A DNA stretch of 41,547 nucleotides. It comes from Myxococcota bacterium. GTDB lineage: Bacteria; Myxococcota_A; UBA796; CAJQPC01. Shown one piece after another: positions 1 to 41,547 of this stretch. Location of the stretch: the NCBI GenBank assembly GCA_023150845.1, contig JAKLKD010000026.1:1-41547 (forward strand). Reading direction: 5' to 3'. The position numbers were made by a program, and so were the translations under genes. A model generated the notes under the pieces. That model ran no database searches. It was not told where the DNA came from and saw nothing but the letters and a program-made list of their open reading frames with translations. Numbering within the stretch: position 1 is the stretch's first letter; each line of letters begins with the position of its first letter.

Positions 1-108
1 GTGATGCTCGCCGGGCCCGACGGGCGGGTGCGGCGCTGGGCTGGGGAGGCCGCCGCCGCCGACGCCGCGCGCCTCGGCCGCGAGGCCGCCGGGGCGATTC
101 GGGGCTGA
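1..108 (+). CDS. C-terminal fragment, probably hydroxymethylbilane synthase (HemC)
   Basis: The window opens inside this gene; only the last 35 codons and the TGA are present. The visible pattern is hydrophobic residues, then A-G-P-D-G, a Gly-Glu, and an Ala-rich helix with D-A-A-R-L-G ending in I-R-G. This resembles the C-terminal domain of porphobilinogen deaminase (a PDG turn, then a helix with a Leu-Gly pair near the end), which makes hydroxymethylbilane in tetrapyrrole synthesis. The fragment is too short to be certain, and no catalytic residue lies in the visible part. It converges on the methyltransferase gene, with 13 bp between the two stops. Confidence 0.4.
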   Translation: MMLAGPDGRVRRWAGEAAAADAARLGREAAGAIRG

Positions 109-121
109 GCCTAAGCGGCTT

Positions 122-865
122 TCAGTCCGCCCGCCTTGCGCTCACGATGAGCCGCGGTCGGCTGTCGGACACGGGGCTCTCGTTGTAGTCGCCGACCATC
201 GACTCGACGTAGAGCCCGCAGCCCTCCATCATCCACTCGGCCTCGTTGGGCAAGACGAGGCGCAGGCGCAGCACCGTCTGGTGGAGGGTCTCGCCGTGCT
301 CGCCGACGTAGCGGTCGTGCAGGTCGAGGCGCTGGTGCACGCGATCGCGGGTGGTGGCGCGCAGGCGGCGCACGGGGCGGCCCTCGGCGACGCCCTCCCA
401 GGCGAGGCGCTCGGGGGCGCTCGCCGTGGCCCAGAGCGAGAAGTCCGGCATCGGCATGTCGAGGGTGAGGCGGCCCTCAGGGGTGAGCCGCTTGGCGACG
501 GCCTCTAGGCAGGCGCGCTGCTCGCCCCGGGTCAACAAGAAGTTGAACGCGGCGTTGGGGATGATCACCTCGTCGTAGGGGGCGTCGCCGAGGTCCGCCG
601 CGCCGAGCGCCCGCATGTCGCCGAGGACGTAGCGGGGTCCGCCGCCGCGCTGGGCGGCGATGTGCAGCATCTTCGCCGAGAGGTCCAGGCCGACGACCTC
701 CCGCCCCGGCCCCGCGAGGCCCCGGGGCACCCGCCCCGCGCCGCAGCCCAAGACGAGGACACGCGGGCCCTGGAGGCGCCGGGCGTAGAAGAGCACGTCG
801 AGGTCTCGGCCCTCAAACTCGGCCTCGTAGAGCTCCGCGAAGCCGTCGTAGGTGATCTCGCTCAA
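122..865 (-). CDS. Class I SAM-dependent methyltransferase
   Basis: A 247-residue cytosolic protein. Motif I is V-L-V-L-G-C-G-A-G-R-V at about residues 36-46. The acidic end of strand 2 is G-L-D-L-S at about 59-63, and there is a downstream D-M-R-A-L segment. This is a Rossmann-fold class I methyltransferase of the Methyltransf_25 type. The acceptor cannot be told from the sequence. The start is TTG at 865-863 and overlaps the stop of the upstream epimerase gene (TTGA), so the two are translationally coupled and probably act in one pathway, perhaps on a sugar or small metabolite. No RBS or start codon further upstream is better. Confidence 0.85.
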   Translation of the reverse strand: MSEITYDGFAELYEAEFEGRDLDVLFYARRLQGPRVLVLGCGAGRVPRGLAGPGREVVGLDLSAKMLHIAAQRGGGPRYVLGDMRALGAADLGDAPYDEVIIPNAAFNFLLTRGEQRACLEAVAKRLTPEGRLTLDMPMPDFSLWATASAPERLAWEGVAEGRPVRRLRATTRDRVHQRLDLHDRYVGEHGETLHQTVLRLRLVLPNEAEWMMEGCGLYVESMVGDYNESPVSDSRPRLIVSARRAD

Positions 866-1806
866 GGGGACTCCGTGGGGCCGCGCCCGGCGACCAGGGC
901 CGCGAGGCCGACGCTGAGGGGGATCTTCGGGCGGTGGCCGAGCAGCGCGCGGGCCTTGTGGTGGTCGCCGCAGAACCGCGTGACCTCTCCGGCGCGCCGA
1001 GGCAAGGCGCCGACGCGGATGAGCTCGGGGTCGGCCCCGGCGGCGCGGTAGACGGCGCGGACGAGCTCGACGACGGGCAGCTCCTCGCCGCCGCCGATGT
1101 TGAGGATCTCGCCCTGGGCCTCCTCGGCGGCGCAGCGGGCGACACCCTCGGCGATGTCTTCGACGTGGTTGAGCTCCCGGGTCTGGGCGCCGTCGGTCAT
1201 TGGGAAGGGGGCGCCGGCCAAGGCGGCGGCCAGCGCGGTCGGGACGAGGCGGGCGCTGCGATCGCCGGGACCATAGGTCAGAAACGGCCGGGCGACGGCG
1301 GCGCGGAGCCCGGCGTCGCGGCAGAGCGTGAGGGTGCGGGCGGTGGTGAGGGCCTTCGCCGCGCTGTAGGGCGACACGGGCCGCGCGGGCTGGTCCTCGC
1401 GGAAGGGGGCCTCGCCGTCGCCGTACTCCTCGCAGGTGCCGACGACGACGAGGCGCGCCCCGAGGCGAAGGCAGGCCGCGGTGAGCTCGGCGTGGGGGCG
1501 GGTGAGCTCACGCTCAAAGACGGGGATCAGGGCCGCGTCTCTGCGGTTGTCGACGGGGCAGGCGAGGTGAAAGATGAGCGGCGGGCGCTCAGCGTCGAGG
1601 AGCTGGGTGAAGGCGCCGGGCACGCTCAGGTCGAGCGCCAGCGCCCGCGCGCCCTCGGGGATCGGCGCGCCGCGGCTCACCCCGAGCACGTCGAGGCCTT
1701 CAGCCAAGAGGCGCCGGGTCAAGGCGGCGCCGATGAGGCCGCTCGCGCCGGTCACCAGCGCCCGATCGGCGCGGAGCAGGTCACGGAGCGGGCGGGGCAG
1801 ACGCAT
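862..1806 (-). CDS. NAD-dependent epimerase/dehydratase (extended SDR)
   Basis: A 314-residue protein when started at ATG 1806. A longer frame is open to 1914 but would run into the divergent lipoprotein gene. The nucleotide-binding loop T-G-A-S-G-L-I-G lies at about residues 17-24. The catalytic Y-S-A-A-K (Y-x-x-x-K) and a preceding G-T-C-E-E-Y-G segment place it among nucleotide-sugar epimerases/dehydratases. The C-terminal R-A-G-E-V-T-R-F and L-G-H-R-P patterns also fit UDP-glucose-4-epimerase-like members. The substrate is unknown. It forms a two-gene unit with the overlapping methyltransferase. A TACTTT hexamer 7 nt before the ATG suggests a leaderless transcript. Confidence 0.85.
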   Translation of the reverse strand: MRLPRPLRDLLRADRALVTGASGLIGAALTRRLLAEGLDVLGVSRGAPIPEGARALALDLSVPGAFTQLLDAERPPLIFHLACPVDNRRDAALIPVFERELTRPHAELTAACLRLGARLVVVGTCEEYGDGEAPFREDQPARPVSPYSAAKALTTARTLTLCRDAGLRAAVARPFLTYGPGDRSARLVPTALAAALAGAPFPMTDGAQTRELNHVEDIAEGVARCAAEEAQGEILNIGGGEELPVVELVRAVYRAAGADPELIRVGALPRRAGEVTRFCGDHHKARALLGHRPKIPLSVGLAALVAGRGPTESP

Positions 1807-1824
1807 CGGCGGTAAAGTAACCGG
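1807..1824. promoter_or_regulatory. Shared bidirectional -10 region, leaderless in both directions
   Basis: Only 18 bp separate the two divergent ATGs. They contain one AT island, GGTAAAGTAACC (1811-1822). On the plus strand TAAAGT (1813-1818) is 6 nt before ATG 1825. On the minus strand TACTTT (1819-1814) is 7 nt before ATG 1806. Both fit TAnnnT at leaderless spacing, and neither gene has a Shine-Dalgarno sequence in this gap. No clear -35 element was seen on either side. This is inferred from spacing only. Confidence 0.5.
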
Positions 1825-2556
1825 ATGAGAACCACTCTCCTCACGTTCACTCTGGCGCTGGGCGGCTGCGATCTCGGCGCCGCCAGCACGGTCACCTACG
1901 ACGACAGCGGCCAAGACTCCGAGGCCACCGCCGATGACAGCGGCGCGGACGACAGCGGCGACAGCGGCGGCGGCGACAGCGGCGGCGGCGATGACTCCGG
2001 GGACGACACCGGGGAGCCCGCGGACCTAGACGGCGACGGCTACAGCGAGGCCCAAGGGGACTGCGACGACGGCGACGCGGGCGTACACCCCGACGCCTCG
2101 GACACCTGCGACGGCCTCGACCAAGACTGCGACGCCGAGATCGACGAGGACGCCGCGTCCGACGACCCCTACGAGCCAAACGACACGAGCCCGTACAGCC
2201 TCGGCGCCCTGGAGGACACCCCCGAGCATCAGGTCGTCGGTTTCCTCCACAACGACCAGGACGAAGACCGCTTCTCGTTCCGTGTCGTCGATGAGTGGTG
2301 GGACAGCTTCACCGTCGAGATCAGCCTCTCCAACATCCCCGCGGACGCGAGCTACCGCCTCACGCTCAACCGCCGCCAGAGCGACGGCGACGCGCCGCTA
2401 GGGGAGGTGGACCGCGTGTTCGGCTCCGGCAGCCTGAGCCTCACCTTTGAGGACAGCGCCGGGGATGAGGACGGCGGCGAGTACGAGATCGTCGTCGAGG
2501 CCATCTCCGGGGCCGACTGCGGCCAGGGGTACCTGCTCGTGGTGCAGAAGCCCTGA
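1825..2556 (+). CDS. Lipoprotein with one metal-binding DCDD repeat and a PPC-like domain
   Basis: A 243-residue exported protein. A short signal ends in a lipobox-like L-G-G-C at about residues 12-15. A flexible Asp/Gly/Ser linker (about 25-68) follows. Then comes one copy of the Asp/Cys module D-L-D-G-D-G-Y...D-C-D-D...C-D-G-L-D-Q-D-C-D (about 69-105), the 'putative metal-binding motif' common in myxobacterial surface proteins. The C-terminal half starts Y-E-P-N-D-T and carries D-Q-D-E-D-R-F-S-F. That is the signature of bacterial pre-peptidase C-terminal (PPC) beta-sandwich domains. It is probably a surface-anchored protein that binds Ca2+; its ligand is unknown. Three relatives of the Asp/Cys module lie elsewhere in the window. 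Confidence 0.8.
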   Translation: MRTTLLTFTLALGGCDLGAASTVTYDDSGQDSEATADDSGADDSGDSGGGDSGGGDDSGDDTGEPADLDGDGYSEAQGDCDDGDAGVHPDASDTCDGLDQDCDAEIDEDAASDDPYEPNDTSPYSLGALEDTPEHQVVGFLHNDQDEDRFSFRVVDEWWDSFTVEISLSNIPADASYRLTLNRRQSDGDAPLGEVDRVFGSGSLSLTFEDSAGDEDGGEYEIVVEAISGADCGQGYLLVVQKP

Positions 2557-2871
2557 GCGTCTGATCAGCGCGACCGCGCGGTTGGCGAGCCCGGCCCAGG
2601 AATCGTCGGCAGCGCCCCCTCCGGCTGCGAATGTTGCTCAGGAATCATCGGCAGCGCCCCCTCCGGCCGCGAATGTTGCTCAGGAATCATCGGCAGCGCC
2701 CCCTCCGGCCGCGAATGTTGCTCAGGAATCGTCGGCAGCGCCCCCTCCGGCCGCGAATGTTGCTCAGGAATCGTCGGCAGCGACCCCTCCGGCCACGAAT
2801 GTTGCGCAGGAATCGGGGTCAGCGACCCCTCTGGCCACGAATGTTGCGCGGCGAGCGTCAGGCCCGCGCGC
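2557..2871. other. Convergent intergenic stretch holding a minisatellite
   Basis: This gap of about 315 bp lies between the stop of the plus-strand lipoprotein and the stop of the minus-strand phosphotransferase. Most of it (2597-2848) is a 42-bp tandem repeat, listed separately. No hairpin followed by a T-run was seen, so no classical terminator is visible for either gene. Confidence 0.8.
2597..2848. repeat. 42-bp tandem repeat, six copies
   Basis: Six contiguous 42-bp units begin at 2597, 2639, 2681, 2723, 2765 and 2807. Each opens CAGGAATC and ends GAATGTTGC plus one base. Copies 2 and 3 look identical; copies 1 and 4 differ from them at one or two bases; copies 5 and 6 have decayed further. 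Because 42 is a multiple of 3, five of the six frames stay open through the array. The plus frame starting at 2597 reads Q-E-S-S-A-A-P-P-P-A-A-N-V-A in each unit, and the differences among the first four copies are all synonymous in that frame. No good start codon or RBS precedes it, so I call it a repeat and not a gene. Confidence 0.95.
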
Positions 2872-3897
2872 TCAGCCCAACATCCGCCGATGCCAATGAA
2901 CGCCGCCAAAACGGCGCTCGGCGTAGCCCAAGAAGTCGAACTGAATCGGCGAGCACCGCGCCTGAATCACCGACCAGGCGCCCCAGAAGAGGTGATTGGG
3001 GATGAGCAGGCGCTCGACGAAGGCCTGGAGCTCGGCGACCTCGTCGTCTCCGTGCGCTGGGCCGAGGTAGGCGGCGACGAGGCGGCGCCGGGCGGCCTCG
3101 TCGGGGAAGTCCCGGTCGTAGTCGGCCTCAAACCCGGCGTACTCGTTGAGGTGGTTCGCGAGGTCCACGGCGGCGTAGGACGGCGCGGCGTACTCGTAGT
3201 CGATGAACCGCAGGGCCTCGGGATCCGGGCCGATGAGGATGTTGCCGGAGAGCAGGTCGTTGTGGGCGAGCACGACCCGGCGCCCGAGCTGGCCGCCGGG
3301 GGTCTTGAGCTCGGCGGCGGCGCCCTCGACCTCGGCGCGCAGGGTGGGGAGCGCGGCGAGCTGCCCCTGGAGGTCCAGGGCGGCGTGGCGGGCGCGGTCC
3401 TCGGCGGCCTCAAAGGAGAGCTCCGCCGCCGTCGTGAGCCAGCGCTGCAGGGTGTCCCAGAGGCTCGGCGGGCCCTCGACGGGCAGCTCATGCCAGCGGC
3501 GCAGGGCCCGGCCGATGCCGCGCTGCTGCATAGGAGTGGCCATCTCCGCCGGGGTCATGGCCCGGTGCCCGTCGAGCCAGCCCTCGACGCGCCCGTTCTC
3601 CAGGAGCCCGTAGAGCGGCGGGGCGACGCCTAAGGCGCTCAGCCGGGCGAACAGCGCGTTCTCGGCCTCGCGCTGGATGACGAGCTCGGTGTTGTGCCCG
3701 TAGCGCCGCACGAGCGCCGTGGGCCGCCCCGGCGCCGAGAGCCGAAAGAGCAGGTTCGTGATGCCGCCCTCGACGGGGTTGATCTCGGCGGCCTGGGCGT
3801 CCTCCCAGCCGGGCACCAAGGCCCGCGCCGCGGCGAGCAGGGCCTCGTCATCGGGGGCGTCCGGCAGGCGCAGCGGCAGGTGGGGGAGGGAGGTCAT
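2872..3897 (-). CDS. Choline/ethanolamine-kinase-like phosphotransferase
   Basis: A 341-residue protein starting at ATG 3897, 2 bp after the stop of the upstream gene. An N-terminal G-G-I-T-N-L-L-F-R (glycine-rich, about 43-51) is followed by a Lys/Arg-containing strand. The catalytic Brenner motif is L-A-H-N-D-L-L-S-G-N-I-L (H-N-D-x-x-x-x-N), and the metal-binding F-I-D-Y-E-Y-A comes next. The D-Y-E-Y-A ending is characteristic of choline/ethanolamine kinases, as opposed to aminoglycoside phosphotransferases. Expected role: phosphorylation of a small amino-alcohol for lipid or surface head-group synthesis. It is the last gene of the minus-strand run that includes two envelope proteins and a protease lipoprotein. 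Confidence 0.85.
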   Translation of the reverse strand: MTSLPHLPLRLPDAPDDEALLAAARALVPGWEDAQAAEINPVEGGITNLLFRLSAPGRPTALVRRYGHNTELVIQREAENALFARLSALGVAPPLYGLLENGRVEGWLDGHRAMTPAEMATPMQQRGIGRALRRWHELPVEGPPSLWDTLQRWLTTAAELSFEAAEDRARHAALDLQGQLAALPTLRAEVEGAAAELKTPGGQLGRRVVLAHNDLLSGNILIGPDPEALRFIDYEYAAPSYAAVDLANHLNEYAGFEADYDRDFPDEAARRRLVAAYLGPAHGDDEVAELQAFVERLLIPNHLFWGAWSVIQARCSPIQFDFLGYAERRFGGVHWHRRMLG

Positions 3898-3899
3898 GG

Positions 3900-4586
3900 T
3901 CAGCGCCTCGGCGTCTTTCGCACCTGCTGGGGGATGATCGAGAGGTCCGCGCCGATGGCGTAGGCTGGCCCGGCGTGGCGCGCGGTCTGGGCGTAGACGT
4001 CGGCGTTGACGCCCAAGATCACCCGGCCTTGGGTGTAGGCGTAGCGGACCCCGGCCCCGGCGTAGGCGTCGAGGCGCAGCACCCGGGCGGTCTCCTCCGC
4101 GCCGATGAACCAGGTGAAGTCGTTGCGTTGGCGGCGCATCACCAAGGTCGGGCCGCCCGCGACGGACGAGCGCGGGCCGAGCTCCCACTCGGCGATGAGG
4201 GGCACCCGCACGTCCAAGGAGCCTGAGCCCCGCACCGAGCCCGCGAAGGGCACGACGACGACGCCATAGCCGGGGTTAATCGCGAGGTGCAGGCGGTCGC
4301 CCTCGTAGAAGCGGTAGCGCACGTCTAAGCCCGCGCCGACGAGGTAGAGCCGCGCGCCCATGTCGAGGTTCGGCGCGAGGCCCCGGCGCACAAACAGCTC
4401 CCCTTGGGGCAGGGGGATCGTGCCTGTCGAGAGCGGGTTTGAGCCTTGCTGGAGGCTGCCGCTCACGCCGAGCTGGGTCTGGCCGGGCTCAAGGGTCTTC
4501 GCGCCGTTCACCCGGGCCAAGGTGGAGCAGCCCACGGCGAGGGCGAGGGTGAGGGCGGCGAGCCCGACGCGGAGCGCGGCGATCAC
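3900..4586 (-). CDS. Outer-membrane-type lipoprotein, unknown function
   Basis: A 228-residue protein from a GTG start at 4586, which overlaps the preceding stop as GTGA (4586-4583). The signal is L-A-A-L-T-L-A-L-A-V-G-C-S-T, so a lipobox Cys is expected near residue 17. The rest alternates polar and hydrophobic residues with frequent Gly and aromatic residues (for example Y-A-G-A-G-V-R-Y-A-Y). This suggests a beta-rich, perhaps barrel-like, protein. I do not recognise the family. The tight overlap with a second beta-rich protein upstream and with a protease lipoprotein suggests an envelope assembly. Confidence 0.75.
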   Translation of the reverse strand: MIAALRVGLAALTLALAVGCSTLARVNGAKTLEPGQTQLGVSGSLQQGSNPLSTGTIPLPQGELFVRRGLAPNLDMGARLYLVGAGLDVRYRFYEGDRLHLAINPGYGVVVVPFAGSVRGSGSLDVRVPLIAEWELGPRSSVAGGPTLVMRRQRNDFTWFIGAEETARVLRLDAYAGAGVRYAYTQGRVILGVNADVYAQTARHAGPAYAIGADLSIIPQQVRKTPRR

Positions 4587-5107
4587 CACTGCACCCCGAT
4601 CCCCGCGCCGAGGTCGTAGTCCCAGTTGTAGACCCCGCGGGAGGCCACGCCCACCTGCCACTGCCAGGCGAGGCGCTCGCCGATGGGGCCGTCCAGCGCC
4701 ACCCGGGCGCGTAAGCCGAGGTCGGCGCGGGTGATGCGCTCGGCCTCGGTCTCGGACCACTCCGTCCGGGCGCTCGTCACCGTGAGCGCCGGGCCGACGC
4801 CGAGGTGCATCGTCATCGGCCGGGTGCCCATGGCGAGCTCGGCCAGCGCGGAGGCGCGGGCGATCTGGGCGTTGACGCCGTAGTAGTCGTTCGTCTTCGA
4901 CCGCCGGGTGAGGGTCAGCTCCCCGGTGAGCGCCCAGGGGCGCGGCGTGTACGAGGCCCACACCCCGACGGCGGGCACGATGGCGTGGCGGGCCGGGGTC
5001 TGCAGGGCGAAGGCGGAGAGCTGCAGCCCGGCGGTGCTGTGCTCGGCGCCTGAGGCGGCCCAGGCGGCCTCACCGACGAGCAGGCTCAACAGGAGGGTCG
5101 GCGTCAT
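4583..5107 (-). CDS. Small exported outer-membrane beta-barrel candidate
   Basis: A 174-residue protein. A signal peptide is visible at residues 1-18 (L-L-L-S-L-L-V-G-E-A-A-W-A-A). The remainder is beta-rich, and the protein ends I-G-V-Q-W. A terminal aromatic residue after an alternating hydrophobic strand is the classical C-terminal signal of outer-membrane barrels. By size it would form an 8-stranded barrel. ATG 5107 overlaps the TGA of the upstream protease gene (ATGA), and its own stop overlaps the next gene, so three genes are coupled. No family recognised. Confidence 0.75.
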   Translation of the reverse strand: MTPTLLLSLLVGEAAWAASGAEHSTAGLQLSAFALQTPARHAIVPAVGVWASYTPRPWALTGELTLTRRSKTNDYYGVNAQIARASALAELAMGTRPMTMHLGVGPALTVTSARTEWSETEAERITRADLGLRARVALDGPIGERLAWQWQVGVASRGVYNWDYDLGAGIGVQW

Positions 5108-6147
5108 GCGCAGGTCTCCGGCGTTTGGCGCTCGGGCAGGCGCGCGGCGAAGGCGGCGCAGAGCGGCGCGGTCAAGGTGTCGTCTTCAGCGACGGCCAGC
5201 TCCAGGAGCAGCTCCGCCCAGCGGTCGGTGTCGGCCCAGGCCTCTTCAGCGCTCCAGGCCTCGACGGCGGCGACGACGAGCACGACGGCCTCCTCCGGGC
5301 TCGTGAGCGCCCGCAGGTCCCAGGCGAAGGAGGCGTAGACCGTGCCCAAGGCGTAGGGGTCGTAGCTCTCGGCGTTCGCGGGGTACATCGACACGTCCGC
5401 CACGGCGTCCGCGGCGACGTCGCGGGTGGTGACGCTCGGCAAGGAGAGGTCGAAGAAGTCGTTGTCGTCGAGCGTGAGGGTCGCGATCATGTCGGCGAAG
5501 CCCTCGTTGAGCGCCCGGACCCCGTTGGTGACGTTGGGGTCTTCGAGCTGGTCGTAGGGCGCCAAGGCGTAGGCGTCCCCGGCGGTGAGCACGTTGAACA
5601 GCGCGTGGCCGAACTCGTGGCGGATGACGCCGGGGTTCGCCGCGAGGGGCAGCACCGCGGGCAGCGCGTCAGGCAACAGGATGAAGAGGTGCACGCCGTT
5701 GCCGAGGTACGCCGCGTTCTCGCCGCTCGTGAAGTCCATGCCGACGAAGGCCGGCTGGTACGCGAAGGCGATGGGCCAGATCGGCTCGGTGTCGACGCCG
5801 AGGCCGTTGAGGTCGGCGCGCACCTGGGAGAGCGTGTGGTAGTAGGTCCACAGGACGAGGCCGTCCTCGTCCATGGGGATGGCCACGCCGTCTACGACGT
5901 CGTAGTCGAGGTCCATCCGGCCGCCCTCGTCGTACCGGATGGCCAGATCGGCGCTGAAGAGGTCGATGGCGATGCGCCCCCCTCGGTACCCGTCCCCCAG
6001 CGCGCCCTCCATGTGCTGCGCGTCGGTCAGCTCAGGGATGGGGCGCGGGGCGACGCGGTACTCGCCGTCCTCGTCTCGGTCCACGGCCAACAAGAGGGCC
6101 GGGCTTGGATCCGGGGAGCAGGCGAACATCACGAGGGGGAGCAACAT
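5104..6147 (-). CDS. Lipoprotein zinc metalloprotease (gluzincin type)
   Basis: A 347-residue protein. The signal is very short: V-M-F-A-C puts the lipobox Cys at residue 10, and there is no positive residue before it. ATG 6147 is the only possible start because an in-frame TGA, the stop of the upstream gene, lies just before it. The zinc site is H-E-F-G-H at 177-181, preceded by V-I-R. A second motif, N-E-G-F-A-D, lies at 214-219 and supplies the third Glu ligand. HExxH plus NEGxAD is the gluzincin (thermolysin M4/fungalysin M36-like) signature. The spacing is 32 residues from the last His of HExxH to the Asn. Expected to be a membrane-anchored, surface or periplasmic peptidase; the substrate is unknown. 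Confidence 0.8.
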   Translation of the reverse strand: MLLPLVMFACSPDPSPALLLAVDRDEDGEYRVAPRPIPELTDAQHMEGALGDGYRGGRIAIDLFSADLAIRYDEGGRMDLDYDVVDGVAIPMDEDGLVLWTYYHTLSQVRADLNGLGVDTEPIWPIAFAYQPAFVGMDFTSGENAAYLGNGVHLFILLPDALPAVLPLAANPGVIRHEFGHALFNVLTAGDAYALAPYDQLEDPNVTNGVRALNEGFADMIATLTLDDNDFFDLSLPSVTTRDVAADAVADVSMYPANAESYDPYALGTVYASFAWDLRALTSPEEAVVLVVAAVEAWSAEEAWADTDRWAELLLELAVAEDDTLTAPLCAAFAARLPERQTPETCA

Positions 6148-6159
6148 CTTGGCCTCGGC

Positions 6160-7347
6160 TCAGGGGGTGGCCTCTTGGTTGGCCTCATCACCGGCCTCAT
6201 CTTCGCCGCTGGCCTGACCGAAGTCCATGTTCTGCGTCGCGTAGTTCATCCCGGCGATGATCTGCTGCAAGACCGTCTGCTGGGCGAGGGGCAAGGCCGA
6301 GGACTCGACGCCGCTCTCGACGGCGACGGCGAGGTTGCGGGCGACGCGGCCCAAGGTCTCGTCCTTGATGGCGTCGGCGAGCATCGCGGCGTAGCGGGCG
6401 CGGCGGGCCCAGTCCAGGCGCACGGCGTCCTCGTCGAAGACCAAGGCGGCGGCCTCCTTGATGCTGTCGTCGAGGCTCGGGGCGGCGGGGGCCTCCTCAC
6501 CCTCGGCGGGCTCCTTCGGGGCGCCGCCGAAGAGCAGCGGCAGGGCGGCCATGCCCGCGGACAAGGCGCTGCGGCTCACGGGCCAGGCGGCGAAGAAGGG
6601 GTGGTTCGAGACCACCTCGGTGTCGGCGAGGAGCTCGGGGTCGTAGCCCTCGGGCAAGGCGCCGAAGGGATCGTGGCCCTCGGCGGCGCTCAGCACGTCG
6701 GCGGGGACGTGGGAGGCGAAGTGGGTCCAGTCGTGGGGGGCCTCGCCCTTCTTCTCGGCGTGGGCCTGGATCTGCGGGATCACCAAGGAGAGGCCGTTGA
6801 GGAAGGGCAGCTCGACGAGGGGGGACTCGCGGCCCGTGACCTCACGCCACATGTTGCGGCCCGAGGAGCGGCTCATGTGGCCGTGCTCGAGGTTCCGCAC
6901 GCCGTCGGCGCCGCCAGCGATGCCCATGACGACGCAGGTGCCCTCGGCGTCGGTGTAGGAGAGCACAAACTGGAACTCGCCGTCGGGGCTCAGCGGGGTG
7001 AGCGCGGCCCGGGGCGGCGGCATCTCTTCAGCGCGGCCCAAGGTGAAGACCGTGCCCTGGCGCTTGGCCTCCTCGACGACCACACCCGCCGAGCGCAGGC
7101 GGTGCAGGCCCGCGCGACCGGCCTTCTTGAGCACCTTCGACGCCGACTCCAGCTCTAGGAGGAGCGCGCCGTTCTTCTGCTTCACGGCGGCCTCGACGGC
7201 GGCCAAGGCGAGCTCGTGGTCGAGGCCCTCCAGGCTCCCGCCCTCACCCTTGAGCCAGGCGGCGGCCTGGGCGTAACCGGGGACATCGGGGAGGCTGGCG
7301 CCCGTGGCGAGGGACTCGGCGAGGCGCTTGTTGATCTTCTCAGACAT
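6160..7347 (-). CDS. Uncharacterised cytosolic protein (395 aa)
   Basis: No signal peptide or membrane segment. The N-terminal 90 residues are helical and basic, ending in K-V-L-K-K-A-G-R-A-G-L-H-R-L-R-S-A-G-V-V. A beta-rich middle domain follows (about 95-170). The C-terminal third is helical with an acidic tail (E-D-E-A-G-D-E-A). I do not recognise the family. It starts 54 bp after maeB and is followed 12 bp later by the protease lipoprotein, so it is probably co-transcribed with both. The KK-rich helix with L-H-R-L-R could contact nucleic acid, but that is only a guess. Confidence 0.7.
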   Translation of the reverse strand: MSEKINKRLAESLATGASLPDVPGYAQAAAWLKGEGGSLEGLDHELALAAVEAAVKQKNGALLLELESASKVLKKAGRAGLHRLRSAGVVVEEAKRQGTVFTLGRAEEMPPPRAALTPLSPDGEFQFVLSYTDAEGTCVVMGIAGGADGVRNLEHGHMSRSSGRNMWREVTGRESPLVELPFLNGLSLVIPQIQAHAEKKGEAPHDWTHFASHVPADVLSAAEGHDPFGALPEGYDPELLADTEVVSNHPFFAAWPVSRSALSAGMAALPLLFGGAPKEPAEGEEAPAAPSLDDSIKEAAALVFDEDAVRLDWARRARYAAMLADAIKDETLGRVARNLAVAVESGVESSALPLAQQTVLQQIIAGMNYATQNMDFGQASGEDEAGDEANQEATP

Positions 7348-7401
7348 GAAGGGGGTCGCTCCGGGATCGGGAGTGGGTCGAAGGAGAGAGGAGGCCCGCG
7401 C

Positions 7402-9669
<2,268 letters not shown>

Positions 9670-9688
9670 ACCGCCTCCAGGTTGGTCC

Positions 9689-9717
9689 CCCTTAGAAGCG
9701 GAGACAGGCGCCGTCAA
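9689..9717 (-). promoter_or_regulatory. Possible sigma70-type promoter of maeB
   Basis: On the minus strand TTGACG (9717-9712) is followed after exactly 17 nt by TAAGGG (9694-9689). The -35 matches well and the -10 weakly. It would leave a leader of about 15-20 nt containing the GGAGG upstream of ATG 9669. Confidence 0.4.
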
Positions 9718-9787
9718 GGCGAAGCGGCGCGGGGGCGGCCACTCTCTGCGCCTTGCCGCGCTGGGCGCGCGGCGCTATTGGAGCGGC

Positions 9788-10244
9788 GGTCGGAGAGGGT
9801 CAGGTGTCCGCCGGTACGGCCTTCGGGCACGACGGGAGGAAAGTCCGGGCACCACAGGGCAGAGTGCCGGGTAACGCCCGGTCGCGGCGACGCGGAGGAA
9901 AGCGCAACAGAGAGCAGTCCGCCAGCGTGTCTCTTCAAGGGGCGCGCTCCAGCACCTGTCCGGCGCAACCCCCTGATCCCAGGGGCATGGCGGCGGCGCA
10001 GACTGGCGGGGCAACTCGGGTAAGGTTGAAAGGGTAGGGTAAGAGCCTACCGGCGGTCCTGGTGACAGGGCCGGCCAGGCAAACCCCACTTGGTGCAAGG
10101 TCGAAGTCGGAGAAAGCGGCCCGCTATCGCTCCGGGGTAGACCGCTCGAGGCCGTCGGTGACGGCGGCCCTAGACGAATGGACACCACCTCTGAGGGGGC
10201 GACCCCGAGGAGGCACAGAACCCGGCTTAAGAGCCTCTCCGACC
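9788..10244 (+). ncRNA. rnpB: RNase P RNA, bacterial type A
   Basis: About 457 nt. The ends pair to form P1: GGTCGGAGAGG (9788-9798) with CCTCTCCGACC (10234-10244). Universal core pieces appear in order. First is GAGGAAAGTCCGGGC with an ACAGGGCAGAGTGCCGGGTAA segment downstream, then GGAAAGCGCAACAGAGAGCA. These are followed by GGGTAAGAGCCTACC, AGGCAAACCCC, AGACGAATGG, and ACAGAACCCGGCTTA before P1 closes. This is the catalytic RNA that trims tRNA 5' leaders. A GC hairpin follows directly. It lies between the divergently placed maeB and the convergent flavoprotein gene. Confidence 0.97.
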
Positions 10245-10246
10245 AT

Positions 10247-10266
10247 CCCCCCTTCCCGCAGGGGGG
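10247..10266. terminator. GC hairpin after rnpB, between convergent genes
   Basis: CCCCCC (10247-10252), an 8-nt loop TTCCCGCA, then GGGGGG (10261-10266). It lies 3 nt beyond the RNase P RNA and 1 nt beyond the stop of the convergent flavoprotein gene. It could end both transcripts, but there is no T-run on either side, so intrinsic termination is uncertain. Confidence 0.5.
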
Positions 10267-10267
10267 C

Positions 10268-12376
10268 TCAGATCGCCAGCTTCCACTCGCCGCGCTCGCC
10301 CAGGCGCAGCACGTCCATCGGGCAGACCTCGACGCAGATGCCGCACTGGATGCAGGCGGAGTCACCGTTGGACAGCTCCCGCTGGCGCTGGGCGTAGGCC
10401 ATGACGTCGATGCCCATCTGGCAGTGGCGTGTGCACTCCCCGCAGGAGATGCACTTCTCGTTGGCGATGATGGCCACCTTGGCGAAGCGCCGGGCGAGGC
10501 GCTCCATGTAGGCCCGTAAGGGGCAGAAGAAGCGGCACCAGACGCGGTTGCCGAGGACGGGGTAGAGCGCGACCCCGGCCACGCTGGCGAGCCAGAAGTC
10601 CACCACGAGGCCGTACCAGCTCTGGGCGAAGGCCTTGACGTTGTAGAGCGCCCCGGCGGCGAAGAACTGCCAGGCGTCGTTCAAGATCAAGAGCGTCACC
10701 GGCACGGCCATGAACAGGATGAGCTGCCCGGCGCCTTCAGCGCGCTTGGCGGTGGCCCCCCGGGGCGCGAGGTGGCGGAAGAGGTCACCCACGGTCTCGG
10801 CGAGGCCGCCGCAGCCGCAGAGCGTCGAGCAGAAGGCCTCACCGTTCCGCCGGACGTACCAAGGGATGAGCACAAACGCCGAGAACGCGCCGACGGCGAG
10901 CCACAACACGGCGGTGAGGGTGTCGCCCCCGGCCCAGCTCGGCGCGTCGACGAGGGACCAGATCGACAGCGGCCAAGGCACGGTCAAGGCGTAGACCTTC
11001 CACGGCCGCTCGATCACCAAAGGCGCGAGCAGCTCGGGCACGCCGAACAAGAACACCCACTGGAAGAGGATCAGCGACCACAGCCGCCGCCGCTGGGTCG
11101 GGCTCGGCCAGCGGGCCAGAGCCTTGAGGCCGAAGCCCAAGATCAACAAGGAGTAGACGCAGGTGCCCCAGAACGAGGCGTCTACGGTGCGAAAGCCAAG
11201 GTCCACCTCCAGGAGCTTCGGCACGGCGCCCAGCACGTCGCCCTCGCCGAAGGGGAAGTAGCCCTTCTTCTGCTTGAGCACATAAAAGAGCCAGGTGAAC
11301 ACGGCGAAGGAGACGATCCAGGCGACCCGGCCGGGGCTCGGGTCCCCCTCCATCCGCAGGCCGAGGCGGCGTAAAAAGTCCGAGGGCAAGGCGGAGCCGA
11401 CGAGCACCAAGGCGTCGTCGAAGGGCAGCTTGAGCTCGGCCCCGGCGGCGGTGAGCGCCGCGGACTCCCCGCTGAGGCTCCGGACCTGGGCGTCGGCGAG
11501 CACGGTGAGGCGCCCGGCGGCGGCCATGCCGCGCAGGCGCTGGAGGTTCTTCTCTTTGGGCCGGGTGAGCGCCGCGCCGCGGTGGGCGAGGGTGACGGTG
11601 GCCCCGGCGTCGGCGCAGTCGCAGGCGGCCTCCACCGCGGAGTCTCCGCCGCCGACGATGAGCAGGCGGCGCCCGGCGTAGGCCGCGGGATCGACGAGGG
11701 CGTGCCGCACCCGGGCCTCGTCGTCCTCGCCGGGCACGTTGAGCCGGGTGGGGTTGCCGCGCCGCCCCGTGGCGAGGATCACCCTCCGGGCGCGCAGGGT
11801 GCGCCGGGGCTCGCCGGGGCCCGCCTGGACCTCACAATGAAGCAGCCCGCCCGAGCGGCGCACGCCGAGGAGCTCCAGAGGGGCCTCAATCGGCAGGCGG
11901 CGCTCCGCGAGGGCGTCCTCCCAGCGGCGCACGAGCTCGTCTACGGGGGCGTCGTCGAACCAGAGGCCGCCGGGGGTGGGCAAGGTGCGGGGCTCGGCGA
12001 AGATGAGCTTCTTCTTGGGGAAGTGGTGGATCGTCGCGAAGGGAAGCTCACGCTCGATGACGAGGTGGCGGAGCGGGCCGCCCTCCAAGGCCAAGGCGGC
12101 GCCGATCCCCGCGGGCCCCGCGCCGACGATGAGCACGTCGAGCAGCTCTGGATCGTCGCTCGGCGCGCCGAGGTCGGCGGCGAGGCGCTGGCCCAGGGTG
12201 TGGCCTTGGTGTAGGGCGGCCTTGATCACCGGGGCGTCGGCGAGATCCCCGACGACGTAGAGCCCAGGCACGCTCGACTGGCGATCCCCATCGAGCTCAG
12301 GCAGCGCCCGCACGCCGATCTGCGCGGAGAACCCGATCCGCTGCCACCACGACTCCGAGGACAACACCGACGACAT
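10268..12376 (-). CDS. Permuted flavin reductase fused to NapH-like membrane polyferredoxin
   Basis: A 702-residue protein. Residues 36-64 carry V-P-G-L-Y-V-V-G-D-L, the flavin-binding GD motif that normally ends a thioredoxin-reductase-like fold. Here it comes before the FAD loop G-A-G-P-A-G (85-90), the L-A-T-G-R-R turn (201-206) and the NAD(P) loop G-G-G-D-S-A (242-247). No redox CxxC is seen. After L-P-S-D-F-L-R-R the chain enters about six membrane helices (352-607) with the pairs C516/C520/C522 and C614/C618. The C-terminus has two 4Fe-4S motifs (C642/645/648/652 and C675/678/681/685). Likely role: moving electrons from NAD(P)H through flavin and iron-sulfur centres at the membrane, acceptor unknown. 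ATG 12376 is taken as the start. Confidence 0.85.
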   Translation of the reverse strand: MSSVLSSESWWQRIGFSAQIGVRALPELDGDRQSSVPGLYVVGDLADAPVIKAALHQGHTLGQRLAADLGAPSDDPELLDVLIVGAGPAGIGAALALEGGPLRHLVIERELPFATIHHFPKKKLIFAEPRTLPTPGGLWFDDAPVDELVRRWEDALAERRLPIEAPLELLGVRRSGGLLHCEVQAGPGEPRRTLRARRVILATGRRGNPTRLNVPGEDDEARVRHALVDPAAYAGRRLLIVGGGDSAVEAACDCADAGATVTLAHRGAALTRPKEKNLQRLRGMAAAGRLTVLADAQVRSLSGESAALTAAGAELKLPFDDALVLVGSALPSDFLRRLGLRMEGDPSPGRVAWIVSFAVFTWLFYVLKQKKGYFPFGEGDVLGAVPKLLEVDLGFRTVDASFWGTCVYSLLILGFGLKALARWPSPTQRRRLWSLILFQWVFLFGVPELLAPLVIERPWKVYALTVPWPLSIWSLVDAPSWAGGDTLTAVLWLAVGAFSAFVLIPWYVRRNGEAFCSTLCGCGGLAETVGDLFRHLAPRGATAKRAEGAGQLILFMAVPVTLLILNDAWQFFAAGALYNVKAFAQSWYGLVVDFWLASVAGVALYPVLGNRVWCRFFCPLRAYMERLARRFAKVAIIANEKCISCGECTRHCQMGIDVMAYAQRQRELSNGDSACIQCGICVEVCPMDVLRLGERGEWKLAI

Positions 12377-12385
12377 AGACGCACC

Positions 12386-12406
12386 CTCAGGCTCCTGAGC
12401 ACGTTA
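12386..12406. promoter_or_regulatory. Palindrome and -10-like hexamer in the divergent flavoprotein/sulfatase gap
   Basis: CTCAGG-CT-CCTGAG (12386-12399) is a perfect 6+2+6 inverted repeat. Next to it the minus strand reads TAACGT (12406-12401), a TAnnnT hexamer that would give the flavoprotein gene a leader of about 20 nt covering the palindrome. This could be an operator or a short leader hairpin. The assignment rests on position only. Confidence 0.35.
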
Positions 12407-12433
12407 GCTCATTCGGCTTCACTTGGAGTCCGC

Positions 12434-13621
12434 GTGCGCCTCTTGTCCAAGCGCCTCCTCACGGCCGCTCCGCTCTGCCTCGCCCCGCTCACGGCCTGCT
12501 CCGACGAGCCCGGCCCGCCCGGCGTGCTCATCATCACGATTGACACCTGGCGCGCGGACCACTTGAGCGCTGAGTTGACGCCAAACCTCCACGCGCTGGC
12601 CGCGGGCGGCCTCCAGCTCCACAACGCCTGGACGCCCATCGGCCTGACCACGGCGGCCCACGCGAGCCTGTTCACCGGGCTCTTGCCGCCGGAGCACGGC
12701 CTGCGGGGCAACAACCACCACGGCTACCGCCTCGACGAGTCCCACCAGACCCTCGCCGAGCAGGTGAAGGCCCAGGGCTGGGCCACGGGCGCCTTCGTGT
12801 CGTCCTACCCCGCCGGGCCCGAGGGCGGGCTGCACCAGGGCTTTGACACCTCCAGCGCCCCGGAGTCGGGGGAGCGGCCCACGGCGGAGACCGTCGGCCT
12901 CGCCCAGGCTTGGCTCGGCGCGCAGGCCGGGCCGTGGATGATGTGGGTGCATACGAACGACCCCCACGGCCCCTACGCCCCGGACGCGGCGGATCTGGCG
13001 GCGGTCGGCGGCGGGGACGACGACAAGGCGCGGTACCGCGGCGAGGTGCACCAGGCCGATCGTCTGCTCGGGCCGCTCATCGCCGAGGCCCAGGCCCGGG
13101 GCGCGCTCATCATCGTCACCGCGGATCACGGCGAGGTCCACGCCGAGGAGCGCTGCGGCTGGCAGCACGAGCGCTCGTCGTCTCCGGTGGTGCTGCGGGT
13201 GCCCCTCGTGATCGCCGGGCCCGGGGTGCCGAAGGGGCGCCGGGATGGCCTCGTGGGGCTCACCGACCTCGCCCACACCGCGCTCGTGTGGGCGAAGCTC
13301 CCGCCGCTGCCGCCGTCCAAGATCGGCGGCCCGCCCCTCGACCTCCTCACGGGGGAGGATCCTTCCCGGTCAACCTGGGCCGCGGAGTCAGGCGTCTGCG
13401 ATCCTGAGTGTTCGCCAGGCTGCGCCCCCGCCGGGTTTCTTGGCAAAGATCTTGTCGTTTTTGGGGCCGACCTTGGTTTGTATGTTGTTCGTCCAGGGTT
13501 TGGAGAATACGGTGACCAAGAGCTGGCCGCTGTTTTGGAGAATTATAGTCTTCCAAGCGAGCCTTCAGAGAATCCTGACGTAGATCAGGGCCGCGCCCTG
13601 GGCTATCTGGACCAAAAGTAA
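12434..13621 (+). CDS. Sulfatase-fold (alkaline-phosphatase superfamily) lipoprotein with Thr nucleophile
   Basis: A 395-residue protein from GTG 12434, with GGAG 5 nt upstream. The lipobox is L-T-A-C (19-22). The metal ligand strand I-T-I-D-T-W-R-A-D is at 34-42, and T-A-D-H-G-E supplies the second metal site. In T-T-A-A-H-A-S-L-F-T-G (72-82) the spacing to L-x-T-G puts Thr72 where sulfatases have the Cys/Ser that becomes formylglycine, and His where they have Arg. It therefore cannot be a formylglycine sulfatase; a Thr-nucleophile phosphodiesterase or phosphotransferase is more likely. It ends A-L-G-Y-L-D, a common ending in this group. The last 60 or so codons are much more AT-rich than the rest. 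Confidence 0.8.
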   Translation: MRLLSKRLLTAAPLCLAPLTACSDEPGPPGVLIITIDTWRADHLSAELTPNLHALAAGGLQLHNAWTPIGLTTAAHASLFTGLLPPEHGLRGNNHHGYRLDESHQTLAEQVKAQGWATGAFVSSYPAGPEGGLHQGFDTSSAPESGERPTAETVGLAQAWLGAQAGPWMMWVHTNDPHGPYAPDAADLAAVGGGDDDKARYRGEVHQADRLLGPLIAEAQARGALIIVTADHGEVHAEERCGWQHERSSSPVVLRVPLVIAGPGVPKGRRDGLVGLTDLAHTALVWAKLPPLPPSKIGGPPLDLLTGEDPSRSTWAAESGVCDPECSPGCAPAGFLGKDLVVFGADLGLYVVRPGFGEYGDQELAAVLENYSLPSEPSENPDVDQGRALGYLDQK

Positions 13622-13806
13622 GAATTTTTTGATCTCGGTAGAGATGTAAGTGCTGTGTCATGCTGGGAAACTCGGATCGCCGAGCACCTGCGGTATATTG
13701 ACTCACTGGCCACAAAAAACGACGCGTGAGCAACCCCACTCAAACGAGCTCCGGCTCGACTCGACCTGTGACCAGCAACGCGGGCGAGCGCCCGGGAGGT
13801 GAAGCC
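13622..13806 (+). promoter_or_regulatory. Promoter/leader region of the Ser/Thr kinase
   Basis: AT-richer than the surroundings. It contains a small hairpin ATCTC-GGTA-GAGAT (13632-13645), a hairpin CTCGG-ATCG-CCGAG (13671-13684) and the -10-like TATATT (13694-13699). If the kinase starts at ATG 13807 the mRNA leader would be about 100 nt. It ends with GGGC-GAGC-GCCC (13782-13793) placed directly before the GGAGG, which could mask the ribosome site. A frame is also open from GTG 13726. Confidence 0.45.
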
Positions 13807-15057
13807 ATGGCTGAAGAGAGCCACTTCGTAGGCGCGGACTCGCGTCGACCGTGGACCCTGCCCACAAGCCTCTCGCACCTCTTCGCGGACCGTTTCCAGC
13901 TCCTGGGGCGGATTCAGCGAGGGCCCCAGGGCACGCTCTACCTCGGCATCGATCACGAGCTGGACGAGGAGGTCGTGGTCAAGGTCTTCGATCGGGACCC
14001 CCTTGACCTCTCCTTGGCCGAGCCGCCCTTGGCCTCGGCGCTCCTGCAAGAGCACGCGCTCGTCGGCACCCCGCGGGTGGTGGAGGTCGGCGCCGTCGAT
14101 GGCCACGCCTTCGTGGCGACGCGGATGGTGCGCGGCGAGAGCCTCGCCGCGCGGCTCACCCCGGAGCCCATGCCTATCCCCCGCGCATTGGAGCTCGTTC
14201 AGTCCATCTGCGCCGTGCTCGCCCAGGCCCACGCCCTCGGCATCGTGCACGGCGATCTTAAGCCTCGGAACGTGCTCTTCGGTGAAGATGACGGCGCCCC
14301 GGTGGTCCTGGACTTCGGCCGGGCCGTCCCCACGGCGCTCATCCCCTCCTTGTCCGTCGAGGAGGGCCGTGAGGTCGTCCTCTACCTCTCCCCGGAGCAG
14401 CTTGAGGGCGATCCCCCGACGCCCGCCTCGGACGTCTACGCCTTGGGTGTGCTGCTCTACCGCCTGCTCTCGGGCAACGATCCCTTCCCTGGCGAGAACA
14501 GCGCCGAGCTGCTCCGCGCCCGCGCCGTGCAGGGGCCGACGCCCATCGAGCAGGCCATGGGCGGCGTGGAGCTCCCGGCGATGCTCCAGTGGCTCGTGAC
14601 GCGCTGCCTCGCCACCTCACCCGCCGAGCGTTTCCCCGACGCGGTGAAGCTCCAACGGCTGCTGGAGACCTGGGCCACGACGACCTCGCCCCCTGACGAC
14701 GGCCGGGCCATCGACGCGGAGCTCTCCACCCCGGTGAACGGCCCCACCCTCACGCCGGGCGTCGAGCAAGGCGCGGCCCAGGTGGCGCCGCCGATGGAGC
14801 TGCAGCACGTCCGCGCCTGGCACGTCGATCTCGACGCCGCCGCCGTGGTCCACGAGGCCCTCACCGCCGCCGAGAACGAGCCGACCCAGCCGGGCTTCTT
14901 GATGAGCACGGTGGACGAGGTCGCGGCGGCGCCGCCCCAGGCTGCTCCGGTGAGCTTCGAGCGCCCCCCCGAGCCGTCTCGTGGTGTGCCCGTCTACGCC
15001 TGGGGCCTCGCCGCCGCGGCGGCCATCGGCGCTACGCTCATGCTGCTCTTGCGCTGA
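13807..15057 (+). CDS. Ser/Thr protein kinase with C-terminal membrane anchor
   Basis: A 416-residue protein from ATG 13807, chosen because GGAGG lies 7 nt upstream; GTG 13726 would add 27 residues with no RBS. It has the catalytic Lys in V-V-V-K-V-F (about 59), the catalytic loop H-G-D-L-K-P-R-N (148-155), D-F-G-R (169-172) and L-S-P-E-Q as the APE-like motif. The G-loop is poor (G-R-I-Q-R-G-P-Q-G-T). The usual Arg before the catalytic Asp is Gly, so this is a non-RD kinase that may need no activation-loop phosphorylation. After a Pro/Ala linker the last 20 residues form one membrane helix, with no extracellular sensor behind it. Confidence 0.9.
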   Translation: MAEESHFVGADSRRPWTLPTSLSHLFADRFQLLGRIQRGPQGTLYLGIDHELDEEVVVKVFDRDPLDLSLAEPPLASALLQEHALVGTPRVVEVGAVDGHAFVATRMVRGESLAARLTPEPMPIPRALELVQSICAVLAQAHALGIVHGDLKPRNVLFGEDDGAPVVLDFGRAVPTALIPSLSVEEGREVVLYLSPEQLEGDPPTPASDVYALGVLLYRLLSGNDPFPGENSAELLRARAVQGPTPIEQAMGGVELPAMLQWLVTRCLATSPAERFPDAVKLQRLLETWATTTSPPDDGRAIDAELSTPVNGPTLTPGVEQGAAQVAPPMELQHVRAWHVDLDAAAVVHEALTAAENEPTQPGFLMSTVDEVAAAPPQAAPVSFERPPEPSRGVPVYAWGLAAAAAIGATLMLLLR

Positions 15058-15063
15058 GGTCGC

Positions 15064-15732
15064 TCAGCCGCCGCTGAACAGGCTCGTGTGGAACACCCTC
15101 AGGACGAGGCCGACGCCGAGCCCAACGGCGAACCCCGCCCAGCTTCGGCCATCGACGGCCCCGACCCGCAGCGGGTTGGGGAAGAAGCTCGTCTGGGCGA
15201 TCACCTCGGCGTACTCTGGGCTCGCGGCGGCCTTGCGGTGATCCTGGTGCATCGCGCCCAAGAGCGCCGTGAGCAGCATCGTCCCGAAGAAGAGCAGGTC
15301 CGAGGCCCAGCCGTTCACGAGCATGTGCCCGAGCGCCCATAGGCTGATGCCCATCATCAGCGGGTGCCGGGTGACGTGGGCGAGCCCGCGCACCTTGACC
15401 GGGAGCCCCTGCATCGTCGTCGCGATGGAGGCCGGGGCGGGCCGCACGACGCCGCCGATGATGAACCCGAAGCCCAAGAGCACGAGCAGCTCGACGAGGT
15501 GCCCGACGGGGCCGCCCCGCAGCATCCACAGCGCCGGGCCTTGGTGCCGGGCGCCCCACCAGCTCATCGTGAGCGGGATGAGCGTGGCGAAGGAGATCGC
15601 CGAGTACAGGCCGAGGTAGGCCCCCGCCCCGAGCCGGGCGACCAAGGCGGCGCGGATGGGCGGGTGGGGGAGGGCGAGGTGGGTGATGAGGAAGGCCGCG
15701 CCGAGCGCCGCGATGAGCAGGATGGGGTCCAT
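15064..15732 (-). CDS. NnrU family integral membrane protein
   Basis: A 222-residue, mostly hydrophobic protein with about six membrane helices. It carries the family pattern V-T-R-H-P-L-M-M-G, W-A-L-G-H-M-L-V-N-G-W (about 120-143) followed by a hydrophobic helix and H-Q-D-H-R. The NnrU domain is related to membrane-bound isoprenylcysteine methyltransferase-like folds. The first members were found beside denitrification genes, but many occur elsewhere. No nitrogen-oxide genes are visible here, so a role in denitrification is not supported. Its ATG at 15732 has TAGAGT 6 nt upstream (leaderless spacing). Confidence 0.85.
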   Translation of the reverse strand: MDPILLIAALGAAFLITHLALPHPPIRAALVARLGAGAYLGLYSAISFATLIPLTMSWWGARHQGPALWMLRGGPVGHLVELLVLLGFGFIIGGVVRPAPASIATTMQGLPVKVRGLAHVTRHPLMMGISLWALGHMLVNGWASDLLFFGTMLLTALLGAMHQDHRKAAASPEYAEVIAQTSFFPNPLRVGAVDGRSWAGFAVGLGVGLVLRVFHTSLFSGG

Positions 15733-15738
15733 ACGCGC

Positions 15739-15776
15739 ACTCTACACCGCCGCGGGTCCGCCGAGGGGGCTACACT
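15739..15776. promoter_or_regulatory. Divergent leaderless-type -10 elements
   Basis: Minus strand: TAGAGT (15744-15739) with 6 nt to ATG 15732 of the NnrU gene. Plus strand: TACACT (15771-15776) with 7 nt to ATG 15784 of the hydrolase gene. Both match TAnnnT and neither gene has a convincing Shine-Dalgarno sequence, so both mRNAs may start at or near the A of the ATG. No clear -35 was seen. Confidence 0.45.
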
Positions 15777-15783
15777 CCTCGGC

Positions 15784-17565
15784 ATGAACCACCGCCGCCG
15801 CGTCGCCCTCGGGATCTCCGCCACCGCCTTGATGGTGCTCACGTCCTGCTTCTTCGGACGCTTCGAGCTCGTGCGGCGCGTCCACGGCCTGCCCGACTTC
15901 ACCCACAGCAGCGCGGGCTCCGAGGTCCAGTGGGTGACCACCCGGGACGGCGTGCGCCTGCACACCGAGGTCTTCCGCCCCAAAGGCCTTGAGAAGGCCC
16001 CGACGGTGCTCATCCGCAACCCCTACGACGCCATGCGTGTGCTGGAGCGCACCCGCTGCGGTGTGCTCAGCCGCTACGGCTACGCCTGCGTGCTCCAGGA
16101 CGTGCGCGGGCGCATTCAGAGCGAAGGGGACTGGGTGCCGCTCATCCACGAGCGGAACGACGGCCTGGACACCTTGGACTGGCTCGTGAACCAGCCCTTC
16201 GTCGACGGCAACATCGGAATGATGGGCCCGAGCTACCTCGCCTGGACCCAGTGGGCGGTCGCCGACGCCTTGCCCCCGGAGGTCAAGACGATCATGCCCT
16301 CGGTGTTCGGCGTCGAGCTCTACAGCGCGAACTACGAGCGTGGCCTCTTCCGCCATGACGTCATCACCGCCTGGGCGGCTCTGATGCCCCACCGCGAGAT
16401 GCGCATGGGCGCCGCCGAGGACTACTGGTCCGCCGCGACCCACCGCCCGGCCATCGAGGCCGATGTGCTCTACCTGGAGGGCCCCCTCGCCTGGTATCGT
16501 GCGCTCCTGGAGAGCCCCGCGCCTTCAGACCCCTACTGGACCACCCCGCCGGTCTCGCCGCTCGCTGGGGTGCCCCCGGCGGTGAAGGTGCCGGTATTTA
16601 TGGTCGGCGGCCTGTTTGACCCCTTCTTGGTGCCCCAGCTCAAGGCCTTTGAGGCCCTGGGCAGCCGCGCGGAGAGCGTACTCATCCTCGGGCCCTGGAA
16701 CCACCTCGGCCAAGTGAGCGACGAGCTGAGCGCACCGGAGGACACAGGCGGCCTCTTCCAGTGGGCCCTGAGCTTGGAGTGGCTCGACCACACCCTGCGG
16801 GGCGCCCCGCTGCGCTCGCTTCGCCCGGGGGAGGTGCGGCTCTTGGGCCCCGACGAGGCGAGCTGGCGCTCCGTCCCCGTCTGGCCGGACCCCGCCGCGG
16901 CGCCGCGCACCTGGGCGCTCGCCGACGCCTCCGCCGCCCAGGGTTGCGACGGCGGGGCGCTCCTCCCCGGCGCCGAGGCCCCGCTCTCGGAGACCGACTA
17001 CGTCTACAACCCCGACGACCCCAACCCCACCCGGGGCGGCGCGTCGCTGCTCTCCTTCGCGTTCTTCCCGAAGCTCGACGTCACCCCAGGCCCCGTCGAG
17101 CAGGGCCTGAGCTGCGACCGCCCCGACGTGTTGACCTTCAAGTCGCCGCCCCTGGACGCGCCGACGCGGCTCTCCGGCGTCGCGACGCTCACCCTCACCG
17201 TGCGCTCGACGGCGCCGGACACGGCGTTTGTGGCCCGGATCATCGTCGAGGACGCCGACGGCCAGGCCCACCTCATCCGTGAGGCGGCGGCGACCTTGGC
17301 CTTCCCCGACGAGGCCACCGTCGCCGCCCAATCCTACACCCCCGGCGAGGAGCGGGCCTTGGAGCTTAGCTTCTGGCCGATGGAGTGGGCCTTGCCCGCG
17401 GGGGCCCGCCTGCGGGTGGACCTCAGCTCGTCGAGCTTCCCCGCCTTGCACAACCACAACAACCGCGCCGGGCCCTGGGCGGCGCAGACCGGCGCCGATC
17501 TCGCGACCCAGACCGTGCTCGTCGGTGAGGGCCGCGCGGTGTTGACCTTGCCGATCGCCCCCTGA
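15784..17565 (+). CDS. CocE/NonD family hydrolase lipoprotein
   Basis: A 593-residue protein. A basic start (N-H-R-R-R) and a hydrophobic stretch end in V-L-T-S-C (lipobox Cys about 22). The alpha/beta-hydrolase domain begins with a V-T-T-R-D-G-V-R-L strand and has R-N-P-Y as oxyanion region. The nucleophile is in G-P-S-Y-L-A-W, the acid in G-G-L-F-D-P-F and the His in G-P-W-N-H-L-G. The C-terminal 200 residues form the jelly-roll domain typical of X-Pro dipeptidyl-peptidase/cocaine-esterase proteins. Likely an envelope esterase or amidase/peptidase. A frame is open upstream to 15364, but it covers the opposite-strand NnrU gene and is not used. Confidence 0.9.
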   Translation: MNHRRRVALGISATALMVLTSCFFGRFELVRRVHGLPDFTHSSAGSEVQWVTTRDGVRLHTEVFRPKGLEKAPTVLIRNPYDAMRVLERTRCGVLSRYGYACVLQDVRGRIQSEGDWVPLIHERNDGLDTLDWLVNQPFVDGNIGMMGPSYLAWTQWAVADALPPEVKTIMPSVFGVELYSANYERGLFRHDVITAWAALMPHREMRMGAAEDYWSAATHRPAIEADVLYLEGPLAWYRALLESPAPSDPYWTTPPVSPLAGVPPAVKVPVFMVGGLFDPFLVPQLKAFEALGSRAESVLILGPWNHLGQVSDELSAPEDTGGLFQWALSLEWLDHTLRGAPLRSLRPGEVRLLGPDEASWRSVPVWPDPAAAPRTWALADASAAQGCDGGALLPGAEAPLSETDYVYNPDDPNPTRGGASLLSFAFFPKLDVTPGPVEQGLSCDRPDVLTFKSPPLDAPTRLSGVATLTLTVRSTAPDTAFVARIIVEDADGQAHLIREAAATLAFPDEATVAAQSYTPGEERALELSFWPMEWALPAGARLRVDLSSSSFPALHNHNNRAGPWAAQTGADLATQTVLVGEGRAVLTLPIAP

Positions 17566-17571
17566 GCGGCC

Positions 17572-18810
17572 TCAGAGCACCACGGCGCCGCGCCCCAGGG
17601 CGAGGTTCAGGCCCCGCACTGCGTGGGACGAGTCGCCGACGATGTCCTTGTAGAGCTGCGGGTTCTTCGTCTTGATCTCGGGCAGGTTGTCGAAGGCGCC
17701 CAGGGCCTTGAGCGTGCGGGTCGTCTCGATGGTGAGGTTCACGGCGTCGTTGAGCTTCTGCTGCTCGGCGGCGTCGGGGGTGTAGAGCCCCAGCGCCATG
17801 AGCTTGTGCGCGCTCTCTAGCCAGTGCCCCAAAAACTTGAGCTGCTGGGCCATCAAGATGAGCCGCATCGAGGGCTGCTGGGTGATGGCCTGGGCGTAGA
17901 GGTTGGTCTCCTCCGTGAGCCGCCAGAACAAGAGCTTGCCTTGGGCCTGGAGCTTCTGGCGCTCGGCCTCGCCGCCGAAGCCGCGGGCGACGGCGTAGGC
18001 GCTGCCCTGGAGCAAGTGGGCGCCGCCGCAGGTGTACTTAAAGATGCCTTGGCCACGCTTCACGAAGGGCCCGCCCGAGGCCATGGCCGCGAAGAGGTCT
18101 TGGCTCTCGCTCGCCAAGACGTGGACCTGGAGCTCCACGAGCTTGTCAAGGCTCATCGCCGTGCCGTTCGTAGACGTCCAGCGCAGGCCCTTCGGCGCCC
18201 AGGCCGCGAGTCCTTGCACCGCCCAGGGCATGTCGTTCGGCGAGTCGAAGCTCGTCTTGCTGCCGTCGGCGGTGAGGTAGGTCGTCATCAGGCTGTGCTG
18301 CCAGGCGTCCGCCAGGGTGAGCTCCTCGTCGCCGACCTTCACGACACGGGTCGGGGTGAGCCCGATCTCCGTGAGGTTCTTGAGGGTGAGGTCGGTGTGG
18401 GGCTCGACGTTCACCTCGCCTAAGGTCCGCGGGAAGTGCGGCAGCCGCTCGCCGTTGACGACCTCCACCTGGGCGAAACGCTCAAAGAGGTGCTCAATCG
18501 CCGGGCGGCCGTTCGTGAGCACGAGGCGCTCACCCCGGGCCAACAAGGCGTGGGTGATGGCCCAGGGGTCCTCGGGGTCGGCGGCGTGCTGGTCGACGAC
18601 GGCGCCGAGCACCTCCAGGGCCTTCTCGACGTCGGGGCCCGCCGGGGCGGGGTAGGGCGTCGTGAGGGCCTGCTTGGGGCCCTCGGGCTCCGGCAGGGCG
18701 GAGGCGCTGGCCGCGGCGGGGTGGGGCTCGGTCTGCTCCGGGGCCTTGGGGGCCTCCGGCGCGCCGTCACAGCCGAGGACAAAGACGACGAACAGGCCCG
18801 CGCGGCTCAT
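17572..18810 (-). CDS. Lipoprotein of unknown function, possible alpha/alpha-toroid fold
   Basis: A 412-residue protein. The signal ends V-F-V-L-G-C (Cys about 14), followed by a Pro/Ala/Glu linker to about residue 50. The folded part is helical. It has W-A-I-T-H-A-L-L-A-R-G near residue 83, W-Q-H-S-L-M in the middle, Y-T-C-G-G-A-H-L-L-Q and later H-W-L-E-S-A-H. Repeated His/Gly-rich helix starts of this sort recall alpha6/alpha6-barrel (terpenoid-cyclase-like) proteins, but I cannot name a family. ATG 18810 overlaps the stop of the upstream NHL/discoidin gene (ATGA), so the two are translated together and probably act together in the envelope. Confidence 0.75.
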   Translation of the reverse strand: MSRAGLFVVFVLGCDGAPEAPKAPEQTEPHPAAASASALPEPEGPKQALTTPYPAPAGPDVEKALEVLGAVVDQHAADPEDPWAITHALLARGERLVLTNGRPAIEHLFERFAQVEVVNGERLPHFPRTLGEVNVEPHTDLTLKNLTEIGLTPTRVVKVGDEELTLADAWQHSLMTTYLTADGSKTSFDSPNDMPWAVQGLAAWAPKGLRWTSTNGTAMSLDKLVELQVHVLASESQDLFAAMASGGPFVKRGQGIFKYTCGGAHLLQGSAYAVARGFGGEAERQKLQAQGKLLFWRLTEETNLYAQAITQQPSMRLILMAQQLKFLGHWLESAHKLMALGLYTPDAAEQQKLNDAVNLTIETTRTLKALGAFDNLPEIKTKNPQLYKDIVGDSSHAVRGLNLALGRGAVVL

Positions 18811-20678
18811 GGGGCCTCAGCGGCCTCAGCGGCGGCGCGCTCGGCCTCCTCGGCCTGAGCGTCGAGGTAAGCCTGCATGGCGTCGAGGCGGATGATGCGG
18901 TCGCGGTCCACGCAGTAGAGGATGTCGTCCTGGGCGGCGATGCGCGGGCGCACCAAGGAGAGATCCGACATCTTCACCTTGTACTCGAGCTTCTTCGGCG
19001 TCTTGTACTTGTAGGCCCAGCCCTGGTCGGTGACGATCCAGATGCGTTTGTCCTCGTCGATGGTGATGTCGAGGTCCTCGTAGCCGAGCCCGAGCTGGTC
19101 CGTAGACCAGATGACGCCGTGGCGGAAGCCGTCCACGTCGTACATCACGATGTCGCGGCCGAAGGCCATGTAGAGCTTGCCGTTCTTCGCGACCTCCATG
19201 GCGTTCGGCGTGCCGTCCTCGATCTGCCAGCGGCCGACCTCCTGGGCGTCGAGGGTGTAGGCGACCATCTCGTTGCCGAGCACGACGTAGAGGCGCTGCT
19301 TCTTGGGCACCCAGGCGAGGTAGCCCTCGCCGCCGACGCCGGGGTTGATCGTGTTCGTGTTCTGCACCGTCCAGCCGATCATCGGGCGGCCCTCGGCGTC
19401 AAACACCTGCACACGCTTCGTCGTGTCGAGCACGGCGAAGGCCTCGCCTTGGTCTTTGCCCATGGGGATGAGCTCGACGTCGAGCGGGTTGATGAAGCGC
19501 CCGCTCTCGTCGCCGGACGCCGCGCCGGAGACATACCAGGTGCGCCCCTCGGTGAACCAGGCGTCGGTGATGTCGGCCTTCTCGCCGCCCCACTGGGCGT
19601 CGGCTTTGCCCTCGTAGGTGAAGCGCTGCACGCGGTTGTTGCCGATGTCGGCGACGTAGAGATCCCCGTTGAGGTTGATCTCGACGGGCACGGGCTCACC
19701 GAAGGACTGGAGCTGGCCCGGCGACCAGCCCTTCGCGCCCCAGTTGGGTACGCTGAGGTCGGGGCCGCCGATGAGCTCGGAGTAGGCGTAGAAGATCTCG
19801 ACGATCTCCTCCAGCTCCTCTTGGGCCTTGCCGTAGGAGCGCAGCATGGCCATCTCGATGGCGGCGATGCCGTTGGGATCCTTAAGCTTCCGCAGGGCGT
19901 CAAGGGCGGTGTCATCGGGGCGGATCGCCGCGGCGCGGAAGCCGACGTCCACGAGCTGCAGCACCTTGGGCTTCACCCAGTCCGCGCCGTCGGCGGCCTC
20001 GTCCATGATGTAGTCCATGGCGTCGCGGTCGCCGAACTCCGCGGCCTTGATCTTGGCGTAGGCGTCCTTGATCGACTGCTCGTGCTTCTCGGCGAGCTTC
20101 GTGGCCTCGGGGCCCTCCAGCCACTTGATGTAGGACTCAAGCTCCGAGCGGCTCCGGCGGAAGTTCACCGCGACCTCGGCCATGTACAGGTCGGCGAAGA
20201 CGAAGCCCTCGTAGACCTCCAAGACCTCGATCCGGACCTTCCGCGCCTGAACCGGCGTCTCCAGGACGTGATCGTAGCGCTGCATCTGGTCGAGGATGAG
20301 CAGCTCGGTCTCCACCGGGGCGCCGGGGCCGCCGGAGAGCGTGAGCTTCACCTTCTTGGGCCGGGAGTACTCGCGGAAGGACTTTTTGCCCTCGGAGAGG
20401 TTGCCGCCCCAGAGGTTGACCTCCTTCACCTCGATGGTCTGCCCGAGGTCGAGCTCAAGCCAGCTCCCCGCGCCGTAGCCCGAGGCGCCTTCAGCCCAGC
20501 CCTGGGTGAGCAGGCCGTCCACGGCCTTGTCGGCGGTGTACTTGAGCTTGGGGTCGTCGGTGTCGGTCTTCACCGACGAGGCCACGGCTTTTCCGTTCGT
20601 GGCGGCCATCGCGGCGTCGGGCAGCGCGAGGGTCAGGAGGGGCACGAGGGCGAGGAGGACGGGTTGACAGCGGGACAT
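18807..20678 (-). CDS. Exported discoidin-like and NHL-propeller protein
   Basis: A 623-residue protein from ATG 20678; a longer frame is open to 20846 but runs through the upstream non-coding region. The signal peptide is at 1-26 (ends A-A-M-A-A). Residues about 27-165 look like an F5/8 type C (discoidin) beta-sandwich: A-V-D-G-L, W-L-E-L-D-L-G and V-R-I-E-V. A helical stretch follows. From about 350 comes a beta-propeller with an NHL-type blade, L-Y-V-A-D-I-G-N-N-R-V-Q-R-F, and further blades to about 600. The tail is Ala/Glu-rich. It probably binds glycan or peptidoglycan and scaffolds the coupled lipoprotein. No catalytic site is visible. Confidence 0.8.
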   Translation of the reverse strand: MSRCQPVLLALVPLLTLALPDAAMAATNGKAVASSVKTDTDDPKLKYTADKAVDGLLTQGWAEGASGYGAGSWLELDLGQTIEVKEVNLWGGNLSEGKKSFREYSRPKKVKLTLSGGPGAPVETELLILDQMQRYDHVLETPVQARKVRIEVLEVYEGFVFADLYMAEVAVNFRRSRSELESYIKWLEGPEATKLAEKHEQSIKDAYAKIKAAEFGDRDAMDYIMDEAADGADWVKPKVLQLVDVGFRAAAIRPDDTALDALRKLKDPNGIAAIEMAMLRSYGKAQEELEEIVEIFYAYSELIGGPDLSVPNWGAKGWSPGQLQSFGEPVPVEINLNGDLYVADIGNNRVQRFTYEGKADAQWGGEKADITDAWFTEGRTWYVSGAASGDESGRFINPLDVELIPMGKDQGEAFAVLDTTKRVQVFDAEGRPMIGWTVQNTNTINPGVGGEGYLAWVPKKQRLYVVLGNEMVAYTLDAQEVGRWQIEDGTPNAMEVAKNGKLYMAFGRDIVMYDVDGFRHGVIWSTDQLGLGYEDLDITIDEDKRIWIVTDQGWAYKYKTPKKLEYKVKMSDLSLVRPRIAAQDDILYCVDRDRIIRLDAMQAYLDAQAEEAERAAAEAAEAP

Positions 20679-20776
20679 CAGGGGTCTCCGGCGAAACGAA
20701 TCGGCGGCGTAATGTGCCACGTTCAGCGAGCGCGCGCAGTGAGGACCCCGTAAACCCCGGCGGATTCCCCGCGGGT

Positions 20777-21250
20777 TCAGGCGGGGGCCGGGCCGTCGCC
20801 GAGGCGGGACACCTGGGCGGCGAGGGCCTCCAGGTGCGCGCGGCAAAGCGCCAGGGCGCGGTCGGGCCCGGGGCTGTGGGGGCCGGCGTTGACGAGCTCC
20901 AGCCGTGGACGATCGAGCAACTCCAAGAAGATGCCCGCGACCAGGTCGCAGGTGATCTCGATCATTATTTGGAGTTGTTCTAGATTGACGACCTCTCCCT
21001 CAGCGTCGAGGCGGGCGAGGAGGCTCAGCCTGCGGGCCTCCCGGGCGTCAAAGCCATCAAAACAACCGATCAGAGTGATGGGGTGGTTCAAGGCCTCATA
21101 GAGCCCTCGGCGAATACGCTTGAGCTCCTCTCGGCGAGGGGCGTCGAGGGGCGTCAGGGAGCTCCGATCGAGGGCGCGACCCCGGAACGCGAGGCGCCCG
21201 AGGGCCTCCAGACACTCACGAATCGCGGCGCGCCAGCGGGCTTCGGGCAT
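20777..21250 (-). CDS. Small helical protein, unknown
   Basis: A 157-residue protein from ATG 21250. It is helical, with basic N-terminal helices (R-R-E-E-L-K-R-I-R-R-G-L-Y-E-A-L) and Leu/Ala-rich C-terminal helices. There is no signal peptide, and I do not recognise the family. The frame is open upstream to GTG 21331, but that stretch has different composition and contains TATGCT (21277-21272), a -10-like hexamer at a plausible distance, so the shorter form is preferred. It is divergent from the UmuD/Y-family-like gene and shares its 236-bp intergenic region, so joint regulation is possible. Confidence 0.6.
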   Translation of the reverse strand: MPEARWRAAIRECLEALGRLAFRGRALDRSSLTPLDAPRREELKRIRRGLYEALNHPITLIGCFDGFDAREARRLSLLARLDAEGEVVNLEQLQIMIEITCDLVAGIFLELLDRPRLELVNAGPHSPGPDRALALCRAHLEALAAQVSRLGDGPAPA

Positions 21251-21437
21251 CAGGGTTTGCCACTCCAGGCGAGCATAAGCAGTTATCGCTCTGTCGTTGC
21301 AGCTTTGTCTACGCTTGCGTGCTCTACCCACCCGCCTTTGTTGTGTGTATCGTGTAAACAGCTGGAGCAGGACAAGAAGCGGCCGCGGACCTCAAGACAC
21401 AAACTTCGACCCCCGGTCAGGTTTTGGTCCATGAGGG

Positions 21438-21460
21438 GTTCAAATGTTCAGTATGTTCAG
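21438..21460 (+). promoter_or_regulatory. Triple GTTC repeat, SOS/LexA-like operator candidate
   Basis: GTTC occurs at 21438-21441, 21446-21449 and 21455-21458. The last two are GTTCAG direct copies 9 bp apart. They overlap a -10-like TATGTT (21452-21457), about 27 nt before the GGAGG of the downstream gene. A GTTCAG half is part of the LexA motif reported for Myxococcus as I remember it; the full motif matches only partly. A repressor site over the -10 would fit an inducible gene. Confidence 0.4.
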
Positions 21461-21486
21461 GGTGAGCCTCACCGAGGAGGTCCCCG

Positions 21487-22323
21487 ATGCTCCCGAACGC
21501 GACCGAGCTTCCCCGTCAGCCCCACCCCGAGATCCCCCGCTTCGCCCAGGCGGGGGCTGAGCTCCAGCACCGCTGGGGCGCCCGCGCCTTCCAGGTGATC
21601 GGCGGCGGCCACATCAGCGGTATGGATCTGCGCGTCGGCGACCTCCTGCTCTTGGCCCCGGAGTGGGTGGACGGCGATCTCGTCATGCTGGCGCCCCGTC
21701 GTTTCGGCCGCCCGATGCTGGCCCGGATGAGCCGCAAGGGCCCCGTCACCGAGCCCTCGGGTATCGTCGCCAGCCACGAGCGCTGGTCGGTCACCGGCCG
21801 CGTTGCCCTCTGGGTACGCCCGGAGCCCCAGGGCAGCTCACGCCTGGTGCACCTCCCCGAGCGCCCCCAGGAGGAGCTCCCCCTCGCCGCGGAGCCCGCC
21901 CGCGTCGCCCCGGCGGCGAGCCCGGCCCTGCTCCTCTCCTTCGACGTCGACGCCGCCCCAGGCGTCTCGAAGCTCCTCGCCCGCCGCCTGCCCGGCGTGC
22001 GCGCCTTGGACGCCCGGCGCTTCTTGGTCACCGGCCTGCCCGCGCTGAGCACGGCGCCGATGGCCCTGGCCGAGTCCCTCTCCGCGGAGCTCTGGGGGCG
22101 CTTCCGCCTCTCGGCCCGGGTGCTCGTCGCCCCCAGCGCCGAGCAGGCCGCCCGGGTCATCCAGCGCCTCCCCGCGGGCGCCATCGCCACCTTGGACGGT
22201 GACATCGCCTTGGGTGAGCCCGCCGCCCGGCCCGTCCGCCCTGAGCGTGTCGTCGAGGCGGCCCCTGCCCGCGCCGAGGCGCCGCGCCCGGCGAGCCCCC
22301 AGCTCGGCCTCTGGAGCGCCTAA
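21487..22323 (+). CDS. UmuD/S24-like + reduced Y-family-polymerase-like protein with clamp motif
   Basis: A 278-residue protein; GGAGG 7 nt before ATG. Residues 36-110 follow the LexA/UmuD C-terminal fold: H-I-S-G-M-D-L-R-V-G-D-L-L-L-L, then G-D-L-V-M-L, then V-T-G-R-V. A Ser (44) is at the nucleophile position but no Lys is in the usual place. Residues 148-230 resemble pieces of a Y-family polymerase. L-S-F-D-V-D-A is like the first catalytic strand, A-L-D-A-R-R-F-L-V-T like the S-I-D-E-A motif without its Asp-Glu pair, and L-S-A-R-V-L-V-A-P-S like G-V-A-P-N. About 60 residues normally between the first two pieces are absent. The protein ends P-Q-L-G-L-W-S-A, a beta-clamp-binding pentapeptide (272-276). 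Function inferred: a catalytically dead damage-response adaptor. Confidence 0.65.
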   Translation: MLPNATELPRQPHPEIPRFAQAGAELQHRWGARAFQVIGGGHISGMDLRVGDLLLLAPEWVDGDLVMLAPRRFGRPMLARMSRKGPVTEPSGIVASHERWSVTGRVALWVRPEPQGSSRLVHLPERPQEELPLAAEPARVAPAASPALLLSFDVDAAPGVSKLLARRLPGVRALDARRFLVTGLPALSTAPMALAESLSAELWGRFRLSARVLVAPSAEQAARVIQRLPAGAIATLDGDIALGEPAARPVRPERVVEAAPARAEAPRPASPQLGLWSA

Positions 22324-22359
22324 GCGGCCTCGGCGCGCGCCTTGGGTTAGCCAGAGGCC

Positions 22360-23166
22360 ATGCGCGCCTTCGCCCCGCTGCTCAAGATTCATTACCCCGT
22401 CCTCGGGGTGCTCCACCTCCCGCCTCTGCCGGGCTCGCCGCGGCCCTCGCCGGGGCTCGACACGATCCTGAGCGCCGCGCTCCGGGACGCTGAGGCCCTC
22501 GCTGAAGGCGGCGCAGACGGCGTCATCGTCGAGAACCTCGGCGACGCCCCCTTCTCCGGCGATCTCGTCGAGCCCCACGTCACGGCCTGCCTCGCGGTCG
22601 TCGCCCGAGAGGTGCGGCGGCGCTTCGGCGATCGTCTCGTCGTCGGCGTGAACGCCCTACGAAACGACGCCTTGGCCGCCTTGGGCGCCTGCGCCGCCGC
22701 CGAGGCGGGCTTCATCCGGGTGAACGTGCTCGTCGGGGCCATGGTCACCGACCAGGGGCTCCTCCAGGGCCGGGCGCGGGAGGTGCTGCTCTACCGCCAG
22801 CGGGTCTGCCCCGAGGCCGGTGTGCTCGCCGATGTGCTCGTGAAGCACGCGAGCCCCCTGGGCACGCCGGATCTGGTGCAGACCGCCCGGGACACCTTCT
22901 TACGGGCCGGGGCCGACGTGCTCATCCTCAGCGGCAGCGGCACGGGCCAGCCGACGGACCCCTCACGCCTGCGCGCCGTGCGAGAGGGCGTGCCCGAGGC
23001 GCCGCTCTGGATCGGCAGCGGCGTGACCTTGGCGTCCGCCGCGACCTTACGCGCGGTGAGCACCGGGGCCATCGTCGGCACGGCGCTCCACGAGGACGGG
23101 GCCCTGGGCGCGCCGCTGAGCCGCGCCCGGGTCGAACGAATGGTCGGTGAGCTCAAGGCGCGGTGA
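22360..23166 (+). CDS. BtpA/SgcQ family protein
   Basis: A 268-residue TIM-barrel-like protein. It has the family start V-L-G-V-L-H-L-P-P-L-P-G-S-P (about 13-26), G-A-D-G-V-I-V-E-N (52-60), F-I-R-V-N-V, and the late S-G-S-G-T-G and G-S-G-V motifs. BtpA was first studied for photosystem I assembly in cyanobacteria. Homologues in non-photosynthetic bacteria, such as SgcQ, have no firm function and are thought to be barrel enzymes acting on a sugar phosphate or nucleoside. It follows the UmuD-like gene by 36 bp and may share its transcript, but TAGCCA 6 nt before the ATG may be its own start signal. Confidence 0.85.
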   Translation: MRAFAPLLKIHYPVLGVLHLPPLPGSPRPSPGLDTILSAALRDAEALAEGGADGVIVENLGDAPFSGDLVEPHVTACLAVVAREVRRRFGDRLVVGVNALRNDALAALGACAAAEAGFIRVNVLVGAMVTDQGLLQGRAREVLLYRQRVCPEAGVLADVLVKHASPLGTPDLVQTARDTFLRAGADVLILSGSGTGQPTDPSRLRAVREGVPEAPLWIGSGVTLASAATLRAVSTGAIVGTALHEDGALGAPLSRARVERMVGELKAR

Positions 23167-23287
23167 TCCAGCCTCGGGGCTAGGGCCTCTGTAGGGGTGA
23201 GCTGTCGTGACGGGCCAACTGAGCGCTCGGCGACTTCACCCGGGATCCGCGGAGGGCTCGCCCCTTCGCGCAGGAGGACTCTGTCTC

Positions 23288-25411
23288 ATGCGCACTCGCA
23301 CCTTCTTGCTCGCGGTCTCCGCGCCGCTCTTCTTGGCCCTCACCGCGGGCTGCGACAAGGACGAGCCGGTCATCGACGACGACGGCGATGGCTACACCAC
23401 CCTGCTCGACTGTGACGACGGCAACTTCGACGTCAACCCCGGCGCCACGGAGCTCGTCGGCGACGGCATCGACAACAACTGTGACGGCTTCATCGACGCC
23501 ATCGACGGCGACGGCGACGGCTGGCTGGGCGTCGGTCCCGGTGAGCTCGACTGTGATGACACAAACGCCGACATCTACCCCGAGGCCCCTGAGCTCTGCG
23601 ACGGCTTAGACAACGACTGCGACGGCACCGTAGACGAGGACGTAGAGCTGCCGACCTACTACGCCGACGCGGACCTCGACGGCTTCGGCGACGCCGCCAC
23701 GAGCGTCGAGACCTGCACGCCGCCCGAGGGCTACATCTCCGACAGCTCGGACTGCGACGACACCAACCCCGCCGTGCGCCCCAGCGCGTCGGAGCTCTGT
23801 GATGAGCTCGACAACGACTGCAACGGCGAGATCGACGACGGCGCCCTGGACGCGAGCCCCTACTACCGCGACAACGACGCCGACAGCTTCGGCGATGAGA
23901 ACGAGCGCATCGACACCTGCGCGCCGCCTCCGGGCTACGCCGACGTCGCTGAGGACTGTGATGACGACCGCGCCGACGTGTTCCCCGGCGCCCTGGAGCT
24001 CTGCAACAACGACGTCGACGACGACTGTGACGGCGTGCTCGACGGCTGCTTCCAGGATCTCTCCACGGCCTGGATGCGCCTCGACGGCCCCACCTCCTAC
24101 GGCTCGGCTGGCATGACCTGGTCTGTGGCGGGTGACGCCGACGGCGACGGCCTCCAGGACCTCTGGGTCGCCGCGCCTTACGAGGACACCGCGGGCACCG
24201 ACGCGGGCGCGGTGTGGCTCGTTCGCGGCCCCTTCGCCGAGGGCACCCGCACCATCGGCGAGGACGGCGTCGGCTTCACCGGCAACGCCGACGAGCAGCT
24301 CGGCCGCATGATGAAGGGTGACGTCGATCTCAACAGCGACGGCCTCCCCGACGTGATGATCTCCGCGCCGCGCATCAAGTCCACGAGCGGCGCCAACGCC
24401 GTCGGCGCGGTCTATGTGCAGTTTGGGCCCTTCGCCGGGGAGACCGCGATGCCCACCGGCGCCGACCTGGTCATCTACGGCGACGCCGCCTGGGGTCGCT
24501 TGGGCCTCGGCGCCTTCGTGGCCGACGACGTGAGCGGTGATGGTGAGCCCGACCTCGTGCTCGGCGCCACCTACCGCGGGCCCACGGATCGGAAGGAGTC
24601 CGGCACGCTCTACGTCATGAACGGGCCGTTCACCCCGGACAGCCGCGACGTCACCGAGGCCGACCTCGTGATCCGCGGCGGCGTGGCCTACGATCACCTC
24701 GGCGATCGCCTCACCCTCGGGGATCTCGACGGGGACGGGATCCAGGAGATCATCATCGGCATCGACGAGCACGACAGCGTCGCGTCGGACGCCGGGGCGA
24801 TCTACCTCGTCTACGGCGGCCAGTCCGGTGAGGTGGATCTCGCCACGGACGCCTTACGCCTCGACGGCTCGGCGTCCGGCGACAACTTCGGGCGCGCCTT
24901 GGCCTTGGCGGGTGATCTCGACGGCGACGGCGTGAGCGAGCTCATCGTCGGGGCCCCGGGGTATGACGACGCCACGGCGGGCGCCGACGCGGGCGCGGTT
25001 TATGTGCTCAGCGGCGCGTCGGTGGCGGCTGGGGCTGATCTGGCCACGTCCACCCTGGCGCTCATCGTCGGCTCGGCGAAGAGCGGCGGCCTCGGCGGCG
25101 CGGTCGCCGGGGGCGCGGATCTCGACGGCGACGGCGTCAACGAGCTCTTCTTGGGCGCGTCGAACGCGGGCGCCCAGGGCGAAGGGGAGGCGTACATCCT
25201 GCGCGGCTCCACCCGTGGCCTCGCCTCGGCGAACGACGCCTTGGCGATCTTCCTCGGCGAGGAGATCTCCGACAGCGCCGGCGGCACCATCGACTTCTTG
25301 CCCGACCTCAACGGCGGCGCGGGGAGCTGGCTGGGCATCTCGGCGACCTCGGCGGACGGGGTGGCCGCCGACGCGGGCGCGCTCTACCTGCTCGACGGCC
25401 TGACCGAGTAG
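23288..25411 (+). CDS. Lipoprotein with four metal-binding repeats and a seven-blade FG-GAP propeller
   Basis: A 707-residue protein from ATG 23288 (GGAGG 10 nt upstream); the frame is open back to 23207. The lipobox is L-T-A-G-C (about 18-22). Four Asp/Cys modules follow (about 28-255), each ending in a form of C-D-G-x-D-N-D-C-D-G. The rest contains seven FG-GAP-type blades with D-x-D-G-D-G-x-x-D/E loops (for example G-D-L-D-G-D-G-V-S-E-L-I-V-G-A-P). That is enough for a closed integrin-alpha-like propeller that would bind Ca2+ in each blade. It is expected to be a surface protein for adhesion or matrix binding. Its N-terminal module is shared with three other genes in the window. Confidence 0.88.
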   Translation: MRTRTFLLAVSAPLFLALTAGCDKDEPVIDDDGDGYTTLLDCDDGNFDVNPGATELVGDGIDNNCDGFIDAIDGDGDGWLGVGPGELDCDDTNADIYPEAPELCDGLDNDCDGTVDEDVELPTYYADADLDGFGDAATSVETCTPPEGYISDSSDCDDTNPAVRPSASELCDELDNDCNGEIDDGALDASPYYRDNDADSFGDENERIDTCAPPPGYADVAEDCDDDRADVFPGALELCNNDVDDDCDGVLDGCFQDLSTAWMRLDGPTSYGSAGMTWSVAGDADGDGLQDLWVAAPYEDTAGTDAGAVWLVRGPFAEGTRTIGEDGVGFTGNADEQLGRMMKGDVDLNSDGLPDVMISAPRIKSTSGANAVGAVYVQFGPFAGETAMPTGADLVIYGDAAWGRLGLGAFVADDVSGDGEPDLVLGATYRGPTDRKESGTLYVMNGPFTPDSRDVTEADLVIRGGVAYDHLGDRLTLGDLDGDGIQEIIIGIDEHDSVASDAGAIYLVYGGQSGEVDLATDALRLDGSASGDNFGRALALAGDLDGDGVSELIVGAPGYDDATAGADAGAVYVLSGASVAAGADLATSTLALIVGSAKSGGLGGAVAGGADLDGDGVNELFLGASNAGAQGEGEAYILRGSTRGLASANDALAIFLGEEISDSAGGTIDFLPDLNGGAGSWLGISATSADGVAADAGALYLLDGLTE

Positions 25412-25483
25412 CTCCGCTCCTTGGCCACACGATGAACCCGGCGCGGCGTAGGTTATCCTCTGGGGTCCCTGCTCCGCGCCGAG

Positions 25484-27412
25484 GTGCTCGTGCCCGTCTC
25501 CCTTCTTGTCCTGCTCTTCGCTTGTGGCGCCCCGGAGGTGGTCGACCGCGCTCCCGGCGAGCGCGCCCCGCTCACCGCCGCCTGTGATGAGCTCGACCCG
25601 GGCCGCTGCCTCTTGCCCTGGCCGTCGAACACCTTCACCCGGGTCGATCCGTCGAGCCCCACAGGCCTGCGCCTCGCCATCGACCAGAGCGCCCTCTCCG
25701 TCGATGATGACGCCAGCTACATGAACCTCGCCGACGGCTTCTCCCGCATCGGCGGCGTCGCGACGCTCATCGAGGGCCCGGCGAACGTCGAGCTCTTGAG
25801 CAACACCGACGTGTCGCCCTCCCTCGACCCCGAGGGCCCCATTCAGGTGCTCAACGCCCAGCCTGGCTCAACGCGGTACGGCGAGCGGGTGCCGATGTTC
25901 ACCGAGGCCTTTGACGGCTCGTCGCTGAACACCGAACGTTACCTGCTCATCGGTCGCCCGCAGCACGTCATGGAGGCCGGCGCCGATCACGTCGTCGTCG
26001 TGCTCGACACCATCGGCGACATCGGGCCCCGCCCCCGCGCCGTCGAGCTGGCCCTGGGCCTCGCCGAGCCCGAGGACGACGCCGAGGCCGCCATCGTCGG
26101 CTACTTCGCGCCCATCCGGTCCTTCCTCACCGAGCAGGGCGTCGAGCTCAGCCGGGTGCAGCGGGTGTGGGACTTCACCACCCGCAGCGAAGGCGACGTG
26201 GCCCTGCGCCTGACGCTCATGGCCGAGGCGATGAGCGCCGCCGTCGAGGCTGGCGAGGTGCAGGTCGTCATCGACTCCGTGTCGTTCCCGTCGGATCCCA
26301 ACCTCGCGGGCATCGTGCGGGGGCGGCTCACCGGGGCGCCGAGCTTCTTGACCGAGGACGGCATGCTCAGCGTCGACGCCGACGGCCTCCCCGTCGAGGT
26401 CGGCACCGCGGACATCCCCTTCCGCGTCACCTTGCCCGCCGGGGACGCCGACTGGCGCGTGGCGCTCTACGGCCATGGCACCGGCGGCGACGTCACCGAC
26501 GACCTCTTCGACAGCGAGATGGCCGCCCAGAACATCGCCAAGGTCAACTTGCGCTGGGAGGGCTGGACCGGCGACACCTTCCTCGAAACCATCAGCGGCT
26601 TCTCGGCCTTCTTTAAGGGCAGCGCCCGGTCGACGGCGGGGCTCATGCAGTCCTTGGCCGGGGGCTCGGCGGTGCTCACGGCGCTGGAGGGCCCCCTCGC
26701 TGACGTCCTGAGCGCGCCGACCTTAGACGGGGAGGCGAACCCCGCGGCGGGGCGCCGCCCCTCGGACGAGGAGATCGTCTGGCTCGGCGGGTCGATGGGC
26801 GGCACGATGGGCGCGGTGATGACCGCCCTTGAGCCCCGCATCCAGACCGCCGTGCTCAACGTGCCCGGCAGCGGCTGGACCCACATGATCCCCTACTCGC
26901 AGATCTACGAGGCCGGCGTCGGCAGCATCATGCTCGCGGTCTACGAGGACGAGCTTGACCTGCAGCACGCGATGTTGATGGCCCAGCCGTCATGGGACGA
27001 GATCGACGGCGCGGCCTGGGGTGACGCCTTGCGGGAGGGCCACACCCTGCTGCTCCAGCAGGTCATGGGCGACCCGATCTTGCCCTGGATGGGCACGGAG
27101 CTCCTCGCCACCTCCGTCGGCGCCACCCAGCTCGGCCCGACCTTGAGCCCGATCTACGGCCTCCCGCCTCAAGACGGCCCCCAGCTCGGCGGCGCGGCGC
27201 TGGAGCAGTTCGCCGTGCCCCCGAGCGGCATGTACGACGTGCACGGCTTCGCCGCCCGGGACACCGTCGCCGGGGCCGCCGCCTTGGAGCAGATCTTCAC
27301 CTTGGTCCAGGGCGCCTGGTCGGGCAGCCCCACCTTGGCCCACCCGACGATCTGCACCGAGCAGGGGCGGGACGGCACCTGCGACTTCTCCGACGCCTGG
27401 AGCGAGGAGTGA
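25484..27412 (+). CDS. Alpha/beta-hydrolase (lipase/esterase-like) lipoprotein
   Basis: A 642-residue protein. The start is GTG 25484, or equally GTG 25490, which has GAGG 5 nt upstream. The signal ends L-L-F-A-C-G (lipobox Cys 14 or 12). A beta-rich N-terminal region of about 300 residues precedes the hydrolase core. The core begins V-A-L-Y-G-H-G-T-G-G (oxyanion region), has the nucleophile elbow W-L-G-G-S-M-G-G-T-M-G, the acid in M-G-D-P-I-L-P-W and the His in Y-D-V-H-G-F-A-A. The arrangement resembles large myxobacterial lipase-like lipoproteins. The substrate is unknown. TAGGTT (25449-25454) could be the -10. Confidence 0.8.
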   Translation: MLVPVSLLVLLFACGAPEVVDRAPGERAPLTAACDELDPGRCLLPWPSNTFTRVDPSSPTGLRLAIDQSALSVDDDASYMNLADGFSRIGGVATLIEGPANVELLSNTDVSPSLDPEGPIQVLNAQPGSTRYGERVPMFTEAFDGSSLNTERYLLIGRPQHVMEAGADHVVVVLDTIGDIGPRPRAVELALGLAEPEDDAEAAIVGYFAPIRSFLTEQGVELSRVQRVWDFTTRSEGDVALRLTLMAEAMSAAVEAGEVQVVIDSVSFPSDPNLAGIVRGRLTGAPSFLTEDGMLSVDADGLPVEVGTADIPFRVTLPAGDADWRVALYGHGTGGDVTDDLFDSEMAAQNIAKVNLRWEGWTGDTFLETISGFSAFFKGSARSTAGLMQSLAGGSAVLTALEGPLADVLSAPTLDGEANPAAGRRPSDEEIVWLGGSMGGTMGAVMTALEPRIQTAVLNVPGSGWTHMIPYSQIYEAGVGSIMLAVYEDELDLQHAMLMAQPSWDEIDGAAWGDALREGHTLLLQQVMGDPILPWMGTELLATSVGATQLGPTLSPIYGLPPQDGPQLGGAALEQFAVPPSGMYDVHGFAARDTVAGAAALEQIFTLVQGAWSGSPTLAHPTICTEQGRDGTCDFSDAWSEE

Positions 27413-27532
27413 GCGGGGTTGGCGCGGCGCTTTGACGCGGCGCCCGGCGCCGTGATGAGGGCGCGGTTACAGCGGAGGTCATCCCCAGCGCGGCCGCCTG
27501 AGCCGCGGGGGACCGCCGCCGCACCTTGAGCG

Positions 27533-27549
27533 CCCGGCCTCAGGCCGGG
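27533..27549 (+). promoter_or_regulatory. Perfect GC hairpin just upstream of cydA
   Basis: CCCGGCC (27533-27539), loop TCA, GGCCGGG (27543-27549): a 7-bp all-GC stem ending 14 nt before the GTG start of cydA. A further GGCCGG at 27557-27562 could pair with the left arm instead, which gives a possible switch over the ribosome site. It may be a leader structure or an operator. The 151-bp gap also holds TTGACG at 27432-27437 with no good -10 behind it. Confidence 0.4.
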
Positions 27550-27563
27550 GACCGGAGGCCGGA

Positions 27564-28904
27564 GTGACCGATCTCTTCGCCGCCCGCAGCCAGATGGCGA
27601 TGTCGTTGGGGTTCCACATCCTCTTCGCCGCCGTCGGCGTCGGCATGCCGCTGTTGATGGTGATCGCCGAGGGCCTGTGGTTACGCACCGGAGATCCGCT
27701 CTACAAGGCGCTCTGCCACCGCTGGGCCAAAGGCACGGCGATCCTCTTCGCCGTCGGCGCGGTGTCGGGCACGGCGCTGAGCTTTGAGCTCGGGCTGCTC
27801 TGGCCGGAGTTCATGGAGCTGGCCGGGCCGATTATCGGCATGCCCTTCTCGCTGGAGGGCTTCGCCTTCTTCAGCGAGGCGATCTTCTTGGGGATCTGGC
27901 TGTATGGCTGGGACAAGGTGAGCCCGCGGGCTCACTGGGCGGCGGGCTGGGCGGTGGCCGCCTCAGGGGCGCTCTCCGGCGCGTTTGTGGTCTGCGCGAA
28001 CGCCTGGATGAACGACCCCCAAGGCTTCACACTCGTGGACGGCGTCGTCACCGAGCTGCGCCCGTTTGAGGCCATGTTTAACCCCTCCTCCGGGCCCCAA
28101 GCCCTGCACATGACGCTCGCGGCCTACAGCGCGCTCGGCTTCGTCGTGGCGGGGGTCCACGCCTGGGCCTTGCTCAAGCGCCCCGGGCACCCGCTGCACC
28201 GCCGGGCCTTCATGATCGCCCTGGCGGTGGGCGGCGTCGCGGCGATCCTCCAGCCCCTGAGCGGCCACCACAGCGCCCAGCACATCGCTGAGCGCCAGCC
28301 GGTGAAGCTCGCCGCCGCCGAGGCGCACTGGGAGACGGGCCCCCGGGCGCCGGCCCTCGTCGGCGGCTGGGCCGACGAAGACGCCGAGGTGACGCGCTAC
28401 GCCTTGGAGATCCCGGCCCTCTTGAGCATCATGTCCTTCAACGACCCCGACGCCGTGGTGATGGGCCTCAAGGACGTCCCCCGAGAGGACCGCCCGCCCG
28501 TCGCCGTGACCCACCTCGCCTTTGACGTGATGGTCGGCGCGGGCACGCTCATGGCCGGGGTCGCCGCCTTGGCTGGCCTCTTCGCCTGGCGTCGCCGCGA
28601 CCTGCTCCACCACCCGCGCTTCTACCAGCTCGTCGTCTTCGCCGCGCCGATGGGCCTCATCGCCATCGAGGCGGGCTGGGTGGTCACCGAGGTCGGCCGC
28701 CAACCCTGGATCATCCGCGGCGTGATGCGCACCGCCGACGCCGTGACGCCGATGCCCCAGCTCCAGGTGCCGTTCATGGTGTTCACGGCGCTCTACGTCG
28801 TGCTCGGCCTCGTCGTCGTGCGGCTCCTCCAGCGCCAGGTCTTCGCCACGGTAGAGGGCGACGGCCTCGACGCGGGATCGCAGGAGGAGGCGCCCCATGC
28901 CTGA
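27564..28904 (+). CDS. cydA: Cytochrome bd ubiquinol oxidase subunit I
   Basis: A 446-residue membrane protein from GTG 27564. It carries the axial and proton-path residues of the family: L-G-F-H-I-L-F (His of heme b595), S-L-E-G-F-A-F-F-S-E-A (two Glu), A-L-H-M-T (His of heme b558), and the Q-loop stretch Q-P-V-K-L-A-A-A-E-A with its quinone-site Lys and Glu. The C-terminal G-R-Q-P-W-x-x-R-G-x-x-R-T motif is present. The Q-loop is short, as in CIO-type bd oxidases (cyanide-insensitive). It reduces O2 to water with quinol and generates proton-motive force without proton pumping. It overlaps cydB by 8 bp. Confidence 0.97.
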   Translation: MTDLFAARSQMAMSLGFHILFAAVGVGMPLLMVIAEGLWLRTGDPLYKALCHRWAKGTAILFAVGAVSGTALSFELGLLWPEFMELAGPIIGMPFSLEGFAFFSEAIFLGIWLYGWDKVSPRAHWAAGWAVAASGALSGAFVVCANAWMNDPQGFTLVDGVVTELRPFEAMFNPSSGPQALHMTLAAYSALGFVVAGVHAWALLKRPGHPLHRRAFMIALAVGGVAAILQPLSGHHSAQHIAERQPVKLAAAEAHWETGPRAPALVGGWADEDAEVTRYALEIPALLSIMSFNDPDAVVMGLKDVPREDRPPVAVTHLAFDVMVGAGTLMAGVAALAGLFAWRRRDLLHHPRFYQLVVFAAPMGLIAIEAGWVVTEVGRQPWIIRGVMRTADAVTPMPQLQVPFMVFTALYVVLGLVVVRLLQRQVFATVEGDGLDAGSQEEAPHA

Positions 28905-29901
28905 GCCGGTGATGGCCCTCGCCGCGGTGATCACCGCCGCGCTCATCCTCTACGCCTTGACCGGCGGGGCGGACTACGGCGGCGGGGTGATCGACCTCTT
29001 CGCCCGCGGGCCCCGGGCCAAGGATCTCCGCGCGCTCATCGCCCGGGCCATCGGGCCGATCTGGGAGGCCAACCACGTCTGGTTGATCCTCGTCGTCGTG
29101 CTCACCTTCGTGTGCCTGCCCCGGGCCTTCAGCACGATCATGACGGCGCTGCACATCCCGCTGACGATCCTGCTCATCGGGGTGGTGCTGCGGGGATCGG
29201 CCTTCGTCTTCCGGGCCTATGACGACCCCTCCGATGAGGTGCAGCGCCGCTGGAGCCTCGTCTTCGCCGTGGCCTCGGTCGTCTCGCCTTGGGCCCTGGG
29301 CGTCACCTTAGGCGCCATCGCCTCGGGGCGGCTCACCCTCGACGCCGCGGGGCGTGTGCAGACCGACTTCGTGAGCGCCTGGGCCGCGCCCTTCCCGGCG
29401 GCGCTCGGCCTCTTGGTGGTCGCGCTGTTCACCCTGCTCGCCGCGACCTACCTCACCTTAGAGACCGACGACGCTGAGCTTCAGGACGCGCTGCGCGGCC
29501 AGGGCCTCGCCGCGGGCCTCGCCGCGGGGGTCTTGGCCTTCGTGAGCCTCGCCGCCGCGGAGTCCGGCGCCCCGCAGGTCTGGGCGGGCCTCACCCAGTC
29601 GGCCTGGTCGGCGCCGTTCCAGCTCATCACCGGGGGCGCGGCGATCACGGCCCTGGCGGCGCTCTACGCCCGGCGCTGGTCACTCGCCCGGGCGGCGGCG
29701 GCGGCCCAGGTCGTGCTCGTGGCCTTGGGCTGGGCGCTCTCGCAGCTCCCCTACGCCGTGCCGCCGTCCTTGACCTTGGCCGACGCCGCGGCCCCGGACG
29801 CGCTCATCACCCTCGTGCTGACGATCCTCGCCGGGGGGGCGATGTTCCTGATCCCCGCCTTCGTCCTGCTCTACAGGGTGTTCGGAAAGCGCCTCTGGTG
29901 A
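28897..29901 (+). CDS. cydB: Cytochrome bd ubiquinol oxidase subunit II
   Basis: A 334-residue protein with about eight membrane helices. It opens with the typical Y-A-L-T-G-G-A-D-Y-G-G-G (about 19-30), followed by A-I-G-P-I-W-E-A-N-H-V-W-L-I-L. It also has R-G-S-A-F-V-F-R and a later S-P-W-A-L-G. It pairs with CydA as the second subunit. The ATG lies inside the last codons of cydA, so the two are translationally coupled. No cydX-like small gene and no cydDC genes follow. Confidence 0.96.
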   Translation: MPEPVMALAAVITAALILYALTGGADYGGGVIDLFARGPRAKDLRALIARAIGPIWEANHVWLILVVVLTFVCLPRAFSTIMTALHIPLTILLIGVVLRGSAFVFRAYDDPSDEVQRRWSLVFAVASVVSPWALGVTLGAIASGRLTLDAAGRVQTDFVSAWAAPFPAALGLLVVALFTLLAATYLTLETDDAELQDALRGQGLAAGLAAGVLAFVSLAAAESGAPQVWAGLTQSAWSAPFQLITGGAAITALAALYARRWSLARAAAAAQVVLVALGWALSQLPYAVPPSLTLADAAAPDALITLVLTILAGGAMFLIPAFVLLYRVFGKRLW

Positions 29902-30429
29902 GCTCTCCGGGCCGCTTTCAGACTTGGAATGGAGCATCTCGGGCGACGAGCGCCTGGGCGCTTCACAACGGGCCGCCCTTGGGCCATTCATGGAGGAGCG
30001 ACGAAGAGCTGAGCTTGAGTTGATGCTTGGCCCGCTGTCTTGATTCAGTTGAGGTCCTCGCTCTTCGCGCTCTTCATCTCCCGCGTGCGCTCCGTTGTTG
30101 GGGATCTAATGGCGGCCCAGCGCCTACACCTTGGGCGGCACGCGCTGAACAATGGTTGACCGGGCCAAAGAAGGCCCTCGTCGAGGCGCTTTCAGGTTGT
30201 GAAAGCGCGTAGTTTGGTGTTGTCGTGATCAGCGATTGCGCATGGGCCGCCCGAGGGCGAACCTGAGGGCGTGTGGTGAGGGCGCTTGTTGGTTGTCGCG
30301 GCCAGGAGGTTGTGTGTTCATGACGGTTTGAGCCGCGCCCCCCTCACCCTTGCGTCGCCCGAGCCTGGGCCTGCAGTTGGCGGCTTCTTGAGGCAAACTA
30401 AGGGTCCCCCCTCGTCGCCTGGATGGCCC
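29902..30429. other. Long AT-richer intergenic region with two hairpins
   Basis: About 528 bp without a supportable gene; its composition is visibly less GC-rich than the neighbours. Short open frames (for example 30027-30212) have no RBS and no recognisable motifs. Two inverted repeats are present at 30162-30177 and 30186-30208 (separate entry). It may hold regulatory sequence, an untranslated RNA or a decayed gene; I cannot decide. Confidence 0.6.
30162..30208. repeat. Pair of inverted repeats in the cydB downstream gap
   Basis: First: GGGCC-AAAGAA-GGCCC (30162-30177). Second: GCGCTTTCA-GGTTG-TGAAAGCGC (30186-30208), perfect 9-bp arms around a 5-nt loop. The second is followed by a GT-rich stretch and not by a T-run, so it could be a weak terminator or an operator. 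They lie about 260 bp after cydB and 220 bp before the next gene. Confidence 0.6.
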
Positions 30430-32313
30430 ATGTCTCAGCTCCCGTCGCGGCTCACCGCGTGTTTGTCCTCTGCCCTCCTGCTCTTCGCCTTGGCCTGTAA
30501 AGACGACGGCCCCGCGACGGAGGAGACGGCGCTGCCCCCGGCGGACTCCGGCGGCGCGGACACCGGGGAGGTGGTCGACGCGGACGGCGACGGCGTGCCC
30601 GCGTCCGAGGACTGCGACGACGACAACGCCGACGTCGCGCCGGGCGCCGAGGAGCGCTGTGATGACCTCGACAACAACTGCGACGGCGCCGTCGATGAGG
30701 GCGCTTCGGACGCCACCGCCTGGTACAACGACGCGGACGGCGACGGCTACGGCGCCGGGGAGGGCACCTTGGCCTGCGACCCCGGGGAGGGCCAGGTCGC
30801 CACGGCGGACGACTGCGACGACGCCCGGGCGGACATCAACCCCGGCGCCGCCGAGACCGACTGCGCCGACCCCACGGACTACAACTGCGACGGCTCCACG
30901 GGTTACGCCGACGGGGACGGGGACGGCTACGCCGCTTGTGAGGAGTGTGATGACGGCGCCGCGGCGGTGAACCCTGGCGCTGCCGAGATCTGCGACGGCC
31001 TCGACAACGACTGCGACGGGTCCGTGGACCCCGACAGCGCCGCCGGGGCGCCCACCTGGTACGCGGACGGCGACGGCGACGCCTACGGCGACCTCAACCG
31101 GCCCGCCGTGGCCTGCGAGGCGCCCGAGGGCCACGTCTCCGACGCCACTGACTGCGATGACGCCGCCGGGGCGGTGAACCCCGCGGCGACCGAGGTCTGC
31201 GACGGGATCGACAACGACTGCGACGGCCTCATCGACCCCACCACCGCCGAGGGCGCCCCGACCTGGTACGCGGACAGCGACGGCGACGGCTTCGGGGACG
31301 CCGACGCCGACACCGTCGCCTGCGAGGCCCCGAGCGGCTTCGTCAGCGACGCGACGGACTGCGATGATGGCGCCTCGGACACGAACCCCGACGGCCAGGA
31401 GGTCTGCGGCGGCGGCGACGAGGACTGCGACGGCCTCATCGACGACGACGACGGCAGCGTGGACCTCTCCACCGGCAGCTCGGGCTTCATCGACGCCGAC
31501 GGCGACGGCTTCGGCGCCGCCGCGGTCAGCGCCTGCGTCTTGCCCAGCACCTCCGTCTCCGACAGCACGGACTGCGACGACGCCGACGCGACGACCTACC
31601 CCGGCGCCTCCGAGCTCTGCGACGGCGTAGACAACGACTGTGACGGCGACGACGACACCTTGGGCTACTGGCCCCTGGACGAGGGCAGCGGGAGCACGGT
31701 CTATGACGCCGCCGGCCTCGGCCTCAGCGGCGCCGTGACCTCCGGCACCTGGACGACGGGGAAAATTGGTCAAGCGATCAACTTTAACGGCAGCTCCACC
31801 CAGATCACCGTGACCCCGACGGGCAAGGAGCTCGTCCCGACCGGCGGCCTCACGGCCTCGGCCTGGGTGAAGCCCGACAAGCTCCAGAGCGGGAGCTGGG
31901 ACACGGTGCTCGCCATGGGCACCTTGGGCACCACGAGCTGCTGCGTCGACACCTACTTCTTGGGCTACTACAAGACGAACGTGGCCTGGTACAACGACGG
32001 CGCCAGCTCCAACAACGTGATCATCACCTCAGCGACGTACTCCGCGCACGTCAGCGGCTGGCACCACCTGCTCGCCACCTGGAGCCCCACGGGCGCCCAG
32101 GCCATCTACGTCGACGGCGTGCTCGCGGCCTCAACCACGAGCGGGCCCAAGAGCCTCACGAGCGACGGCGCCCCCTTCCGCGTCGGCGCAGACACCAACA
32201 CGGGCAGCCCGACGCTCTACTTCGACGGCGTCATCGACGAGGTGAAGCTGTTCTCTTGCGCCGTTGATAGCGGCCAGGCCGCGTCGGACTACTCCGCCAA
32301 CTGGCCCTTCTGA
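30430..32313 (+). CDS. Lipoprotein with six metal-binding repeats and a LamG domain
   Basis: A 627-residue protein from ATG 30430; the frame is open to 30286, but the added part is not a signal peptide. The lipobox is F-A-L-A-C at about residue 23. Six Asp/Cys modules (about 48-410) have the core D-x-D-G-D-G...D-C-D-D...P-G-A...C-D-G-x-D-N-D-C-D-G; several begin W-Y-A-D-G-D. A LamG-like jelly roll follows from L-G-Y-W-P-L-D-E-G-S-G through A-S-A-W-V-K-P, W-H-H-L-L-A-T-W and D-G-V-I-D-E-V-K-L-F. LamG/concanavalin folds bind glycans or proteins. It is probably a long-stalk surface adhesin. Confidence 0.88.
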   Translation: MSQLPSRLTACLSSALLLFALACKDDGPATEETALPPADSGGADTGEVVDADGDGVPASEDCDDDNADVAPGAEERCDDLDNNCDGAVDEGASDATAWYNDADGDGYGAGEGTLACDPGEGQVATADDCDDARADINPGAAETDCADPTDYNCDGSTGYADGDGDGYAACEECDDGAAAVNPGAAEICDGLDNDCDGSVDPDSAAGAPTWYADGDGDAYGDLNRPAVACEAPEGHVSDATDCDDAAGAVNPAATEVCDGIDNDCDGLIDPTTAEGAPTWYADSDGDGFGDADADTVACEAPSGFVSDATDCDDGASDTNPDGQEVCGGGDEDCDGLIDDDDGSVDLSTGSSGFIDADGDGFGAAAVSACVLPSTSVSDSTDCDDADATTYPGASELCDGVDNDCDGDDDTLGYWPLDEGSGSTVYDAAGLGLSGAVTSGTWTTGKIGQAINFNGSSTQITVTPTGKELVPTGGLTASAWVKPDKLQSGSWDTVLAMGTLGTTSCCVDTYFLGYYKTNVAWYNDGASSNNVIITSATYSAHVSGWHHLLATWSPTGAQAIYVDGVLAASTTSGPKSLTSDGAPFRVGADTNTGSPTLYFDGVIDEVKLFSCAVDSGQAASDYSANWPF

Positions 32314-32323
32314 GCGGCGTGGC

Positions 32324-32878
32324 TCAGGGGAGGCGCCGCAGCACGACGACCCGGCGGGGGCGCCCGTCGAGGTCGTACTCCCAGCTCCCCGCGGGCTCAA
32401 AGCCCGGCGCCTCGGGCGCCTCCCCGCGGGCGAGCATGAGCGCCACCCGCCCGCCCGGCCGCAAGAGCCGCGCGGCGACACGCACGAGCTCCTCCGGCGG
32501 GGCGAAGGCCCGGGCGATCACCCCGTCGAAGGCCGCATCAGGGAGCTCCACGTCACGGCCGCGGCGCACCGTGGCGTTCTGCAGCCGCGCCTCACGCACG
32601 ACCTGATCGAGGAAGGTGGCGCGCTTCTGCCGGGGCTCGACGAGCAGCACGTTGGCGGCGGGGAAGCGGGCGGCGAGGGCGACGCCGGGGAAACCCGCGC
32701 CGGAGCCGAGGTCCACCCAGTCACCTTCGGCCGCCAGCGGGCTCACCGCGGCGGCGGCGTCCTCAAAGTGGGGCTCCGCCGGGCCGGGGCCGATGAGGTC
32801 CATGGCGTGCCGCCAGCGCTCCAGGAGGCGCAGGTGCACGGACTCGGCGGGGGTGAGCGGCATCATCGGGACAGCCAT
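32324..32878 (-). CDS. rsmG: 16S rRNA (guanine-527-N7)-methyltransferase RsmG
   Basis: A 184-residue protein, a little shorter than usual (about 205-240). The SAM site is D-L-G-S-G-A-G-F-P-G-V-A-L-A (about 56-69), with V-E-P-R-Q-K-R-A-T-F-L after strand 2 and A-R-A-F-A-P near the catalytic end. It methylates G527 in the 530 loop of 16S rRNA. It overlaps mnmG; the alternative start ATG 32866 gives a classical ATGA overlap with the mnmG stop and is equally likely. The mnmG-rsmG order is widely conserved. Confidence 0.93.
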   Translation of the reverse strand: MAVPMMPLTPAESVHLRLLERWRHAMDLIGPGPAEPHFEDAAAAVSPLAAEGDWVDLGSGAGFPGVALAARFPAANVLLVEPRQKRATFLDQVVREARLQNATVRRGRDVELPDAAFDGVIARAFAPPEELVRVAARLLRPGGRVALMLARGEAPEAPGFEPAGSWEYDLDGRPRRVVVLRRLP

Positions 32879-34698
32879 AAGGCGAGCACGTCCAAGGCGG
32901 CGGGGGTGACGCCGGGCAGGCGGGCGGCGGCGGCGAGGGTCGGGGGCCGGTGGCGCAAGAGGCGCTCGCGCACCTCGGCGCTGAGCCCAGGCACGGTCTG
33001 GAGGTCCAGAGACGCCAAGGAGCGGGCCTCCAGGCGCCGGGTGCGCTCGGTGCGGGCCTCCTCGCGGCGGATGTACCCTGCGTACTTCACCTCGGTCTCG
33101 ACCTGCTCGGCCTCTTCAGCGCTCAGCGTAGGCAGCTCAAAGAGCGCGGCGAGCGCCGCCCAGCTCGCCTCGGGGCGCCTCAGCAGCTCGTCCCCGGCGA
33201 TGGCCTGGCGCAGCCCGCCGAGCCCCGCGGCCTCCACCCGGGCGAGAGTCGCCGGGTCCGGGCGCACCTGGAGCGCGGCCAAGGCGGCGTGCCCCCGGGC
33301 GATGGCCTCCTGCCGGGCCTCAAACGCGGCCCAGTCCTCGTCGCCGATGAGGCCGAGCGCCCGGCCGATGGGCATGAGGCGGCGGTCGGCGTTGTCCTCC
33401 CGCAAGACGAGGCGGTGCTCCGCCCGGGAGCTGAACATGCGGTAGGGCTCGCCGCCGACCCCCTTGGAGATGAGGTCGTCGATGAGCACGCCGATCATCG
33501 CGCGGTCGCGGCCGAGGCGCAGGGGCTCACCCCGAGCGGCGCTGACCCCGGCGATGAAGCCCTGGGCGGCGGCCTCCTCGTAGCCCGAGGTGCCGTTGAG
33601 CTGCCCGGCGAGGTAGAGCCCGGGGAGCGCGCGGTGCTGCAGGTCCGGGCCGAGGTCTGTCGGGTCGGCGAAGTCGTACTCGACGGCGTAGCCGTGCTGG
33701 AGGATCTCCGCGCCGCGCAGGGCGGGGATCGTGTCGAGCAGGCGGCGCTGCACGTCGTCGGGCAAGGACGTGCTCAGGCCGTTGACGTAGATCCGGTCGG
33801 TCTCGTGGCTCTCGGGCTCCAAGAACAGCAGGTGGCGCTCGCGGTGGCCGAAACGCATCACCTTGTCCTCGATGGACGGGCAGTACCGGGGGCCGACGCC
33901 CTCGATCTGCCCGGCGTACATCGGCGCCCGGTGGATGTTCTCGCGGATGACCTCGTGGGCGGCCTCGGTGGTGTGCACCAAGAAGCAGCGCGCCGTGGGC
34001 AGGCGGCGGGGCACCGGGGCGTAGGAGAAGCGGCCCTGGGTGTCGTCTTGGGGCTCGGTGAGGTCCCAGCGGATCGTGCTGGCCTTGAGCCGGGGCGGGG
34101 TGCCGGTCTTGAGGCGGCCGAGGCGCAGGCCCAGGTCCCGCATCGAGTCCGCGAGCCGCCAGGCCGCCGCCTCGCCGACCCGCCCGCCGCGGGTCTGGTG
34201 CTCACCCCGGTGCAAGAGGCCCCGCAAGAAGGTGCCCGTCGTGAGGATCAGCGCCTCGCAGCGAAGGGTGTCGCCGCTCGCCAAGGCCACGCCGGTGATG
34301 CGCCCACCCTCGGTGAGCAGCTCGGCGGCCTCGCCCTCGATGAGCGTCAGCGACGGGATCTCCGCCAGGAGCGTCTGCACGGCCTGGGGGTAGCCGACCA
34401 CATCGACCTGGGCGCGGCTCGACCGCGTCGCGAGGCCCTTTGAGGTGTTGAGCAGGCGGAACTGAATCGTCGCCGCGTCCGTCGCCCGGGCCATGAGCCC
34501 GCCCAAGGCGTCGAGCTCCCGGACGAGGCAGCCCTTCGCGAGCCCGCCGATCGCGGGGTTACACGACAGGCGCCCGACCTGATCCCGGGAGAAGGTGACC
34601 ATCGCCACCCGACGCCCGAGGCGCGCGGCGGCGGCGGCGGCCTCGACCCCGGCGTGCCCGGCGCCGATGACGACGATGTCGAAGGAGTGGGTGCCCAC
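32863..34698 (-). CDS. mnmG: tRNA uridine-5-carboxymethylaminomethyl synthesis enzyme MnmG (GidA)
   Basis: A 611-residue protein from GTG 34698. The FAD loop is I-G-A-G-H-A-G-V-E-A-A (about 12-22). The family blocks are S-C-N-P-A-I-G-G-L-A-K-G (about 45-56) and F-R-L-L-N-T-S-K-G, with R-A-Q-V-D after it. The C-terminal part has the E-x-K-Y-x-G-Y-I-x-R-E motif that binds MnmE. With MnmE it modifies the wobble uridine of several tRNAs. The length is normal. It starts 9 nt after the stop of the upstream lipoprotein gene. Confidence 0.97.
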   Translation of the reverse strand: MGTHSFDIVVIGAGHAGVEAAAAAARLGRRVAMVTFSRDQVGRLSCNPAIGGLAKGCLVRELDALGGLMARATDAATIQFRLLNTSKGLATRSSRAQVDVVGYPQAVQTLLAEIPSLTLIEGEAAELLTEGGRITGVALASGDTLRCEALILTTGTFLRGLLHRGEHQTRGGRVGEAAAWRLADSMRDLGLRLGRLKTGTPPRLKASTIRWDLTEPQDDTQGRFSYAPVPRRLPTARCFLVHTTEAAHEVIRENIHRAPMYAGQIEGVGPRYCPSIEDKVMRFGHRERHLLFLEPESHETDRIYVNGLSTSLPDDVQRRLLDTIPALRGAEILQHGYAVEYDFADPTDLGPDLQHRALPGLYLAGQLNGTSGYEEAAAQGFIAGVSAARGEPLRLGRDRAMIGVLIDDLISKGVGGEPYRMFSSRAEHRLVLREDNADRRLMPIGRALGLIGDEDWAAFEARQEAIARGHAALAALQVRPDPATLARVEAAGLGGLRQAIAGDELLRRPEASWAALAALFELPTLSAEEAEQVETEVKYAGYIRREEARTERTRRLEARSLASLDLQTVPGLSAEVRERLLRHRPPTLAAAARLPGVTPAALDVLALWLSR

Positions 34699-34707
34699 CG
34701 CCGCGCC

Positions 34708-35457
34708 TTAATCGAGCGGCGCGGCCTCCACCAGCGCGCCGCGGTCTTCGCCCAGCCAGACCGGCGCGATCTGCGCGACGGCGTCCTGGGCGATCTCCAA
34801 GGACATGAGGTCGAGGGGGTGCCCGGCGGAGAGCAGGCCGGTGTACTGGTCCTCACAGCGGAAGAGCACGATGCCCTCGCGGCTGACGAGGGCGAGGCCG
34901 AGCTCAACGTGCACGGCGTAGGGCTCCTCCGTCCAGTCCACGACGACGGGGAGGCCGTCCTGGAGCACCAGCTCACCGATGAGGTGGGTGGAGGTGAGGG
35001 GCTGGCCCTCGACGGAGCGCACCCAGACGAAGAGGGCGGCGTCACCGCCGACCTGGGCTGCGGCCTCGGCCAAGGCGTCGTCGAGGCCCGCGGACTCCGT
35101 GAGCGCCCGCTCGACGCGCTGGCGGGCGGGGGCGGAGATCTCGCCGTCGCGGAGGTGGCCGCGCCAGCCCTCGGGCAGCGCGGCGTAGAAGGCCCCGGCG
35201 AGGTCGTGGCGCAGGGCGTCGGGAAGGGCCTCAAGCTCCGCGGCGCGCTGGAGGCGACCGGCGGAGAACTCCGCGGAGAGCGGCGTGGAGAGCATGTCCG
35301 TCATCGCGGGCGCGGGCGGCGGCGCGAGCACCATCGCCGGGACGACACGAACCTCACCGAGCACGACCTCGGGGTGAACGTCCCAAGGGGTGCGGTCGGC
35401 GAGGGGGTGATGGCTCGCGCAGCCGGGCGCGAGCAGGGCGAAGAGAGAGAAGGTCAC
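34708..35457 (-). CDS. Lipoprotein of unknown function upstream of mnmG
   Basis: A 249-residue protein from GTG 35457. The short signal ends A-L-L-A-P-G-C-A-S (Cys 13). After a Pro/Ala linker it alternates helices with strands in a pattern that recalls small envelope lipoproteins: D-A-A-L-F-V-W-V-R, then G-L-P-V-V-V-D-W and H-V-E-L-G-L-A-L-V-S. No family recognised. It is followed closely by mnmG and rsmG and is probably transcribed with them, although no functional link is evident. TATCGT (35546-35541) on its strand could be a -10, giving a leader of about 80 nt. Confidence 0.75.
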   Translation of the reverse strand: MTFSLFALLAPGCASHHPLADRTPWDVHPEVVLGEVRVVPAMVLAPPPAPAMTDMLSTPLSAEFSAGRLQRAAELEALPDALRHDLAGAFYAALPEGWRGHLRDGEISAPARQRVERALTESAGLDDALAEAAAQVGGDAALFVWVRSVEGQPLTSTHLIGELVLQDGLPVVVDWTEEPYAVHVELGLALVSREGIVLFRCEDQYTGLLSAGHPLDLMSLEIAQDAVAQIAPVWLGEDRGALVEAAPLD

Positions 35458-35580
35458 AGGGCGCAGGCCTCCCCTCTGGCTTGACCGCAGGATCTTCGGG
35501 AGGTTCCCGGAGATCGTCGGTGAGGGTGATCTTTGTCAGCACGATAGCGCAAGCGGCGCCGGGGTTGGGTGAACTCGGCG

Positions 35581-36417
35581 TCAGGAGGGCAAGGTGTCCG
35601 CGATGGCCTCGACGCGCCGGGCCGGGCGGCCGAGCACCTGGGCGAGGGTGGGGTCCACGAGGGCCTCGCCGCCGAGGCGGATCACGAGCTGCAGCGCGGT
35701 GAAGATCGCCACCTGCTCCCACGGCGTCCCCTGGGCGCGCAGCGCGGCGACCCAGCGGGGCAAGCTCTGGGGGCTGTGCTGGATCTTCCGCCCCAAGGCG
35801 ACGCTCAGCCGGGCGGCGACCTCGGCGAAGCTCAGCGCCTCGGGGCCGGTGAGGGTCCAGGCGCGCTCGTCCCCGGTCGGCTCCATGAGCGCGGCGGCGG
35901 CGGCCTCGCCGAGATCCCGGGTGTCCACCCAGGCCACGGCCCCGTCCCCGGTCGGCGCCGTGAGCGCGCCCGCGTCGAGGCCGGGCCGATAGAGCCCCAG
36001 GAGGTTCTGGGAGAAGAACCCCGCCCGCAAGAGGGTGCGCGCGAGCCCAAGCTCCCGCAGCCGGGCCTCCAGGCGCGCGTGAGGCAGAAAGGCGTAACGC
36101 TCAGCGGCGGGCACGCTCAGGAGCGCGACGTGCTCCACCCCGGCGGCTCGGGCGGCGTCGAGGAGCGGGAAGAGGCCCTCCTCCACCCGAGAGAGCTCCG
36201 GCGGACGCACGAGCAGCAGGCCCTTCACGCCGTCGAGGGCCGGGGCGAAGCTCGTGGGGTCGGTGAAGTCCAGGCGCGCCAGGTCGGCCCCGGCCCGGGC
36301 GAGGTCCACGAGGCGCTCAGGGGCCCGCGCGGTCACACGCACCGTCGCGCCTCGCCGCAACAAGGTCTCGGCGGTGGGGCGGCCAACATTTCCGGTGGCG
36401 CCGATGACGAGGAGCAT
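35581..36417 (-). CDS. NmrA-like NAD(P)-binding reductase
   Basis: A 278-residue protein from ATG 36417, with GGAGG 4 nt upstream. The N-terminal loop is V-I-G-A-T-G-N-V-G-R (4-13), typical of atypical SDRs of the NmrA/HSCARG and quinone-reductase-2 type. R-A-P-E-R after strand 2 suggests preference for NADPH. There is no Y-x-x-x-K active site. Proteins of this type are redox sensors or reduce quinones and aldehydes. It is divergent from the SleB-like gene, with an inverted repeat between them. Confidence 0.85.
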   Translation of the reverse strand: MLLVIGATGNVGRPTAETLLRRGATVRVTARAPERLVDLARAGADLARLDFTDPTSFAPALDGVKGLLLVRPPELSRVEEGLFPLLDAARAAGVEHVALLSVPAAERYAFLPHARLEARLRELGLARTLLRAGFFSQNLLGLYRPGLDAGALTAPTGDGAVAWVDTRDLGEAAAAALMEPTGDERAWTLTGPEALSFAEVAARLSVALGRKIQHSPQSLPRWVAALRAQGTPWEQVAIFTALQLVIRLGGEALVDPTLAQVLGRPARRVEAIADTLPS

Positions 36418-36462
36418 GAGCCTCCAAAAGGCGCCTGGGTGACCGCGTAGGCTCGCTCATCG

Positions 36463-36480
36463 CTCTTGTTTTGTCAAGAG
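36463..36480. promoter_or_regulatory. Inverted repeat between divergent NmrA-like and SleB-like genes
   Basis: CTCTTG-TTTTGT-CAAGAG (36463-36480), perfect 6-bp arms. The minus strand contains TTGACA inside the right arm (36477-36472), so the repeat could be an operator over the -35 of the NmrA-like gene. It lies 46 bp from that gene and 86 bp from the plus-strand gene. Confidence 0.4.
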
Positions 36481-36524
36481 CAGACATCGTCGCTCGGGGC
36501 CTCGAATGTGCACCAGACCTCATT

Positions 36525-36559
36525 TTGACAACCGCTCGGGTCGTTGGGTCTGTTAGTCT
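36525..36559 (+). promoter_or_regulatory. Possible promoter of the SleB-like gene
   Basis: TTGACA (36525-36530) is a perfect -35 hexamer. TAGTCT (36554-36559) is a TAnnnT hexamer 6 nt before ATG 36566, the same leaderless spacing as at 1825 and 15784. The spacer between them is 23 nt, longer than normal, so the two may not belong together. Confidence 0.35.
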
Positions 36560-36565
36560 CCGAGG

Positions 36566-37618
36566 ATGCCTCTGCTCCCTAGGAAGCACCTCCTCGGTCA
36601 AGCAGCGTTGGCGCTGGCGCTCGCGCCAGGGCTGCTCTCCTTCGACCACGCGCCCACCGCGCCGTCGGCTCTGCCGTCGGGGCCGCCTCCCGAGCGCCAC
36701 TCCTTGGCCTCGTTTGAGCTCGTGGACGACGGGCTGGGCTACGAGGACTGCCTCGGCGTCGGCCCCTGTGAGGACGCCCGCACCGTGCTCTTGGACCTCC
36801 GGTCCTTCGACGCCCCTTGGGGCGGCGGCGCGGAGCTCATCACCTATGACTACGCCGAGGTCACCCGGGCGCTCACCAAGGCCGAGCTCTTGGACGAGGG
36901 TGAGCTGTCCTTGGCCGTGCGCCTCATCCTGAGTGAGGTCGGCGCCGACCGCCTGCTCGTGAACCGATTTGGTGTGCTGGAGGCCATCGGCATCCTCTAC
37001 ACCGTCGACAACCGCCTCGACCCGCTGGTCTACAACCCCGAGGGCCGCGGGGACGCGCCGGTTTACCCCGGCTGCGGCGTGGACGGCAGCTTCGCCTCCT
37101 GCGCCAACGCCCAGCAGTACCTCGGCATGGACACCTGGCGCGCGCTCAACCCCAGCGCCCGCTACGACGAGGCCCTGCTCGTGCAGGCGACGGACCTCGC
37201 CGTGCTCGCCTGGGTCGTTCAGGAGCGTGGGCTCATCGACGACTTCACCGGCGGGGCGACGAGCTACGTCCACCGCTGCGGGGACCTCGGCTACGGCCTG
37301 CCCACCTGGTCCTGCGACGGGCACATGGGCCGCCGGGCCCGGGACGTGAAGGGCGCCAACCCCTTCACCGGCCCCCTCGTGTTTAAGGCGCCCGCGGGCT
37401 GGTCTCGTCGCCGTGGGCTCTATGAGCTGCACGAGAGCCGCCACGTCGATTTTGATCCCCGCTGGGACGATCTCGACCGCGCCCCTTGGGAGGCCCTGGG
37501 CTACGGCCCCGGCGACACCCTGCGGCGTGAGGCCGGGGACGGCGTCGTGGACCTCGGCGACGAGGTCGAGGCCGCCTTGGACCCGGAGGTCGTCCGCGCG
37601 CTTCGCGGCGTGCGCTGA
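36566..37618 (+). CDS. Exported SleB/Hydrolase_2-like protein
   Basis: A 350-residue protein. The signal peptide is at about 1-25 (L-L-G-Q-A-A-L-A-L-A-L-A). The middle of the protein (about 130-260) follows the SleB/CwlJ cell-wall-hydrolase plan. An early Glu sits in L-E-A-I-G-I-L-Y-T-V-D-N-R, where the family has E...Y-V-V-x-N-R. Next come a variable Cys-containing loop, an F-A-S-C-A-N-A-Q-Q-Y region, and late G-A-T-S-Y-V-H in place of G-A-L-x-F. It may cut peptidoglycan or spore-like cortex, but the match is by pattern only. Cys residues at several points suggest disulfides. Confidence 0.6.
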   Translation: MPLLPRKHLLGQAALALALAPGLLSFDHAPTAPSALPSGPPPERHSLASFELVDDGLGYEDCLGVGPCEDARTVLLDLRSFDAPWGGGAELITYDYAEVTRALTKAELLDEGELSLAVRLILSEVGADRLLVNRFGVLEAIGILYTVDNRLDPLVYNPEGRGDAPVYPGCGVDGSFASCANAQQYLGMDTWRALNPSARYDEALLVQATDLAVLAWVVQERGLIDDFTGGATSYVHRCGDLGYGLPTWSCDGHMGRRARDVKGANPFTGPLVFKAPAGWSRRRGLYELHESRHVDFDPRWDDLDRAPWEALGYGPGDTLRREAGDGVVDLGDEVEAALDPEVVRALRGVR

Positions 37619-37730
37619 GGCGCCGAGAGCCCCTCGCCAGGCCCAGGCCTTCACCGACCCCTGACGCGCCGCCGTAGCGAGGCCCGCGCGCTGGGGGTAT
37701 GTTGTCCGCCACGACCCCGCTGGAGGCCCC

Positions 37731-38561
37731 ATGACGTCACGCGCCCTCACCCTCGCCCTCTTCGCCTTCGCCGCCTGCGGTGAGAAAGACGAGCTTGAGC
37801 CCGCCACGGACAGCGGCTCCGTCGAGGGCGACGCCGACGCCGACACCGACAGCGACTCGGACACCGACACCGAGGAGGGCATCCCCGCCGACGCCACGAT
37901 GACCGGCAAGGTTGTCGACGAGTCGGGCAAGGCCATCGAGGGCGCCCGGGTGTCGATGTGTAAGACGCTCTGCCGCACCTCCTTCACCGACGCGAGCGGC
38001 GCTTACTCCTTCCCGGCGCTGGAGGGCTTCACCCACAGCTTCGAGATCGTCATCAGCAGCGGCGGCTGGGCCACGCCCCTGGCGCCGATCACCCTCGTCG
38101 CCGCGCAGGAGAACGTGCTCGACGCGGTCGGCGTGAAGTTCAGCGACTCCCAGGCGATGCCCGCCACGCCCAAAGAGGTCGAGGTGGTCGAGGGCCTGTA
38201 CATCACCGTCGGCGCGGACCAGATCAAGCTTCCCTTCGGCGCGGACGGCTCGATGGTCTCCGGCGTGCGCGTTGCGGCCGCGTCGCAGCTCCCCGTCGAG
38301 CTCACCGGGGAGGTCATCCAGACCTGGTACCTCGGGCCCTTCGACGGCCACGCCATCGACGCGCACCTGCCCTTCCGCATGGACAACCTCTGGGGCCTCA
38401 CCGCCGGGGAGACCTTGGAGGTCTGGGCCGCGGACTACGCCTTGGCCGCGTGGGTCAGCGCGGGCACCGTCACGGTCTCCGCCGACGGCCTCACCTTAGA
38501 GAGCGACGGCGAGGGAATCCCCGTGCTCTCGACCCTCGTGCTGCTGCGCCCCGGGGCCTGA
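37731..38561 (+). CDS. Lipoprotein with Asp-rich linker and carboxypeptidase-regulatory-like domain
   Basis: A 276-residue protein; GGAG 7 nt before ATG. The signal ends F-A-A-C-G (Cys about 16). An Asp/Ser/Thr linker with alternating D-A-D-T-D-S-D (about 34-48) follows. Residues about 56-115 form a CarboxypepD_reg-like Ig fold (G-K-V-V-D-E-S-G-K-A-I-E-G-A-R-V ... T-D-A-S-G-A-Y-S-F). The rest is beta-rich with no known motif. It lacks the DCDD module of its neighbours but has the same type of surface-lipoprotein plan. TATGTT (37698-37703) is a possible -10. Confidence 0.8.
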   Translation: MTSRALTLALFAFAACGEKDELEPATDSGSVEGDADADTDSDSDTDTEEGIPADATMTGKVVDESGKAIEGARVSMCKTLCRTSFTDASGAYSFPALEGFTHSFEIVISSGGWATPLAPITLVAAQENVLDAVGVKFSDSQAMPATPKEVEVVEGLYITVGADQIKLPFGADGSMVSGVRVAAASQLPVELTGEVIQTWYLGPFDGHAIDAHLPFRMDNLWGLTAGETLEVWAADYALAAWVSAGTVTVSADGLTLESDGEGIPVLSTLVLLRPGA

Positions 38562-38571
38562 GCCGCCGCGC

Positions 38572-39387
38572 CTAGCGCCGTAAGCTTCGCATCCAGCCCC
38601 GCACCGTCGCGGCGTCGGAGGCGCCTGGCGCGAGGTTCAGGTAGGTCTCGAAGGCCTCCTTGGCCTCCTCCGGGCGCTCAAGCTGCACGAGCAGCACGCC
38701 GCGGTCGCGGTGCTCGTCGACCTGCTCCGGGGCCAAGGCGAGGATGCGGTCGACGGCGGCCAAGGTGCGCGCCGTGTCGCCGCGGCGGGCCCAGCTCCCC
38801 TTGAGGTTGTGGTTCATGCGGGTGAGGGTCAGGCGCGGCGAGAGCGGCCCGAGGAGCTGGTCCATGACCTCGGGGCTGACGCCCCGGCCGGCCATGCCGA
38901 TGTTCAGCCGTGTGCGCAGGTCGTCCTGGCGTAAGATCGCGCCCGCGTGGAAAGGATCGACGTAAAAGCGCGGCTCACCCTCGCGGGGGCTCACCAAAAA
39001 GTGCCCGGGGAAGCCGATGGGGTCGAGGTGTAGGCCGACCCGGGCGGCGACCTCGATGGTGACGATGCTCAGCAGGATCGGCAGGCCGCGGCGGCGGTGC
39101 AGCAGCTCGTCAATACGACTGTTGACGGGGTCGTCATATCCGTCCTCATCACCCCGCAGGCCGAGCTCTTGGAACAGGCGCAGGTTGAGCCGGGCGAGGC
39201 GCACGGTGAGGGGCTCATCGGCCCGGCCTTGTAGGCCCTTCGCCCAAAGATCGAACGTCCCGCGAACACGCTCGCGGTGATCCACGCCGCTCTCATCCCA
39301 GGCGATAAGCGCCGCCCCGTCGCCAAGGGGAGGATGATCCCCGTAGACGCGCGCGAGCTGGGAGAGCCGAATCAGCGCTTCAGTCAC
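38572..39387 (-). CDS. SirB1 family protein (transglutaminase-like plus TPR)
   Basis: A 271-residue protein from GTG 39387, with GGAG upstream. The N-terminal two thirds have the SirB1 pattern: N-S-x-I-D-E-L-L, G-L-P-I-L-L-S-I-V-T-I-E-V-A-A-R-V-G-L, then G-F-P-G-H-F-L-V and Y-V-D-P-F-H-A-G. The catalytic Cys of true transglutaminases is not visible (I-L-L-S in its place), as in other SirB1 proteins. The C-terminal about 90 residues form two TPR-like helical pairs. The function of the family is unknown. A strong inverted repeat lies 10 nt upstream of its start. Confidence 0.88.
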   Translation of the reverse strand: MTEALIRLSQLARVYGDHPPLGDGAALIAWDESGVDHRERVRGTFDLWAKGLQGRADEPLTVRLARLNLRLFQELGLRGDEDGYDDPVNSRIDELLHRRRGLPILLSIVTIEVAARVGLHLDPIGFPGHFLVSPREGEPRFYVDPFHAGAILRQDDLRTRLNIGMAGRGVSPEVMDQLLGPLSPRLTLTRMNHNLKGSWARRGDTARTLAAVDRILALAPEQVDEHRDRGVLLVQLERPEEAKEAFETYLNLAPGASDAATVRGWMRSLRR

Positions 39388-39397
39388 GGGGGCTCCT

Positions 39398-39426
39398 GCC
39401 TCGTTCTGCGGCCACGCGAACGAGGC
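39398..39426. promoter_or_regulatory. Strong inverted repeat upstream of the SirB1 gene
   Basis: GCCTCGTTC (39398-39406) and GAACGAGGC (39418-39426), perfect 9-bp arms. Inside, GCG-GCCA-CGC (39408-39417) extends the stem after one bulged T, which gives about 12 bp in all. It ends 10 nt before the GTG of the minus-strand gene and 2 nt before the -35 of the plus-strand promoter. It could be an operator for both genes or a leader hairpin for SirB1. Confidence 0.6.
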
Positions 39427-39428
39427 GC

Positions 39429-39458
39429 TTCACAGCTCGGGGGTTTTGGCCCTATACT
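39429..39458 (+). promoter_or_regulatory. Sigma70-type promoter of the fourth metal-binding lipoprotein
   Basis: TTCACA (39429-39434), an 18-nt spacer and TATACT (39453-39458). This is the best match to a housekeeping promoter seen in the window (5/6 and 5/6). The leader to ATG 39496 would be about 30 nt and includes an AGGAG. Confidence 0.6.
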
Positions 39459-39495
39459 CTGCGACCGACCCCCGCGCGAGCCCAGGAGCCTGTCC

Positions 39496-40599
39496 ATGTC
39501 CGCCTCCCACGCATTTGCCTCCCTCCGGGCGCTGCGCCCGCTGCTCCCGGCGTTGGCCCTCGTCGCCTGCCGCCAAGACATCGGCCTCTCCCAGAGCGCG
39601 CGCTGCGACGGCATCCAGCAGCCGTCGGAGGACTGGGTGGATCAGGCCTTCGACCGGGACGGCGACGGCTTCTATGACGGCAGCAACACCGACTGCCGCG
39701 AGGCTTACCCCGCGGACAAGCTCGACTGCGAGGACACCATCGCCGCGGTGAACCCCACGGCGACCGAGATCACCTGCAACGAGCTCGACGACGACTGCGA
39801 CCCGGCGACGCTCGACGCCGGGGACAACGACGGCGACGGCTTCGCGGCCTGTGAGGACTGCGACGACAACGAGGCCCTGGTGAACCCCCAGGCCGACGAG
39901 ACGCAGTGCAACTTCATCGACGACGACTGCGACGCGGCCACGGCGGACGGCTACGACGCCGACGGCGACGGCTTCGACTCCTGCATGGACTGCGACGACA
40001 CCCGGCCCTACATCAGCCCTGACGCCTCCGAGGTGTACTGCAACTCCCTCGACGACGACTGCAACCCCAGCACCTTCGACTTTGAAGACCGCGACGGCGA
40101 CGGCTCGGGCTCCTGCGACGACTGCAACGACGGCGACGCCACCATCTCGCCGCTCCTCGCCGAGGACTGCGACACGGCTGAAGACGACAACTGCGACGGC
40201 AAAGCCAACGAGGACTGCGCGGTGGACTGGTCCGGCCAGTACACCCTCGACCGCTCCGTCGCGCTCTACTGCGCCTTTGGCTACATCAACTTCTCCTTCG
40301 CCGTCATGGAGATCTCCTCGGCGGGCACCTCGCTGAGCGCGTTCAGCTACCCCTACGTCACCCCGCCGGGCACCTTGGGCGGGACCGTCGACGCCGACGG
40401 GAACTTCTCGGCGACGGTCACCTACAAGGGCGGCTGCACCGAGGTCTACACCCTCACCGGCGTGTTCACCTCGGACACGACCTTCACCGCGACCTTCTCG
40501 GCGGCCTACAGCGGCTCGTCGGGGTCCTGCGGCTTCGGGGCGGACGACTGCTCCAAGGGCAGCCCCCACACCTGGATCATCAACGGCACCCGCAAGTAG
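39496..40599 (+). CDS. Lipoprotein with four variant metal-binding repeats and beta-rich C-terminus
   Basis: A 367-residue protein from ATG 39496 (AGGAG 8 nt upstream); the frame is open to 39277 across the divergent promoter. The lipobox is A-L-V-A-C (about 26). Four Asp/Cys modules lie at about 50-240. They differ from those in the other genes: the second half reads C-N-x-L/I-D-D-D-C-D/N-P/A-x-T in place of C-D-G-x-D-N-D-C-D-G. The last 120 residues are beta-rich with Cys pairs and repeated aromatic strands (for example Y-T-L-T-G-V-F-T-S), perhaps a lipocalin-like sandwich. It is expected to be surface-anchored and Ca2+-binding. Confidence 0.82.
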   Translation: MSASHAFASLRALRPLLPALALVACRQDIGLSQSARCDGIQQPSEDWVDQAFDRDGDGFYDGSNTDCREAYPADKLDCEDTIAAVNPTATEITCNELDDDCDPATLDAGDNDGDGFAACEDCDDNEALVNPQADETQCNFIDDDCDAATADGYDADGDGFDSCMDCDDTRPYISPDASEVYCNSLDDDCNPSTFDFEDRDGDGSGSCDDCNDGDATISPLLAEDCDTAEDDNCDGKANEDCAVDWSGQYTLDRSVALYCAFGYINFSFAVMEISSAGTSLSAFSYPYVTPPGTLGGTVDADGNFSATVTYKGGCTEVYTLTGVFTSDTTFTATFSAAYSGSSGSCGFGADDCSKGSPHTWIINGTRK

Positions 40600-40604
40600 G
40601 GCGC

Positions 40605-41300
40605 TCAGCGCCTCGGCGGCCGGGGGCGGTCTGGGCGCGGGGCCATGCCCTCTTGGGTAGGCGCGACGGCGGGGTTTGGGCCGAGCAGAGCCTCGACCTC
40701 GGCGCGGCGGCTAAGCGGAAGCGCCGCGCCGCCGACGGAGAAGGCGCTCATGCCGTCGGTCGCGGCGGCCATCGACGCCCAGGCGTCCTCAAAGGGCCCC
40801 GGCTGAGCGCCGAGCGGGCTCGGCGGGCGCACAAAGACGATGAAGCGGGCGTCCTTGGGCTGAGGGCCGAAGAGGTTCTCCCCGGCGAAGCGGTCGAAGA
40901 TCGGCGACTCGGACATGCCCGAGGCCTCGTACTCCAGGGTGATCGCGAACATCGTCAGGCTCTCGGACTCGTAGAGCTCCAGGCCCGCGCCGACGGCGGG
41001 CGCGGCGCTCTCCGCCCGGAGCACCTCCTCGACGACCACCCGCACCACCGGCAAGGAGTAGGTCGATCTCTTCTGCTCACCCGCGGGGTTGGTCACGCTG
41101 TAGGGCACGCTGACCGTCCGCGTCGGCGGCGTGTCCAGGCGTACGACGAGCACCCAAACGTTGTGGAGCCAGAGCTCGTCGAGGGCGATCTCTCGGTGAA
41201 AGACCTGGGACAAGCGGGCCTCCGACGGCGCGAGCGCCGCGCTGGTGAGGAGGAGCAGGGCGGCGAGGGGCTTGAGGGCGCGGGGAATCGAGCTCGGCAT
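40605..41300 (-). CDS. Exported protein of unknown function, first of two tandem paralogues
   Basis: A 231-residue protein. The signal peptide is at 1-28 (L-A-A-L-L-L-L-T-S-A-A-L-A). A beta-rich middle (about 40-150) is followed by a conserved end: G-P-F-E-D-A-W, M-A-A-A-T-D-G-M, L-P-L-S-R-R-A-E-V-E-A-L-L-G. This end is repeated in the truncated gene to the right, so the two are paralogues. The tail is Pro/Arg-rich. No family recognised. ATG 41300 has no good RBS; CAAACT at leaderless spacing is a weak -10 candidate. Confidence 0.7.
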   Translation of the reverse strand: MPSSIPRALKPLAALLLLTSAALAPSEARLSQVFHREIALDELWLHNVWVLVVRLDTPPTRTVSVPYSVTNPAGEQKRSTYSLPVVRVVVEEVLRAESAAPAVGAGLELYESESLTMFAITLEYEASGMSESPIFDRFAGENLFGPQPKDARFIVFVRPPSPLGAQPGPFEDAWASMAAATDGMSAFSVGGAALPLSRRAEVEALLGPNPAVAPTQEGMAPRPDRPRPPRR

Positions 41301-41376
41301 AGACGCAGTTTGCCTCAGGACGCCGCCGCGGCGCAGGTTTAGTTCGCTGCGGCCGGGGCGCGCGCCACACCGTCCC

Positions 41377-41547
41377 TCACGGCGAGGGGGTTACCGGCCG
41401 CGGGGCGGGCATCGGCGCCGGTGGGTTGAGCAGGGCCTCGACCTCCTGGCGTCGGCTTACGGGCAGGACAGCCCCCGCGACGGTGAGGGGGAGCATGCCG
41501 CGGGTGGCGTCGGCCATGGCGCGCCAGGCGTCTTGGGTGGGGCCCTC
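41377..41547 (-). CDS. C-terminal fragment of a second, paralogous exported protein
   Basis: The last 56 codons and the TGA (41379-41377) of a minus-strand gene whose start lies beyond the window. It reads E-G-P-T-Q-D-A-W-R-A-M-A-D-A-T-R-G-M, then L-P-V-S-R-R-Q-E-V-E-A-L-L-N and a Pro-rich tail. It aligns without gaps to the end of the neighbouring gene (residues about 167-212 there) at roughly half of the positions. The two genes are 76 bp apart in the same direction, so this is a local duplication. Confidence 0.75.
   Translation of the reverse strand, partial: EGPTQDAWRAMADATRGMLPLTVAGAVLPVSRRQEVEALLNPPAPMPAPRPVTPSP

Follow-up and report, generated by a model that had tools for sequence, protein, structure and literature searches.

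Does a small gene from a Myxococcota bacterium encode a clamp-targeted protein of the DNA damage response, assembled from UmuD-like and Y-family polymerase parts but unable to catalyse either reaction? A sequence-only reading had proposed this for one open reading frame in the window, by which we mean the whole 41,547-nucleotide stretch of DNA analysed (contig JAKLKD010000026.1). The genome concerned is 7.1 Mb in size and 95.7% complete. Our data support that interpretation overall; clamp binding and adaptor function are unproven. The reading that we prefer, and hold to be on balance probable, is of an SOS-induced, UmuD-like, clamp-docking protein, with a leftover palm scaffold from a UmuD-like/Y-family ancestor. 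Coordinates are collected in Table 1.

Table 1. Positions of the gene, its promoter elements and protein parts in the window, and of related single-frame genes elsewhere
Feature	Position	Strand	Remarks
Box GGTCAggtttTGGTC	21415..21429	+	Operator-like; diverged window version of GGACAnnnnnTGTCC; 17 bp before TTCAGTA
GTTCAGTA, LexA half-site (GTTCAG)	21446..21453	+	Runs into -10 region; shared with lexA promoters of the order
Whole family gene	21487..22323	+	278 aa; open reading frame and translation match earlier description
UmuD/LexA (S24)-like beta domain, residues 34-111 (predicted)	21586..21819	+	AlphaFold2 pLDDT ~97; Foldseek; no catalytic Ser/Lys pair
Disordered linker, residues 112-146	21820..21924	+	pLDDT <50 for residues 117-137
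Reduced Y-family palm, residues 147-240	21925..22206	+	pLDDT mostly 76-94; Foldseek; hhalign; fingers deleted; carboxylates not conserved
Clamp-binding-type peptide QLGLW, residues 272-276	22300..22314	+	Position and pattern kept in 42/48 members
ImuB-DnaE2 single frames of f2	L218:1835-7336, L217:6103-11286, L219:1235-5887, L220:1671-6551	all +	

A conserved gene confined to one order

Translation confirmed that the open reading frame is real, with 278 codons. A second species of the genus carries a 92%-identical gene, and comparison of the two gives an overall dN/dS of 0.15. Hence, the window gene is under purifying selection. By part, the ratio is 0.07 for the UmuD-like domain and 0.35 for the palm. 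A protein scan of the product against Pfam and NCBIfam returned no match. Searching with the protein itself found matches in 21 of 58 related genomes, and a family profile was built from 19 of these. With this profile, 52 of the order's 63 genomes proved to have the family (25 of the 27 that are well assembled), nearly always as one copy per genome. The same profile found no member in 8 genomes from other orders of the class. Across a Myxococcota sample, 50 of 378 genomes were positive and all lie within the order; no searched genome outside it was positive. For a scan of named genomes, the 19-row profile contained no sufficiently conserved block; a three-row version detected four loci, all of them Myxococcota or 'uncultured proteobacterium' MAGs. 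Identity to the window protein falls to 22-30% for distant members.

Note that the named relatives come from MAGs and that the remaining genomes are drafts in fragments; some family members are consequently truncated at contig ends. Start codons within the family were picked by eye. One genome, G036, is unusual. Its member (L012:367-1773, minus strand) has 469 aa, with an unrelated C-terminal part and no clamp peptide, and a second, degenerate copy lies on contig C68 (L224).

The first half of the protein has a predicted UmuD/LexA-like fold

Structures were modelled using AlphaFold2, with only the 47-row family alignment as input, and compared with 350,542 PDB chains using Foldseek. The window protein was modelled with a mean pLDDT of 82.8 and a pTM of 0.75. 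For its first half, the best matches are the C-domains of lambda CI, UmuD' and LexA (TM by target 0.32-0.49, E 0.05-0.5). Among them are structures in which UmuD, LexA or lambda CI sits on a RecA filament (8gmt, 8gms, 8gmu). The LexA/UmuD-type domain previously placed at residues 36-110 is thus recovered, at the level of fold, as residues 34-111 of the model. The window protein itself scores weakly in Foldseek (E 0.05-1), which is no surprise with two short domains, but near the top the matches form two coherent groups, the very two that the sequence-only reading had named. When the S24-like part was aligned to the order's own LexA, hhalign gave 12% in the correct register, compared with 0.5% for reversed LexA. 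The Pfam S24 and LexA profiles matched neither the window protein nor any of the 47 members. The predicted relation to UmuD and LexA is, accordingly, a fold-level result with weak support from sequence.

Reading of the alignments places H42 of the window protein at the S24 serine position, which is H, P, E or R among relatives. No lysine is conserved, in the family alignments, in the hairpin that follows. Similarly, the family has no conserved pattern for the S24 Ser/Lys dyad or for a cleavage site. Within the same domain, R99-W100 and a GRP motif are near-invariant.

The second half is a Y-family palm without fingers

In the model, residues 147-240 run in the order beta 147-152, alpha 160-167, beta hairpin 171-181, alpha 191-206, beta 210-215, alpha 218-225 and beta 233-236. 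Foldseek matched this half to human Rev1 (rmsd 2.0, 79 columns, probability 0.97), followed by Pol IV and Dbh. The pieces assigned to a Y-family polymerase, at residues 148-230, therefore pass the test of fold as a single palm. Fingers, thumb and little finger are all absent, and the palm is followed by a 38-residue tail; loss of the fingers had been inferred correctly.

The same relationship emerges from within the family, some members of which are longer. Taken alone, residues 139-248 of the f1 members align with the palms of the long forms (hhalign E 2.4e-7, probability 93%), an alignment that takes in a 79-residue piece of the window protein. Hence, the second half of the window protein is a genuine remnant of a palm from which the fingers are missing. 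The long forms are themselves readily placed. A long member was modelled with a pLDDT of 89.2 and a pTM of 0.85, and Foldseek matched this model to Pol IV, kappa and iota with E-values down to 1.9e-10. The long-form profile, searched against PDB sequences, found the Pol IV palm and fingers (E 1e-6). Pfam IMS (PF00817) was detected in 13 of 47 members, with a best E-value of 4.6e-10. The whole-family profile had no meaningful match among PDB sequences because the members are too uneven; only the long forms, taken alone, matched.

The hairpin residues D175-A176-R177 stand at the position of the catalytic pair. The profile alignment sets A176-R177 against G-G of the long form L028 and against D-E of mycobacterial Pol IV, which fits the suggested replacement of Asp-Glu by Ala-Arg. 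In the first strand, the window protein still has a D-x-D (153/155). This is not a conserved feature, since the closest relative reads E-T-D there and the one after it R-F-W. Given that neither the Ser/Lys pair nor the polymerase carboxylates are conserved, both S24 and polymerase activities would be expected to have been lost, an expectation that rests on sequence.

The UmuD-like domain and a clamp-type peptide form a constant core

Family members fall into three size classes. Long forms (f2) have ~360-410 aa and comprise palm, fingers and a further domain. The middle class, to which the window form belongs, has 220-340 aa. Short forms (f4), of 112-190 aa, consist almost entirely of the UmuD-like domain and the terminal peptide, and the polymerase part is absent. 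What stays constant is therefore the UmuD-like domain together with the clamp-type peptide, and the palm cannot be essential to the core function. In f5 and f6, sequence comparison could not establish the middle part as a palm remnant (hhalign probability 1.5% and 9.6%).

In the window protein, only Ser-Ala remain after QLGLW. The peptide sits on a low-confidence, flexible tail of the model and meets the QL(S/D)LF-type criterion for such motifs. We scored 48 members for Q[LVI]x[LI] within the last 20 residues, having excluded a few that are known to be incomplete. The pattern occurs in all but 6, whereas 2000 shuffles averaged 1.2 and never exceeded 6. Examples are QLALF, QLSLF, QLPLF, QLDLF, QLGLF and QVALW. 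The peptide is among the most conserved features of the family, even in relatives that are ~25% identical, and is conserved in all size classes. The prediction that homologues would keep this end was thus fulfilled. Note that our shuffle tests count related sequences as independent; this is a minor concern for the peptide, and for the promoter box described below, given their spread over several families. Mycobacterial ImuB docks on the clamp via QLPLWG, and altering QLPLWG abolishes mutasome function (PMC10421592). We infer that the family peptide also binds the clamp; there are no binding data.

A short protein of this kind might simply occupy the clamp. An SOS-induced competitor could fill the clamp cleft and so slow replication or evict polymerases, much as in the UmuD2C checkpoint of E. 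coli or with p21 on PCNA, and the UmuD-like domain would give bulk or specificity. At 112-152 aa, the minimal f4 form is laid out as such a competitor would be, and the family peptide is no less canonical than polymerase peptides of this type. Conversely, the UmuD-like domain is conserved beyond the need of a mere plug, as the near-invariant residues noted above illustrate, and the promoter shared with imuA, imuB and recA (see below) fits an accessory role equally well. We regard a clamp brake as possible and would not rank it as likely.

The promoter is shared with recA, imuA and imuB

Evidence for a role in the damage response, as had been proposed, comes mainly from the promoter, which had gone unnoticed in the sequence-only reading. 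A perfect GGACAnnnnnTGTCC occurs in 21 of 51 family promoters, compared with 0.03 expected from dinucleotide shuffles, and an exact TTCAGTA in 29 of 51, compared with 0.18. The window box has three mismatches to GGACAnnnnnTGTCC, yet its spacing equals that of other members. It is identical in L010, and GGACAATTTTTGGTC occupies the same place in L011. The distance from GGACAnnnnnTGTCC to TTCAGTA is 17 bp in f1 and most of f2, and 36-37 bp in most of f4, a shift of about two helical turns. The order's lexA promoters read TTGACA-N11-GTTCAG-TATACT, where GTTCAG is the right half of GAACnnnnGTTC. Hence, TTCAGTA corresponds to a LexA half-site entering the -10 region. A perfect LexA palindrome was not found in the 51 family promoters; the best, in 4 of them, has 2 mismatches of 12. 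With up to 3 mismatches allowed, 26 of 51 have one, compared with ~2.7 expected. The full palindrome is degenerate in these promoters and only the half-site is well kept.

Elsewhere in the window genome, imuA and imuB have perfect CTGAACnnnnGTTCAG boxes. One recA-like promoter has the similar GGTCAATTTTTGGCA, with 13 bp spacing as read by eye. Across 21 genomes, a genome-wide pattern search for the box with TTCAG after it returned 23 matches, compared with 1 for the reversed control. Of these, 17 precede a family gene (7), recA or cinA-recA (5), imuA (3) or imuB (2); the remaining 6 look like chance. Since the box is common to recA, imuA, imuB and the family gene, the gene looks to be part of the recA/mutasome regulon. 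This tie rests on promoters and makes no use of the family protein sequence. With elements common to lexA, recA, imuA and imuB, the promoter meets the test of belonging to an SOS regulon.

We also observed that GGACAnnnnnTGTCC is palindromic, and that it occurs together with a LexA site at promoters of recA, imuA, imuB and the family gene, for example at L141:1501, L134:1501, L143:1501 and L146:1501. Regulators of the WYL or XRE type are candidates that could bind GGACAnnnnnTGTCC; the binding protein is unidentified.

Sharing a box with recA also invites a different role. The uncleavable UmuD/LexA-like domain could bind the RecA filament groove and compete with LexA, so modulating the SOS response, with clamp docking only secondary. 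The Foldseek matches to filament-bound UmuD, LexA and lambda CI are in line with this. We find it improbable: the clamp-type peptide is kept in all size classes, and there is no conserved cleavage-site or Ser/Lys pattern.

The protein probably adds to an existing mutasome

The window genome encodes, elsewhere, an ImuA-like gene, ImuB (before DnaE2) and DnaE2, and its ImuB has its own ImuB-C-like end. Hence, the family protein adds to a known mutasome and does not replace it; a stand-in for missing ImuB or DnaE2 was considered and rejected for the same reason. In the examined set, every genome has a DnaE2-profile match (above the cut-off in 16 of 21) and ImuA-like matches. The sole S24 match in the window genome (G000) is LexA, so there is no recognisable UmuD. 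No clear DinB was found in this genome or in the sister species (G001); related genomes have one. In both species, a diverged ImuB is the only IMS (PF00817) match.

The family gene is standalone in the window and, as a rule, shares no operon with imuA-imuB-dnaE2. Only in two f4 genomes, G006 and G015, does dnaE2 lie close by, at 2.4-4 kb. Downstream in the window, a BtpA/SgcQ family gene (PF03437; 22360-23166, plus strand) begins 36 nt after the family gene. A BtpA-like gene also adjoins the family gene in G006 (L040:8937-9983), where the two are convergent. In f2, ImuB and DnaE2 occupy one open frame of 1551-1834 aa, an apparent natural ImuB-DnaE2 fusion; the phrase 'ImuB-DnaE2 fusion' was not found in the literature searched.

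Upstream, in 19 loci of f2, f3 and f4 (L041:9368-10540, L046:8685-9608 and 17 more), a gene for a PF12705-type PD-(D/E)XK nuclease with a C-terminal CxxCxFRxxC ends 55-170 nt before the family gene. The family protein could, on this basis, bring the repair nuclease to the clamp. Such a tether is quite improbable, since the nuclease is not adjacent in the window, f1, f5 or f6, and where the two are neighbours the family gene is served by a promoter of its own in the intervening stretch. That the gene is a functionless, decaying relic of a umuDC- or imuB-like ancestor is barely credible: the polymerase part is reduced unevenly among families, as decay might leave it, but dN/dS is 0.15, 25/27 well-assembled genomes have the gene, and both promoter and C-terminal peptide are conserved.

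Comparison with known systems

The protein resembles ImuB in having an inactivated Y-family core, a clamp-type peptide (QLPLWG in M. tuberculosis ImuB) and a regulon in common with imuA and imuB. It differs in its UmuD-like N-terminal domain and lacks little finger, thumb and ImuB-C. Even the most reduced ImuB proteins keep all three (PMC12926913). We also considered whether the N-terminal domain is an ImuB-C. This was rejected because it has no Pfam match, its best structures are UmuD, LexA and CI, and the genome's ImuB has its own such end. The earlier description, of a far smaller and UmuD-fused version of ImuB, fits the window form. That form is one of several, and short forms lack the polymerase part.

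Likeness to the UmuD/LexA C-terminal (S24) proteins lies in the predicted fold and the SOS-type promoter, and a small-subunit role beside a Y-family partner is plausible. Unlike them, the family has no catalytic Ser/Lys or cleavage site, is below Pfam S24 detection, and is joined in one chain to the remnant of a palm and a clamp peptide. With UmuC and Pol V the protein shares the combination of Y-family ancestry, a UmuD-type partner and a clamp peptide. However, it is one chain rather than two, has no polymerase active site and, in the window form, lacks fingers and little finger. ImuB-C, YolD/YqjX and SRAP-like small subunits are likewise small, beta-rich accessories in damage regulons; the family domain differs from these by fold comparison. 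We know of no description of them with a clamp peptide and a palm remnant on one chain.

A 2026 census of bacterial DNA polymerases distinguishes 11 module types, none of which, in the part available, has this plan (PMC12926913). Nor is a UmuD-fused, clamp-tailed palm remnant described there or in a 2019 Y-family survey (PMC6511836), again as far as the available portions extend. Within these bounds, the claim that the plan is undescribed holds. We have filed the S24-like, palm-remnant and clamp-peptide plan as a new family by architecture and, in function, as a clamp-targeted, non-catalytic mutasome accessory, with clamp binding inferred.

Discussion

Both folds, the Y-family relation, the catalytic loss, conservation of the peptide, purifying selection and the common promoter have been established computationally. 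What the protein does is less certain. Probably, it helps or restrains error-prone DNA synthesis, for which there are no bench data. Our proposal is that the ancestor would have been a UmuD-like/Y-family fusion. The polymerase part may then have been trimmed to different degrees among families, and lost in one, with the window palm as a leftover scaffold. On the simplest reading, DNA damage would lead the cell to place on the sliding clamp a UmuD-like surface that cannot be cleaved. The likeliest partner of this surface is RecA or a component of the mutasome, an inference made without a predicted complex. As to the net effect on mutagenic synthesis, we lean slightly towards a helper over a brake; this too is inferred, and sequence cannot decide.

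To our knowledge, the ImuA-ImuB-DnaE2 mutasome, where studied, has three parts and no described manager of the UmuD type. A conserved, co-regulated, clamp-docking UmuD-like protein would show UmuD-style control joined to the DnaE2 system. The common box, in turn, suggests that Myxococcota have a second regulator of the DNA-damage response, as yet unidentified. The family forms a natural series, from a UmuD-like domain with a polymerase core down to a UmuD-like domain with a clamp peptide, which reveals the parts that matter. The idea that a UmuD domain may act uncleaved once tethered to the clamp becomes testable as well.
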